From an uncultured Paracoccaceae bacterium (GTDB taxonomy: Bacteria > Pseudomonadota > Alphaproteobacteria > Rhodobacterales > Rhodobacteraceae), in the NCBI GenBank assembly GCA_947500825.1, contig CANMTR010000001.1, forward strand, positions 62,001 to 126,000: a DNA stretch of 64,000 nucleotides, in the 5' to 3' direction. Under the pieces are notes generated by a model. The model was not told where the DNA came from. It did not search any database and saw only the letters and a list, made by a program, of their open reading frames with translations. Shown in pieces: positions 1-64,000 of this stretch. Position 1 is the stretch's first letter. Each line of letters opens with the position of its first letter. The translations under genes were made by a program, and so were the position numbers.

Positions 1-1
1 C

Positions 2-148
2 GCGGGGCGCGGCTGGATCGGGATCACCCCGCGCGGGGCCTATGTCACCGCCGACGTCACGGCCGTGCCGATGCTGCCGGCCTGGCTGTGGCTCGTGCTG
101 TCGGCGGGCCTGGCGATCGGCGCCTGGCTGCGGGAGGGACGCCGTTAG
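2..148 (+). CDS. C-terminal fragment of a membrane protein, 5' end outside window
   Basis: Open frame from window start (GRGWIGITPRGAYVTADVTAVPMLPAWLWLVLSAGLAIGAWLREGRR*), one hydrophobic helix, TAG at 146-148. Confidence 0.4.
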   Translation, partial: AGRGWIGITPRGAYVTADVTAVPMLPAWLWLVLSAGLAIGAWLREGRR

Positions 149-232
149 GCCGCGCGTCCGGGAACGGGACGGGCGTCGGCGTGTTCGCGGCGCAATTGGC
201 GCCCGCCGGGCGCGACATTCCAGAGGATACCG

Positions 233-1009
233 ATGATCGACCTTCTGGCCTCCCCGCAAGCCTGGGCCGCCTTCGCTGCACTGGTGACGATGGAAATCGT
301 CCTGGGCATCGACAACCTGATCTTCATCTCCATCGTCTCGGGCAAGCTGCCCGAGCGGCAGGCGCTTCTGGCCCGGCGGATTGGCATCGCCCTGGCGTTG
401 ATCCTTCGCTTGGCGCTCCTGTCGGTGATCGCCTGGATCGTGGGCCTGACCGCGCCTGTCTTCGACCTCGGGATCGCGGGCGCCTCGGGCGCGCATGGCG
501 AGCCGTCCTTCGAGACGGCGTTCTCCTGGCGTGACCTGATCCTGATCGGCGGCGGCGTGTTCCTGTGCGTGAAGGCGACGCAGGAGATCCACCACAAAGT
601 CGCGGGCCCTGCCCACGACGACACGGGCACCCGCGTCGCGGCCTCGCTCGCCGGGGCCATCGCCCAGATCATCGCTCTCGATGCGGTGTTCTCGGTAGAT
701 TCGATCCTGACGGCCATCGGCATGACCGACGAGCTGCCGATCATGGTGGCGGCGGTGGTCGTGGCCGTGGCGGTGATGTTCGCCGCCGCGGGGCCGGTGA
801 CGCGCTTCGTCAACGACAACCCGACAGTGGTGATGCTGGCGCTCGCATTCCTGCTGATGATCGGGATGGTCCTGATCGCGGACGGGTTCGGGCGCCACGT
901 GCCCAAGGGCTACATCTACTCCGCGATGGCCTTCGCGGTGGCGGTCGAGGTCCTGAACATGCTGTCGCGCCGCCGTCGCCGGGCCCGGCAGGTCCGGGCC
1001 GGGGGCTGA
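233..1009 (+). CDS. TerC family integral membrane protein
   Basis: 258 aa; MEIVLGIDNLIFISIVSGKLP and DAVFSVDSILTAIGMT motifs typical of TerC/YoaE-like proteins. Confidence 0.9.
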   Translation: MIDLLASPQAWAAFAALVTMEIVLGIDNLIFISIVSGKLPERQALLARRIGIALALILRLALLSVIAWIVGLTAPVFDLGIAGASGAHGEPSFETAFSWRDLILIGGGVFLCVKATQEIHHKVAGPAHDDTGTRVAASLAGAIAQIIALDAVFSVDSILTAIGMTDELPIMVAAVVVAVAVMFAAAGPVTRFVNDNPTVVMLALAFLLMIGMVLIADGFGRHVPKGYIYSAMAFAVAVEVLNMLSRRRRRARQVRAGG

Positions 1010-1126
1010 GGCGACGTCGCGGTGGCCGTTGCGGCCGCCGACCCGGGCCACCGAACGCCGATCGAACGATCTGTCATGGCCGCCTTGTCATGGTCGCACG
1101 GGCGATCAACCAGGAGCGGCGGCGAG

Positions 1127-1405
1127 ATGACGATCCGGACATCCTTCTTCAACTTTCGGTGGCTTCGGCGGCTCTTTCGCAGGCGGCCTTCGCGCCAGAG
1201 CACGCGCTACGCGACGGCTGCGAACGAGATGGCCGGGCGCAACCTCAGGAGCGCGCTGCGCCCGCGGGGCCAGCGCCAAGAGGCGGAGACGATCGCCTCC
1301 TGCCTCGAGTCGTGCTTCCCGGTGCCGGACGACGACGATGCCTCCCAACGGTTGCGCGACGCGATGGCGCGCCTGTCGGGAGACGGGAAGCCGCCACGCT
1401 CGTGA
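1127..1405 (+). CDS. Small basic hypothetical protein
   Basis: 92 aa ORF from internal ATG (MTIRTSFFNFRWLRRLFRRRPSRQ...); no family recognised. Confidence 0.4.
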   Translation: MTIRTSFFNFRWLRRLFRRRPSRQSTRYATAANEMAGRNLRSALRPRGQRQEAETIASCLESCFPVPDDDDASQRLRDAMARLSGDGKPPRS

Positions 1406-1435
1406 GCGACGGCTTCCCGGGGGACGGAGATCCGC

Positions 1436-3031
1436 TCAGGCGAAGATCACGTAGGTCGAGGCGACGACCAGCACGATGGCCGCCCCCATCGGGACCGCGA
1501 AGGGCCAGCGCGTGAGCTCCACGTCGCCCGAATCGGCGGCGACGTAGTCGCTGTCGCGCGGGCGCATCCAGCCGATCGCGAGCATGACCGCGACGTTGAA
1601 CAGGAACAGGATCGCCATGACGTGCAGGTAGTGGGGGTAGTTCTCGGCCCCCACGACGAACGGCTTCAGCACGAACTGGCTGAAGATGTAGAGGCCCACG
1701 CCGGAGGCGAGCCCGATCTTGGCCGCGATGGGCGGGACGCGGCGGGTGAAGATGCCCACGAGGATGATCGTCAGGATCGGGATCGAGTAGCAGCCGTTCA
1801 CTTCCTGGAGGTAGCCGAAGAGGCCCTGGGGCGCGTTGGCGATGAACGGCGCGATGGTCATCGCGGCGATGGCGAGCAGGGCGCCGAAAAATTTGCCCGC
1901 CCGGATCGTGGATCGCTCGCCCGCGTCGGGCTTCATGAACTGACGGTAGATGTCGACGCCGAACAGGGTCACCGAGGAGTTCAGGGCCGAGTTGAACGAG
2001 GACAGGATCGCGCCGAAGAGGACCGCGGCGAAGAAGCCCCGGAGCGGGAACGGGAGCACCTCGGTCACCAGCATTCCGTAGGCACGGTCCCCCGTCTCGA
2101 GCTCGTTTGGAAACATGTGCCAGGCGATGATGCCGGGCAGGACCACGATGATCGGGCCCAGGATCTTGAGGACCCCGGCATAGAGGAGGCCCTTCTGCCC
2201 TTCCTTGAGGTTCTTTGCGCCCAGAGCGCGCTGCACGATGGCCTGGTTCGTGCCCCAGTAGAAGAGCTGCACCAGCATCATGCCGGTGAAGATCGTGGCG
2301 AAGGGGACGGGGCTGTCGGCGCTGCCCATCACGTCGAACTTGTCGGGATGCTCGCGCCACAGGATCGCCAGCCCCTCGGTGACGCTGCCGCCGCCGATGG
2401 CCATCAGCCCGAAGACCGGCACGAGGAGGCCGCCCAGGAACAGGCCCACGGCGTTGATCGTGTCCGAGACGGCCACGGCCTTGAGCCCGCCGAAGATGGC
2501 GTAGATCGACCCGATGATCCCGATGGCCCAGACGGTGATCCACAGCGCGGCTGTATCGCCCACGCCGAGCACGCCGGCCACGTCGAACATCTCGCCCAGC
2601 GCCAGCGCGCCCGAATAGAGGACGATGGGCAGCAGGATCACGGCATAGCCGGTCAGGAACAGCAGGGACGTGGCCGTCTTGACGCCCGAATCGTAGCGGT
2701 CCTCGAGGAAGGAGGGGATCGTGGAGACGCCGCGCTGCAGGTAGCGCGGCAGGAGCACGAGGGCGGTGATGACGATGGCGATGGCCGCCAGCGTCTCCCA
2801 GGCCATGACGAGGATGCCCCAGGAATAGGCCTGGCCCGTCAGGCCGACGATCTGTTCCGTGGACAGGTTCGTGAGCAGGAGCGAGCCCGCGATGACCGGC
2901 GCGGTCAGGGTCCGCCCGCCGAGGTAGTACCCCTTGCCCGAGCCTGTATCCGTGTCCCGCGTCCAGAGCCATGACAGAAGTGCCACGAGCGCCGTGAAGA
3001 CGATGAATACGATGATGTTGAATGTGCCCAT
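1436..3031 (-). CDS. Sodium:solute symporter (SSS/SLC5 family)
   Basis: About 531 aa polytopic protein; TNLSTEQIVGLTGQAYSWG and NSALNSSVTLFGVDIYR typical of SSS family. Confidence 0.9.
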   Translation of the reverse strand: MGTFNIIVFIVFTALVALLSWLWTRDTDTGSGKGYYLGGRTLTAPVIAGSLLLTNLSTEQIVGLTGQAYSWGILVMAWETLAAIAIVITALVLLPRYLQRGVSTIPSFLEDRYDSGVKTATSLLFLTGYAVILLPIVLYSGALALGEMFDVAGVLGVGDTAALWITVWAIGIIGSIYAIFGGLKAVAVSDTINAVGLFLGGLLVPVFGLMAIGGGSVTEGLAILWREHPDKFDVMGSADSPVPFATIFTGMMLVQLFYWGTNQAIVQRALGAKNLKEGQKGLLYAGVLKILGPIIVVLPGIIAWHMFPNELETGDRAYGMLVTEVLPFPLRGFFAAVLFGAILSSFNSALNSSVTLFGVDIYRQFMKPDAGERSTIRAGKFFGALLAIAAMTIAPFIANAPQGLFGYLQEVNGCYSIPILTIILVGIFTRRVPPIAAKIGLASGVGLYIFSQFVLKPFVVGAENYPHYLHVMAILFLFNVAVMLAIGWMRPRDSDYVAADSGDVELTRWPFAVPMGAAIVLVVASTYVIFA

Positions 3032-3133
3032 GGAAGCCTCCCCCTCCGCGTCCAGGGGCACAGACTATCATCTTGGCGCCAAGGGGCTACCGCCAAAGCG
3101 AGGGGCCGGCCGGAGCGCGCCTGCGGCCTTGGC

Positions 3134-3832
3134 CTATCCCGACGGCGTCCGGGTCAGGATGTCGCGCGTGAGCGAGCGGAACTCGCGGGACCACATCGTC
3201 CACAGAACGGCCGCCGCGGCGGCCAAAAGCGGCACCGGCCCGGCCAGCCAGGCCAGCGCGGCGAGGGAGACATAGGTGCCGCGCAGCCCGCGGTTGAAGT
3301 TCCACGCCGCGCGGATGTTCAGCTCCGCCGCCTGGTCGGCCCGGAAGGGGGCGTCCGGCGCGCCGGGATCGTTGGGCACGGCGGCCATCAGCACGGCGCA
3401 GTAGCCGAAGAGCCGGTTCGACCAGACGAACTTGAGGAAGCTGTCGGTCAGCAGGATCGCCACCAGCCCCAGCTTCATCTCGTAGACGACGACCGGCGCG
3501 CTCGCGCCCAGCTCGCCCGCGACGCCCGCCAGCCGCTCGGCGTTGCCGATCAGCGCCAGAACGCCGCCGATGGCGATCACGAGGGTGGAGGCGAAGAAGG
3601 TCGTCCCCTGCCGCAGGGTCGACAGGATCGCGGCGTCGAAGAGTCGCGGCTGGCGGGTGATCATCTGGCGCATCCATTCCCGCCGCCGGACCATCATCAG
3701 CGCCGCGACGGAGGCGCGCGCCGCGCACTCGCGCTCGATGGCCACGCCGATCGCCTTCCATCCCGCCAGCAGAAGCCCGACGGCCACCGCGTCGAGCGGC
3801 GAGAAGAGGGCGAGGCGGTCGAGGAAGGTCAT
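3134..3832 (-). CDS. DUF599 family membrane protein
   Basis: MTFLDRLALFSPLDAVAVGLLLAGW... with RQPRLFDAAILSTLRQGTTFFASTLVIAIGG typical of DUF599. Confidence 0.8.
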   Translation of the reverse strand: MTFLDRLALFSPLDAVAVGLLLAGWKAIGVAIERECAARASVAALMMVRRREWMRQMITRQPRLFDAAILSTLRQGTTFFASTLVIAIGGVLALIGNAERLAGVAGELGASAPVVVYEMKLGLVAILLTDSFLKFVWSNRLFGYCAVLMAAVPNDPGAPDAPFRADQAAELNIRAAWNFNRGLRGTYVSLAALAWLAGPVPLLAAAAAVLWTMWSREFRSLTRDILTRTPSG

Positions 3833-3913
3833 CGCTGCGAGGTTAGGCCACGGCGGCCCCGCTTGCCAATGGATCGTGCGAGACATAGCTTCCAACCAGA
3901 GGAGGAGGTCACC

Positions 3914-5356
3914 ATGCAGATGCCCGAACCCGATGGGCGGATCCTGTCGCGAAAGGCGGAGGTGGTCCGCCGGCTTGCCGAGGTCCTGTCCGACGACGCC
4001 CTGATCCACGCCCCGGAGGAGTTGCGCGCCTACGAATGCGACGCGCTCACCGCCTACGCCTGTCCGCCGCTGGCCGTGGTCCTGCCCGTCTCCACGGAGG
4101 AGGTCGCGGCCTGCCTGAAGGTCTGCCACGAGGAGCGGGTGCCGGTCGTGCCGCGCGGCTCCGGCACCTCGCTGGCCGGTGGCGCCCTTCCGACCGCCGA
4201 TTGCGTGATCCTGGGCGTGTCGCGGATGACCGAGGTGCTGGAGACCGATTATGCCGACCGCATCATCCGGGTGCAGACAGGGCGCACGAACCTGTCGGTC
4301 ACCGGAGCGGTGGAGGCGGACGGCTTCTTCTACGCGCCCGACCCGTCCTCGCAGCTGGCCTGCGCCATCGCGGGCAACATCGCGATGAACTCGGGCGGGG
4401 CGCATTGCCTGAAATACGGGGTGACGACCAACAACCTCCTGGGCGCCACCGTGGTGCTGATGGACGGCACGGTGGTCGAGCTGGGCGGCGCGCACATGGA
4501 CGCGGGCGGGCTCGACCTCCTGGGCCTCGTCTGCGGTTCGGAGGGGCAGTTGGGCGTCGTGACCGAAGCGACGCTCAGGATCCTGCCGAAGCCCGAGGGC
4601 GCGCGGCCTTGCCTGATCGGCTTCGACGCGTCCGAGACGGCCGGGCAATGCGTCAGCGACATCATCAAGGTGGGCATCCTGCCCGTGGCGATCGAGTTCA
4701 TGGACAGGCCCTGCATCCGCGCCACCGACGACTTCTCGGGCGCAGGATACCCCGATTGCGCGGCGATGCTGATCGTGGAGGTCGAAGGGTCCGACGCCGA
4801 GATCGACGAGCAACTGGGCGTGATCACCCAGATCGCCCGCCGGCTCGACCCGGTAGAGGTGCGCGTCTCTCAAAGCGAGGAGGAGAGCGCGCGCATCTGG
4901 CTGGGGCGCAAGTCTGCCTTCGGCGCCATGGGCCAGCTCAACGACTACATCTGCCTCGACGGCACCATCCCGGTGGGCGAATTGCCCCACGTCCTGCGCC
5001 GGATCGGCGAGATGGCCAAGGGATACGGCCTGGAGGTCGCCAACGTGTTCCACGCGGGCGACGGCAACATGCACCCGCTGATCCTGTTCAACGCCAACGA
5101 GGACGGGCAGCTCGAGACGGCGGAGCGGCTCGGCGAGGATATCCTGCGGCTCTGCGTAGAAGTGGGTGGCTGCCTGACCGGAGAGCACGGCGTCGGCGTG
5201 GAAAAGCGCGACCTGATGGCGGCGCAGTTCGACGTGCCCGACCTGGAAGCCCAGATGCGCGTGAAGGACGTGTTCGACCCCGGCTGGCTGCTGAACCCGG
5301 CCAAGGTCTTCCCGCTGGAGACCAGTGCCGCGCGCCGCGCGGTGGCGGCGGAATAG
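3914..5356 (+). CDS. glcD: Glycolate oxidase subunit GlcD (FAD-linked oxidase)
   Basis: FAD-binding PRGSGTSLAGGALP, GNIAMNSGGAHCLKYGVTTNNLLG; followed by glcE and glcF. Confidence 0.93.
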   Translation: MQMPEPDGRILSRKAEVVRRLAEVLSDDALIHAPEELRAYECDALTAYACPPLAVVLPVSTEEVAACLKVCHEERVPVVPRGSGTSLAGGALPTADCVILGVSRMTEVLETDYADRIIRVQTGRTNLSVTGAVEADGFFYAPDPSSQLACAIAGNIAMNSGGAHCLKYGVTTNNLLGATVVLMDGTVVELGGAHMDAGGLDLLGLVCGSEGQLGVVTEATLRILPKPEGARPCLIGFDASETAGQCVSDIIKVGILPVAIEFMDRPCIRATDDFSGAGYPDCAAMLIVEVEGSDAEIDEQLGVITQIARRLDPVEVRVSQSEEESARIWLGRKSAFGAMGQLNDYICLDGTIPVGELPHVLRRIGEMAKGYGLEVANVFHAGDGNMHPLILFNANEDGQLETAERLGEDILRLCVEVGGCLTGEHGVGVEKRDLMAAQFDVPDLEAQMRVKDVFDPGWLLNPAKVFPLETSAARRAVAAE

Positions 5357-5370
5357 GGGCGCTGCCCCTC

Positions 5371-5392
5371 TTGCCCCCCTCTCGGGGGGCAA
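5371..5392. repeat. Perfect intercistronic hairpin TTGCCCCCC-TCTC-GGGGGGCAA
   Basis: 9-bp perfect stem, 4-nt loop, read directly in the glcD-glcE gap. Confidence 0.85.
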
Positions 5393-5422
5393 TTCACCCT
5401 GGGGTACTTGGGAAAAGGTGAA
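5393..5422. repeat. Second inverted repeat TTCACC...GGTGAA adjoining the first hairpin
   Basis: TTCACCCTGGGGTACTTGGGAAAAGGTGAA; 6-bp terminal inverted repeats. Confidence 0.7.
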
Positions 5423-5428
5423 AGACGC

Positions 5429-6529
5429 ATGGCGGATCTGGTGCCCGCGAGCGAATTGGAGCTAGCCGAGGCGGTCCGGTCTGCGCGGGGGAGCCTGGCG
5501 ATCCGGGGCGGCGGCACCCGTGCGCCCCAGGCAGAAGGCGACGTGCTGTCGATCGCCGGGCTGACGGGGATCACGCTTTACGAGCCCGGGGCGCTGACCA
5601 TGACGGCGCGCGCGGGCACCTCCATGTCCGAGATCGGCGAGGCCCTGGCGGCCGAGGGGCAGAGGCTGGCCTTCGAGCCGTGGGACGCGCGCGCGGTCCT
5701 GGGCCGGTCGGGAACGCCGACCTTGGGGGGGTGCGTGGCGACGAACGCCTCCGGCCCGCGGCGCGTCTCGGCCGGGGCGTGCCGCGACGCGATCCTCGGA
5801 CTTCGCTTCGTAGACGGGTCGGGCGAGATCCTGAAGAACGGCGGCCGGGTGATGAAGAACGTCACCGGGCTCGACCTTGTGCGGCTGATGTGCGGCAGCC
5901 GCGGCACACTGGGCGCGATCACGGAAGTGAGCCTCAAGCTCTTGCCCGGGGTGGCGGCCACCGCGACGCTGACCGCCGAAGGCCTGTCGGTCGAGCAGGC
6001 GGTGCGGGCCATGGCCGCGGCCCTGGGCACCCCCTTCGAGGTGACGGGCGCGGCCCACGAGCCGCAGGCGGGGGCCACGCATCTGCGCCTGGAGGGGAGC
6101 GAGGCCTCCGTCTCCTACAGGGCGGAACGCCTGGCCGCGGCGCTTGGCGATCACGGGGCGTGGTCGGTGGCGCAGGGGGAGGGGCCCTGGCCGCGCATTC
6201 GCGACGCGGCCGATTTGGCGGGCGAGGCGGATCTGTGGCGCATCTCCGTGCGGCCCTCGCGTGCGCCGGAGGTGGTCCGCGCGCTGCCGGGGCGGTACCT
6301 GCTCGACTGGGGCGGAGGGCTGGTCTGGGCCGAGGCGCCCCCGGGCACCGACCTGCGCGCAGACCTGCCCGGCATCGGCCACGCCACCCTCCTCCGCGCG
6401 GCGCCCGAGACCCATGCCCGGCTGGGCAGCGTCCAGCCCGAGGCCGAGGCCGTCGCCCGCCTTACGGGGGGCATCCGCGACACCTTCGACCCGTCGGGGC
6501 GGTTCCGCGCCCGGCCGGTCGCCGCCTGA
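5429..6529 (+). CDS. glcE: Glycolate oxidase subunit GlcE
   Basis: FAD-binding fold protein between glcD and glcF; GTPTLGGCVATNASGPRRVSAGACRDAILG. Confidence 0.92.
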   Translation: MADLVPASELELAEAVRSARGSLAIRGGGTRAPQAEGDVLSIAGLTGITLYEPGALTMTARAGTSMSEIGEALAAEGQRLAFEPWDARAVLGRSGTPTLGGCVATNASGPRRVSAGACRDAILGLRFVDGSGEILKNGGRVMKNVTGLDLVRLMCGSRGTLGAITEVSLKLLPGVAATATLTAEGLSVEQAVRAMAAALGTPFEVTGAAHEPQAGATHLRLEGSEASVSYRAERLAAALGDHGAWSVAQGEGPWPRIRDAADLAGEADLWRISVRPSRAPEVVRALPGRYLLDWGGGLVWAEAPPGTDLRADLPGIGHATLLRAAPETHARLGSVQPEAEAVARLTGGIRDTFDPSGRFRARPVAA

Positions 6530-6543
6530 CACCCGGAGATCCC

Positions 6544-7917
6544 ATGCAGACCAGCTTCACGCCAGAGCAGCTCCAGGACCCCGACATCGCCCGGTCGAAC
6601 GAGGTGCTGCGCGCCTGCGTCCATTGCGGGTTCTGCACGGCGACCTGCCCCACCTACGCCGTCCTGGGCGAAGAGAACGACAGCCCGCGGGGCCGGATCT
6701 ATCTCATCAAGGACATGCTGGAGAACGACCGCCCCGCCGACGAGAAGACGGTCAAGCACATCGACCGTTGCCTGTCGTGCCTGGCCTGCATGACCACCTG
6801 CCCCTCGGGGGTGCATTACATGCACCTGGTCGATCATGCCCGCGTCCATATCGAGCGCACCTACAAGCGGCCCTGGCAGGACCGGGCCCTGCGCCGGGTG
6901 CTGGCGACGATCCTGCCCTATCCGCGCCGTTTCCGGCTGGCGCTGCGGGCGGCGAAGCTCGGCCGGCCGTTCAGGGCGCTCATGCCCGACAGGCGTCTGC
7001 GCGCGATGCTCGACATGGCGCCCGACACGGTCGCGGCCCCGAGCGACGTGGACCGGCCCCAGACGCACCGGGCCGAGGGCGAGGCGCGGATGCGCGTGGC
7101 GCTGCTGACGGGATGTGCCCAGTCGGCGCTCGACCCCGAGATCAACGCGGCCACCGTGCGGCTGCTGACGCGCCTGGGCTGCGACGTGGTCGTGGCCGAG
7201 GGGATGGGCTGCTGCGGCGCACTCGTCCACCACATGGGCAAGGAGAGCGAGAGCCACGCCCAGGCCGGGGCCAACATCCGCGCCTGGCAGCGGGTCAAGC
7301 GCGAGGGCGGGCTCGACGCCGTGGTGGTGAACACCTCCGGGTGCGGCACGACGGTCAAGGATTATGGCCACATGATGCGCACCACCGATCTCGCCAACGA
7401 GGCGCGCGAGATCAGCGAGCTGACCGTGGACATCTCCGAGCTGCTCGAGCGGCTCCTGCCGGGGGGAGAGGCGCTCCACACCCCCAACGAGGCGGCCGAG
7501 GACATCGCGGGCACGGATGCGCGCCACCCCACGCGGGAGGGGACCGGCGCCATCCGCGTCGCCTATCACGCGGCCTGTTCGCTCCAGCACGGGCAGAAGG
7601 TGCGCTCGGCCCCCAAGACCCTGCTGACGCGGGCGGGGTTCGAGGTGGTCGAGCCCGCCGACAGCCACCTGTGCTGCGGTTCGGCCGGCACCTACAACCT
7701 GATGCAGCCCGAGATCGCCGCCAAGCTGAAGGACCGCAAGATCCGCACCATCGAGGCGAAGTCGCCCCAGGTGGTGGCGGCGGGCAACATAGGGTGCCTG
7801 ACGCAGATCGCCTCCGGCACCGGCCTGCCCGTCCTGCACACGGTCGAACTGCTGGACTGGGCCACGGGCGGTCCGCGCCCGGCAAAGCTGCCCGCCGACC
7901 TGTCGCGCGCGTCGTGA
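6544..7917 (+). CDS. glcF: Glycolate oxidase iron-sulfur subunit GlcF
   Basis: Two 4Fe-4S motifs (CVHCGFCTATCPTY, CLSCLACMTTCPSGVHY) plus CCG domains. Confidence 0.95.
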   Translation: MQTSFTPEQLQDPDIARSNEVLRACVHCGFCTATCPTYAVLGEENDSPRGRIYLIKDMLENDRPADEKTVKHIDRCLSCLACMTTCPSGVHYMHLVDHARVHIERTYKRPWQDRALRRVLATILPYPRRFRLALRAAKLGRPFRALMPDRRLRAMLDMAPDTVAAPSDVDRPQTHRAEGEARMRVALLTGCAQSALDPEINAATVRLLTRLGCDVVVAEGMGCCGALVHHMGKESESHAQAGANIRAWQRVKREGGLDAVVVNTSGCGTTVKDYGHMMRTTDLANEAREISELTVDISELLERLLPGGEALHTPNEAAEDIAGTDARHPTREGTGAIRVAYHAACSLQHGQKVRSAPKTLLTRAGFEVVEPADSHLCCGSAGTYNLMQPEIAAKLKDRKIRTIEAKSPQVVAAGNIGCLTQIASGTGLPVLHTVELLDWATGGPRPAKLPADLSRAS

Positions 7918-7979
7918 GGCTCCGCCACGATATCGCCCCTTCCCGGCGCTAGGAGGTGCGCGGGCCGGAGGGAAGGTCG

Positions 7980-8780
7980 ATGAGGCATGTTGCGGCCCTT
8001 CTGGCGGCGCTCCTGCTGGGGCAGGGGGCGCTGGCGGCGGACAGCGGCCTGCGCGGCCTCGACACCGGCGACGACATCGCGCCGTTCCGCGCGATCGGGC
8101 GGCTCGACCTCGACGGGCGGGGCTTCTGCACGGGGACGCTCCTGAGCGACAGGCTGGTCCTGACGGCGGCCCATTGCGTGCTGGGCGCGGATGGCCGCGT
8201 CGTCGCGGCCGGGCGGCTGACCTTCCGCGCCGGGCTGCGCGACGGGCGGGCGGAGGCCGAGCGGCGCGGGCGGCGGGTGATGGTGACCGAGGGCTACGAT
8301 CCCGTCCGCACGGGCTTGGGCAACCTGGCCGCCGACGTTGCCCTGGTGGCGCTCGACCGTCCGGTGGACGCCGCCCTCGCCGCGCCGATCCCGGCTGCGC
8401 CCTCGCCGGGGCGGCGGGTCGGCGTCGTCTCCTATGCCCATGACCGGGCCGAGCGCCCCGCGATCCAGGAAGCCTGCGAGGTGCTCGACCGCCGCGAGGG
8501 GGCGCTGATCCTGTCGTGCCTCGCCGATTTCGGCACCTCCGGTGCACCGGTCCTGGCAAGCGGCCCAGGCGGGTTCCGGGTCGTGTCGGTGGTCGCGGCG
8601 AGTGCCCGGGCCGAGGGTCGGCAGGTCTCCATCGGGGCGGATCTGGCCGCGATCGGCACGCTCCGCGCGCGGATGGCGGCGGAGGACGCGCGCCCCGTCG
8701 CCAACGCGGGCGCGGCCCCCCCGATCCTGACACGCGAGGCCGCGCGCCGCGCCGGAGCGGGCAAGTTCCTCCGCCCCTGA
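7980..8780 (+). CDS. Secreted trypsin-like serine protease
   Basis: Signal peptide; LTAAHC (His), DVALVALD (Asp), GTSGAPV (Ser). Confidence 0.85.
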   Translation: MRHVAALLAALLLGQGALAADSGLRGLDTGDDIAPFRAIGRLDLDGRGFCTGTLLSDRLVLTAAHCVLGADGRVVAAGRLTFRAGLRDGRAEAERRGRRVMVTEGYDPVRTGLGNLAADVALVALDRPVDAALAAPIPAAPSPGRRVGVVSYAHDRAERPAIQEACEVLDRREGALILSCLADFGTSGAPVLASGPGGFRVVSVVAASARAEGRQVSIGADLAAIGTLRARMAAEDARPVANAGAAPPILTREAARRAGAGKFLRP

Positions 8781-8924
8781 AAATCGCATGGCGGGGATCT
8801 TGAACGCCTCCCCCGGCCTCCCCAATTATCCGCCGTCGGACGCCGCAACGGGTCCGGCACGCCGCCCGTCCCCCGGCAGGGGAGGGCACAAGCATGGGTA
8901 ATCGCTTTGCGAAAGGATGATCCG

Positions 8925-9377
8925 ATGAGAACCTACGACCTCGCCCCGCTCTACCGCGCCACCGTTGGCTTCGACCAGATGGCCGACCTGATGGACCGTG
9001 TCCTGAGCGACAATTCCGGGGCCCAGACCTACCCGCCCTACAACATCGAGAAGACGGCCGACGACGCCTGGTCGATCGAGATCGCCGTCGCCGGCTTCAC
9101 CGACGAGGAGCTTTCCGTCGAGCAGCGCGAGAACGCGCTCGTGGTCAGCGCCCGCAAGGCCGACGACGACAAGGGCCGCACCTACCTGCACCGGGGCATC
9201 GCCACCCGCGCCTTCGAGCGCCGGTTCCACCTGGCCGACCATGTCCGGGTCGAGGCCGCGCGTCACGTCAACGGCATGCTGATCGTGGAGTTGAAGCGCG
9301 AGGTGCCCGAGGCGCTGAAGCCGCGCCGCATCGCCATCGGCGCCCCGTCCGACACGGTCGAGCACGAGACCGCCTGA
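8925..9377 (+). CDS. Hsp20 family small heat-shock protein
   Basis: MRTYDLAPLYRATVGFDQM; alpha-crystallin domain (IEIAVAGFTDEELSVEQREN... FERRFHLADHVRVEAARHVNGMLIVELKRE). Confidence 0.93.
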   Translation: MRTYDLAPLYRATVGFDQMADLMDRVLSDNSGAQTYPPYNIEKTADDAWSIEIAVAGFTDEELSVEQRENALVVSARKADDDKGRTYLHRGIATRAFERRFHLADHVRVEAARHVNGMLIVELKREVPEALKPRRIAIGAPSDTVEHETA

Positions 9378-9400
9378 CAGGCTCGACGCAGCCCTGTGCC

Positions 9401-9431
9401 GGCCCGCCGCGCCCTGCGCGGCGGGCCTTTT
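9401..9431 (+). terminator. Intrinsic terminator of hsp20
   Basis: GGCCCGCCGCG-CCCTG-CGCGGCGGGCC, perfect 11-bp stem followed by TTTT. Confidence 0.9.
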
Positions 9432-9437
9432 CACGTG

Positions 9438-10655
9438 TCACGACAGGCGGCGCGCCCGCGCGGCCAAGAGCTTCAGGCGCAGCGCGTTGAGCTGGATGAA
9501 GCCGGCCGCGTCCTTCTGGTCGTAGGCGCCGGCATCGTCCTCGAACGTGACGTGCGCCTCGGAGTAGAGGCTGTGGTCCGACCAGCGTCCCACCGTGCGC
9601 ACCGAGCCCTTGTAGAGCTTGACCCGCACCGTGCCGGTCACGTGGGCCTGGGAATGGTCGATGGCGGCCTGCAGCATCTCGCGCTCGGGGCTGAACCAGA
9701 ACCCGTTGTAGATCAGCTCGGCGTAGCGCGGCATCAGCTCGTCCTTGAGGTGGCCGGCGCCGCGGTCGAGGGTGATCTGCTCGATGCCGCGATGGGCCTC
9801 CAGCAGGATCGTGCCGCCCGGCGTCTCGTAGATGCCGCGCGACTTCATGCCCACGAAGCGCCCCTCCACCAGGTCGAGACGGCCGATGCCGTGGGTGCCG
9901 CCCATCTCGTTGAGCTTGGTCAGGACCTGGGCGGGCGACATGGCCTCGCCGTCGATCGACACCGCGTCACCCCGCTCGAACCCGACCTCGACGAATTGCG
10001 CCTGGTCGGGCGCGTCCTCGGGCGCCACCGTGCGCTGGTAGACGTAGTCGGGCGCGTCCTCGGCCGGGTCCTCCAGCACCTTTCCCTCAGACGAGGTGTG
10101 CAGCAGGTTCGCGTCCACCGAGAACGGCGCCTCGCCGCGCTTGTCGGTGGCGATCTGGATCTGGTTCTTCTCGGCGAAGTCGATGAGCTTCGTGCGGCTC
10201 GTCAGGTCCCATTCGCGCCAGGGCGCGATCACCTTGATGTCGGGATCGAGCGCGTAGGCGGCCAGCTCGAAGCGGACCTGGTCGTTGCCCTTGCCGGTCG
10301 CGCCGTGGGCCACCGCGTCGGCGCCCGTCTCCCGCGCGATCTCCACCAGCCGCTTGGAGATCAGGGGCCGCGCGATGGAGGTACCCAGCAGGTAGAGCCC
10401 CTCGTAGACGGCGTTGGCGCGGAACATGGGAAACACGAAGTCGCGCACGAACTCCTCGCGCAGGTCCTCCACGTAGATGGCCGAGGCGCCCATGCCTTCC
10501 GCCTTCTTGCGGGCCGGCTCAAGTTCCTCGCCCTGGCCCAGGTCGGCGGTGAAGGTGACCACCTCGCAACCGTATTCGGTCTGAAGCCATTTCAGGATGA
10601 TGGACGTGTCCAGACCGCCGGAATAGGCGAGGACGACTTTCTTCGGTGCGGACAT
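9438..10655 (-). CDS. argG: Argininosuccinate synthase
   Basis: [44 protein letters not shown]. Confidence 0.97.
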
Positions 10656-10695
10656 TGCTGTGTCTCCTCTGCGTCAGGGCGCCGATATAGCCTCC

Positions 10696-10729
10696 CGGGG
10701 CGGGCGGCAAGATTGCGCGGCCCGCCCCG
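10696..10729. repeat. 10-bp perfect inverted repeat in the argG / membrane protein divergent region
   Basis: CGGGGCGGGC (10696-10705) and GCCCGCCCCG (10720-10729). Confidence 0.6.
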
Positions 10730-10768
10730 ACCGTGGAGGGCGGGGAGAGGCGCACGAAGGAGGACGCG

Positions 10769-11491
10769 ATGAAGGGCTGGCACCTGTTCCGGCATTCCCT
10801 GTCGATGATCTCGACCGACGTGGTCGGCGCGTTTCGCGTGACCGGCCTGCCCTATGCGGTGATCGTCGCGATCACGCTCCTGGGGCCGGGGCTCGCGGGC
10901 GGGGCGGGCGACCCGTCGCGGGTCGGCGCGGTGGCGCTCCTGGCGCTGCCCGCCTACGTCGCGGCGCTCCTGTGGCTCGCGGTGCAGTGGCACCGCTACG
11001 TCCTGACGGGCGAGGTCCAGGCCGGCGCCGTCCCGTTCTGGCACGGCCGTCGCATCCTGTCCTATCTGGGCCGCTCGATCCTGCTGTCGCTGGTCGCGGT
11101 GCCGGTCTTCTTCGCCCTCTTCGTGCCCGTCGGCTTCGTCTCCGCGGCGTTTCCCGACCCCGCGGTGGTCGTGGCGGCCAACGCCCTGGCGGCGACGGCC
11201 GGAATCGCCATCCTCGGCCGCTTCAGCCCGGTCCTGCCGGCCGCCGCCCTGGGCGAGCCGCTGTCGCTGGGCCAGGCATGGCGCGCGACATCGGGCGCCA
11301 CGGGCGCGATCCTCGTCATGTCGGTCCTGCTGGGGCTCCTGTCGGCTGTGCCGCTGGTCCTGGCGCTCCTCGGGCTGGGGGTGATCGCGGCGGTGTCCAA
11401 CCTGGCCTTCCAGTGGCTCCTGACGGTCCTGGGGGTGAGCGTGATGACCACGCTCTACGGCCATTACGTGGAAGGTCGCGAATTGACCTGA
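10769..11491 (+). CDS. Polytopic membrane protein of unknown function
   Basis: About 240 aa with about 6 hydrophobic segments (MKGWHLFRHSLSMISTDVVGAFRV...). Confidence 0.7.
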   Translation: MKGWHLFRHSLSMISTDVVGAFRVTGLPYAVIVAITLLGPGLAGGAGDPSRVGAVALLALPAYVAALLWLAVQWHRYVLTGEVQAGAVPFWHGRRILSYLGRSILLSLVAVPVFFALFVPVGFVSAAFPDPAVVVAANALAATAGIAILGRFSPVLPAAALGEPLSLGQAWRATSGATGAILVMSVLLGLLSAVPLVLALLGLGVIAAVSNLAFQWLLTVLGVSVMTTLYGHYVEGRELT

Positions 11492-11517
11492 CCGGCGGCA
11501 GGCGTCATGTGAATGCC

Positions 11518-12765
11518 ATGAGCGACTTCGCAGATACCGCACTGGCCGTCACCGCGCGGCTTCGCACGCTGTTCCCGGCCACGCCGCTGCAGCGCAACGC
11601 CTATCTCAGCCAGAAGCACGGCGCCGAGATCTGGCTCAAGCGCGAAGACCTGACGCCGGTGCGCTCCTACAAGATCCGGGGCGCCTTCAATGCCATGCGC
11701 AAGGCCCGCGACGCCGACCCCGACCAGGAGCTGTTCGTCGCCGCGAGCGCGGGCAACCACGCCCAGGGCGTGGCGTTCAACTGCGCCCATTTCGGCGTGA
11801 AGGGCGTGATCTTCATGCCCGTGACCACGCCCCGCCAGAAGATCGAGAAGACCCGGACCTTCGGCGGCACGTCGGTCGAGATCCGCCTGATCGGCGACTA
11901 TTTCGACGAGACCCTGCGCGTGGCCCAGGAATTCTGCGCCGAGCGGGGCGGGCATTTCCTGGCCCCCTTCGACGACCCCCACGTGATCGAGGGCCAGTCG
12001 AGCGTCGCCGTCGAGATCCTCGAGGAGATGGGCGGCCCGCCGGACCTGGTGATCCTGCCGGTGGGCGGCGGCGGTCTGTCCTCGGGCGTCAAGCGCTACT
12101 TCGACGAGATGGCCCCCGACGTGCCCCTCGTCCTGGTGGAGCCCACGGGCGGCGCGAGCCTGACCGAGGCGCTGGCCACGGGCTCTCCCACCACGCTCGA
12201 CCGGGTCGATTCCTTCGTCGACGGCGCCTCGGTGGCCCGGATCGGCCAGCGCACCTTCGACGTGCTCAAGGACGTGCCCCCCGAGGACGTGCTCCTCGCG
12301 CCCGAGGACAGGATCTGCACCACCATCCTCGACATGCTCAATGTCGAGGGGATCGTGCTGGAGCCCGCGGGCGCCATGTCGGTGGACGTGCTGCCGCTCC
12401 TGGGCGAGCGCATCCGCGGCAAGCGGGTGGTCTGCGTCACCTCCGGGGGAAATTTCGACTTCGAGCGCCTGCCCGAGGTCAAGGAGCGTGCCCAGAGGTT
12501 CTCGGGCATCAAGAAATATTTCATCCTGCGGCTGCCCCAGCGTCCCGGCGCCCTGCGCGACTTCCTGGAGATGCTGGGTCCCGACGACGACGTGGCGCGG
12601 TTCGAGTATCTCAAGAAGTCGGCGCGCAACTTCGGGTCGGTCCTGATCGGGATCGAGACGGTGGACGCCGCCAGCTTCGAGACGCTGTTCTCGCGCCTCG
12701 ACGCGGCGGAGTTCGCCTACCGGGACATCACCGACGACCCGATCCTGTCGGAGTTCCTCATCTGA
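11518..12765 (+). CDS. ilvA: Threonine ammonia-lyase (threonine dehydratase)
   Basis: PLP fold: KREDLTPVRSYKIRGAFNAM, AASAGNHAQGVAFNCAHFG, PVGGGGLSSGVKRYF; C-terminal ACT-like domain. Confidence 0.95.
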   Translation: MSDFADTALAVTARLRTLFPATPLQRNAYLSQKHGAEIWLKREDLTPVRSYKIRGAFNAMRKARDADPDQELFVAASAGNHAQGVAFNCAHFGVKGVIFMPVTTPRQKIEKTRTFGGTSVEIRLIGDYFDETLRVAQEFCAERGGHFLAPFDDPHVIEGQSSVAVEILEEMGGPPDLVILPVGGGGLSSGVKRYFDEMAPDVPLVLVEPTGGASLTEALATGSPTTLDRVDSFVDGASVARIGQRTFDVLKDVPPEDVLLAPEDRICTTILDMLNVEGIVLEPAGAMSVDVLPLLGERIRGKRVVCVTSGGNFDFERLPEVKERAQRFSGIKKYFILRLPQRPGALRDFLEMLGPDDDVARFEYLKKSARNFGSVLIGIETVDAASFETLFSRLDAAEFAYRDITDDPILSEFLI

Positions 12766-12769
12766 GGGC

Positions 12770-13078
12770 TCAGGCCGGCGTGCGCGTCAGCGCCGTGCGG
12801 GCCCCCTCGAAGGCATGGCGCAGGCCCGTCACGTCGGGTGGCGCGCCGGTGGCCGCGGCGGCCTCGCCCCGCCGGCACATCTCGGTCAGGTCCGACAGGC
12901 CCATGTTGTCGGCGCTTCCCTTCACGAAATGCAGATCGGCGGCCAGGTCGGCGCTGCGCCCTTCGGCAAGTCGCTCGATGATCGGCGCGGTTTCCTCGAC
13001 GAAGATCTCGACGACCTCCCCGAAACCCTCCTCGCCGAATTCGCCCTTCAATTCTTGGACGCGCGTCCAGTCTATCAT
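12770..13078 (-). CDS. Hpt (histidine phosphotransfer) domain protein
   Basis: About 102 aa; LAADLHFVKGSADNMGLSDLTEMCRRGE resembles the Hpt HxxKG(S/A) phospho-His motif. Confidence 0.85.
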   Translation of the reverse strand: MIDWTRVQELKGEFGEEGFGEVVEIFVEETAPIIERLAEGRSADLAADLHFVKGSADNMGLSDLTEMCRRGEAAAATGAPPDVTGLRHAFEGARTALTRTPA

Positions 13079-13235
13079 CTCGGCCTCCACTTCTCGGTGA
13101 TCCACCCTAGGAGGAGGGTCTTAAGAAGGTGTTGGCCGATGCCGGATCGCGAAGTGCCGTAGCGTCGTTTTTCCGGTTTTACCCCCGTTTAACGTCGATG
13201 CCGGTAGGAATGCCGCACTCCACGGGGACGATTTC

Positions 13236-14492
13236 TTGACCGGTATTTCATCCGTACATTCCACCAGTGTCTGGCCCTCGGCCAACGGTCGTCTGCTCGT
13301 CGTCGACGACAGCAGGCTGCAACGGCGGATCCTGCTCTCGGCGCTCTCCAACAGCGGCTACGAGCTCGTCGAGGCCGCCTCGGCAGAAGAGGCGCTGGAG
13401 ATATGCCGCGCCGCGCCGCCCCGGATCGTGATCAGCGACTGGATGATGCCGGGCATGAGCGGGCTCGACTTCTGCCGCATCCTGCGCACGATGGACGACG
13501 ACAGCTACATCTATTTCATCATCCTGACCTCCAAGTCCGACAAGGAGGATCTCGCCCTCGCCCTGCGGGAGGGGGCCGACGACTTCCTGTCCAAGCCGCT
13601 CTCGGGCGAGGAGCTGCGCGCCCGGATCGCCGCCGGCGAGCGGCTGCTCAAGGTCTCGGGCGAGCTGCGGGAAAAGAACCGCATCATCTCCACCACCCTG
13701 GAGAAGGTGCGCGACCTCAACGCCGCGCTCGACCGCGACCTCGTGGAGGCGCGCAAGTTGCAGATGTCGCTGGTCCCGCGCTGTCCGGTCGAGCAGGGGC
13801 CGTGGCGGATCAGCTTCGCCCTTCAGCCTTCGGGCCATGTGGGCGGCGACATGATCGGCACATTCGCCACCCAGCCGGGGCGGGTCGGGGTCTACCTGCT
13901 GGACGTGTCGGGGCACGGGATCGCCTCGGCGCTGATCACCGCGCGGTTGTCGTCGTGGCTCTCGGGCTCCGACCCTGAGAGCAACATGGCCCTGACGCGC
14001 ACCGGGGCGGGCGTTCGGATGCATTCCCCCGACGAGGTCTGCCGGCGCCTCAACACGCGCTTCATGGGCGACATCGACACCGACCACTACTTTACCATCG
14101 TCCTCGGCGAGATCGACTTCGCCACCGGGCAGTTCACGTTCTGCCAGGCCGGCCACCCCCACCCCCTGTTCCAGGGAGAGGGGGGCGAGGTTTCGTTCCA
14201 GGGCGCGGGCGGTCCGCCCATCGGCCTGCTGGAGGACGCGGATTTCGCGGTGGGAGAGGTGCATCTCCCGCCCGGCTCCCGCATCCTGCTCTACTCCGAC
14301 GGGATCACCGAATGTCCCGACCCGGGCGGCGGCATGCTGGACGAGGAGGGGCTCGCCCGCCTCGTGCGCGCGCGGCGCGCCATGGGCGGGCAGTCGCTCC
14401 TGTCCGCGATCAGCTGGGAGTTGTGCACCATGGTGGACGATGGCGAGATGCCCGACGACCTGTCGGCGGTGCTGATCGAGCATTGCGGCTGA
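13236..14492 (+). CDS. Response regulator fused to PP2C/SpoIIE-type phosphatase
   Basis: Receiver domain (VVDDSRLQRR, VISDWMMPGMSG, FLSKPLSG), then DVSGHGIASALIT, AGHPHPLF, LYSDGITE; ORF opens with TTG. Confidence 0.9.
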   Translation: MTGISSVHSTSVWPSANGRLLVVDDSRLQRRILLSALSNSGYELVEAASAEEALEICRAAPPRIVISDWMMPGMSGLDFCRILRTMDDDSYIYFIILTSKSDKEDLALALREGADDFLSKPLSGEELRARIAAGERLLKVSGELREKNRIISTTLEKVRDLNAALDRDLVEARKLQMSLVPRCPVEQGPWRISFALQPSGHVGGDMIGTFATQPGRVGVYLLDVSGHGIASALITARLSSWLSGSDPESNMALTRTGAGVRMHSPDEVCRRLNTRFMGDIDTDHYFTIVLGEIDFATGQFTFCQAGHPHPLFQGEGGEVSFQGAGGPPIGLLEDADFAVGEVHLPPGSRILLYSDGITECPDPGGGMLDEEGLARLVRARRAMGGQSLLSAISWELCTMVDDGEMPDDLSAVLIEHCG

Positions 14493-14922
14493 TCGCGTCC
14501 GCCAGGAAAGCCGCGTCGCCGTCGTTGCCCAGGCACGCGACGGCCTGCGCGGCGGGCATCCACACCGCGCGGTGCCCCGGCTCGCTCGGCGGCCCCCTCC
14601 GCCGTCCCGGCCGGGCGAGGTAGATCGTGCAGACCTTCTCGGCGTGGATGCGGTATTCGGGCATCCATACGAAGCGGCGGAACGCGCCCATCCGCCGCGG
14701 CGCGGCGATGCTCCAGCCCGTTTCCTCCATCACTTCGCGGTGGAGCGCGGGCAGGGGCGATTCGCCCATGTCGATGCCGCCGCCCGGCAGTTGCCAGTCG
14801 TGACGGGGCGCGTGCTGCAACGTGAGCAGGACGCGGTCGCCCGACAGGATCACGGCGTAGGCTCCTGGGCGGACGACATGGGCGTGCCTGGGGTCTGGCG
14901 CTGGGCCGAAGCGTCGGATCAT
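14410..14922 (-). CDS. NUDIX hydrolase
   Basis: Nudix box GGGIDMGESPLPALHREVMEETGW; 3' end overlaps the phosphatase gene by 83 bp. Confidence 0.85.
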   Translation of the reverse strand: MIRRFGPAPDPRHAHVVRPGAYAVILSGDRVLLTLQHAPRHDWQLPGGGIDMGESPLPALHREVMEETGWSIAAPRRMGAFRRFVWMPEYRIHAEKVCTIYLARPGRRRGPPSEPGHRAVWMPAAQAVACLGNDGDAAFLADAISRNARSAPPTGRRASRHRPPWCTTPS

Positions 14923-15006
14923 GGGTGTTCCGTCATGGGGTTCAAGGCGGCGTTGCCGGGCTTATATGGTCGCGGTATGCCAAGTTCCGCCCAGCCGAGG
15001 AAGCCC

Positions 15007-16008
15007 ATGACCCTAGGATCGACGATCGCCTGGGACGATACCGTCCTGCCCTTCCAGCTCGACAGGTCCGATATCCGCGGCCGCGTCGCGCGGCTCGACG
15101 GGGTGCTCGACGAGGTGCTGGCCCAGCACGACTACCCGCCCCAGATCGAGGCCCTGGTGGCCGAGGTGGTGACGCTGACCGCGCTCATCGGCCAGACGAT
15201 CAAGCTGCGCTGGAAGCTGTCGCTCCAGGTGCGCGGCGACGGCCCCGTGCGCCTGATCGCCACCGACTACTACGCGCCCGGCTCCGACGGCCGGCCGGCA
15301 TGGATACGCGCCTATGCCAGTTTCGACGCCGACCGCCTCGACGAGGCGCGCGAGCCCTTCGACCAGATCGGCAAGGGCTACTTCGCCCTGCTGCTGGACC
15401 AGGGCGAGGGGATGAAGCCCTATTCGGGCATCACGCCCCTGTCGGGCGGGTCCCTGTCGGCCTGCGCCGAGACGTACTTCGCCCAGTCGGAGCAGTTGCC
15501 CACCCGCTTCGCCATGAGCTTCGCCGAGGCGCAGGAGCCCGGGGACGAGGCACGCTGGCGCGCGGGCGGCGTGATGCTCCAGCACATGCCCAAGGCCTCG
15601 CCCCTGCGCCCCTCCGAGGGCGGAACGGGCGAGGGCGGCGTGATGGCGGCCGAGGACGTGCTCGACGGCGACGAGGCCGAGAACTGGAACCGTGCCAACA
15701 CCCTCCTCGACACGGTGGAGGAGACTGAGCTGATCGGCCCCCACGTGCAGCCCACCGACCTTCTGGTGCGGCTGTTCCACGAGGAGGCGCCGCGCGTCTT
15801 CGACGCCCAGCCAGTCTCCTTCGGCTGCACCTGCGGCCCCGAGAAGGTGCGACAGTCCCTGTCGATCTACTCGCAGAAGGATATCGCCACCATGACCACC
15901 GACGACGGCAAGGTGACGGCCGACTGCCAGTTCTGCGGCGCCCATTACGAGTTCGACCCCGCCACGCTCGGCTTCGAGGCCGAGGAGGCCCGGAACGGCG
16001 GTGAGTGA
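15007..16008 (+). CDS. hslO: Hsp33 redox-regulated chaperone
   Basis: C-terminal zinc motif FGCTCGPEKV...DCQFCGAHYEFD. Confidence 0.93.
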   Translation: MTLGSTIAWDDTVLPFQLDRSDIRGRVARLDGVLDEVLAQHDYPPQIEALVAEVVTLTALIGQTIKLRWKLSLQVRGDGPVRLIATDYYAPGSDGRPAWIRAYASFDADRLDEAREPFDQIGKGYFALLLDQGEGMKPYSGITPLSGGSLSACAETYFAQSEQLPTRFAMSFAEAQEPGDEARWRAGGVMLQHMPKASPLRPSEGGTGEGGVMAAEDVLDGDEAENWNRANTLLDTVEETELIGPHVQPTDLLVRLFHEEAPRVFDAQPVSFGCTCGPEKVRQSLSIYSQKDIATMTTDDGKVTADCQFCGAHYEFDPATLGFEAEEARNGGE

Positions 16009-16582
16009 CCTGCGCGGCCGGCTGTCCGCCGCGCGCGCGGCGATGGCCGGCCGGACCTCCGACTTCGACCTGAACGGCATGCCCGCGGGCGAGCGGCCCG
16101 CGCTGCGCGGCGCGGGCGTCTTGGTCGCGGTGCGCGACACCGGCCGGGTGATCCTGACCAAGCGGTCCTCGGCCCTCAGCCAGCATCCCGGCCAGATCGC
16201 CTTTCCGGGCGGCAAGATCGAACCCTTCGACCGCGACGCGGCCCAGGCCGCCCTGCGCGAGGCCTGGGAGGAGACGGCGCTGCCCGGGGGCGCGGTCGAG
16301 GTGCTGGGCGAGCTTCCGGGCCATGAGACGGTCACGGGCTTTTCGATGGTCCCCGTCCTCGCCCTCGTGCGCGGCCCGGTGGACCTGCGCCCCGAGGCCG
16401 GCGAGGTCGCCGAAATCTTCGAGGTGCCGCTCGACCACCTGGCCGATCCGGACAATTACCGCGTCGAATCCCGCACCTGGCGGGGGATGCAGCGGCGCTA
16501 CTACACGGTGCCCTGGGGGCCCTACTACATCTGGGGCGCGACCGCGCGGATCCTGCGCGCCCTTGCGGAGGGACTGAGATGA
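16001..16582 (+). CDS. CoA pyrophosphatase-like NUDIX hydrolase
   Basis: Nudix box GGKIEPFDRDAAQAALREAWEETAL; LTKRSSALSQHPGQIAFPGG typical of CoA pyrophosphatases; GTG start. Confidence 0.88.
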   Translation: MSDLRGRLSAARAAMAGRTSDFDLNGMPAGERPALRGAGVLVAVRDTGRVILTKRSSALSQHPGQIAFPGGKIEPFDRDAAQAALREAWEETALPGGAVEVLGELPGHETVTGFSMVPVLALVRGPVDLRPEAGEVAEIFEVPLDHLADPDNYRVESRTWRGMQRRYYTVPWGPYYIWGATARILRALAEGLR

Positions 16583-17727
16583 CGCTCGACGGACCCTGGC
16601 GCCGCGACGCGGGCGCCCAGGCGCTCATGGCCGCGCTGGATGCCGCGGGGCACCGGGCGCTCTTCGTGGGCGGCTGCGTGCGCAACGCGGCCCTCGGCGC
16701 GCCGGTGGACGATATCGACATCGCCACCGACGCCGTCCCCGAGACGGTGACGGAGGTGGCGCGCGCGGCGGGGATGAAGGCGGTGCCCACGGGCATCGAG
16801 CACGGCACCGTGACGGTGGTCGCCCATGGCCGCCCGCTCGAGGTCACGACCTTCCGCCGCGACGTGGAGACGGACGGCCGCCACGCCGTCGTGGCCTTCT
16901 CCCGCGACGTGGCCGAGGACGCCGCGCGGCGCGACTTCACCATGAACGCCCTCTACGCCGAGGCCGACGGCTGCCTCGTCGATCCGCTGGGCGGCTGGCC
17001 GGACATCGAGGCGCGGCGCGTGCGCTTCGTGGGCCGCGCGGCCGAGCGCATCGCCGAGGACCGCCTGCGCATCCTGCGCTACTTCCGCTTCCACGCCTGG
17101 TACGGCGACGGGGAGGCGGGCATCGACGCCGAGGCCCTCGCCGCCTGCGCCGAAGGCGCGGAGGGGCTGGAGCGGCTCTCGGCCGAGCGGGTGGGGCGCG
17201 AGACGCTCAAGCTCCTGGCCGCGCCCGACCCGGCGCCCTCCGTCGGCGCCATGGCGCAGTCGGGCATCCTCGCGCGCCTTCTGCCCGGCGCCGAGCCGGC
17301 CACGCTCGCCCCCCTCGTCCACCTCGAGGGGCTCCTGGGCACCGCCCCCGACGCCCTGCGGCGTCTCGCCGCGCTGGGCGGCGAGGAGGTGCCCGGCCGC
17401 CTGCGCCTGTCACGCCGGGAGGCGAAGCGGCTCGCGGTGCTAAGGGACGGCGTCGGCGCCGGGGCGGGCGCGGCCGAGCACGCCTGGCGGCTGGGCCGCG
17501 ACACTGCCCGCGACATCGAGCTTCTGCGCGCCGCGGCCTTCTCCGCCCCCCTTCCCGCCGACCTGGAGGCGCGGCTCGACCGTGGTGCGGCGGCGGTGTT
17601 TCCCGTGACCGGCGCCGACATCGCCGGCGGCTACGAGGGCCCCGAGATCGGCCGCCGCCTCGCCGAGCTGGAGCGCGACTGGATCGCCTCGGGCTTCGCC
17701 CTGGACCGCGACGACCTCCTCGGCTGA
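16579..17727 (+). CDS. CCA tRNA nucleotidyltransferase / polyA polymerase family
   Basis: LFVGGCVRNAALGAPVDDIDIATDAVPE, DFTMNALYAEADG, EDRLRILRYFRFHAWYG. Confidence 0.93.
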   Translation: MTLDGPWRRDAGAQALMAALDAAGHRALFVGGCVRNAALGAPVDDIDIATDAVPETVTEVARAAGMKAVPTGIEHGTVTVVAHGRPLEVTTFRRDVETDGRHAVVAFSRDVAEDAARRDFTMNALYAEADGCLVDPLGGWPDIEARRVRFVGRAAERIAEDRLRILRYFRFHAWYGDGEAGIDAEALAACAEGAEGLERLSAERVGRETLKLLAAPDPAPSVGAMAQSGILARLLPGAEPATLAPLVHLEGLLGTAPDALRRLAALGGEEVPGRLRLSRREAKRLAVLRDGVGAGAGAAEHAWRLGRDTARDIELLRAAAFSAPLPADLEARLDRGAAAVFPVTGADIAGGYEGPEIGRRLAELERDWIASGFALDRDDLLG

Positions 17728-17730
17728 CCT

Positions 17731-17744
17731 CTCGCGATCGCGAG
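17731..17744. repeat. Perfect 14-bp palindrome CTCGCGATCGCGAG
   Basis: Read directly 59 bp before the ABC exporter start. Confidence 0.6.
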
Positions 17745-17802
17745 GGGCGGTTTCAATCGCGCGGAGACGGGTTATCTTGGCCGGGACGCCCGAAAGGCCC
17801 GC

Positions 17803-19655
17803 ATGTTCCGGTATTTCGAAAACCTGGTGGACCCTTATGCCCCGCATGAGGCGACCGACGCGCCGCCGCGCCGGTTGTGGGCCTTCATGCGCTCCTATTC
17901 CGGGCCGTTCCGCACCGTGTTCGTGCTCGCCGGCGTCTCGTCGGTCCTCGTCGCGGCGGTGGAGGTCTGGCTTCTGGGCTACATGGGCCGGATCGTCGAC
18001 CTGCTGTCGGGCACCGACCGCGAGGCGGTCTGGGCCGCGCATGGCCTGGAGCTGGTGCTCGTCGCGCTCGCCATCCTGGTCCTGCGTCCCGCGATCCAGG
18101 CGATCAACGTCCTGATCCTGAACAACGCGATCATGCCGAACTACGGCACCCTGTTCCGCTGGCGGGCCCATTCCCACGTCATGCGCCAGTCGGTCGGCTG
18201 GTTCGAGAGCGACTTCGCCGGCCGTATCGCCAACCGCATCATGCAGACGCCCCCCGCCGCCGGCGAGGCGGTGTTCCAGATCTTCGACGCGCTGACCTTC
18301 GCGGTGGCCTACGTGGTCGGCGCGCTTATCCTGCTGGGCGACGCGAATCCCTGGCTTGCGGTGCCGCTCCTTGCCTGGGCGGGGCTCTACGGCCTGCTGG
18401 TGCGCTGGGTCGTGGCCCGGATCGGCCCCGCCAGCCAGGCCGCCTCCGACGCGCGCAGCTTCGTCACGGGCCGGGTGGTGGACAGCTACACCAACATCCA
18501 CGCGGTCAAGCTCTTCGCCCACCACGACCGGGAGCTCGAATACGGCCGCGAGGCGATCGAGCGGGCGCGTACCACCTTCCAGGCCGAGATGCGGCTCTAC
18601 ACGATCATGGACGTGGCGCTGGTGGTGCTGAACGGGCTCCTGATGGTGGGCGTGGTGGGCTGGGCCATCGGCCTGTGGTTCGGCGGCGCGGCCAGCGTGG
18701 GCGTGGTGGCCACCGCCACGGCGCTGGCCCTGCGCCTCAACGGCATGACCGGCTGGATCATGTGGGCGGTCAGCTCCTTCTTTCGCAACATGGGCGTCGT
18801 GGCCGAGGGGATGGAGACCATCGCCCAGCCCATAACGCTGACCGACGCGCCCGGAGCGCCGGACCTGGCGCTGACCCGGGCCGAGGTCGCGTTCGAGGGC
18901 GTCTCGCACCATTACGGGCGCGGCCGGGGCGGGCTCGACGCCGTGTCCCTGACGGTGAGGCCCGGCGAGCGGGTCGGCCTCGTGGGCCGGTCGGGTGCGG
19001 GCAAGTCCACCCTCGTCAAGCTGCTCCTGCGCTTCTACGACACCGAAGACGGGCGCATCGCCATCGACGGGCAGGACGTGGCCGGCGTCACCCAAGAGAG
19101 CCTGCGCCGCGAGATCGGCATGGTCGGGCAGGAGGCCACGCTCATGCACCGTTCCGTGCGCGACAACATCCTCTATGGCCGCCCCGACGCCACCGAGGCC
19201 GAGATGCTCGCCGCCGCCCGCCGCGCCGAGGCCCACGACTTCATCCTCGAGCTCGAGGATTCCGCCGGCCGCCGCGGTTACGAGGCCCATGTTGGCGAGC
19301 GCGGGGTGAAGCTGTCGGGCGGGCAGCGCCAGCGCATCGCGCTCGCCCGCGTGATCCTCAAGGACGCGCCGATCCTGGTGCTGGACGAGGCCACCTCGGC
19401 CCTGGATTCGGAGGTCGAGGGCGCGATCCAGGGCGCCCTCTACGGGGTGATGGCGGGCAAGACCGTCATCGCCATCGCCCACCGCCTGTCGACCATCGCC
19501 GCGATGGACCGCATCGTGGTCCTCGACGCGGGACGCGTCGTGGAGGAGGGTCCCCACGACGAGCTGATCGCGCGGGGCGGCATCTATGCCCGTCTCTGGG
19601 CGCGGCAATCGGGCGGGTTCCTCGATCTCGACGGCACCGGGCAGGAGGCGGCGGA

Positions 19656-19659
<4 letters not shown>
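17803..19659 (+). CDS. ABC exporter, fused permease and ATPase
   Basis: TMD-NBD; GRSGAGKST Walker A, LSGGQRQR signature, [12 protein letters not shown] Walker B. Confidence 0.93.
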
Positions 19660-21488
<1,829 letters not shown>

Positions 21489-22700
21489 ATGCGCCTGACG
21501 ATCGACCGCCTCGGGCACCTGGGCGACGGGGTCGCCGACGGCCCCGTCTTCGTCGCCGGCGCCCTGCCGGGAGAGGAGGTGGAGGGGGAGCCCCGCGCCG
21601 GCCGGATCGAGGCGCCGGAGATCCTGACCGCTTCGCCCGACCGGGTCGTGCCCGACTGCCCCCATTACGACGCCTGCGGCGGCTGCGCGGTGATGCACGC
21701 CTCCGACCCCTTCGTCGGCCGCTGGAAGACGGATGTGGTCCGCCACGCCCTCGCCGCGCGGGGGCTCAAGGCCCCGATCCGCGGTATCGCCACCTCGCCG
21801 CCCCGCTCCCGGCACCGCGCGGTCCTGTCGGCGCGGCGCACGAAGGGCGGCGCGGTCGTGGGCTTCCACGGGCGCCGCTCCGAGGCCCTGACCGAGATCG
21901 ACGGCTGCCGCGTCCTGGTGCCCGAGATCGAGGCCGCGCTCCCCGTCCTCGCGCGCCTGGCCGAGGCCGCCTGTTCGCGCAAGGGCGAGCTGACATTGGC
22001 GGTGATCCACGGCCCGGCGGGGCTCGACGTGGCGATCACGGGCGGTCGGTCGGAGCGCAAGGTCGTCGATGCCCTCGCCGCCATCGCCGGGGAGGCGGAC
22101 CTCGCGCGCGTGACGCTCGAGGGCGAGCCGGTGATCCAGGCCCGCCCGCCCCGGCAGAGCGTCGCGGGCGTCGAGGTGGTGCCGCCCCCCGGCGCGTTCC
22201 TGCAGGCCACCCGGCAGGGGGAGCAGGCGCTCATCGCCTGTGTCAGCCGCGCGGTGGGCGAGGCGTCCCGGGTGGCCGACCTCTTCGCGGGCTGCGGCAC
22301 CTTCGCCCTGCCGATCTCGCGCCGCGCCGACGTCCACGCGGTGGAGGGCGAGGACGAGATGCTCGCGGCCCTCGACGCCGCATGGCGCGGCGGGCAGGGC
22401 CACCGCCCCGTGACCACCGCCCGGCGCGACCTCTTCCGCGACCCCCTCGCGGCGGCGGAGCTTGCCCGCTTCGAGGCGGTGGTGATCGACCCGCCCCGCG
22501 CCGGGGCCGAAGCGCAGATGCGCGCGATCGCGGCCTCGTCCGTGCCGCGCGTGGCGGCGGTGTCGTGCAACCCCGTCACCTTCGCGCGCGACGCCGCCAT
22601 CCTGTGCAAGGCAGGGTTCGAGCTCGAGTGGATCCGCGTCGTGGACCAGTTCCGCTGGTCGAGCCACGTTGAGCTCGCCGCTGGCCTGCGCCGCCGCTGA
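21489..22700 (+). CDS. Class I SAM-dependent RNA methyltransferase (TrmA/RlmD family)
   Basis: CPHYDACGGC iron-sulfur motif, DLFAGCGTFALP, VIDPPRAG, VSCNPVTFARD. Confidence 0.9.
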   Translation: MRLTIDRLGHLGDGVADGPVFVAGALPGEEVEGEPRAGRIEAPEILTASPDRVVPDCPHYDACGGCAVMHASDPFVGRWKTDVVRHALAARGLKAPIRGIATSPPRSRHRAVLSARRTKGGAVVGFHGRRSEALTEIDGCRVLVPEIEAALPVLARLAEAACSRKGELTLAVIHGPAGLDVAITGGRSERKVVDALAAIAGEADLARVTLEGEPVIQARPPRQSVAGVEVVPPPGAFLQATRQGEQALIACVSRAVGEASRVADLFAGCGTFALPISRRADVHAVEGEDEMLAALDAAWRGGQGHRPVTTARRDLFRDPLAAAELARFEAVVIDPPRAGAEAQMRAIAASSVPRVAAVSCNPVTFARDAAILCKAGFELEWIRVVDQFRWSSHVELAAGLRRR

Positions 22701-22709
22701 TCGCCCGTC

Positions 22710-22723
22710 TCACGATTTCGTGA
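22710..22723. repeat. 14-bp palindrome TCACGATTTCGTGA
   Basis: TCACGA-TT-TCGTGA upstream of the L,D-transpeptidase gene. Confidence 0.6.
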
Positions 22724-22800
22724 AACGACCTCGGCCGGTTTCGCGGCTATGCCCGGAAGGGTAGACGGGAGCAAATCCCGCGAGGCAGTGAGCATATTCC

Positions 22801-23301
22801 ATGACGTTTTTCCGAGCGATCCTCGTCGGAGTCGCGCTGGCCGCGCTGTCGGCCTGCGGCTCCTCCAAGTTCCAGACCTACGACGGCCCCGAGGTCACCC
22901 GCGTGGTCGTCGACAAGAGCGGGCGGCAACTCTACCTCCTCAACGGCAGCGCCATTCTCGAAAGCTACGATATCGGGCTGGGCTTTGCCCCCGAGGGGCA
23001 CAAGGAGATGGAGGGCGACGGCCGCACGCCCGAGGGGCACTACTGGATCGACAAGCGCAACCCCAACAGCCTCTATCACCTCTCGGTGGGCATTTCCTAT
23101 CCAGACCCCCGCGACCGGCAGGCGGCCGAGGTCAGGGGCCGCCCGCCGGGGGGCGACATCTTCATCCACGGGCGCGGCCCGTCCTACCTCAGGGGATCGC
23201 CCCAGGACTGGACGGCGGGCTGCATCGCCGTCACCGACGACGAGATCGAGCGCATCTACGCCATGGTCCGCGACGGCACGCCGATCAGCATCTATCCCTA
23301 G
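22801..23301 (+). CDS. L,D-transpeptidase (YkuD) lipoprotein
   Basis: Lipobox-like LAALSACGSS; YkuD motif IHGRGPSYLRGSPQDWTAGCIAVTD. Confidence 0.88.
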   Translation: MTFFRAILVGVALAALSACGSSKFQTYDGPEVTRVVVDKSGRQLYLLNGSAILESYDIGLGFAPEGHKEMEGDGRTPEGHYWIDKRNPNSLYHLSVGISYPDPRDRQAAEVRGRPPGGDIFIHGRGPSYLRGSPQDWTAGCIAVTDDEIERIYAMVRDGTPISIYP

Positions 23302-23861
23302 CGCTGGGCCGTCGGGGTCACCGCCGGCGCGGCCTGCGCCGCGATCGGGGCGCGGGCGCGCGTACCGGTCACCATGGTCCACCAGATCTTGCCGTTGGGC
23401 TCCTGGTACCACGAGAAGCCCAAGTCGCGCGCCTGCTCGTCGGTGATGACCGCGCGGGTATCGGGCGTCTCCATCCAGGCCGCGAGCGTCTCCAGCTCGG
23501 TCTCGTAGGTCTCCGAGATGTTCTCGCCCAGCAGGCGCCCCGGATACCCGACCCGGCGCACCCGCTCCAGGGGCGACGATCCGTCCGAGCCGAAATGCCA
23601 GGGCCGGTTCTGCACACTCATGTCCCGCGAATGGGTCGCCGCCGCCGCCGTCAGTTCCGAGTCGAGCGCCACCGGCGGCGCGCCGGACGCGTCGCGGATC
23701 GCGTTCACCCCGTCGGCGAAGCGCAACTGGATGCCGTCGGCCATGTCGGGGGTGATGCGGTATTCCGACGGCCCGGCCGCATTCGGCCCCTGTGCGGGCG
23801 GGGGCCCGTAGGCACAGGCCGACAGCGCGAGGAGGGCGGCAAGGACGAGCGGACGCGGCAT
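23298..23861 (-). CDS. CAP/SCP-domain lipoprotein
   Basis: Lipobox LALSACAYG; HSRDMSVQNRPWHFGSDGSSPLERVRRVGYPGRLLGENI typical of CAP superfamily. Confidence 0.85.
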   Translation of the reverse strand: MPRPLVLAALLALSACAYGPPPAQGPNAAGPSEYRITPDMADGIQLRFADGVNAIRDASGAPPVALDSELTAAAATHSRDMSVQNRPWHFGSDGSSPLERVRRVGYPGRLLGENISETYETELETLAAWMETPDTRAVITDEQARDLGFSWYQEPNGKIWWTMVTGTRARAPIAAQAAPAVTPTAQR

Positions 23862-24014
23862 GGGGGCGGTCTCCTGCAAGGCGCGGTTCCCTTGCCCTAG
23901 CCGGTCGTCCCTCGGCGATCAATCGAGCGCCCCCGCCTGACGCCCGCGTGACTTGCCCGCCCGACCGCCCCGGCGTAACCTTCGCGCAAAAAAGCATGAC
24001 CCGGAGGCAGTGCC

Positions 24015-24608
24015 ATGACCACTCATTCCGCGACCCGTCTCTCCCGGCGCCTGTTCCTCGCGGCCGGCTCGGTGACGCTGGCCGCGCCCGCGCTCGCGCA
24101 GCAGGCCGGCACGACGGAGATGCGCGATCCGCTCTCGACATACACCAGCCGCAACGCATCGAGCTTCCGCACCCGCGACTGGCGCCCGCATTTCGCCACG
24201 CTGGGCGACGGCGCGATCCTGTGCGATATCGATTCCCGCGCGCTCCATTACTGGAGCGGCGACGAGAGCGTCTACAAGCTCTACCCCACCTCCGTGCCCC
24301 AGACCGACGATCTGACCCGCCGCGGCGAGACGGAGGTGATTCGCAAGGTGGAGGGGCCGAGCTGGGCCCCCACGCCCGAGATGAAGGAGCGCAACCCCGC
24401 CTGGCCCGACTTCATCGGCCCCGGCCCGGACAATCCGCTGGGGACCCACGCACTGTATCTGAGCTGGCAGTACTACCGGATCCACGGCACGCAGGACACG
24501 CGCAAGATCGGGCGACGCTCCTCCAACGGCTGCATCGGCCTCTACAACGAGCATATCGCGGAGCTTTTCTCCCTCGCCACCGTAGGCACGCAGGTGTTGC
24601 TTATTTGA
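24015..24608 (+). CDS. L,D-transpeptidase with twin-arginine-like signal peptide
   Basis: LSRRLFLAAGSVTLAAPALAQ signal; YkuD motif IHGTQDTRKIGRRSSNGCIGL. Confidence 0.88.
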   Translation: MTTHSATRLSRRLFLAAGSVTLAAPALAQQAGTTEMRDPLSTYTSRNASSFRTRDWRPHFATLGDGAILCDIDSRALHYWSGDESVYKLYPTSVPQTDDLTRRGETEVIRKVEGPSWAPTPEMKERNPAWPDFIGPGPDNPLGTHALYLSWQYYRIHGTQDTRKIGRRSSNGCIGLYNEHIAELFSLATVGTQVLLI

Positions 24609-24649
24609 CGACACCGGCGGGGGGGAGGTCCTCGCCCCGCGAGCGGGCT

Positions 24650-24679
24650 TTGCCAGCTATGCGCGAAGTCGCGTATAGC
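24650..24679 (+). promoter_or_regulatory. Promoter with overlapping palindromic operator candidate
   Basis: TTGCCA (24650-24655), 18-nt spacer, TATAGC (24674-24679); inverted repeat GCTATGCGCG-AAGT-CGCGTATAGC at 24656-24679. Confidence 0.6.
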
Positions 24680-24756
24680 ACGGGAAGAGGTACAGTCTTT
24701 GGGTGCCTGCTGCCGCCTCATCGATACGAAGGCACCAGGCCAAACTGGAGAGAAAC

Positions 24757-24948
24757 ATGAAGAAGATCGCTCTTGCCGCCGCTCTGTCCGTCGCGTCCAC
24801 CGGCGCCTTCGCCGGCGGCATGGTCGCCGAGCCCGCGCCGGTCATGGAACCCGCCGTGGTCGTCGAGGAATCCTCGGGCTCCTCGGGCGGCTTCGTGATC
24901 CCGCTGCTGCTGCTGGCCGTCGTGGCCGCCGTCGCCGCGACCGACTGA
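24757..24948 (+). CDS. 63-aa small membrane/secreted peptide of unknown function
   Basis: MKKIALAAALSVASTGAFAGG signal peptide, Ser/Gly linker, C-terminal hydrophobic helix; upstream ggagag; strong terminator downstream. Confidence 0.8.
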   Translation: MKKIALAAALSVASTGAFAGGMVAEPAPVMEPAVVVEESSGSSGGFVIPLLLLAVVAAVAATD

Positions 24949-24968
24949 TCGGATTTCACTCCGGTTTG

Positions 24969-24999
24969 ACGGGCGGCCGGGTCTCCGGCCGCCCGTTTT
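24969..24999 (+). terminator. Intrinsic terminator of the small peptide gene
   Basis: ACGGGCGGCCGG-GTCT-CCGGCCGCCCGT followed by TTTC. Confidence 0.9.
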
Positions 25000-25021
25000 C
25001 GTTGGGGCCCGCTTTCGACCC

Positions 25022-26110
25022 TCAGAGCCAGCCCGCGAGGTTTTCCACGATCGTCTCCTCCAGCGCCGCGATGTGGGCGTCGTCATCGTTCAGGCACGGG
25101 ATGTAGGTGAAGCTCTGGCCGCCCGCATGCTCGAAGCTCTCGCGGATCTCCTCGTTGATCTCCTCGAGCGTCTCGATGCAATCGGCCGAGAAGGCCGGCG
25201 CGCAGACCGCGATCCGCTTCACGCCGCGCTCCGCGAGGCGCGCGACCTCCTCCACGGTGTAGGGCTTGAGCCATTCCTCCGGCCCGAAGCGGGACTGGAA
25301 CGTGGTGGTGATCCGGTCGTCCGGCCAGCCCAGCCGCTCCTTCAGCAGGCGCGTCGTCTTCTGGCACTGGCAGTGATACGGATCGCCCTCCATCAGGTAC
25401 CTCTGCGGCACCCCGTGATAGGAGCAGACCAGCATGTCGGGCGGCGTCTCCGCCGCCCCCCAGGTCCGCTCCACCGACGCGGCAAGCGCGTCGATATAGG
25501 ACGGGCGGTCGAAATAGGGCGGCACCGTGCGCGAAGCGGGCTGCCACTTCTCCTTCATCAGCGCGCGGAAGAACTGGTCGTTGGCGGTGGCCACCGTCGC
25601 GCCCGCGTATTGCGGGTAAAGCGGGAAGAACAGGATCTTCTGGCAGCCCTCCTGCACCATCCGGCGCACCCGCGACACGGTGGACGGGTTGCCGTAGCGC
25701 ATGCAGTAATCGACCATCACGTCCCCGCCGAAGCGCGCCTCCAGCGCCGCCGACAGCTTCTCCGTCTGGGACTTGGTGATCGTCATCAGCGGGCTCTCCC
25801 CCGCCTCCTCGTTCCAGATCGACTTGTAGGCCGCGCCGGACGAGAACGGGCGCTTGGTCAGGATCACCCCCTGGAGAAGCGGCTGCCAGACCACCGGAGA
25901 GTAGTCGATCACCCGCTTGTCCGACAGGAATTCGTTGAGGTAGCGCCGCATCGACCAGTAATCGTAGCCGTCGGGCGTGCCCAGGTTGGCCACCAAGACG
26001 CCCACCTTCTCCCGCGGGACCTTCGGATGCTCGGCGGGCGCATGGCCGGGACGGGCGGCGTCCCGCGCCGTGAAGAGCGGGGCTTCCTTGTCGGATTTGC
26101 CGTCGAGCAT
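25022..26110 (-). CDS. hemH: Ferrochelatase
   Basis: VGVLVANLGTPDGYDYWSMRRYLNEFLSDKRVID; SYHGVPQRY; APAFSADCIETLEEI. Confidence 0.96.
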   Translation of the reverse strand: MLDGKSDKEAPLFTARDAARPGHAPAEHPKVPREKVGVLVANLGTPDGYDYWSMRRYLNEFLSDKRVIDYSPVVWQPLLQGVILTKRPFSSGAAYKSIWNEEAGESPLMTITKSQTEKLSAALEARFGGDVMVDYCMRYGNPSTVSRVRRMVQEGCQKILFFPLYPQYAGATVATANDQFFRALMKEKWQPASRTVPPYFDRPSYIDALAASVERTWGAAETPPDMLVCSYHGVPQRYLMEGDPYHCQCQKTTRLLKERLGWPDDRITTTFQSRFGPEEWLKPYTVEEVARLAERGVKRIAVCAPAFSADCIETLEEINEEIRESFEHAGGQSFTYIPCLNDDDAHIAALEETIVENLAGWL

Positions 26111-26172
26111 GATTGTCGTGATCCTGTCTGCGTCGCCAAGTCGGTGGTCAGATACAGCTTTGCCGGTCCCCG

Positions 26173-27033
26173 TCAATCGCCGCCTCCGGACGGTCCATCG
26201 AGCGAATTGTCGCGCAGGGGCCGTTCGGTCGCGCCCAGCGCGTCGGCCAGGCGGCTGCTGGCCGATCCGGGGCGAAGCGGCTGGGGCTGGTCGTCGGCCG
26301 GCGCCCATCCCGACAGGTGCACCAGGTCCAGCGTCGCGCGGATGCGGTCGGGATCGTCGGCGGCCGGATAGGCCTCGGCGTAGATCCGGGCGGCCTGCTC
26401 GAAGAGGGCGCGCGGCGGGATGCGCCGGTCGCGCGCGGCCAGCGCGCTGGCCTCGCCCATGGCGCGCAGCTCGTGCATCAGCGCCAGCGCGTCGGCGTAG
26501 GTCACGATGCTGCGGTCCACGTCCGCCACCGGCAGCGCGAGCCCCGCGCGCTGCAGGAGCGCGCCCGCGTCGCGGATCTCGGGCAAGGGGGCCACGCGCG
26601 GCGACAGGCCGCCCGTCACCGCCGTCTCCGCCTCGGCGAGAGCGGCGCGCAGCTCGGTCAGGGTCCGCCCGCCCGGGAACACCGCCAGCATCAGCCCGTC
26701 GGGCACCAGCGCCCGGCGGCACTGCACGATCTGGCCCACCGGATCGTCGGCCCACTGCAGCGCCATGGCGTGGATCACGAGGTCGTGGCGCCCCGGCTCC
26801 AGGTCGAGCACTTCCGCGTCGTCCACGATCCGCGCCTCGGGAAAGCGCGCGCGCCAGGGCCCGGGGACGCCGGTAACCACGGCGATCTGGGTAAACGCGC
26901 GCTTAACCATTCCCAGCCTATCCTCGATCTGGTCCGCGGCCAGCTCGTGGGGGAACAGGGCGTCGGGCACGGCCCGGGCGCGATGGCGCGCCAGCGCGGC
27001 GCGGTCGGTCAATCTCGGCGGTGTCGTCGTCAT
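26173..27033 (-). CDS. BioC/NDUFAF5-like methyltransferase-fold protein
   Basis: VIHAMALQWADDPVGQIVQCRRALVPDGLMLAVFPGGRTLTELR; canonical GxGxG motif I not evident. Confidence 0.75.
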   Translation of the reverse strand: MTTTPPRLTDRAALARHRARAVPDALFPHELAADQIEDRLGMVKRAFTQIAVVTGVPGPWRARFPEARIVDDAEVLDLEPGRHDLVIHAMALQWADDPVGQIVQCRRALVPDGLMLAVFPGGRTLTELRAALAEAETAVTGGLSPRVAPLPEIRDAGALLQRAGLALPVADVDRSIVTYADALALMHELRAMGEASALAARDRRIPPRALFEQAARIYAEAYPAADDPDRIRATLDLVHLSGWAPADDQPQPLRPGSASSRLADALGATERPLRDNSLDGPSGGGD

Positions 27034-27054
27034 GGTGAGGGAGGTATTGTCGCC

Positions 27055-27777
27055 ATGGGCGTGTTGCAATCGATGCTCGACGCCATCTACCCGCCGAGCT
27101 GCGCCATGTGCGACGCCGAGACAACGACCACCGGCCAGCTCTGCGCCGAATGCTGGCAGGGCACCCGCTTCCTGCGCGGCCATGTCTGCGACCGCTGCGG
27201 CGCGCCGCTGTCGGGCGAGGTGGAGCCGGGCGATTCCTGCGATGCCTGCCTGGCCACGCTCCGCCCCTGGAGCCGGGGCCGCGCCGCGCTGGCCTACGAG
27301 GGCCGCGCGCGCACCTTCGTCCTGCGCCTCAAGCATGGCGACCGGCTCGACCTCGTGCCCCCGGCGGCGGCCTGGATGGCCCGTGCCGGCGCCGCGATCT
27401 GGCCCGAGACGCCGCTCCTGGTGCCGATTCCCGTCCACTGGGCCCGCCGGGTCCGGCGCCGCTACAACCAGGCCGCGCACCTGGCGCGCGGCCTGTCGCG
27501 GATCACCGGCGACGACGTGGCGACCCAGGCGCTCGTGCGCACCCGCCACACCGCGCGCCTCGTGCGCCGGGGCCGGGCCGACCGCTTCGCCGACCTGGCC
27601 GGTGCCATCGCTCCCCATCCCCGCCACGGCGCGGCGATGGCGGGGCGCAACGTGCTCCTGATCGACGACGTGCTGACCTCCGGCGCCACGCTCGACGCCG
27701 CGGCGGTCGCCGCCCGTGCGGCGGGCGCGGCCGACGTGCGCGTCCTCGCACTGGCGCGCACGCTCCGGGATTCCTAG
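27055..27777 (+). CDS. ComF family phosphoribosyltransferase-like protein
   Basis: CxxC pairs (PPSCAMCD, CDRCGAPL, CDACL); VLLIDDVLTSGATLDAAA PRPP-binding motif. Confidence 0.92.
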   Translation: MGVLQSMLDAIYPPSCAMCDAETTTTGQLCAECWQGTRFLRGHVCDRCGAPLSGEVEPGDSCDACLATLRPWSRGRAALAYEGRARTFVLRLKHGDRLDLVPPAAAWMARAGAAIWPETPLLVPIPVHWARRVRRRYNQAAHLARGLSRITGDDVATQALVRTRHTARLVRRGRADRFADLAGAIAPHPRHGAAMAGRNVLLIDDVLTSGATLDAAAVAARAAGAADVRVLALARTLRDS

Positions 27778-27810
27778 ATCAGGTCGGTACTTCCAGGAAA
27801 GGACGCCGCC

Positions 27811-28065
27811 ATGGCCCGGGTCGAGATCTATACCACGCCGCTCTGCGGGTTCTGCCACGCCGCCAAGCGCCTGCTCGCCTCCAAGGACGCGAGCTATTCC
27901 GAGACCGACGTCTCGCGCGACCTTGCCTTGCGCGACGCGATGACCGAGCGCGCGGGCGGCAGCCACACGGTGCCCCAGATCTTCATCGACGACGCCCATG
28001 TGGGCGGCTTCGACGAACTAGCGGCGCTGGAGCGGGCGGGCCGGCTCGACGCGATGCTGGCGTGA
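27811..28065 (+). CDS. grxC: Glutaredoxin 3
   Basis: MARVEIYTTPLCGFCHAAKRLL; TVPQIFIDDAHVGGFDEL. Confidence 0.94.
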   Translation: MARVEIYTTPLCGFCHAAKRLLASKDASYSETDVSRDLALRDAMTERAGGSHTVPQIFIDDAHVGGFDELAALERAGRLDAMLA

Positions 28066-28892
28066 GGGTCGCCCTCGTCCAGCTCACCTCCGGCGACGAC
28101 CCCGAGGCCAACCTCGCCGCCACGCTCGCCCGCGTAGCCGAGGCGGCGGGGCAGGGGGCCGAGCTGATCGCCACGCCGGAGGTCACCAATTGCGTCTCCG
28201 CCAGCCGCACCCGGCAGCGGGAGGTCCTGTCGCGGGAGCAGGACGATCCCACCCTCACCGCCCTGCGCGATGCGGCGGCGCGCCACGGCACCTGGCTCCT
28301 CGCGGGGTCCCTGGCGCTGAAGACGGACGACGCGGACGGCCGCTTCGCCAACCGCTCGATCCTGATCGACCCGTCGGGCGGCATCGCGGCGCGCTACGAC
28401 AAGATCCACATGTTCGACGTCGCCGTGTCGGAGGCGGAGACCTACCGCGAATCCGCCGGCTACCGCCCGGGCACCCGCGCGGTCCTGGCCGATCTCGGCC
28501 CCGTCCGCATGGGGCTGACCGTGTGCTACGATATCCGCTTTCCCGTCCTCTACCGTCGCCTCGCGCGGGCCGGCGCGGGCATCCTGACGGTGCCGTCCGC
28601 ATTCTCCCCCGTCACCGGGGCCGCCCATTGGGAGCCGCTCCTGCGCGCCCGCGCCATCGAGACGGGGTGCTTCGTCCTGGCCCCCGCCCAGACGGGGCAC
28701 CATGCCGCCACCCGCGGCCGCGCGCGGCAGACCCACGGGCATTCCCTCGCGGTAAGCCCGTGGGGAGAGGTGCTGGTGGACATGGGGGACGCGCCGGGCG
28801 TGGCGGTCCTCGACCTTGATCTCGCCCAAGTCGCGGCGGCGCGGGAACGCGTGCCCAGCCTCGCCCACGGGCGTCCCTTCGACGGCCCCTAG
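28062..28892 (+). CDS. Carbon-nitrogen hydrolase (nitrilase superfamily)
   Basis: Glu (ATPEVTN), Lys (RYDKIHMFDV), Cys (GLTVCYDIRFP); GTG start overlaps grxC stop. Confidence 0.92.
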   Translation: MRVALVQLTSGDDPEANLAATLARVAEAAGQGAELIATPEVTNCVSASRTRQREVLSREQDDPTLTALRDAAARHGTWLLAGSLALKTDDADGRFANRSILIDPSGGIAARYDKIHMFDVAVSEAETYRESAGYRPGTRAVLADLGPVRMGLTVCYDIRFPVLYRRLARAGAGILTVPSAFSPVTGAAHWEPLLRARAIETGCFVLAPAQTGHHAATRGRARQTHGHSLAVSPWGEVLVDMGDAPGVAVLDLDLAQVAAARERVPSLAHGRPFDGP

Positions 28893-29638
28893 GCGAGGGG
28901 CGCCGTCGCGGCGGCGATGTAGTTCACCGACAGGTCGCGCTCCGACAGCCGCCAGTCCCACCGCGCGGGGTCGAGCACCATGCCGGTCCGGTCCACGCAG
29001 GTGAGCCCCGCCGCGCCCATCGCCGTTGCCATCTCGTCGGGCGTGACGAAGCGGTTCCAGTCGTGGGTGCCGCGCGGCAGCCAGCCCAGCACCCATTCGG
29101 CCCCCACGATGGCCAGCGCGAAGCTCTTGGCCGTGCGGTTCAGCGTCGACAGGATCACCATGCCCCCCGGCACGGTCAGCGCGCGGGCCGAGGCCACGAA
29201 GCTTTCGGGGTCGGAAACGTGCTCGATCACCTCCAGCGCCAGCACCGCGTCGAACCGCTCGCCCGCCGCGACCAGGGACTCGGCCGTGGCGGTCCGGTAA
29301 TCGATCTCCAGCCCCTGCTCGGCGGCATGGGCGCGTGCCACGGGGATGGTGTCGGCGGCCGCGTCGATGCCGGTGACCTCGGCCCCGAGCCGCGCCAGCG
29401 GCTCCGAGACCAGCCCGCCGCCGCAACCGATGTCGAGCACCTTGAGCCCCTCGAGCGGCCGGCGGGCCTTGGGGTCGCGGTCGAACTGCGCGGCCAGGTG
29501 GCGGGCCACGTATCCCATCCGGCAGGGCGTCATCCGGTGCAGGGGGCGGAACTTGCCGTCGGGGTCCCACCATTCCCGTGCGATGGCCGAGAACTTGTCG
29601 ATCTCGCCGCGGTCGATGCTGGACCCGGTGCCGGACAT
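28889..29638 (-). CDS. ubiG: Ubiquinone biosynthesis O-methyltransferase
   Basis: EIDKFSAIAREWWDPDGKFRPLHRMTPCRMGY; VLDIGCGGGLVSEPLARLGA. Confidence 0.95.
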   Translation of the reverse strand: MSGTGSSIDRGEIDKFSAIAREWWDPDGKFRPLHRMTPCRMGYVARHLAAQFDRDPKARRPLEGLKVLDIGCGGGLVSEPLARLGAEVTGIDAAADTIPVARAHAAEQGLEIDYRTATAESLVAAGERFDAVLALEVIEHVSDPESFVASARALTVPGGMVILSTLNRTAKSFALAIVGAEWVLGWLPRGTHDWNRFVTPDEMATAMGAAGLTCVDRTGMVLDPARWDWRLSERDLSVNYIAAATAPLA

Positions 29639-29717
29639 GGGTGCGCCCCTTCTTTTCGCCAATTTTCTGACCGCCCCGCACTCCACGGCAGGCCCGGAAA
29701 ACCTATGTAGCCCACCC

Positions 29718-30701
29718 ATGGATCAGATTGCAGGGCAAAAGAGCGCAGCGTCGTATCTCTATCCGCGGATCGACCCGTTCGATCAGAGGATGCTGTCGGT
29801 GGGCGACGGCCATTCGGTGTACGTGGAGCAGTGCGGCAACCCCGACGGCATCCCGGTCGTGGTCTTCCACGGCGGACCGGGCGGGGGCTGTTCGCCCTCG
29901 ATGCGCCGCTACTTCGACCCGTCGCGCTTCCGCATCGTGCTGTTCGACCAGCGCGGCTGCGGCCGCTCGCGGCCCCATGCCAGCGTGCGCGACAACACCA
30001 CGTGGCACCTGATCGCCGACACCGAGCTGATCCGCAAAACCCTCGGGATCGAGCGCTGGATCGTCTTCGGCGGCTCCTGGGGTGCCACGCTCGCCCTCCT
30101 CTACGCCGAGGCGCATCCCGACAGGGTCCGCCACGCGGTCCTGCGCGGCGTCTTCCTGATGACCCGCTCCGAGCTCGACTGGTTCTACGCCGGCGGCGCG
30201 GGCCGGTTTTGGCCCGACATGTGGCGCCGCTTCTCCGGGCTCGTGCCCGAGGAGGAGCGCGGCGACCTGATCGCCGCCTACAACCGGCGCCTCTTCTGCG
30301 GCGACATGCCGACGGAGACGCGCTTCGCCCGCGCCTGGGCGGGGTGGGAGAACACCCTGGCCAGCATCGACAACGAGGGCCCCTCGGGCGAAAGCCCGGC
30401 CGACTACGCCCGCGCCTTCGCCCGGCTGGAGAATCACTACTTCACCAACCGCGGCTTCCTCGACGCCGACGACCAGATCCTCGACGAGGTCCACCGCATC
30501 GCCAAGGTTCCGGGCACCATCGTCCAGGGCCGGTACGACATGATCTGCCCGCCGGTCTCGGCCGACCGGCTGCACCGGGCCTGGCCGGCCTCGCGGCTGA
30601 TCCTGGTGCCCCGCGCGGGGCATGCCCTGTCCGAGCCCGGCATCAGCGCGGCCCTGGTGCGCGAGATGGACACGATCGCGCGACAGGCCCGGCCCCGCTG
30701 A
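29718..30701 (+). CDS. pip: Prolyl aminopeptidase
   Basis: FHGGPGGGCSPSMRRYFDPSRFRIVLFDQRGCGRSRPHA; GGSWGATLALLYAEAHP. Confidence 0.95.
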   Translation: MDQIAGQKSAASYLYPRIDPFDQRMLSVGDGHSVYVEQCGNPDGIPVVVFHGGPGGGCSPSMRRYFDPSRFRIVLFDQRGCGRSRPHASVRDNTTWHLIADTELIRKTLGIERWIVFGGSWGATLALLYAEAHPDRVRHAVLRGVFLMTRSELDWFYAGGAGRFWPDMWRRFSGLVPEEERGDLIAAYNRRLFCGDMPTETRFARAWAGWENTLASIDNEGPSGESPADYARAFARLENHYFTNRGFLDADDQILDEVHRIAKVPGTIVQGRYDMICPPVSADRLHRAWPASRLILVPRAGHALSEPGISAALVREMDTIARQARPR

Positions 30702-30761
30702 GAGGGGGCCGGGCCGCGCGGGGCTTGCATTTCCCCGCCGCGAGGCGTAATTGCCCCTCAA

Positions 30762-30830
30762 CAGCGGCGCGTCGGGGTCCACACCCGGCGCCCACCGGGA
30801 TCGTCGAACGGGCCGCTGGCCCGTTTTTTT
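30762..30830 (+). promoter_or_regulatory. Candidate transcription attenuator leader of rimP-nusA-infB
   Basis: Terminator hairpin AACGGGCC-GCT-GGCCCGTT + TTTTT (30807-30830) 22 nt before rimP ATG; CAGCGGC (30762-30768) is the exact reverse complement of GCCGCTG (30812-30818). Confidence 0.6.
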
Positions 30831-30852
30831 GTGCCGGAACTCCGGAGGCTCC

Positions 30853-31449
30853 ATGTCCGATCTCATCGCCAAGGCCAGTATCGACCGTCGCCTCGCCGAG
30901 GTGATCGAGCCCGTGATCGAGGATCTGGGCTTCGAGCTGATCCGCGTGCGCTACCAGGGCGGCAAGACGCCCACCGTCCAGATCATGGCCGACCGTCCCG
31001 ACGGCGGGATCGAGGTCGACGAGTGCGGGACCATCTCCACCGCCGTCTCGGCCCATCTCGACGTGGAGGACCCGATCGAGGACGCCTACGACCTTGAGGT
31101 CTCCTCGCCCGGCATCGACCGCCCCCTGACCCGGCTCAAGGACTTCGACATCTGGGCGGGCTACGTGGCCAAGCTCGAGACGACCGAGCTGATCGACGGG
31201 CGGCGCCGCTTCAAGGGCACCCTGGCCGGGATCGAAGGCTCCGAGGTCCTGATCGAGATCGAGGAGGGCACGATCGGGCTGCAGTTCGACTGGCTGTCCG
31301 ACGCCAAGCTCGTCCTGACCGACGATCTGATCCGCGACGTGCTCAAGGCCCGCAAGGACAAGGGCGAGATCGGCGACGCGCAGTCCGCCGAGGTCGAGAC
31401 CGTCATCGACAGCGAAGACGACGCGCGTCTTCCGAACCAGAAGGACTAA
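30853..31449 (+). CDS. rimP: Ribosome maturation factor RimP
   Basis: [37 protein letters not shown]; upstream of nusA. Confidence 0.95.
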
Positions 31450-31455
31450 AGGCAC

Positions 31456-33213
31456 ATGGCCATCACCTCTGCCAACCAGCTCGAGCTTCTGCAGACCGCC
31501 GAGGCGGTCGCGCGCGAGAAGATGATCGACCCCGGTCTCGTCGTCGAGGCCATGGAGGAGAGCCTCGCCCGCGCCGCGAAGTCCCGCTACGGCTCCGAGA
31601 TGGACATCCGCGTGGCCATCGACCGCAAGACCGGCCGCGCCACCTTCACCCGCGTTCGCACCGTCGTCGACGAGGACCTGCTGGAGAACTACCAGTCCGA
31701 GGTCACCGCCGCCCAGGCCGCCGAGCTGGTGCGCGGCGAGCGCGCCGCCGTCAGCGTCGTGCCCGCCCGCGTCACCTTCCACGTGGAGGGCGAGGAGCGT
31801 CCCCGCACCCGCGACGTGCGCCGCTTCCTGCTCAAGACCGCCGGCCAGGGGTCCGACGCCGTCGCCCAGGACGCCGTTCCCGGCGACGGCGACGAGATCG
31901 TCGACGAGGTCCCACCGGTGGAGCTGGGCCGTATCGCCGCGCAGTCGGCCAAGCAGGTGATCCTGCAGAAGGTCCGTGAGGCCGAGCGCGACAAGCAGTT
32001 CGAGGAGTTCAAGGACCGCGTCGGCCAGATCATCAACGTCGCCGTCAAGCGCGAGGAATACGGCAACGTCATCGTCGACCTGAACCCCGGCGAGGGCGTC
32101 CTGCGCCGCAACGAGAAGATCGGCCGCGAGAGCTACCGCACCGGTGACCGCATCCGCGTCTTCATCAAGGACGTGCGCCGCGAGCCGCGCGGGCCCCAGA
32201 TCTTCCTGTCGCGCACCGCGCCCGAGTTCATGGCCGAGCTGTTCAAGATGGAGGTGCCCGAGATCTACGAGGGCATCATCGAGATCAAGGCCGTGGCCCG
32301 CGACCCCGGCAGCCGGGCCAAGATCGGCGTCATCTCCCACGACAGCTCCATCGACCCGGTCGGCGCCTGCGTGGGCATGAGGGGCAGCCGCGTGCAGGCG
32401 GTGGTCAACGAACTCCAGGGCGAGAAGATCGACATCATCCCCTGGAACGAGGACATGCCCACCTTCCTCGTCAACGCGCTGCAGCCCGCCGAGGTCTCCA
32501 AGGTCGTCCTCGACGAGGAGGCCGAGCGGATCGAGGTCGTCGTCCCCGAGGAGCAGCTGTCCCTGGCCATCGGCCGGCGCGGCCAGAACGTGCGCCTCGC
32601 CTCCCAGCTCACCGGCCTCGACATCGACATCATGACCGAGGAAGAGGAGAGCGCCCGGCGCCAGAAGGAGTTCGAGACCCGCACCCAGCTCTTCGTCGAC
32701 ACGCTCGACCTCGACGAGTTCTTCGCCCAGTTGCTGGTGGCCGAGGGGTTCACCAACCTCGAGGAAGTGGCCTATGTGGAGATCGACGAGCTGACGGTGA
32801 TCGACGGCGTCGACGAGGACACCGCCGAGGAGCTGCAGGCCCGGGCGCGCGACCACATCGACGCCCAGAACCGCAAGGCGCTCGACGAGGCCCGCGAATT
32901 GGGCGTTGAGGACAGCTTGGTTGAATTCGAGGGCCTGACGCCCCAGATGATCGTGGCGCTTGCGCAAGACGGCGTGAAGACGCTCGAGGACTTCGCGACC
33001 TGCGCCGATTGGGAGCTTGCCGGCGGCTGGACCACGGTCGACGGCGAGCGCGTCAAGGACGACGGCCTGCTCGAACCCCACGGCGTCGACCTCGAAGAGG
33101 CCCAGACCATGGTCATGACCGCCCGCATCCAACTGGGCTGGGTCGATCCCGAAGAACTAGAGCCCGACGCCGACGAGGCCGGGACGGACGAAACCGAGGA
33201 GATCCAGGCCTGA
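31456..33213 (+). CDS. nusA: Transcription termination/antitermination protein NusA
   Basis: 585 aa; S1/KH domains, [40 protein letters not shown]. Confidence 0.97.
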
Positions 33214-33216
33214 TTC

Positions 33217-33846
33217 ATGAGCCGTGGCAAGCCCAGTCCCGCGCCCGACGCGCCAGAGCGGCGCTGCCTCGCCACCGGCGAGGTCCAGCCGAAGCGCGGC
33301 CTCGTTCGCTTCGTGGTGGGGCCGGGCGACACGGTCTATCCCGATATCGCCGGCAAGCTGCCGGGGCGCGGGATGTACGTGGCCGCTGAGCGCGAGGCGC
33401 TCGAGCGGGCCGTGGCCAAGCGGCTCTTCTCGCGGGGCGCCAAGCGCCAGGTGACGGTCCCCGAGGGGCTCGTGGCCGAGGTCGAGGCGGCGCTGGTGCG
33501 GCGCGTGATCGACAGGATCGCCCTGGCGCGCAAGGCCGGCGCGGCCATCGCGGGCTACGAGAAGGTCAAGGAATGGCTCGACCGGGACCGCTGCCGCATC
33601 CTGCTGCAGGCGTCCGACGGGTCCGAGAGAGGCAAGTCGAAGCTCCACCGCCCCGGCGGGCGGGGATCGTTCTTCGACATCCTGACGGCGGATGAATTGG
33701 GTTTGTCCTTCGGTCGGGAACGTGTGATACATGCGGCGCTCGCCGCTGGCAGACTCGCGGAAGATTTTCGGGACGATGCCGTGCGGCTTTCGGGCGTTCG
33801 CTTGATGCAAGGCGACGATGGCGCCGGAAAGGTGAAGAAGAGCTGA
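33217..33846 (+). CDS. YlxR-family RNA-binding protein (DUF448)
   Basis: [41 protein letters not shown]; between nusA and infB. Confidence 0.9.
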
Positions 33847-36344
33847 TGAGTGACAATGACGGCAAGAAGACCCTCGGCGTTCGCGGCGGCGGCAGCAACC
33901 GCCCCGGCTCGGTGAAGCAGAGCTTCAGCCACGGCCGGACCAAGAACGTCGTGGTCGAGACCAAGCGCAAGCGCGTCGTCGCGCCGAAGCCCGCGGCCGC
34001 CAAGCCCGAGGGCACCGGCGGCAAGCCTCGCGTGGGCGATCCCAAGAAGCGCCCCGCCGGCATCTCCGATGCCGAGCTCGAGCGCCGCATGAAGGCCCTC
34101 GCGGCCGCCAAGGCGCGCGAGAGCGAGGAGGCCGAGCGCCGCGAGACCGAGGTGCGCCAGCGCGCCGAGGAGCGCGAGCGCCGCCGCCGCGAGATCGAGG
34201 AGAAGGAGCGCGAGGAGCGCGAGCGCGAGGAGGCCCTCAAGGCGAAGGCCGACGAGGACGCCCGCCGCCTGCGCGAGGAGCAGGAGGCGAAGGCCCGCGC
34301 GGCCGAGCCCCAGCCCACCCCCGCCGATGTCGAGGCCGAGGCGCAGCAGAAGGCCGCCGCCAAGGCGCCCGCGCCCGCCAAGGATCGCGAGGCCCGTGGC
34401 AAGGACCGCGCCGCCAAGCCCGCCGCCAAGGGCGGCGGCGACAAGCGCCGGTCCGGCAAGCTCACGGTCAACCAGGCGCTCGCCGGCGGCGAGGGCGGAC
34501 GCCAGCGCTCCATGGCCTCCATGAAGCGCCAGCAGGAGCGTGCCCGCCGCAAGGCCATGGGCCAGAGTCAGGACCGCGAGAAGGTCACCCGCACGGTGCA
34601 GCTCCCCGAGGCGATCGTCGTCTCCGAGCTGGCCAACCGCATGTCCGAGCGCGTCGCCGACGTGGTCAAGTCGCTGATGAACAACGGCGTCATGGCAACC
34701 CAGACCCAGACCATCGACGCCGACACCGCCGAACTCATCATCGAGGATTTCGGCCACAAGATTCAGCGCGTATCCGATTCCGACGTGGAGCAAGTCATCG
34801 AGCAGACCGACGATCGCACCCAGGACCTCAAGCAGCGCGCGCCGATCATCACGGTGATGGGCCACGTGGATCACGGCAAGACCTCGATCCTCGACGCGAT
34901 CCGCAAAGCCCGCGTCGTGCATGGCGAGGCCGGGGGCATCACCCAGCACATCGGCGCCTACCAGGTCGAGACCGAGGGCGGCACCACGCTGACCTTCCTC
35001 GACACGCCGGGCCACGCCGCGTTCACCTCGATGCGGGCGCGCGGCGCCCAGGTGACCGACATCGTGGTTCTCGTGGTGGCCGCAGACGACGCGGTGATGC
35101 CGCAGACGATCGAGGCCATCAATCACGCCAAGGCCGCCAAGGTCCCGATGATCATCGCGATCAATAAGTGCGACCGTCCCGGCGCCGATCCCCAGAAGGT
35201 CCGCACCGACCTGCTGCAGCATGAGGTCATCGTCGAGCAGCTCTCGGGCGACGTTCAGGACGTGGAGGTCTCCGCGGTCACGGGGCAGGGGCTCGAACAG
35301 CTCCTCGAATCCATCGCGCTCCAGTCCGAGATCCTCGAGCTCAAGGCCAACCCCGACCGCGCCGCCGAGGGCGCCGTGATCGAGGCGCAGCTCGACGTGG
35401 GCCGCGGTCCCGTCGCGACCGTCCTCGTCCAGCGCGGCACCCTGCGGACCGGCGACATCTTCGTCGTCGGCGAGCAGTGGGGCAAGGTCCGCGCCATGGA
35501 GAACGACCAGGGTCAGCGCGTGAAGGAGGCCGGTCCCTCCGTTCCCGTGGAGGTCCTGGGCCTCAACGGCACGCCCGAGGCCGGCGACGTGCTCAACGTC
35601 GTCCAGTCCGAGGCGCAGGCCCGCGAGATCGCCGAGTACCGCCAGAGCGCGGCCAAGGACAAGCGCGCCGCGGCAGGTGCCGCCACCACGCTCGAGCAGA
35701 TGATGGCCAAGGCCAAGGCCGACGAGAACGTGGCCGAGCTGCCCATCGTGGTGAAGGCCGACGTGCAGGGCTCCGCCGAGGCCATCGTCCAGGCGATGGA
35801 GAAGATCGGCAACGACGAGGTCCGCGTCCGCGTCCTCCACTACGGCGTCGGCGCGATCACCGAGACCGATGTCGGGCTGGCCGAGGCGTCGAATGCCCCG
35901 ATCATGGGCTTCAACGTCCGCGCCAATGCCTCCGCCCGCAACACGGCCAACCAGAAGGGCGTGGAGCTGCGCTACTACAGCGTGATCTACGACCTCGTGG
36001 ACGACGTGAAGGCCGCGGCCTCCGGCCTGCTGTCGAACGAGATCCGGGAGAAGTTCATCGGCTACGCCGAGATCCGCGAAGTCTTCAAGGTCTCCAACGT
36101 GGGCAACGTCGCGGGCTGTCTCGTCACCGAAGGGCGGGCCCGCCGCTCCGCCGGCGTGCGCCTGCTGCGCGACGACGTGGTCGTCCACGAAGGCACCCTG
36201 AAGACGCTCAAGCGCTTCAAGGACGAGGTCTCCGAGGTGATCTCCGGCCAGGAATGCGGCATGGCCTTCGAGCGGTACGAAGACATCCGCAAGGGCGATG
36301 TCATCGAGATCTTCGAGCGCGAGGAAGTCGAGCGCTCGCTCTGA
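33846..36344 (+). CDS. infB: Translation initiation factor IF-2
   Basis: [39 protein letters not shown]; charged N-terminal region. Confidence 0.97.
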
Positions 36345-36352
36345 TCCACGGC

Positions 36353-36375
36353 GGGGGCCGGTCCAACCGGCCCCC
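36353..36375 (+). terminator. Hairpin downstream of infB
   Basis: GGGGGCCGGT-CCA-ACCGGCCCCC perfect 10-bp stem, no U-tract. Confidence 0.45.
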
Positions 36376-36465
36376 GATCCCCCTCCGCCGGCCCCGGCGG
36401 AGCGCTCGACTCCGCCGCCGGGAGAGTTATCCTCGCCGGGGACACCCCTCAGCGTCAGGGCTCCG

Positions 36466-37425
36466 ATGGCCGCCGCCGATCCCACCAAGACCAGGACAGG
36501 GGGCACCCCCCCCGAAGACGGCCGCAGGGCGTCCGACCCGTTCGGCACGGCCGAGTTCCAGGACAAGCTCGAACGGGCGCGGCAGCGACGCGCCAAGGCG
36601 CTCGGCCAGTCGACCCCCGATCCCGCGGAGCCCCCCGAGTCCCCCGCCCCCGACGTGGTCCCCGACCCGGTTCCAGAAGCCGAGCCGCGGCCCGCGCTCG
36701 AATCCAACGATCCGGCCCCCCGGCCGCCGCTCCTCGTCCTCGGCGCCGCGGCCAGGCCCGCCCCCGCCGAACCCGAAGCCGAACCCGCCCCCGCCCCGGC
36801 GGCCCCGCTCACCGCCCCTCGCCGCTCCGGCGCGCGCAGGGCGCGCGCGCCGCGCCGTGGCCGCCGGGTCCTCGCAGTCTGGATCGTCGCGCTGACGGGC
36901 GCGGCGACCGTCGCGAGCCTCGTCGTCGCCCTGCGGTCGGCGCCCCCGACGCCCACACCGGACCCGCTCCCGGTCCGCGATTTCGCCGTCGACTCCACCG
37001 CGCCCGAGGGTCCCGTCCCGCCCCAGGGCGTTCCCACCCCCGAGGCGCCCGCGATGCCGAGTGCGGAGGGCGCCCCCGCCGGGCCGGGCCCGGCGCCGGA
37101 GACACCCGCCGTGCCGGTCCTCGCGCCACCGCCCGAGCCGCCATCGCCTGCACTGGCGGAGTGGGCCGACACGCCCGTGCGCCTCCTGGGGATCGGGGAC
37201 GGGTCCGAGGTCGCCTCGGGTCTGCGCGAAGCGGGGCTGGAGAAGGTCACCGCCCGCGCGGTGGATTTCACGCCCGCCACCAGCGTCGTGCGGTTCTTCG
37301 ACGCGGCCGACAGGCCGCTGGCCACGGCGCTGGCGGAGCGCGTGGGGGCAGAGGTGCAGGATCTGACGAGTTACGATCCGCCGCCCGAGGCGCCCGGGGT
37401 CGAGGTCTGGCTGGCCGCGCCCTGA
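36466..37425 (+). CDS. Proline-rich single-pass membrane protein of unknown function
   Basis: Pro/Ala-rich N-terminus, TM helix LAVWIVALTGAATVASLVVAL, C-terminal alpha/beta domain. Confidence 0.7.
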   Translation: MAAADPTKTRTGGTPPEDGRRASDPFGTAEFQDKLERARQRRAKALGQSTPDPAEPPESPAPDVVPDPVPEAEPRPALESNDPAPRPPLLVLGAAARPAPAEPEAEPAPAPAAPLTAPRRSGARRARAPRRGRRVLAVWIVALTGAATVASLVVALRSAPPTPTPDPLPVRDFAVDSTAPEGPVPPQGVPTPEAPAMPSAEGAPAGPGPAPETPAVPVLAPPPEPPSPALAEWADTPVRLLGIGDGSEVASGLREAGLEKVTARAVDFTPATSVVRFFDAADRPLATALAERVGAEVQDLTSYDPPPEAPGVEVWLAAP

Positions 37426-37430
37426 CGGGC

Positions 37431-38552
37431 TCAGTTGGTGGGCGGTGCCAGGCCGCCGGACAGGGACACGACCACCTCGCCGGGGACGAGCACGGGCGCC
37501 GAACCCGGTGTCGCCGCCTCGGCGCCGAGGCCGGGCAGGATGCCCGCGATCCGCGCCGCCAGTTCCGCGTCGGTCTCGAAGGCGTAACGCACGGCCGTTT
37601 CCTCGACGGGCGCCTCGACGGCCGCGATCCGTGACAGGATGCCGTTGCGGGCCAGCGCGGTGCCCAGGGCCTGCGCCAGGCGCCGGGCATCCGCGTCCTC
37701 GGCGCCCACCTCGAACCGCACCGCGCCCTCGGGCAAGGGGGCGTCGATCCCGGTCTCGATCGCCGCCCAGGGCGACGCGGCGTAGGTCGTGCCCTCCGCC
37801 CCCAGGCGCAGCACGCGCCACGCGTGGCGCGCCTCCGCCCGGTCCAGCGGCACCGAGGCGGCCGACCCGGGCGTCTCCGTGGGCACGGCGAGTCGTCCGG
37901 TGTCCTCCGCCCCCGGCAGTTCCGCGATCTGAACGATGAAGGGCCCGTCGGACCCGTCCGGTGCCGCGGTCCAGACCAGTTCCGCGCGCGCGGTGTCGTC
38001 CGGCAGGTCCACGCGGAACCCGCCCTGAACGTCCGGCCGCGCCACGCCGTCGCCGGTGTCGGGCGCGTCGATCCGCGTCAGCGCGTCACCGGCTGCCGGC
38101 ACCGCGTCGGAGGCCTCGTCCAGCCAATAGCGGGCCAGGCGCCCGTTCTGCGCCACGCCGGATCCTCCCAGGTAGAGAAGACCCAGGTTGTAGGCCGCGC
38201 GCGGCACCCCGTTCGCGGCCGCCCGCCCGTACCACACGGCGGCGGCGCGCGCGTCCGGGTCCCGCACGGTGCCCGCGTCGATCATCACCGCGACGTTGAA
38301 CTGCGCCTCCGCGTGGCCTGCATCCGCCGCGCCGAGATAGTGGCGAAAGGCGCGCACCGGGTCGCGCGGCACTCCCAGCCCGAGGTCGTAGAGGACGCCG
38401 AGGTTGAACTCCGCGTCCCGGTCCCCGGCCTCGGCCGCCTCCTGCCACAGCTCCCGCGCGACGAGGTATTCGCCGTTCGCGAAGGCGTCGTCGGCCGTCT
38501 GGGCAAGGGCCGGCCCCGCGAGGAGCGCAGCCAGAAGGGCGAGTGCGCGCAT
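37431..38552 (-). CDS. Secreted Sel1/TPR repeat protein
   Basis: Signal peptide MRALALLAALLAGPALAQ; repeats AEFNLGVLYDLGLGVPRD, AQFNVAVMIDAGTVRD, AAYNLGLLYLGGSGVAQN. Confidence 0.82.
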   Translation of the reverse strand: MRALALLAALLAGPALAQTADDAFANGEYLVARELWQEAAEAGDRDAEFNLGVLYDLGLGVPRDPVRAFRHYLGAADAGHAEAQFNVAVMIDAGTVRDPDARAAAVWYGRAAANGVPRAAYNLGLLYLGGSGVAQNGRLARYWLDEASDAVPAAGDALTRIDAPDTGDGVARPDVQGGFRVDLPDDTARAELVWTAAPDGSDGPFIVQIAELPGAEDTGRLAVPTETPGSAASVPLDRAEARHAWRVLRLGAEGTTYAASPWAAIETGIDAPLPEGAVRFEVGAEDADARRLAQALGTALARNGILSRIAAVEAPVEETAVRYAFETDAELAARIAGILPGLGAEAATPGSAPVLVPGEVVVSLSGGLAPPTN

Positions 38553-38559
38553 GTCCGCC

Positions 38560-39234
38560 TCAGCGCCAGGTGATCTCGACGACGCGGTTCTCGCTCTCGG
38601 ACACGCCCGGCCCGGTCTCCACGGGCAGCTCGGTCGTGCCCAGGCCCGTCACCTGCAGGCGGTCCACCGGGATGCCCCGGTCCTCCAGCCCCTCGGCCAC
38701 CGCGCGGGCCCGCGACAGCGACAGGTCGAGGTTGACCTCGGCCGGCCCCGTCGTGTCCGCGCCGCCCGACAGGATCATGACATAGGGGTTGCCCTCGCGG
38801 AAAAGCCGCGCGGCCTGGTCCAGCACTTCGGCCTGCTGCGATCCCAATGCGGCCTGTCCCGTCTCGAAGAAGACGCGCAGCGCCTCCTGCTCCTGGGGTG
38901 CCTCGTCGCTCGCCTGCTCCTGGGAGCCCTGGGCCGAACTGTCCTGTGCGGTCTCGTTCTGCCCCTGGGGGTCCTCGGGCTGCTGGCCGCTCTGGGCCTG
39001 CGACGGGTTCGTTTCCGTGGCGCTGTCCTGGCCTTGCGTCGGCTGCGCGTCTTCGCCCTGCGCCTGCGTGGTCCCGCCCTGATCCTGGGACGGCTCCCGG
39101 GTCAGGTCGTCGACCTCGGGCACCTGGCTGTTCTGCTGGCCCGATGGGGCGCCGCCGTCGCTTGCCTCCTGGGCGAAGGCCGGCGCGGCGGGGGCGAGAA
39201 GGGCGATGACGGGAAGTACCTTGACGAGACGCAT
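38560..39234 (-). CDS. OmpA-family protein with Gln/Ser-rich linker
   Basis: Signal peptide; Q/S-rich linker; YVMILSGGADTTGPAEVNLDLSLSRARAVAEGLEDRGI. Confidence 0.85.
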   Translation of the reverse strand: MRLVKVLPVIALLAPAAPAFAQEASDGGAPSGQQNSQVPEVDDLTREPSQDQGGTTQAQGEDAQPTQGQDSATETNPSQAQSGQQPEDPQGQNETAQDSSAQGSQEQASDEAPQEQEALRVFFETGQAALGSQQAEVLDQAARLFREGNPYVMILSGGADTTGPAEVNLDLSLSRARAVAEGLEDRGIPVDRLQVTGLGTTELPVETGPGVSESENRVVEITWR

Positions 39235-39347
39235 TCTGTGCTCCTGTGGTCGGACCCTTCTGGGTCGCGGGCGGTGTCGGGCGCGGGCTGTGCCCGCCAT
39301 GATAGGGTTAACACCATAACGGCGCGACACGCCCGACGGGTCCGTGA

Positions 39348-39746
39348 CTACAACCAGTCGCGCAGGATCGGGATCAGCGGCAGGTCCGCGGCGGGCATGG
39401 GAAAGTCGCGCAAGGCGGCGGGCCGGGCCCAGGCCAGGTCCTGCCCCTCTCGCGGGACGGGCGTGCCCTCCCACTTGCGGCAGGCGAAGAGGGGCATGAG
39501 GAGGTGGAAGTCGTCGTAGGTGTGGCTGGCGAAGGTCAGCGGCGCCAGGCAGCTCTCCCATGTGCCGATGCCCAGCTCCTCGTCGAGCTCGCGGATCAGC
39601 GCCGCCTCGGGCCGCTCGCCCGCCTCGACCTTGCCGCCCGGAAACTCCCACAGCCCGGCCATGGCCTTCCCCTCGGGCCGCTTCGCCAGCAGCACCCGCC
39701 CGTCGCGGTCGATCAGCGCCACGGCCGAGACCAGGACCAGCTTCAA
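39348..39746 (-). CDS. mutT: 8-oxo-dGTP diphosphatase MutT
   Basis: VALIDRDGRVLLAKRPEGKAMAGLWEFPGGKVEAGERPEAALIRELDEELGI. Confidence 0.93.
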   Translation of the reverse strand: MKLVLVSAVALIDRDGRVLLAKRPEGKAMAGLWEFPGGKVEAGERPEAALIRELDEELGIGTWESCLAPLTFASHTYDDFHLLMPLFACRKWEGTPVPREGQDLAWARPAALRDFPMPAADLPLIPILRDWL

Positions 39747-40960
39747 GAGCGGTAGTCCGCGTTAATTTGGATATAGCCGTGGGTCAGGTCGCAGGTCCAC
39801 ATGGTCGCCGTGCCGTTCCCCAGCCCCAAGTCCACCCCGATCGTCAGCTCGGAGCCTTCCATGTAGGCCGCCCCGTCCTCCTCGCGGTAGCCGGGCGCGA
39901 CCCAGCCGTTCTCGGCCACGAGGATGTCGCCGAACCGGATCGTCAGCCGGTCGCGGTCCGCCGCCGCGCCCGACTTGCCCACCGCCATGACCACGCGGCC
40001 CCAGTTCGGGTCCTGTCCCGCGATGGCGGTCTTCACCAGCGGCGAGTTGGCGATGGCGCCGGCGACCAGGCGCGCGTCGGCCTCGGTCTCGGCGCCGGTC
40101 ACGGCCACCTCGACGAACTTGGTGGCCCCCTCGCCGTCGCGCACCACCTGGTGGGCGAGGTCCAGCATCACCTCGTGGAGCGCGGCCTCGAACGGACCCC
40201 CGCGCCGGTCCACCCGCGCCGAGCGCGCGGTGGCGGCGAGCATCAGCGTGTCCGAGGTGGAGGTGTCTCCGTCCACCGTGATGCGGTTGAACGTCACCTC
40301 CGTCAGCTCCGACAGCATCTCCTGCAGCAGCGGCCGGTCTACCTCCGCGTCGGTGAAGATGTAGACGAGCATCGTTCCCATGTCGGGCGCGACCATGCCC
40401 GACCCCTTGGCGATGCCCGCGATCCGCACCTCGCGGCCGTCCATGTCGATCACCCGCGCCGATCCCTTGGGGAAGGTGTCGGTGGTCATGATCGCGCGCG
40501 CCGCGCGCTCCAGCCCGCCGGGGGCAAGGTCCGCCGCCAGGTCCGCCACCACCGCGGTGATCCGCCCGTCCGGCAGGGGCTCCCCGATCACGCCCGTGGA
40601 GGCGGTGAAGACGCGGGCCTCCCCCGCGCCCGTGGCCTTCGCCACCCCGGCGCAGATCCGCGCCACCGCCTCCTCGCCGCCCCTGCCGGTGAAGGCGTTG
40701 GAATTGCCCGAGTTGACCAGGATCGCCGTTGGCCCGTCGCCCTCCCCGGCGATCTTGGCCTCGCAGTCGCGCACCGGCGCCGAACGGGTGGAGGAGCGGG
40801 TGAACACGCCCGCCACCCGTGCGCCGGGCTCCAGCAGCGCCAGCATCACGTCGGTGCGCCCCGGGTAGCGCACGCCGGCCGCGCCGGCGGCCACGCTGAG
40901 GCCCGCGATGTCGGGAAGGTCGGGAAAGGCGGCGGGGGCGAGGGGGGAAAGGGGCGCCAT
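39743..40960 (-). CDS. argJ: Bifunctional ornithine acetyltransferase/N-acetylglutamate synthase
   Basis: AILVNSGNSNAFTGRGG; MATMLVYIFTDAEV-type region; catalytic-region FNRITVDGDTSTSDT. Confidence 0.95.
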   Translation of the reverse strand: MAPLSPLAPAAFPDLPDIAGLSVAAGAAGVRYPGRTDVMLALLEPGARVAGVFTRSSTRSAPVRDCEAKIAGEGDGPTAILVNSGNSNAFTGRGGEEAVARICAGVAKATGAGEARVFTASTGVIGEPLPDGRITAVVADLAADLAPGGLERAARAIMTTDTFPKGSARVIDMDGREVRIAGIAKGSGMVAPDMGTMLVYIFTDAEVDRPLLQEMLSELTEVTFNRITVDGDTSTSDTLMLAATARSARVDRRGGPFEAALHEVMLDLAHQVVRDGEGATKFVEVAVTGAETEADARLVAGAIANSPLVKTAIAGQDPNWGRVVMAVGKSGAAADRDRLTIRFGDILVAENGWVAPGYREEDGAAYMEGSELTIGVDLGLGNGTATMWTCDLTHGYIQINADYRS

Positions 40961-40961
40961 G

Positions 40962-41786
40962 TCAGTCCAGGATCGTCTCGTCGGCCAGGGCCGCGGGGTC
41001 GATCTCCGTCTCCGGGCGCTCGACCTCGGTCCCCTCCATGATCTCCTCCACCGCCGCCGTCACGGCCGCCTCCTGCAGGCTGCGCTCCACCTCGGCGCGC
41101 ACGTCCTCGAGCGCGGGCGCCTCGTTCTCGCGCCGGTCGTTGAGCCGGATCACGTGCCAGCCGAACTGCGTCTCGACCGGCCCGGCGATGTCGCCGGGGG
41201 CCATGTCCTGCACCGCCTGGTCGAAGGCGGGCACCATCTCGCCGGGGCCGAACCAGCCCAGGGCGCCGCCCTGGGGCCCCGAGGGCCCGGTCGATTCCGC
41301 CCGCGCCAGCTCGGCGAAGTCCGCGCCCTCGTCGAGACGGGCGATCAGGTCCTGCGCCTCGGCCTCGCTCTCCACCAGGATGTGGGAGGCGTCGTATTGC
41401 GGCTGTCCCTCCGTGGCGCCGTAGAGGCGCTCGTATTCGGCGGCGACCGCGTCCTCGGTCAGCGCCGACTCGATCCGCCCCGCCAGGAGCTGGCTCGACA
41501 GAAGCGCGCGCCGCTGGTTCTCCATCGCCAGGTCGACATAGGGCGCGGGCGCGCCGGCCGCGTCGGCCACCGCCTGCTGCTGGATGAGCTGCTCCAGGAT
41601 CGACCCGTAGAGGACCTCCGGTTCGAGCTGGTCGTACTGCTCGGGCAGGTCCTGGCGCATCGCGGCCATGTGGCCCAGCGTGATGTCGGTGCCGTTGACG
41701 GTGGCGACCACGGTGCCGGGGTCCTGGGCGGCGGCGGGCAGGGCGCCCGCGGCCACAATGGCCAGTCCGGCGGCGAACTTGTTCAT
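40962..41786 (-). CDS. Periplasmic parvulin-type peptidylprolyl isomerase
   Basis: Signal peptide; QYDASHILVESEAEAQDLIARLDEGADFAELA, GALGWFGPGEMVPAFDQAV. Confidence 0.92.
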   Translation of the reverse strand: MNKFAAGLAIVAAGALPAAAQDPGTVVATVNGTDITLGHMAAMRQDLPEQYDQLEPEVLYGSILEQLIQQQAVADAAGAPAPYVDLAMENQRRALLSSQLLAGRIESALTEDAVAAEYERLYGATEGQPQYDASHILVESEAEAQDLIARLDEGADFAELARAESTGPSGPQGGALGWFGPGEMVPAFDQAVQDMAPGDIAGPVETQFGWHVIRLNDRRENEAPALEDVRAEVERSLQEAAVTAAVEEIMEGTEVERPETEIDPAALADETILD

Positions 41787-41823
41787 GACGGCGATCCTTT
41801 CCCCCGGCGGCACGCGGCCGACG

Positions 41824-41852
41824 TTGACACTCTATCGGGCGCCCCTTACATC
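41824..41852 (+). promoter_or_regulatory. Sigma70-type promoter for secA
   Basis: TTGACA - 17 nt - TACATC about 100 bp upstream of secA ATG. Confidence 0.6.
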
Positions 41853-41953
41853 GCTGACAGCCTCAAAAGGGGCCCTGTCTTGCCGCCTTCCTATTCGGCA
41901 CCGACCGGCCGGGCAAGCGATCCCCTCGATAGATTGAATTGTCAGGAGAGACT

Positions 41954-44656
<2,703 letters not shown>

Positions 44657-46166
44657 CCGGAGCGCGCCTCGCCCTTCTCCTGTGGCTGGCGGCGGGGGCC
44701 GCCGCCGCGCAGGAGGTCACGCTCGCCGACGACGGCCGCCCGGTCGCCGAGGGCGAGCTTCTGGGCTACGACGGGCGCTACTACCGCCTCCTGGGCGAAT
44801 ACGGCGAGATCACCCTCGACGGCCGCGCGCTCGACTGCGCCGGTGCCGCCTGCCCGGGCCCCGACTGGGTCGAGACGGTGCGCGTCTCCGGCGAGGCGGC
44901 GATCCTCGACCGCGTTCTGCCGCCCCTCCTCGACGCCTTCGCCCTGGGCCGCGGGCTGACCCTTTCGCTCACCGAGGCCGAGGACGGGCGCCGCCTCTAC
45001 ACCTTCACCGACGAGGACGAGACGGTGGGTGTCGTGCGCCTCCATCCCACCACCTCCGCCGAGGGGATCGCCGACATCGTCGCCGACGCGGCCGACCTCG
45101 CCGTGTCGATCCGCCCCGTCCTGCCGCGCGAGGTCCGCATCGCGCGGGCCGCGGGCCGGGGCGACATCTCCGCCGCGGGGCGCAGCGCGATCCTGGGTCT
45201 CGACGCCCTGGTCCCGGTCGTGTCGGTCCGCAACCCCGTCGCCGCCATCGGCGTGACCGAGCTGCAGGGCGTGCTCGCGGGCCGGATCGACAGTTGGGCC
45301 GACCTGGGCGGCCCCGACGCCCCCATCGCCCTGCACCTGCCCGAGCCGCGCGGCGGCGCGGGCGAGGCGGTGGCGGCGCTCCTCTCTCCGGTCCCCGAGG
45401 GCGTCGCGGCGCAGACCCACGACGCGCCCGCGGCCCTCGCGGCGGCCGTGGCCGACGATCCGCTCGCCCTCGGAGTCACCTTGCGCTCGGGGATGGGCCA
45501 GGCCCAGCCCCTGGCGCTCACCGGCCCCTGCGGGACCGAGGCCAGCGTGGCCCCCTTGTCGGTCAAGACCGAGGACTATCCCCTGACGCTGCCCGCCTTC
45601 CTGGTCGCGCCCGCCCGCCGCGTCGCGCCCTTCGCCCGCGAGCTGGTCGACTACATGACCTCGCCGGTGGCCCAGCCGGTGATCCGCCGCGCCGGGCTGA
45701 TCGACCAGTTCCCCGAGGCGATCCCCTTTGCCGACCAGGGCGCGCGGCTGGGCCTGGCGATCCTCGCGGCCGAGGACCAGGCCGGCCTCGAGGGCCTGCG
45801 CCGCATGGTGGCGGACCTGTCGCGCCGCTCCCGCCTGTCCCTGTCGTTCCGGTTCGAGAACGCCTCCACCACCCTCGACGCGCAATCGGCCTCCAACGTG
45901 GCGCTCCTGGCGGATGCGCTGGAGCGCGGCCTCTTCGACGGGCGCGACCTGCTGTTCGCGGGCTTCTCGGACGGGCAGGGGGCGCCGGGCGCCAACCGCC
46001 GCCTGTCGCGCGCCCGGGCCGAGGTCGTGCGCGACGCGGTCCTCGCGCGCACCGGCGATCCGGGGGCCGAGATGTCGGTGGCCGCCTACGGCGAATCGCT
46101 GCCCATGGCCTGCGACGACACCCCCTGGGGCCGCGGCATCAACCGCCGGGTCGAGGTCTGGCTCGA

Positions 46167-47036
46167 TTAGAGATAGCCGTGGGCGCGAAAGCTGAGCGTG
46201 TCCTGCCGTCCCACGATCACGTGGTCGTGGAGCGTGATCTCCAGCACCGCGCAGGCCGCCGCGATCCGCCCCGTCATCTCGATGTCCGCCTCCGACGGCG
46301 TCGGGTCGCCCGAGGGATGGTTGTGGACCAGGATCACCGCCTTGGCGTTCAGCTCCAGCGCCCGGCGCACCACCTCTCGCGGATAGACGGGCACGTGGTC
46401 CACCGTGCCGCGCGCCTGTTCCTCGTCGGCGATCAGCGTGTTGCGCGTGTCGAGGAACAGAAGGCGGAAGCGCTCCGTCTCGGCCCGCGACAGGGTCGCG
46501 CGGAGATAGTCGAGCAGCGCGTCCCAGCCCGACACCACGGGGCGGCGCATGATCCGCGCCCGGAGCGCGCGCCGCGCCACCGCCTCCGTCACCTTCAGCT
46601 CCAGCGCCACCGACGGGCCCGCGCCCGCCACCGCCTCCAGGTCGCGCGTCGCGGCCGCCAGTACGCCGCCCAGGTCGCCGAAGCGGTCCACCAGCGCGCG
46701 GGCCAGGGGCTTCACGTCCCGGCGCGGCACCATGCGGAACAGCAGCAGCTCCAGCAATTCGTAGTCGGGCATCGGCTCCGCCCCGTGCTCCGCGAACCGC
46801 GCGCGCAGCCGCGCCCGGTGGTCGGCCAGGTAGGATGGCGCACCGCGCGGAGCGGGCGCCTCGTCGCCGCAACGCGGCGCCATCTCCCCGTCGCCGCAAG
46901 GCGGCGCCATCTCCCCGTCGCCGCAAGGCGGCGCCATCGCTCCTTCGCCGCAAGGCGGCGTGCCGGATCTGCCCCCGCCGAACGGCGGAGCCTCGTCGTC
47001 GAGAAAGGAGGGTTGGTCGGGGGAGGGGCGGGCCAT
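46167..47036 (-). CDS. radC: RadC/JAB-domain protein
   Basis: RFRLLFLDTRNTLIADEEQARGTVDHVPVYPREVVRRALELNAKAVILVHNHPSGDPTPSEADIEMT. Confidence 0.93.
   Translation of the reverse strand: MARPSPDQPSFLDDEAPPFGGGRSGTPPCGEGAMAPPCGDGEMAPPCGDGEMAPRCGDEAPAPRGAPSYLADHRARLRARFAEHGAEPMPDYELLELLLFRMVPRRDVKPLARALVDRFGDLGGVLAAATRDLEAVAGAGPSVALELKVTEAVARRALRARIMRRPVVSGWDALLDYLRATLSRAETERFRLLFLDTRNTLIADEEQARGTVDHVPVYPREVVRRALELNAKAVILVHNHPSGDPTPSEADIEMTGRIAAACAVLEITLHDHVIVGRQDTLSFRAHGYL
46866..46964. repeat. 27-bp tandem repeat, about 3.7 copies, in frame in radC 5' region
   Basis: GCCGCAAGGCGGCGCCATCTCCCCGTC repeated at 46866, 46893, 46920 and partial at 46947. Confidence 0.9.
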
Positions 47037-47117
47037 GGCGCAGGATCGCCCGCACGCGCTGAAAGCGGCGTTAACGCGGGCCCGGAGCGCAGGGCACCCC
47101 GGGCCCGCCGTTCCGGG

Positions 47118-48278
47118 TCAGCCCTTCATGCTGTCCCAGAAGGTCTTGACCGTGCGGAAGAACCCGGTGCTCTCCGGGTTGTTCTCCTCCGACAGGTTTT
47201 CGAACTCGCGCAGCAGGTCGCGCTGGCGGCTCGTCAGGTTCACGGGCGTCTCGACGGCAAGCTCGATATACATGTCGCCCATGCCGCCGCCGCGCAGGGC
47301 CGGCATGCCCTTGCCGCGCAGGCGCATCTGCTTGCCCGACTGGCTGCCCGGGGGGATCTTCACCCGGCTGCGGCCGCCGTCGATCGTGGGCACCTCAATG
47401 TCGCCGCCAAGGGCCGCATCGGTCATCGACACCGGCACGCGGCAGAACAGGCTCTCCGCTTCGCGGGTGAAGATCTGGTGCGCCTCCACCTCGATGAAGA
47501 TATAGAGGTCGCCCGACGGGCCGCCGCGCAGGCCGGCCTCGCCCTCTCCGCCCAGGCGGATTCGGGTGCCGGTCTCGACCCCCTTGGGGATGTTCACCGA
47601 CAGGCCGCGCTCGCGCTCCACGCGCCCCGCGCCGCCGCAGCCATGGCAGGGGTTCTTCACGATCTGGCCCGCGCCCGAGCAGGTCGGGCAGGTCCGCTCC
47701 ACGGTGAAGAAGCCCTGCTGGGCGCGCACCTTGCCCATGCCTGAGCAAGTGGGGCAGGTGGCGGGCTCGGCGCCGCCCTCGGCGCCCGAGCCGCTGCACA
47801 CGTCGCACATCACCGCCGTCGGCACGGTGATGGTCTTCTGAAGGCCGCGATGGGCCTCTTCGAGCGTGACGCGCAGGTTGAAGCGCAGGTCCGAGCCGCG
47901 GGTGGCGCGCTGGCCGCCCCGGCGCTGGCCCATGAAGTCGCCGAAGAGGTCGTCGAACACGTCGGAGAACGCCGAGGCGAAGTCGCCCTGTCCGCCGCCT
48001 CCGCCGCCGAAGCCGCCCGGGCGCTGGCCGCCACCGCCGCCGCCCATTCCGCCCTCGAAGGCCGCGTGGCCGAAGCGGTCGTAGGCCGCCTTCTTCTCGG
48101 CATCCTTCAGCACCTCGTAGGCCTCGTTCACCTCCTTGAACTCGGCCTCGGCCTTGGGGTTGTCCGTGTTGCGGTCGGGGTGAAGTTCCTTCGCCTTGCG
48201 GCGGTACCCCTTCTTTATCTCGTCGGCCGACGCGCCCTTGGCGAGCCCGAGAGTCTCGTAGAAATCACGTTTCGCCAT
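47118..48278 (-). CDS. dnaJ: Chaperone DnaJ
   Basis: J domain [37 protein letters not shown]; four CxxCxGxG-type zinc motifs. Confidence 0.97.
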
Positions 48279-48300
48279 GGATGGTCCTCCATAGAAGAAG

Positions 48301-48325
48301 GCCGGCCCGACGGGGTCGGACCGGC
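48301..48325 (-). terminator. Intercistronic hairpin between dnaK and dnaJ
   Basis: GCCGGCCCGAC-GGG-GTCGGACCGGC, 11-bp stem with one wobble; no clean U-tract. Confidence 0.5.
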
Positions 48326-48348
48326 TCCTATGTCAGGGTCGGGGCGCC

Positions 48349-50268
<1,920 letters not shown>

Positions 50269-50378
50269 GCTGTTCTTGTCCTCTTCTTAAGGCGATTACT
50301 TCGCAGGCAGACCCGTGACGGCACCTGCCCGCCGATCCCGTGGTCCCGGTTTTCCGCCTCCGGGTCGGCGTCGGAGCG

Positions 50379-50407
50379 TATATAGGAAGGGGATTTTCGG
50401 GCTGCAA
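50379..50407 (-). promoter_or_regulatory. Promoter upstream of dnaK
   Basis: Minus strand TTGCAG - 17 nt - TATATA; -10 context CCTATAT also resembles alphaproteobacterial RpoH -10 elements. Confidence 0.5.
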
Positions 50408-50455
50408 TCCCGCGCCCGGAGTGGAAAAGGCCTTGCAACCGATCGGAGAGAGACG

Positions 50456-51079
50456 ATGGAGCCATTCGATATCCGCGGCGTGCGCGTCGTTCCCGGCGCC
50501 CTCGACCCGGCCGCGCAGGCCGCGATCCTGGACGATCTGCGTGCCGTCGCCGCCGCCGCGCCGCTCTTTCACCCCGAGACGCGGCGGGGCCGCAGGATGA
50601 GCGTGGCGATGACCTCGGCGGGCCGCGTGGGCTGGGTCTCCGACCGCCGCGGCTACCGGTACGAGCCGCGCCACCCCTCTGGCCGTCCCTGGCCGCCGAT
50701 CCCCGACCGGCTCATGGCCCTCTGGTCCGCCCATGCCGGCACTCCCGTCCCGCCGGACACCTGCCTTGTCAACCACTACGGGCAGGGCGCGCGGATGGGC
50801 CTGCACCAGGACCGCGACGAGGCCGACCTCGACCAGCCGGTGCTGTCGCTGTCGCTGGGCGACGAGGCGCTGTTCCGGGTGGGCAACGTCGCCCCCGGCG
50901 CGCCCACCGAAAGCGTCTGGCTGCGCTCGGGCGACGTGGCGGTGCTGGCCGGGGCGGCGCGCCTCGTCCACCACGGCGTGGACCGGGTGCGTCACGGCTC
51001 ATCGCGGCTCCTGTCCGGCGGGGGGCGGATCAACGTGACCATGCGCGTGGCCCTCGCGCCGGGCGAGCGCGCGTCGTGA
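50456..51079 (+). CDS. alkB: AlkB-like 2-oxoglutarate/Fe(II) DNA repair dioxygenase
   Basis: CLVNHYGQGARMGLHQDRDEADLDQPVLSLSLGDEALFRVG; GRINVTMRVA. Confidence 0.93.
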   Translation: MEPFDIRGVRVVPGALDPAAQAAILDDLRAVAAAAPLFHPETRRGRRMSVAMTSAGRVGWVSDRRGYRYEPRHPSGRPWPPIPDRLMALWSAHAGTPVPPDTCLVNHYGQGARMGLHQDRDEADLDQPVLSLSLGDEALFRVGNVAPGAPTESVWLRSGDVAVLAGAARLVHHGVDRVRHGSSRLLSGGGRINVTMRVALAPGERAS

Positions 51080-51242
51080 TCGGGCACAACGGGGGCCTCG
51101 GGGGCCGGATCGTTGCCCGAAAAGGGCCTCGGCGGCCTCCCGGATCGGCAAATCCCCCCGCAAGTCGGCGGATTCGGGACCCCGCGCTTGTCTTCGCCGT
51201 TGGCTCGGGCGCATAAGCCCACGACTGCAAGGAAGGACCCGG

Positions 51243-52049
51243 ATGGATTTCGACGCGCTTCTCGACGTGACCCGCCGGCTGGCGCTTGAGGCCGGCGACG
51301 CGATCATGGACATCTACGACCGGCCCGATGTCGCGGTCCGGACCAAGTCCGACGACAGCCCCGTGACCGAGGCGGACGAGGCCGCCGACGCGCTGATCTC
51401 GGCCGGTCTGCGCGCGGCCTTCCCCGACATGCCCTTGGTGACCGAGGAGCAGGCCGACAGCCACGGGGTCTCGGCGCGCACCTTCCTGATCGTCGATCCG
51501 CTCGACGGCACCAAGGAGTTCGTGCAGCGGCGCGGCGACTTCACCGTCAACATCGCCTATGTCGAGGACGGCCGGCCCATCCGCGGCGTGGTCTATGCCC
51601 CCGCCCGCGGGCGCCTCTTCTACACCGATGCGGCAGGCGTCGCGGTCGAGGAGGCCGCCCCCTTCGATCCCGCCCGCCGCGGCGAGGGGCGCCCCTTGAA
51701 GGTCCGCGCGCCGGACGAGGACGCGCTCCTGGTGGTCGCGTCCAAGTCCCACCGCGACGCCGCGACCGACGACTATATCGGCCAGTACAGCGTGGCGGAC
51801 CTGGTCAGCGCCGGCTCGTCGCTGAAGTTCTGCCTCGTGGCCTCGGGCGAGGCCGACCTCTATCCCCGCCTCGGGCGGACCATGGAGTGGGACACCGCCG
51901 CGGGCCACGCCGTGCTGGCGGGGGCGGGCGGCCGGGTGGTGCGCTTCGACGACCACGCGGCGCTCGACTATGGCAAGGAGGGGTTCGCCAACCCGTTCTT
52001 CATCGCCCATGCGCCGGGACTTTCTTTGAAACGCCCCCAGGCGTCCTAG
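51243..52049 (+). CDS. cysQ: 3'(2'),5'-bisphosphate nucleotidase
   Basis: SPVTEADEAAD, VTEEQ, IVDPLDGTKEFVQRRGDFTVNIAYVEDGRP, MEWDTAAGHAVL. Confidence 0.93.
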   Translation: MDFDALLDVTRRLALEAGDAIMDIYDRPDVAVRTKSDDSPVTEADEAADALISAGLRAAFPDMPLVTEEQADSHGVSARTFLIVDPLDGTKEFVQRRGDFTVNIAYVEDGRPIRGVVYAPARGRLFYTDAAGVAVEEAAPFDPARRGEGRPLKVRAPDEDALLVVASKSHRDAATDDYIGQYSVADLVSAGSSLKFCLVASGEADLYPRLGRTMEWDTAAGHAVLAGAGGRVVRFDDHAALDYGKEGFANPFFIAHAPGLSLKRPQAS

Positions 52050-52085
52050 AATGCAACCGTAACAATTGACGACACCGGAGACATT

Positions 52086-52973
52086 ATGCCCCGCAAAGTA
52101 ACGAAGGCCGTCCTTCCCATCGCCGGCCTGGGAACGCGCTTCCTGCCGGCGACGAAGTCGATGCCCAAGGAAATGATGACCCTCGTCGACCGGCCGCTGA
52201 TCCAGTACGCCATGGACGAGGCCCGCGCCGCCGGCATCACCGACTTCATCTTCGTCACCGCGCGCGGCAAGGGCTCGCTGGTCGACTACTTCGACCGCGC
52301 GCCCGAGCTGGAATCCTCGCTCAAGGAGAAGGGCAAGACCGACCTTCTCGACGAGCTGGCCCGCACCGACATGCCCTCCGGCGCCATCTCCACCATCCGC
52401 CAGCAGCAGGCCAAGGGCCTGGGACACGCGGTGTGGTGCGCCCGCCGCCTGATCGGCGACGAGCCCTTCGCCGTGATCCTGCCCGACGACGTGATCGACA
52501 GCGAGACGCCCTGCCTGCAGCAGATGGTCGACGCCCAGGCCGAGACGGGCGGCTGCATGGTCGCCGCCATGGAGGTCGACGAGAGCGAAACCTCGAAATA
52601 CGGCATCCTCGACGTGACCGACGACGGCTCCGCGAGCGTGCGCGTCTCCGGCATGGTCGAAAAGCCCGATCCGAGCGAGGCGCCCTCGAACCTCGCCGTG
52701 ATCGGACGCTACATCCTCACGCCCGAGGTGCTCGACGTGCTCGACCACCAGGACCCGGGCAAGGGCGGGGAGATCCAGCTCACCGACGCCATCGCCAGCC
52801 AGATCGCCGGCGACCCGGGCGTCTGGGGCTTCAAGTTCGACGGCCGCCGCTTCGACTGCGGCTCCAAGTCGGGCTTCCTGCAGGCGACGGTCAGCTACGG
52901 CCTGAAGCGGTCCGACCTGCGCGACGACCTCGCGGAGTTCATCCGCGATATCGACCCCGCGCTCCTGAAGTGA
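52086..52973 (+). CDS. galU: UTP-glucose-1-phosphate uridylyltransferase
   Basis: KAVLPIAGLGTRFLPATKSMPKEMMTLVDRPLIQYAMDEA. Confidence 0.96.
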   Translation: MPRKVTKAVLPIAGLGTRFLPATKSMPKEMMTLVDRPLIQYAMDEARAAGITDFIFVTARGKGSLVDYFDRAPELESSLKEKGKTDLLDELARTDMPSGAISTIRQQQAKGLGHAVWCARRLIGDEPFAVILPDDVIDSETPCLQQMVDAQAETGGCMVAAMEVDESETSKYGILDVTDDGSASVRVSGMVEKPDPSEAPSNLAVIGRYILTPEVLDVLDHQDPGKGGEIQLTDAIASQIAGDPGVWGFKFDGRRFDCGSKSGFLQATVSYGLKRSDLRDDLAEFIRDIDPALLK

Positions 52974-52979
52974 GCGCTC

Positions 52980-53014
52980 GCCGGGGCAGGGGATGTGCGC
53001 ATCCCCGCCCCGGC
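52980..53014 (+). terminator. Hairpin downstream of galU
   Basis: GCCGGGGCAGGGGATG-TGCG-CATCCCCGCCCCGGC, about 15 bp with one bulge. Confidence 0.55.
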
Positions 53015-53134
53015 CCACCCGCCTTTCCGTGGAAAAATTAACCCGACGGAGGTCCGACGCGACTCCGACGGCGATCCAACTCCCCTTTCCGGGGCGGCGC
53101 CGTCATCTCCTGCGGAAGCGTACGGGGGGGGGGC

Positions 53135-53599
53135 TCAGGCCGCGTGGCTGGCCGATCGCTGGGTCAGCACGGCATGGATCGTCGCCGCGTCCGCGTTGGC
53201 CCTCAGCGTCGCGCACAGGTCCGCGTCCCGCAACGTGCGCGACACCGAGGCCAGCGCCTTGAGGTGGTCCACGCCCGCGTCCTCGGGCGCGAACAGCCCG
53301 AAGATCAGGTCCACGGGCTGCCGGTCCGCCGCCCCGAAATCGAGCGGTCGCTCCAGCTTCAGGAACGCGCCCCGCACGCGGTCGGGACCCGACAGGCGCG
53401 CGTGGGGCAGGGCGACGCCCTGTCCCACGGCCGTGGGCCCGAGGCTCTCGCGATCGCGCAGCGCCTCGCAGACGCGGTCCGGCGCGAAGCCGTAAACCGC
53501 GCCGGCGAGCTCGGAGAGAGTGGTGAACAACCGCTTCTTGCTCGACATCGAGGGCAGTACCCGAATCGCCTCGGGCACGAGGAGGTCGTTCATGATCAT
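53135..53599 (-). CDS. ptsN: PTS IIA-like nitrogen-regulatory protein PtsN
   Basis: LRDRESLGPTAVGQGVALPHARLSGPDRVRGAFLKLERPLDFGAADRQPVDLIFGLFAPED. Confidence 0.93.
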   Translation of the reverse strand: MIMNDLLVPEAIRVLPSMSSKKRLFTTLSELAGAVYGFAPDRVCEALRDRESLGPTAVGQGVALPHARLSGPDRVRGAFLKLERPLDFGAADRQPVDLIFGLFAPEDAGVDHLKALASVSRTLRDADLCATLRANADAATIHAVLTQRSASHAA

Positions 53600-53636
53600 G
53601 AGTTACCTCTGAAATGCGGTGGACGACCCGGTCGTC

Positions 53637-54215
53637 TCAGCGTGTCGAATTGGGGTCTATCCATCCGATGTTCCCGTCGTCGCGACGATAGACGACGTTG
53701 ACCCCTTGATCCTGCTTCTCGTTGCGAAACACCAGCACGGGCGCGCCTGCAAGCTCCATCTGCATCACCGCCTCGCCGACCGACAGCGACGGGATCCGCG
53801 TTTCCATCTCGGCCACGATGATCGGCTGGAGCGTCTCGGGCTCCTCGGCCTCCTCGTCCTCCGATGCGGCGAGGATATACGAGGCGACGCCCGAAAGTTC
53901 AACGGGCTGGGCGCGCTCCCTGTGATGGTCCTTCAGCCGCCGCTTGTAGCGCCTGAGCTGCTTTTCCATCTTGGTGACGGCCGCATCCGCGGCCGCATAG
54001 ATGTCGTGCTCCTTGGCGCTGGCCTGCACGGTCAATCCGGTCGAGAGGTGCAGGACCGTTTCGCAATTGAACGTCGAGCCGTCGCGGGAGAAGACCACGA
54101 GCGCGTCGGTCGGCCGTCCCGGATACTTGGCGATCGCTGCCTCGATCTGGAACTGGACGTGGGCCTGAAGGGCCTCGCCGATATCGATCTGCTTGCCGCT
54201 GATCTGGGTGCGCAT
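53637..54215 (-). CDS. hpf: Ribosome hibernation-promoting factor, long form
   Basis: MRTQISGKQIDIGEALQAHVQFQIEAAIAKY; C-terminal SVGEAVMQMELAGAPVLVFRNEKQDQGVNVVYRRDDGNIGWI. Confidence 0.94.
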   Translation of the reverse strand: MRTQISGKQIDIGEALQAHVQFQIEAAIAKYPGRPTDALVVFSRDGSTFNCETVLHLSTGLTVQASAKEHDIYAAADAAVTKMEKQLRRYKRRLKDHHRERAQPVELSGVASYILAASEDEEAEEPETLQPIIVAEMETRIPSLSVGEAVMQMELAGAPVLVFRNEKQDQGVNVVYRRDDGNIGWIDPNSTR

Positions 54216-54394
54216 GGGGGTCTCCTCTTTGCGAAAGAACGGGTGCACGGGCACGCCCGGGACACGGGCCGGTGGGGCCAACCCCCCGTGCCGCAGGGAT
54301 TTTCCGCGGCATCCGGGGGGTGGCGAATGCCGCGCCCCGTGCCGGTATTTGGCGCGAAACGCCCCCGCGAAGTCAAGCGTCCCGGGCCGGCCCC

Positions 54395-55141
54395 TCATCC
54401 GAGCTGGAAGCCCTGGCCGAGATAGACGCGGCGCACATGCTCGTCGGCCACGACCTCCTCGCTGGTGCCGCTCATCAGCACGCCGCCTTCGTGCAGGATG
54501 TAGGCGCGGTCGACGATGGACAGGGTCTCGCGCACGTTGTGGTCGGTGATCAGCACCCCGATCCCGCGCCCGGTGAGGTTGGCCACCAGCTCGCGGATGT
54601 CGCCCACCGCGATCGGGTCCACGCCCGCGAAGGGCTCGTCGAGCAGAAGGTAGCGCGGTTCGGCCGCCAGGCAGCGCGCGATCTCGACCCGGCGCCGCTC
54701 GCCGCCCGACAGGGCGGGGGCGGGCGTGGCGCGCAGATGCGCGATGGAGAACTCCTCCAGCAGCGCCTCCAGCCGGGCCCTGCGCTCGGCGCGGTCGCGC
54801 ACCCTCAGCTCGAGGATCGCCATGATGTTCGATTCCACGTCGAGCCCGCGAAAGATCGACATCTCCTGGGGCAGGTAGCCGATCCCCATCCGCGCGCGGC
54901 GGTACATGGGCAGCCGCGTCACCTCGCGCCCGTCGAGAACGACCCGGCCCCCGTCGGGGGAGATCAGCCCCGCCACCGCGTAGAAGCAGGTGGTCTTGCC
55001 GGACCCGTTGGGCCCCAGAAGCGCCACCACCTCGCCGCGCGACAGGGTCAGGCTGACGTCGCGGATCACCGGCCGCTTCTGGTAGCTCTTGGCGAGGTTC
55101 TCGACGATCAGGCCCTCGGCGGCCGCGTTCAGGTCCGTCAT
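54395..55141 (-). CDS. lptB: LPS export ABC transporter ATP-binding protein
   Basis: [12 protein letters not shown] Walker [40 protein letters not shown]. Confidence 0.96.
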
Positions 55142-55639
55142 CTAGTCCCCGTCGCCCCGGAACAGGGTCCGCACGCGTCCCTGCATCTGCCCCTGCCCGG
55201 TCTCGAGGTCGAAGGTCGCCCGGTCCCCCGACAGGGTCGTCTGCCCCTGGGTCAGCAGCACGTCGCCGGTCATGAGGATGGAGCCCGAGCCGACGGTATA
55301 GACCGCCTCGTCGGATTCGGCGGCCTCGGTGGGGTTGACGATGGTGACCCCGCCGGTGGCGTGGGCCCGCTCGATCCGGCCCTCCTCGCCTTGCGAATAC
55401 TCCACCCGCAGGCTCGGCGCGGTCAGCTTCATCTCGCCCTGCACCACCAGCACGTCCCCGGTGAAGAGCGCCTCGCCCGCGTTCTGGTCGACCTCCAGGT
55501 TGTCCGAGGTGACCTCGACGGGCTCGGACGTGTCCTGTTGCAGCCCGAACGACACCGAGGCGCTGTTGGACTGCGCGACGGCGCCTCCCGCCAGCGCGGC
55601 GGTCAGGACCAGGGACGGGATCAGCAGGCTCGGGCGCAT
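55142..55639 (-). CDS. lptA: LPS transport periplasmic protein LptA
   Basis: Signal peptide; VEVTSDNLEVDQNAGEALFTGDVLVVQGEMKLTAPSLRVEY. Confidence 0.92.
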   Translation of the reverse strand: MRPSLLIPSLVLTAALAGGAVAQSNSASVSFGLQQDTSEPVEVTSDNLEVDQNAGEALFTGDVLVVQGEMKLTAPSLRVEYSQGEEGRIERAHATGGVTIVNPTEAAESDEAVYTVGSGSILMTGDVLLTQGQTTLSGDRATFDLETGQGQMQGRVRTLFRGDGD

Positions 55640-55643
55640 GGTT

Positions 55644-56270
55644 TCAACCTCCAGTGGGCCGCTCGGGATCGTATACCACCTTCACGCCGTCCGTGAAGGT
55701 GATCAGCGGCCGCTCTCCCTCCTGGAGGACGACCATGCCGCCGGCGTCGATCCGGCCCGCGGGCGCGGTTCCCTCCACCGGGCCGGGCGACACGATCCGG
55801 CCGGCGTCCGCGTCCACGTCCAGTCTCCGGCTGGTCAGGCGGAACCCCGAATCGGTCTGAACGTCGACCGCGCCGGTCAGGGTGGCGCTGCGCCGGTTCC
55901 GGCCCAGGGTGCCGTCGTCGGAGGTGACGACCACGCGGCTGCCGCCGGTGCCCTCCCAGACGCCGCGCACCTCGCGGGCCTCGATCTCGCCGCCGGGCTC
56001 GGTGGGCCGAGCGCGCTCGGCCGTCAGGCGCAGCGCCGCGCCGTTGGCGCCGATGCCCGCGTAATCGGGCCGGGCCGCGTCGCCGTTGGCGGCGCGCCCC
56101 TCCGGGCCCTGGGCGGTGCCGCCCGCCGGGCCCTGCCGGTCGGCGAGCAGGAACACGGTCGACAGGATCGCCAGCGCGGTCAGCGGCAGCACGACCTTGA
56201 GCCGCGCGACCCAGGCCGAGTGGCGATTGTCGAACCGGCCTTGCCGGCGGCGTCTCCGCGCATGCTGCAT
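55644..56270 (-). CDS. lptC: LPS export protein LptC
   Basis: N-terminal TM, OstA-like repeats, directly upstream of lptA. Confidence 0.88.
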   Translation of the reverse strand: MQHARRRRRQGRFDNRHSAWVARLKVVLPLTALAILSTVFLLADRQGPAGGTAQGPEGRAANGDAARPDYAGIGANGAALRLTAERARPTEPGGEIEAREVRGVWEGTGGSRVVVTSDDGTLGRNRRSATLTGAVDVQTDSGFRLTSRRLDVDADAGRIVSPGPVEGTAPAGRIDAGGMVVLQEGERPLITFTDGVKVVYDPERPTGG

Positions 56271-56306
56271 GTCCTGACCCTAACCGCGTTCCGGCCCGCG
56301 GCCAGC

Positions 56307-56918
56307 CTAGTGCGCGAAAATGTCGATTTCAGGCCATCCGGCCAGGTCGAGGCGCGCCCGCGTGGGCAGGAAGTCGAAACAGCTCTGCGCCAGCTCCGCG
56401 CGCTCCTCGCGCTTCAGGCGCGCGTCGAGCGCCTCGCGCAGGCGGTGGAGGTAGAGCACGTCCGAGGCGGCATAGGCGATCTGCCCGTCGGTCAGCGTCT
56501 CGGCGCCCCAGTCCGATTGCTGCTGCAGCTTGGAGACGTCCACCTCCAGAAGCTCGGTCAGCAGCTGTTTCAGCCCGTGCCGGTCGGTATAGGTCCTGAC
56601 CAGCTTGGAGGCGATCTTGGTGCAATAGACCGGCGCGGCCAGCGCCCCGAAGGCGTGGTACATCGCGGCGATGTCGAAGCGGCCGAAATGGAACAGCTTG
56701 AGCACCGAAGGGTCGGTCAGCAGTCGCTCCAGGTTGGGGGCGCGCGTCTGTCCCTTGGCCACCTGGATCAGGTGCGCGTCGCCGTCGCCGCACGACATCT
56801 GAACCACGCAGAGCCGGTCGCGCGTGGGGTTGAGGCCCATCGTCTCGCAGTCGATGGCGACCTCGGGGCCGAGGTCGAGGTCGTCGGGCAGGTCGCCGCG
56901 GTAGAGGTGGTTGGTCAT
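56307..56918 (-). CDS. Ribonuclease D-like 3'-5' exonuclease
   Basis: AIDCETMGLNPTRDRLCVVQMSCGDGDAHLIQ, FHFGRFDIAAMYHAFG, YAASDVLYLHRL. Confidence 0.93.
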   Translation of the reverse strand: MTNHLYRGDLPDDLDLGPEVAIDCETMGLNPTRDRLCVVQMSCGDGDAHLIQVAKGQTRAPNLERLLTDPSVLKLFHFGRFDIAAMYHAFGALAAPVYCTKIASKLVRTYTDRHGLKQLLTELLEVDVSKLQQQSDWGAETLTDGQIAYAASDVLYLHRLREALDARLKREERAELAQSCFDFLPTRARLDLAGWPEIDIFAH

Positions 56919-56970
56919 CGGGGCCTCCTTCGGGCGCCTTCCTAGCGCGCGCCCGCGGGCAGGTCCATCA

Positions 56971-57102
56971 CGCGGGAAACCTCGCCCGCCTCGCGCGCGC
57001 ACCGCGCGGGAAACCTCGCCCGCCTCGCGCGCGCACCGCGCGGGAAACCTCGCCCGCCTCGCGCGCGCACCGCGCGGAAAATCTCGCCTGCCTCGCGCGC
57101 GG
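56971..57102. repeat. 34-bp tandem repeat, four copies
   Basis: CGCGGGAAACCTCGCCCGCCTCGCGCGCGCACCG starting at 56971, 57005, 57039 and (degenerate) 57073. Confidence 0.92.
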
Positions 57103-57218
57103 GCGATGCGCGAACGACACCCCCCGCGCGCCGGGAGGCCGAAACCGGGCCGATTATGCTTGAGGACGGGCGCGATTGCCACAATTAAGGGCGCAAGGCC
57201 CGACCGCGCAGGAGATCC

Positions 57219-60068
57219 ATGTCGCTCTTTCTCATCGTGCTTCTCCCGTTCCTGGGCGCGCTCGTTCCGGGCGTCCTCAACGGCGCGGGTCGCCGCGTCT
57301 GCGCCTTCGCGACGCTCGGGGTCACCGTCACCGCCTTCGTCGGCCTCCTGAGCAACCTGCCCGCGCTCATGGCGGGCGAGACGCCGGTGGCGCAGATGGC
57401 GTGGATGCCCGACCTGGGTCTGAACGCGACGCTGATGCTCGACGGGCTCGGCTTCTTCTTCGCGGCCCTGATCCTGGGGATCGGCGGCCTGATCATCGTC
57501 TATGCGCGCTACTATCTCAGCCGCGACGACGACATGGGCGAGTTCTTCACCTATCTGCTGCTGTTCCAGGGCGCGATGGTGGGCATCGTGCTGTCGGACA
57601 ACATCCTGTTCCTGCTGGTGTTCTGGGAGTTGACCTCGCTGTCGTCGTTCCTCCTCATCGGCTACTGGAAGCATCTGCCCGAGGGCCGGCAGGGCGCGCG
57701 CATGGCGCTCACGGTCACCGGCATGGGCGGGCTGGCGCTGATCGGGGGGATGCTGCTCCTGGGCCGCGCGGCGGGCAGCTACGAGCTGTCGGTGATCCTC
57801 GAGAGCCGCGAGGCGATCCAGGCCTCGCCGCTCTACCTGCCGGCGCTGATCCTGATCCTGGTGGGCTGCTTCACCAAGTCGGCCCAGTTCCCGTTCCACT
57901 TCTGGCTGCCCCACGCCATGGCCGCGCCCACGCCGGTCTCGGCCTACCTGCACTCGGCCACCATGGTGAAGGCGGGCATCTTCCTGATGGCGCGCCTCTG
58001 GCCGGTCCTGTCGGGCACGCCGGAATGGTTCTGGATCGTCACCACCGCCGGCCTCCTGACCATGGTCATCGGCGCGGCGATCGCGATCTTCAAGCACGAC
58101 CTCAAGGCGCTTCTGGCCTTCTCCACCGTTTCCCACCTGGGGCTGATCACGTTCCTTCTGGGCACGGGAAGCGCCTACGCGGCGGTGGCGGCGGTGTTCC
58201 ACATTCTCAACCACGCCACCTTCAAGGCGGCCTTGTTCATGACCGCGGGCATCGTCGACCACGAGGCCCATACCCGCGACATCCGCAAGCTCGGCGGCCT
58301 GCGCCGGCTGATGCCGGTGACCTTCGGGATCGCGCTGGTGGCGAGCCTGTCGATGGCGGGCATCCCGCTCTTCAACGGGTTCCTGTCGAAGGAGATGATG
58401 CTGGAGGAGGCGGCCCATACCACGCTCTTCGGCATCCCCCTCCTGGTCCCGGTCCTGGCGACGCTGGGCGCGCTCTTCTCCGCGGCCTACTCGTTCAGGT
58501 TCATCGTCCACACCTTCCTCGGGCCCGAGCGCGACGACTACCCGTCCCACCCCCACGATCCCGGTTTCGGCATGTGGCTGCCCCCCGCGCTGCTCTGCGG
58601 CCTGGTGATCGCCATCGGGCTGGTGCCGTTCCTGGCCGAGCCGGGCGTCTTCTTCGTGGCAAGGGCCGTCCTGGGCGAGACCGCGACCATCCCCGAGGGC
58701 CTGCACCTGAGCATCTGGCACGGCCTGACGCCGGCGCTCATGATGTCGGTGATCGCGGTCCTGGGCGGCGCGATCCTCCTGTGGCTGTTCCGCCCCGCGA
58801 GCGCGGCCTGGCGCGCGCTCCACGTCCCCGCGGCCAAGGGGATATTCGACGCGATCGTGGCCGCCGCCGTGGCCGGGGCGGGGGCGCTCGTCCACCGTCT
58901 CCACGACGGCTCCTTCAGCCGTTACGCCGGGATCTTCGCGCTGGCCGTCCTGGGCCTGGCGGGCCATGGCTGGCTCACCGGCGAGGTCGCAACGCCCACC
59001 CGCGCGGCCACGCCCATGAACGCGGTGGCCGCCGCCGGCTGGCTGATGCTTGCCGCGGCCACGGGGGCGATCGTGCTGCTGCACCGCAACAGGCTCTTCG
59101 CGCTGGTGCTGGTGGGCATCATCGGCACCATCGTGTCGCTCGGCTTCGCCGTCTTCTCCGCGCCCGACCTGGCGATGACGCAGATCTCGGTCGAGGTCGT
59201 CACCGTCATCCTGCTGCTGCTGGCGCTCAACTTCCTGCCCAACGAGACCCCGCGCGAAAGCTCCGGCTTCCGCCGGGCGCGCGACGCGGTCCTGGCGCTG
59301 GTGGCGGGGGGGCTGACCTTTGGCCTCAGCCACCACCTCCTGCGCACCGGCTTCTCCGAGCCCACGATCTCCGACTACTTCCTCGACAACAGCTACGCCG
59401 GCGGCGGCGGCACCAATGTCGTCAACGTGATCCTGGTGGATTTCCGCGGCTTCGACACGTTCGGCGAGATCACGGTGCTGGGCATCGCCGCGCTGGTGAT
59501 CTTCGCCCTGACCGAATCGCTGATCCGCGGCGCCGTGGGGGCCAAGCTGCGCGCCCGCCGCCCCGACAAGGACCTCGCGGGCGACATGCACCCGATGATG
59601 ATGGTGGTTCTCACCCGCGTCATCATGCCGGTGGTGCTGCTGGTGGGCGTCTACATCTTCCTGCGCGGGCACAACGAGCCCGGCGGCGGCTTCATCGCGG
59701 GGCTCATCGTCGCCGTGGCGGTGGTGATGCAGTACATGGCCTCGGGCTACTACTGGGCCGAGGCGCGCCAGCGCACGCCCTACCACGCCATCATCGGCGC
59801 GGGCGTGCTGATCGCGGCGGCCACGGGGATCGGGGCGTGGTTCACCGGCCATCCGTTCCTGACCAGCTCCTTCACCTACCTCAAGATCCCGCCCCTGGAG
59901 GAGTTCGAGGTCGCCAGCGCGCTGGGCTTCGACCTCGGCGTGTTCCTGACGGTCGTGGGCTCGGTGCTCCTGTCGCTCGAGAGCTTCGCGCGCATGGCCC
60001 GGCGGGCCGACAAGAAGGACAGCGACCACGCCATGGACATCGATCCCTCGCGCGGGGAGAAGGGCTAG
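57219..60068 (+). CDS. mrpA: Mrp/Pha-type monovalent cation/H+ antiporter subunit A (with MnhB-like C-terminal domain)
   Basis: 949 aa; proton-conducting membrane domain (FPFHFWLPHAMAAPTPVSAYLHSATMVKAGIFLMARL) and MnhB-like tail (RGHNEPGGGFIAGLIVAVAVVMQYMA). Confidence 0.95.
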   Translation: MSLFLIVLLPFLGALVPGVLNGAGRRVCAFATLGVTVTAFVGLLSNLPALMAGETPVAQMAWMPDLGLNATLMLDGLGFFFAALILGIGGLIIVYARYYLSRDDDMGEFFTYLLLFQGAMVGIVLSDNILFLLVFWELTSLSSFLLIGYWKHLPEGRQGARMALTVTGMGGLALIGGMLLLGRAAGSYELSVILESREAIQASPLYLPALILILVGCFTKSAQFPFHFWLPHAMAAPTPVSAYLHSATMVKAGIFLMARLWPVLSGTPEWFWIVTTAGLLTMVIGAAIAIFKHDLKALLAFSTVSHLGLITFLLGTGSAYAAVAAVFHILNHATFKAALFMTAGIVDHEAHTRDIRKLGGLRRLMPVTFGIALVASLSMAGIPLFNGFLSKEMMLEEAAHTTLFGIPLLVPVLATLGALFSAAYSFRFIVHTFLGPERDDYPSHPHDPGFGMWLPPALLCGLVIAIGLVPFLAEPGVFFVARAVLGETATIPEGLHLSIWHGLTPALMMSVIAVLGGAILLWLFRPASAAWRALHVPAAKGIFDAIVAAAVAGAGALVHRLHDGSFSRYAGIFALAVLGLAGHGWLTGEVATPTRAATPMNAVAAAGWLMLAAATGAIVLLHRNRLFALVLVGIIGTIVSLGFAVFSAPDLAMTQISVEVVTVILLLLALNFLPNETPRESSGFRRARDAVLALVAGGLTFGLSHHLLRTGFSEPTISDYFLDNSYAGGGGTNVVNVILVDFRGFDTFGEITVLGIAALVIFALTESLIRGAVGAKLRARRPDKDLAGDMHPMMMVVLTRVIMPVVLLVGVYIFLRGHNEPGGGFIAGLIVAVAVVMQYMASGYYWAEARQRTPYHAIIGAGVLIAAATGIGAWFTGHPFLTSSFTYLKIPPLEEFEVASALGFDLGVFLTVVGSVLLSLESFARMARRADKKDSDHAMDIDPSRGEKG

Positions 60069-60069
60069 G

Positions 60070-60429
60070 ATGGAACTGCTCGTCTCTTCCGCCATCGGCA
60101 TCCTGACCGCGGCCGGGCTCTACCTCGTGCTGCGCCTGCGGACCTTCCCGGTGATCGTGGGCACCGCGCTGCTGACCTACGCGGTCAACGTGTTCCTCTT
60201 CGCCTCGGGGGGGCTGACCACCGGCGCGCCGCCGATCCTGCGCGACGGGGTCGAGACCTACGCCGATCCGCTGCCCCAGGCGCTCGTGCTCACGGCCATC
60301 GTCATCTCCTTCGGGATGACGGCCGTGGTCGTGGTGATCGCGCTCGGCGCCTATCTCGGCGCGGGCGAGGACCGGATGAACGACACCCGTCCGCGCGTCG
60401 ACCCCGCCCGCGGGGAGCCCGGCGAATGA
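60070..60429 (+). CDS. mrpC: Mrp/Pha antiporter subunit C
   Basis: 119 aa NuoK-like protein in operon; DPLPQALVLTAIVISFGMTAVVVVIALG. Confidence 0.94.
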   Translation: MELLVSSAIGILTAAGLYLVLRLRTFPVIVGTALLTYAVNVFLFASGGLTTGAPPILRDGVETYADPLPQALVLTAIVISFGMTAVVVVIALGAYLGAGEDRMNDTRPRVDPARGEPGE

Positions 60430-62081
60430 CCCACTGGATCGTCGCGCCCGTCATCCTTCCCGCGCTTCTGGCCGCCTTCATGGTCCTGGCCACCCGTGGC
60501 AACCCGACCGTCCAGCGCACCCTGTCGGTGGCCGGCGCCGTGGCGCTCGTCGCCATCGCGGCAGGCCTCGCCTGGCAGGCCGGCGGCGGCACCGTCACCG
60601 TCTATCTGCTGGGCGACTGGGCCGCGCCCTTCGGCATCGTGCTGGTGGCCGACCGGCTCTCCACCTTCATGGTGCTGCTGGCCTCGGTCCTGGCCCTGCC
60701 GGTCCTCCTCTACGCCATCGGCTCGGGATGGGACCTCAAGGGGCGGCACTTCCACGCCCTGTTCCACTTCCAGCTCATGGGGATCACCGGCGCCTTCCTC
60801 ACCGGCGACCTGTTCAACCTCTTCGTCTTCTTCGAGGTGCTGCTCATCGCCTCCTACGGGCTGGTGGTCCATTCGGGCGGCGCGATCCGGCTCAAGGCGG
60901 GGGTGCAGTACGTCGTCTTCAACCTCCTGGGCTCGACGCTCTTCCTGTTCGCGCTGGGCACGATCTACGCCGAGGCGGGCTCGCTCAACATGGCCGACCT
61001 CGCCGGCCGCGTGGCGGGGATCGAGGGCGACGGCACCGCGGCGATCCGCGTCGCCGCCGTCCTTCTGCTCCTGGTCTTCGCCGTGAAGGCGGCGCTGGTG
61101 CCGGTGCATTTCTGGCTGCCGGCCGCCTACGCCGAAGCGCCGGGCCCGGTGGCCGCGCTCTTCGCGATCATGACCAAGGTGGGCGCCTACGCGATCATCC
61201 GCGTCTATACCCTGGTCTTCCCGCCCGAGCTGGAGGCGACGGCGGGCCTGCACGGCACCTGGCTTTTGCCCCTGGCGCTCGTCTCCACCGCCCTGGGGAT
61301 GCTGGGCGTCCTGGCCGCGCGGCGCCTCGACAGGCTGGTGGCCTTCGCCGTGATCGGCTCCATGGGCATGGTGCTCACCTCCGTGGCGCTCCTGACCCAA
61401 GAGGGGGTCGCCGCCGCGCTCTACTACATCGCCCATTCCACCCTGGCGACAGCGGCCCTGTTCCTGCTGGTGGACGTGGTCGAGGAGCGCCGCGGCGGCC
61501 ACGGCGTGCGGATCGAGGGCGCGCCCTCCTTCGCGGGCGGCCCGCTGGTGGCGGGGATGTTCTTCGCCGGCGCCATCGCCATGACCGGCCTGCCGCCGCT
61601 CTCGGGGTTCCTGGGCAAGCTGCTGATCCTCGACGCGGCCGTGGCCTCGCCGCTCGCGCCCTGGATCTGGGCGGTGATCCTGGGCTCGTCGCTGGTCGCG
61701 GTGCTGGGCTTCGCCCGCGCCGGCTCCACCGTCTTCTGGAAAAGCCGGGAGGTCGACATGCCCGACACCCCCGACACCGAGCAGGACGACGCCGTGCCCG
61801 CCCACCTGCAGCGTGCCGGGCCCGCCCCGCGGGCACTGCCCATGGTGGCCGTGGGCACGCTCCTCGCGCTGCTCGTCGCCCTGACGGTCTTCGCCGGCCC
61901 GGTCACGGCCCACATGCGCGCCACCGCCGCCCAGCTCTTCGCGCCCGAGCCCTACATCTCCGCCGTCATGTCCGCCCAGGGCAAGGAGCTGGACTCCCAC
62001 GGCGACGAGTACGAGGGCGACGTGGCCGCCACCGAGGGCGGCTCCGCGGAATCGTCCGGCGGGTCCGGGGAGGGGTACTGA
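60426..62081 (+). CDS. mrpD: Mrp/Pha antiporter subunit D
   Basis: 551 aa; ALVPVHFWLPAAYAEAPGPVAALFAIMTKVGAYAIIRVY. Confidence 0.95.
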   Translation: MTHWIVAPVILPALLAAFMVLATRGNPTVQRTLSVAGAVALVAIAAGLAWQAGGGTVTVYLLGDWAAPFGIVLVADRLSTFMVLLASVLALPVLLYAIGSGWDLKGRHFHALFHFQLMGITGAFLTGDLFNLFVFFEVLLIASYGLVVHSGGAIRLKAGVQYVVFNLLGSTLFLFALGTIYAEAGSLNMADLAGRVAGIEGDGTAAIRVAAVLLLLVFAVKAALVPVHFWLPAAYAEAPGPVAALFAIMTKVGAYAIIRVYTLVFPPELEATAGLHGTWLLPLALVSTALGMLGVLAARRLDRLVAFAVIGSMGMVLTSVALLTQEGVAAALYYIAHSTLATAALFLLVDVVEERRGGHGVRIEGAPSFAGGPLVAGMFFAGAIAMTGLPPLSGFLGKLLILDAAVASPLAPWIWAVILGSSLVAVLGFARAGSTVFWKSREVDMPDTPDTEQDDAVPAHLQRAGPAPRALPMVAVGTLLALLVALTVFAGPVTAHMRATAAQLFAPEPYISAVMSAQGKELDSHGDEYEGDVAATEGGSAESSGGSGEGY

Positions 62082-62084
62082 TCC

Positions 62085-62582
62085 ATGCGCGTCCTGTCCC
62101 GCATCCTGCCGCATCCGCTCCTGTCGCTGATCCTCGCCGTGGTCTGGTGCCTGCTGGTCAACTCCCTCAGCCTCGGCACGGTGGTGCTGTCGCTGATCCT
62201 CGCGGTCCTCATCCCGCTCCTGACGGAGGCCTACTGGCCCGACCGGCCCGACCCGCCGCGCCTGGGCCGGCTCACGCTCTACGTCCTCCTGGTGATCTGG
62301 GACATCGCTCTGGCCAACATCGCGGTGGCCTGGATCGTGCTCACCCGCCCCAACGCCAAGATGCGCTCGCGCTGGGTGGTGATCCCGCTCGACCTCAAGA
62401 CGCCCGAGGCCATCGCGATCCTGGCGGGGACGATCACGCTCACCCCCGGCACCGTCTCGGCCGACCTCTCCAACGGGGGAAGCTGCCTGCTGGTCCATGC
62501 CCTCGACACCGGCGACGCCGAGGACGAGGCCAAGGGGATCAAGCAGCGCTACGAACGCCGGCTGAAGGAGATCTTCGAATGA
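62085..62582 (+). CDS. mrpE: Mrp/Pha antiporter subunit E
   Basis: ILAGTITLTPGTVSADLSNGGSCLLVHALD. Confidence 0.94.
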   Translation: MRVLSRILPHPLLSLILAVVWCLLVNSLSLGTVVLSLILAVLIPLLTEAYWPDRPDPPRLGRLTLYVLLVIWDIALANIAVAWIVLTRPNAKMRSRWVVIPLDLKTPEAIAILAGTITLTPGTVSADLSNGGSCLLVHALDTGDAEDEAKGIKQRYERRLKEIFE

Positions 62583-62848
62583 TCGACATCGCCATCAAGG
62601 TCGCCTTCGTGGCGGTCAGCCTCGCCCAGGTCCTGGCCATGATCCGGCTGGTCAAGGGGCCCTCCATCGGCGACCGGATCCTGGCGCTCGACACGATGGT
62701 GGTGAACGCCATCGCCCTGATCGTGCTCCTCGGGCTCTGGGGCGGCACGCAGCTCTACTTCGAGGCGGCGCTGATCTTCGCGATGCTGGGCTTCGTCTCC
62801 ACCGTCGCCTATTGCCGCTTCGTGCTCAGGGGGGACATCATCGAATGA
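62579..62848 (+). CDS. mrpF: Mrp/Pha antiporter subunit F
   Basis: MIRLVKGPSIGDRILALDTMVVNAIALIVLLGL. Confidence 0.94.
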   Translation: MIDIAIKVAFVAVSLAQVLAMIRLVKGPSIGDRILALDTMVVNAIALIVLLGLWGGTQLYFEAALIFAMLGFVSTVAYCRFVLRGDIIE

Positions 62849-63282
62849 TCGAGGACCTGATCGCGATGGAGGACGCCTTCATCGGCTGGCTCACCGCCCT
62901 CGAGCCGGTGAAGATCGCCGACATCGCCACCGTCGTCGCGCTCTACGCGGGCGCCTTCTTCGCCTTCGTGGGCTCGGTGGGCCTCCTGAAGCTCGACACC
63001 CCGATGAAGCGCCTCCACGCCCCCACCAAGGCGTCGACCCTGGGCGTGGGCTCGCTGCTCCTGGCCTCCATGATCCAGGCCTTCGCCCATGGCAGCGGCT
63101 CGGTCCACGAGGTGCTGATCATGGCGTTCCTGTTCGTCACCGCCCCGATCTCGGCCAACTTCATCTCCAAGGTGAACCTCCACCGCGAGGACGCGGACCC
63201 GACGCCGCCGCCCCCGGGCGACTCCGCCTGGGCCACCTTCGACACCCACCCCGCCGACGACCGCACCCCCAAGGAGGTCTAG
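62845..63282 (+). CDS. mrpG: Mrp/Pha antiporter subunit G
   Basis: GAFFAFVGSVGLLKLDTPMKRLHAPTKASTLGVGSLLLASMI. Confidence 0.94.
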   Translation: MIEDLIAMEDAFIGWLTALEPVKIADIATVVALYAGAFFAFVGSVGLLKLDTPMKRLHAPTKASTLGVGSLLLASMIQAFAHGSGSVHEVLIMAFLFVTAPISANFISKVNLHREDADPTPPPPGDSAWATFDTHPADDRTPKEV

Positions 63283-63285
63283 CGG

Positions 63286-64000
63286 TCAGCCGAGCAGCGC
63301 CGTGATCTCGGCGCGGTGCGGCATCGACGGCGCAGCACCCGGCCGCGTCACCGACAGCGCCCCGGCCGCGTTGGCGAAGTCGAGCGCGCGGGACAGGTCC
63401 CACCCCTCCGACAGGGCCAGGGCCAGTGTCCCGTTGAAGGCGTCTCCCGCCCCCGTGGTGTCCACCACCTCGCCGGCGATGCGGCCCGCAACGTGGCGCG
63501 TCTCCGTTCCGTCGTGAAGCACCGCGCCCTCGGCCCCCAGGGTCACCACCGCCGCGCCGGCGCCGCGGGCCACCAGCGCCCGGGCGGCCTCGCCCGCGCT
63601 CTCGGGGCCGTCCACGGCGATCCCGGTCAGTTGCGCGGCCTCGATCCCGTTGGGGGTGATCACGTCGCACAGGGCCAGCATCGCGTCGTCCAGCTCCGTC
63701 GCCGGGGCGGGGTTCAGGATCGTGCGCACGCCCGATTCCCGCGCCACCGCCAGCGCCCGGTGCGCCGCCGCCAGCGGCTGTTCGAGCTGCGTGACCAGGA
63801 CACGCGCGCCCCGGATCGTCTCGCCCCAGCCCTCGACGTCCGCGGGCGAGATCGTCCCCGCCGCGCCGGGCGTGACGATGATCGCGTTATCGCCCGTCGC
63901 GTCGTCCACGAAGATGAACGCGGCCCCCGTGGGCGCGTCCGCCACGCGCGTGCCGGCGAAGGTCACGCCCGCCTCGTCCCATGTCTCGTCGGCCAGCGCG
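63286..64000 (-). CDS. rbsK: Ribokinase-like PfkB family kinase, 5' end outside window
   Basis: NPAPATELDDAMLALCDVITPNGIEAAQLTG; VVDTTGAGDAFNGTLALAL; frame open to window end. Confidence 0.85.
   Translation of the reverse strand, partial: ALADETWDEAGVTFAGTRVADAPTGAAFIFVDDATGDNAIIVTPGAAGTISPADVEGWGETIRGARVLVTQLEQPLAAAHRALAVARESGVRTILNPAPATELDDAMLALCDVITPNGIEAAQLTGIAVDGPESAGEAARALVARGAGAAVVTLGAEGAVLHDGTETRHVAGRIAGEVVDTTGAGDAFNGTLALALSEGWDLSRALDFANAAGALSVTRPGAAPSMPHRAEITALLG

Follow-up and report, generated by a model that had tools for sequence, protein, structure and literature searches.

Introduction

The rimP-leader has been described as the most ubiquitous of transcription attenuators. Its general form, the GGGc..gCCC element that Naville and Gautheret (2010) reported upstream of rimP in the majority of species, nevertheless has no visible antiterminator or larger element; these authors proposed NusA for it (PMC2965389). 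An initial annotation of the DNA studied here had a rimP attenuator described in gammaproteobacteria, which is correct as to the description and too narrow as to the range (PMC2965389). The regulator of the rimP-leader is settled only for B. subtilis and E. coli. In B. subtilis, expression of nusA is controlled by intrinsic termination in the leader of its operon, which NusA stimulates (PMC12288461), in agreement with the annotation's statement that NusA autoregulates its operon in some bacteria.

Here we describe the rimP leader in a 64,000-nt stretch of DNA from an uncultured Paracoccaceae bacterium (contig CANMTR010000001.1), the whole of which is referred to as the window. No known Rfam family reached its threshold in the window, and the model of the gammaproteobacterial rimP leader (RF01770, gathering threshold 47 bits), which scored 102 bits in an E. 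coli control, gave no match there at E ≤ 10. We found no published report of a rimP leader in Rhodobacteraceae in a search whose reach excluded most subscription journals, and two surveys of structured RNAs, the first of them with Rhodobacterales motifs, mention neither rimP nor nusA in their main text.

A terminator directly upstream of the rimP operon

In the window, rimP (30853-31449, + strand; Pfam RimP_N and DUF150_C) is the first gene of an operon that continues with nusA (31456-33213, + strand; Pfam NusA_N and KH domains), ylxR/DUF448 (33217-33846; assigned by Pfam, between nusA and infB) and infB (33846-36344, + strand; Pfam IF-2). Upstream of rimP, an intrinsic terminator (30806-30830, + strand) has the stem (G)AACGGGCC/GGCCCGTT(T), a GCT loop and seven T. 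Its core, AACGGGCC-GCT-GGCCCGTT, spans 30807-30825 and the T-run 30824-30830, leaving a gap of 22 nt before the rimP ATG at 30853. Every feature named in the initial annotation was confirmed at the position given there. The stem bears the GGGc..gCCC rimP-leader signature and is conserved and covarying in relatives. GGAGG at 30844-30848 (+ strand), located by sequence between the terminator and the ATG, is the probable Shine-Dalgarno of rimP. The rimP frame is open upstream across the whole leader to a TTG at 30751 (30751-31449, + strand), which is not the gene start, because relatives start at ATG and the length of the leader varies.

Within 8 kb, the rimP terminator was the strongest of three terminator-like sites, with 9 bp compared to 5 bp in the other two, and the number of sites was unremarkable (2.3 expected). 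The folding energy of a 161-nt region was likewise unexceptional (z = -0.35 versus shuffles), so energy by itself proves nothing. In the 80 closest rimP loci from other genomes (mainly Palleronia, Aliiroseovarius, Silicimonas, Oceaniglobus and other Rhodobacteraceae), the T-run precedes the start codon by 11-61 nt, with a median of 18. Since this distance leaves no room for a second promoter after the terminator, the operon must be transcribed through it unless an internal promoter lies further downstream; the readthrough that had been argued from the 22-nt gap in the window would apply in the relatives as well.

The gene 5' of the leader encodes an alpha/beta hydrolase of the pip kind (Pfam). 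It is co-directional with rimP and stops at 30701, upstream of the hairpin, as would be expected if the hairpin were the 3' terminator of pip and rimP were read by leakage or from elsewhere. A conserved promoter is nevertheless situated between pip and the terminator, and only 31 of the 80 rimP loci of relatives had a detected pip homologue in the 1500 nt upstream, while promoter and leader were retained in all 80; the leader accompanies rimP irrespective of the gene upstream. We therefore rejected the idea that the terminator is merely that of pip, and give this explanation next to no credence.

Conservation of the leader and its promoter in Rhodobacteraceae

The leader comprises 72 nt (about 30760-30832) and has a promoter of its own, followed by a 5' element, a hairpin (hairpin I), a CCACCGG box and the terminator. 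The same block was found 5' of rimP in all 80 closest loci. A covariance model of the leader (80 positions, 13 pairs) scored the window leader at 5e-23 and had a single strong match in its own genome. Among 395 genomes sampled from the order, all of them Rhodobacteraceae, the model matched every genome and all 140 genera (E ≤ 0.01). A multi-copy regulon was considered and rejected on the basis of the one match in the genome itself and the weakness of the second matches (20-28 bits) in those family genomes in which a second match was checked, which we take for ordinary terminators. In a class-level sample, all five family members were matched, compared to only six weak matches in 380 other alphaproteobacterial genomes, three of the six being located just upstream of rimP.

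The possible promoter of the initial annotation, with a -35 TTGCAT (30725-30730), a 17-nt spacer and a -10 TAATTG (30748-30753; whole promoter 30725-30753, + strand), proved to be in register throughout the family. All 237 readable family leaders carried TTGnnn-16..19-TAnnnn at a near-fixed distance from the 5' element that follows, and 229 of them had a spacer of 17 nt. The commonest hexamers were TTGCAG/TTGCAT and TATATC/TATATG, and the -10 in the window is weaker than the family consensus of TATATC/G. The A or C immediately preceding AGCGG is the expected transcription start, and the transcript would then open with the 5' element itself. The family keeps the promoter, the 5' element, the intermediate hairpin and the terminator as a set, and this joint conservation, including both hairpins, supports the attenuator reading with which the locus had been annotated. 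Conservation, promoter and pairing potential were all established computationally.

A conserved leader with its own terminator might also be kept for the sake of its short product, a terminated RNA of about 70 nt that would act as a small RNA in trans, with operon control a secondary matter. Precedents are UpsM, encoded upstream of mraZ in R. sphaeroides of the same family (PMC5089854), and the enterobacterial rimP leader, a ProQ-associated RNA (PMC5391140). Against this, the promoter, hairpins and terminator largely account for the conserved letters, and the leader was always at rimP where examined, and we consider a trans-acting main product improbable.

Hairpin I and the CCACCGG box

The intermediate hairpin proposed from the window, hairpin I (GCGTCGGG-GTCCACA-CCCGGCGC, 30769-30791, + strand), is present, conserved and supported by covariation. 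Its loop is very variable, yet all 7 pairs covary: in 68 divergent leaders, changes on both sides occurred at 7/7 pairs, and 94.8% of cells were paired. For both hairpins together, 97.1% of cells in these leaders were paired, compared to 24-51% with the partners slid, and 144 cells had changed on both sides. RNAalifold recovered both hairpins on the same alignment, which was fitted to the model and so leans towards them. The relatives thus conserve both hairpins, with covariation in hairpin I and the terminator stem, and none in the antiterminator pairs when these are held to fixed columns. A lack of conservation of both hairpins had been named in the initial annotation as refuting an attenuator, and the hypothesis came through this check. 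The leader stands far above chance because it is conserved: in every genome sampled, in the register of its promoter in every readable leader, and in the covariation of hairpin I.

Ribosome-mediated attenuation via a leader peptide would be another way to control the operon, and such leaders are reported in Rhodobacterales, an example being the uORFC-8-2 motif at cysS (PMC8632094). No conserved leader ORF was found in the 237 family leaders, 190 of which contain no ATG, nor does the window leader contain one, and hairpin I starts only a few nt from the predicted 5' end. The missing ORF led us to reject a leader peptide, and control of this type is extremely unlikely here.

Between the two hairpins, the CCACCGG box (30792-30798, + strand) was recognized from the family leaders, where it reads CCACCG(G/A) in about 80% of the 237. 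It has no consistent pairing, and what pairing it has is weak in both conformations. As a partner of the 5' element it was rejected, the predicted contact being 2-3 bp (GG-CC or CGG-CCG) and not clearly covarying. Hairpin I can gain a GG-CC extension by pairing with the CC of the box, and because this extension uses G residues that the antiterminator needs, hairpin I would favor termination. The remainder of the box is conserved but lacks consistent pairing, a pattern that suggests a bound factor and makes the box a candidate factor-binding site.

Probable pairing between the 5' element and the terminator loop

The 5' element CAGCGGC (30762-30768, + strand), with which the transcript is predicted to begin, has its exact reverse complement in GCCGCTG (30812-30818, + strand), which contains the terminator loop and inner stem and pairs with the 5' element in predicted folds of the growing transcript. 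This perfect complementarity was the central observation of the initial annotation, and the family leaders carry it further. AGCGG is nearly invariant in the 237 leaders, the terminator loop starts with CCGC in nearly all of them, and the pairing is kept in nearly all. In three lineages both strands have changed and the pairing has been restored in a different sequence, as CAGAGG/CCTCTG (L077, L242), as ACAGG/CCTGT with a matched 2-nt loss (L164, L166, L278) and as CACCGGC/GCCGTG (L227). In one genus (g7, which at a guess resembles Paracoccus) the terminator stem is now GGGGCC/GGCCCC and the loop is still CCGCTG. The pairing is absent in L137/L287 and reduced to 4 bp in L156, L163 and L134.

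The canonical 5' element bound family loops with a mean of -8.6 kcal/mol, compared to -3.0 for the loops of other alphaproteobacterial rimP terminators, and a leader's own loop was bound better than permuted loops (z = -3.2, p = 0.001, over 95 distinct combinations with kinship uncorrected). The antiterminator pairs showed no covariation beyond shuffles with fixed alignment columns, because these columns hardly vary. In the growing window transcript, the antiterminator had a probability of about 1 between 30818 and 30822 and gave way to the terminator at 30824-30826, with energies of -32.9 and -34.9 kcal/mol. Across the 237 leaders, the contact had a mean probability of 0.95 in partial transcripts, compared to 0.39 with the first 12 bases shuffled, and the complete leader preferred the terminator (0.77). 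A stricter control tones this result down, with upstream pairing to the terminator arm at 0.71 observed versus 0.58 in dinucleotide shuffles, chance pairing being common in GC-rich RNA. With polymerase halted on the U-tract, RNA has emerged from the exit channel roughly as far as the last base of GCCGCTG, which would allow the contact to form immediately before termination is decided. The claim that the antiterminator and terminator pairings are mutually exclusive is supported by folding of the growing transcript and by the three rebuilt pairings, with the few leaders listed above as exceptions. Judged on these sequence patterns, the contact between 5' element and loop is likely to be real.

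A contact of this kind need not act as an antiterminator: the leader could be a constitutive or NusA-tuned terminator in which the 5' element and the box are protein-binding or stability sites. Both are kept mainly as sequence, the contact lacks fixed-column covariation, GC-rich RNA has a high rate of chance pairing, and a reading of this kind was proposed by Naville and Gautheret for the rimP-leader in its general form (PMC2965389). These points have to be weighed against the rebuilding of the pairing in three lineages, the retention of the CCGCTG loop despite the change of stem, and the lack of a CCGC loop in the rimP terminators of other alphaproteobacteria. On this evidence we regard a leader without an antiterminator as unlikely, though far from negligible.

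rimP terminators of other alphaproteobacteria

Among 56 readable regions upstream of rimP from other alphaproteobacterial families, 35 had a terminator. A loose GGGc filter passed 34, and about 33 were, by eye, GTGGGC..GCCCAC with a U-run, suggesting that the signature of the general rimP-leader is class-wide; the regions bearing it were drawn from L184, L186, L188, L192-L218 and L289-L323, upstream of rimP. The loops of these terminators vary (TCT, GAT, GAA, TAC and others), and antiterminators for them were not clearly above shuffles (0.63 versus 0.57). The idea of a perhaps independent switch, put forward when the locus was first annotated, can thus be divided. The terminator part is probably not independent of the known rimP-leader, as GGGc..gCCC is widespread, and the antiterminator part may be; the antiterminator at the 5' end looks family-specific. 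In L205 and L210, the predicted transcript start ACATAGCCCG contains GCCCG, complementary to CGGGC in the 5' arm of their own rimP terminator, possibly a separate antiterminator design.

Proposed mechanism

The leader is a real and conserved feature, and very probably it is an attenuator. That it attenuates transcription of rimP-nusA-ylxR-infB by switching in the manner proposed here is, in our assessment, probable, with co-transcriptional switching as the inferred step. Transcription would start at ~30760 from a dedicated sigma-70-type promoter, making CAGCGGC the first structural element. Hairpin I would fold after the 5' element has been made. Once GCCGCTG is transcribed, the 5' element could pair with it as an antiterminator, and closure of the terminator would be delayed or blocked. 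Otherwise, the GGGCC/GGCCC hairpin would close over the U-tract and stop transcription, and the RNA released would be about 70 nt long. Hairpin I, together with its GG-CC contact to the box, would compete for the G residues of the antiterminator and so favor termination. The balance between the two outcomes would most likely be set by feedback from NusA, which would promote termination as it does in B. subtilis, perhaps via the unpaired CCACCGG box; by this analogy, NusA feedback on the leader is plausible.

A further-reaching proposal is that the switch evolved in Rhodobacteraceae, with the first nascent nucleotides serving as an antiterminator strand that clamps the loop of an ancient rimP-leader terminator, and with a trans factor (NusA or RimP) that reads the unpaired CCACCGG box and sets the output of the operon. 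We offer this tentatively, as a possibility about which we have more doubt than confidence; if true, the switch would define a class of RNA that spans the family, sits at an essential operon and is absent from Rfam. The leader also lends itself to a new Rfam family, and it would tie together the supply of NusA, RimP and IF2 in a large bacterial group with marine, soil and phototrophic members. Because the family has one invariant promoter, leaders that are compact, and compensatory variants that arose naturally, the questions of antiterminator and regulator can be tested directly in it.

Comparison with known systems

The closest relation is to the general rimP-leader. Like it, the leader described here lies 5' of rimP-nusA-infB (by Pfam) with a conserved promoter upstream, and has a GGGc(...)gCCC stem and downstream U-run that are conserved in the family; the distance from terminator to gene (22 nt here, 11-61 nt in relatives) falls within the 4 to 130 nt required of that element. 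It differs in its conserved 5' element, hairpin I and CCACCGG box. With the gammaproteobacterial RF01770 it shares the operon and the terminator signature, and in E. coli a sequence upstream is also able to pair with the terminator region, but there the terminators are in tandem and located downstream of metY. As in the nusA (ylxS) leader attenuator of B. subtilis, a leader terminator precedes the nusA operon, and the role of NusA here is proposed by analogy with that system only; unlike it, the Rhodobacteraceae leader has a conserved antiterminator candidate. The UpsM leader of the dcw cluster (PMC5089854) is similarly a long leader, conserved in the family, that holds a terminator and may refold ahead of a core operon, but differs in operon, sequence and size (a 206-nt RNA), and its alternative fold is unsupported by its own consensus structure. 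Set beside these systems, what appears to be new in Rhodobacteraceae is a family-wide leader that combines a dedicated promoter, hairpin I, the CCACCGG box and a candidate antiterminator at the 5' end.
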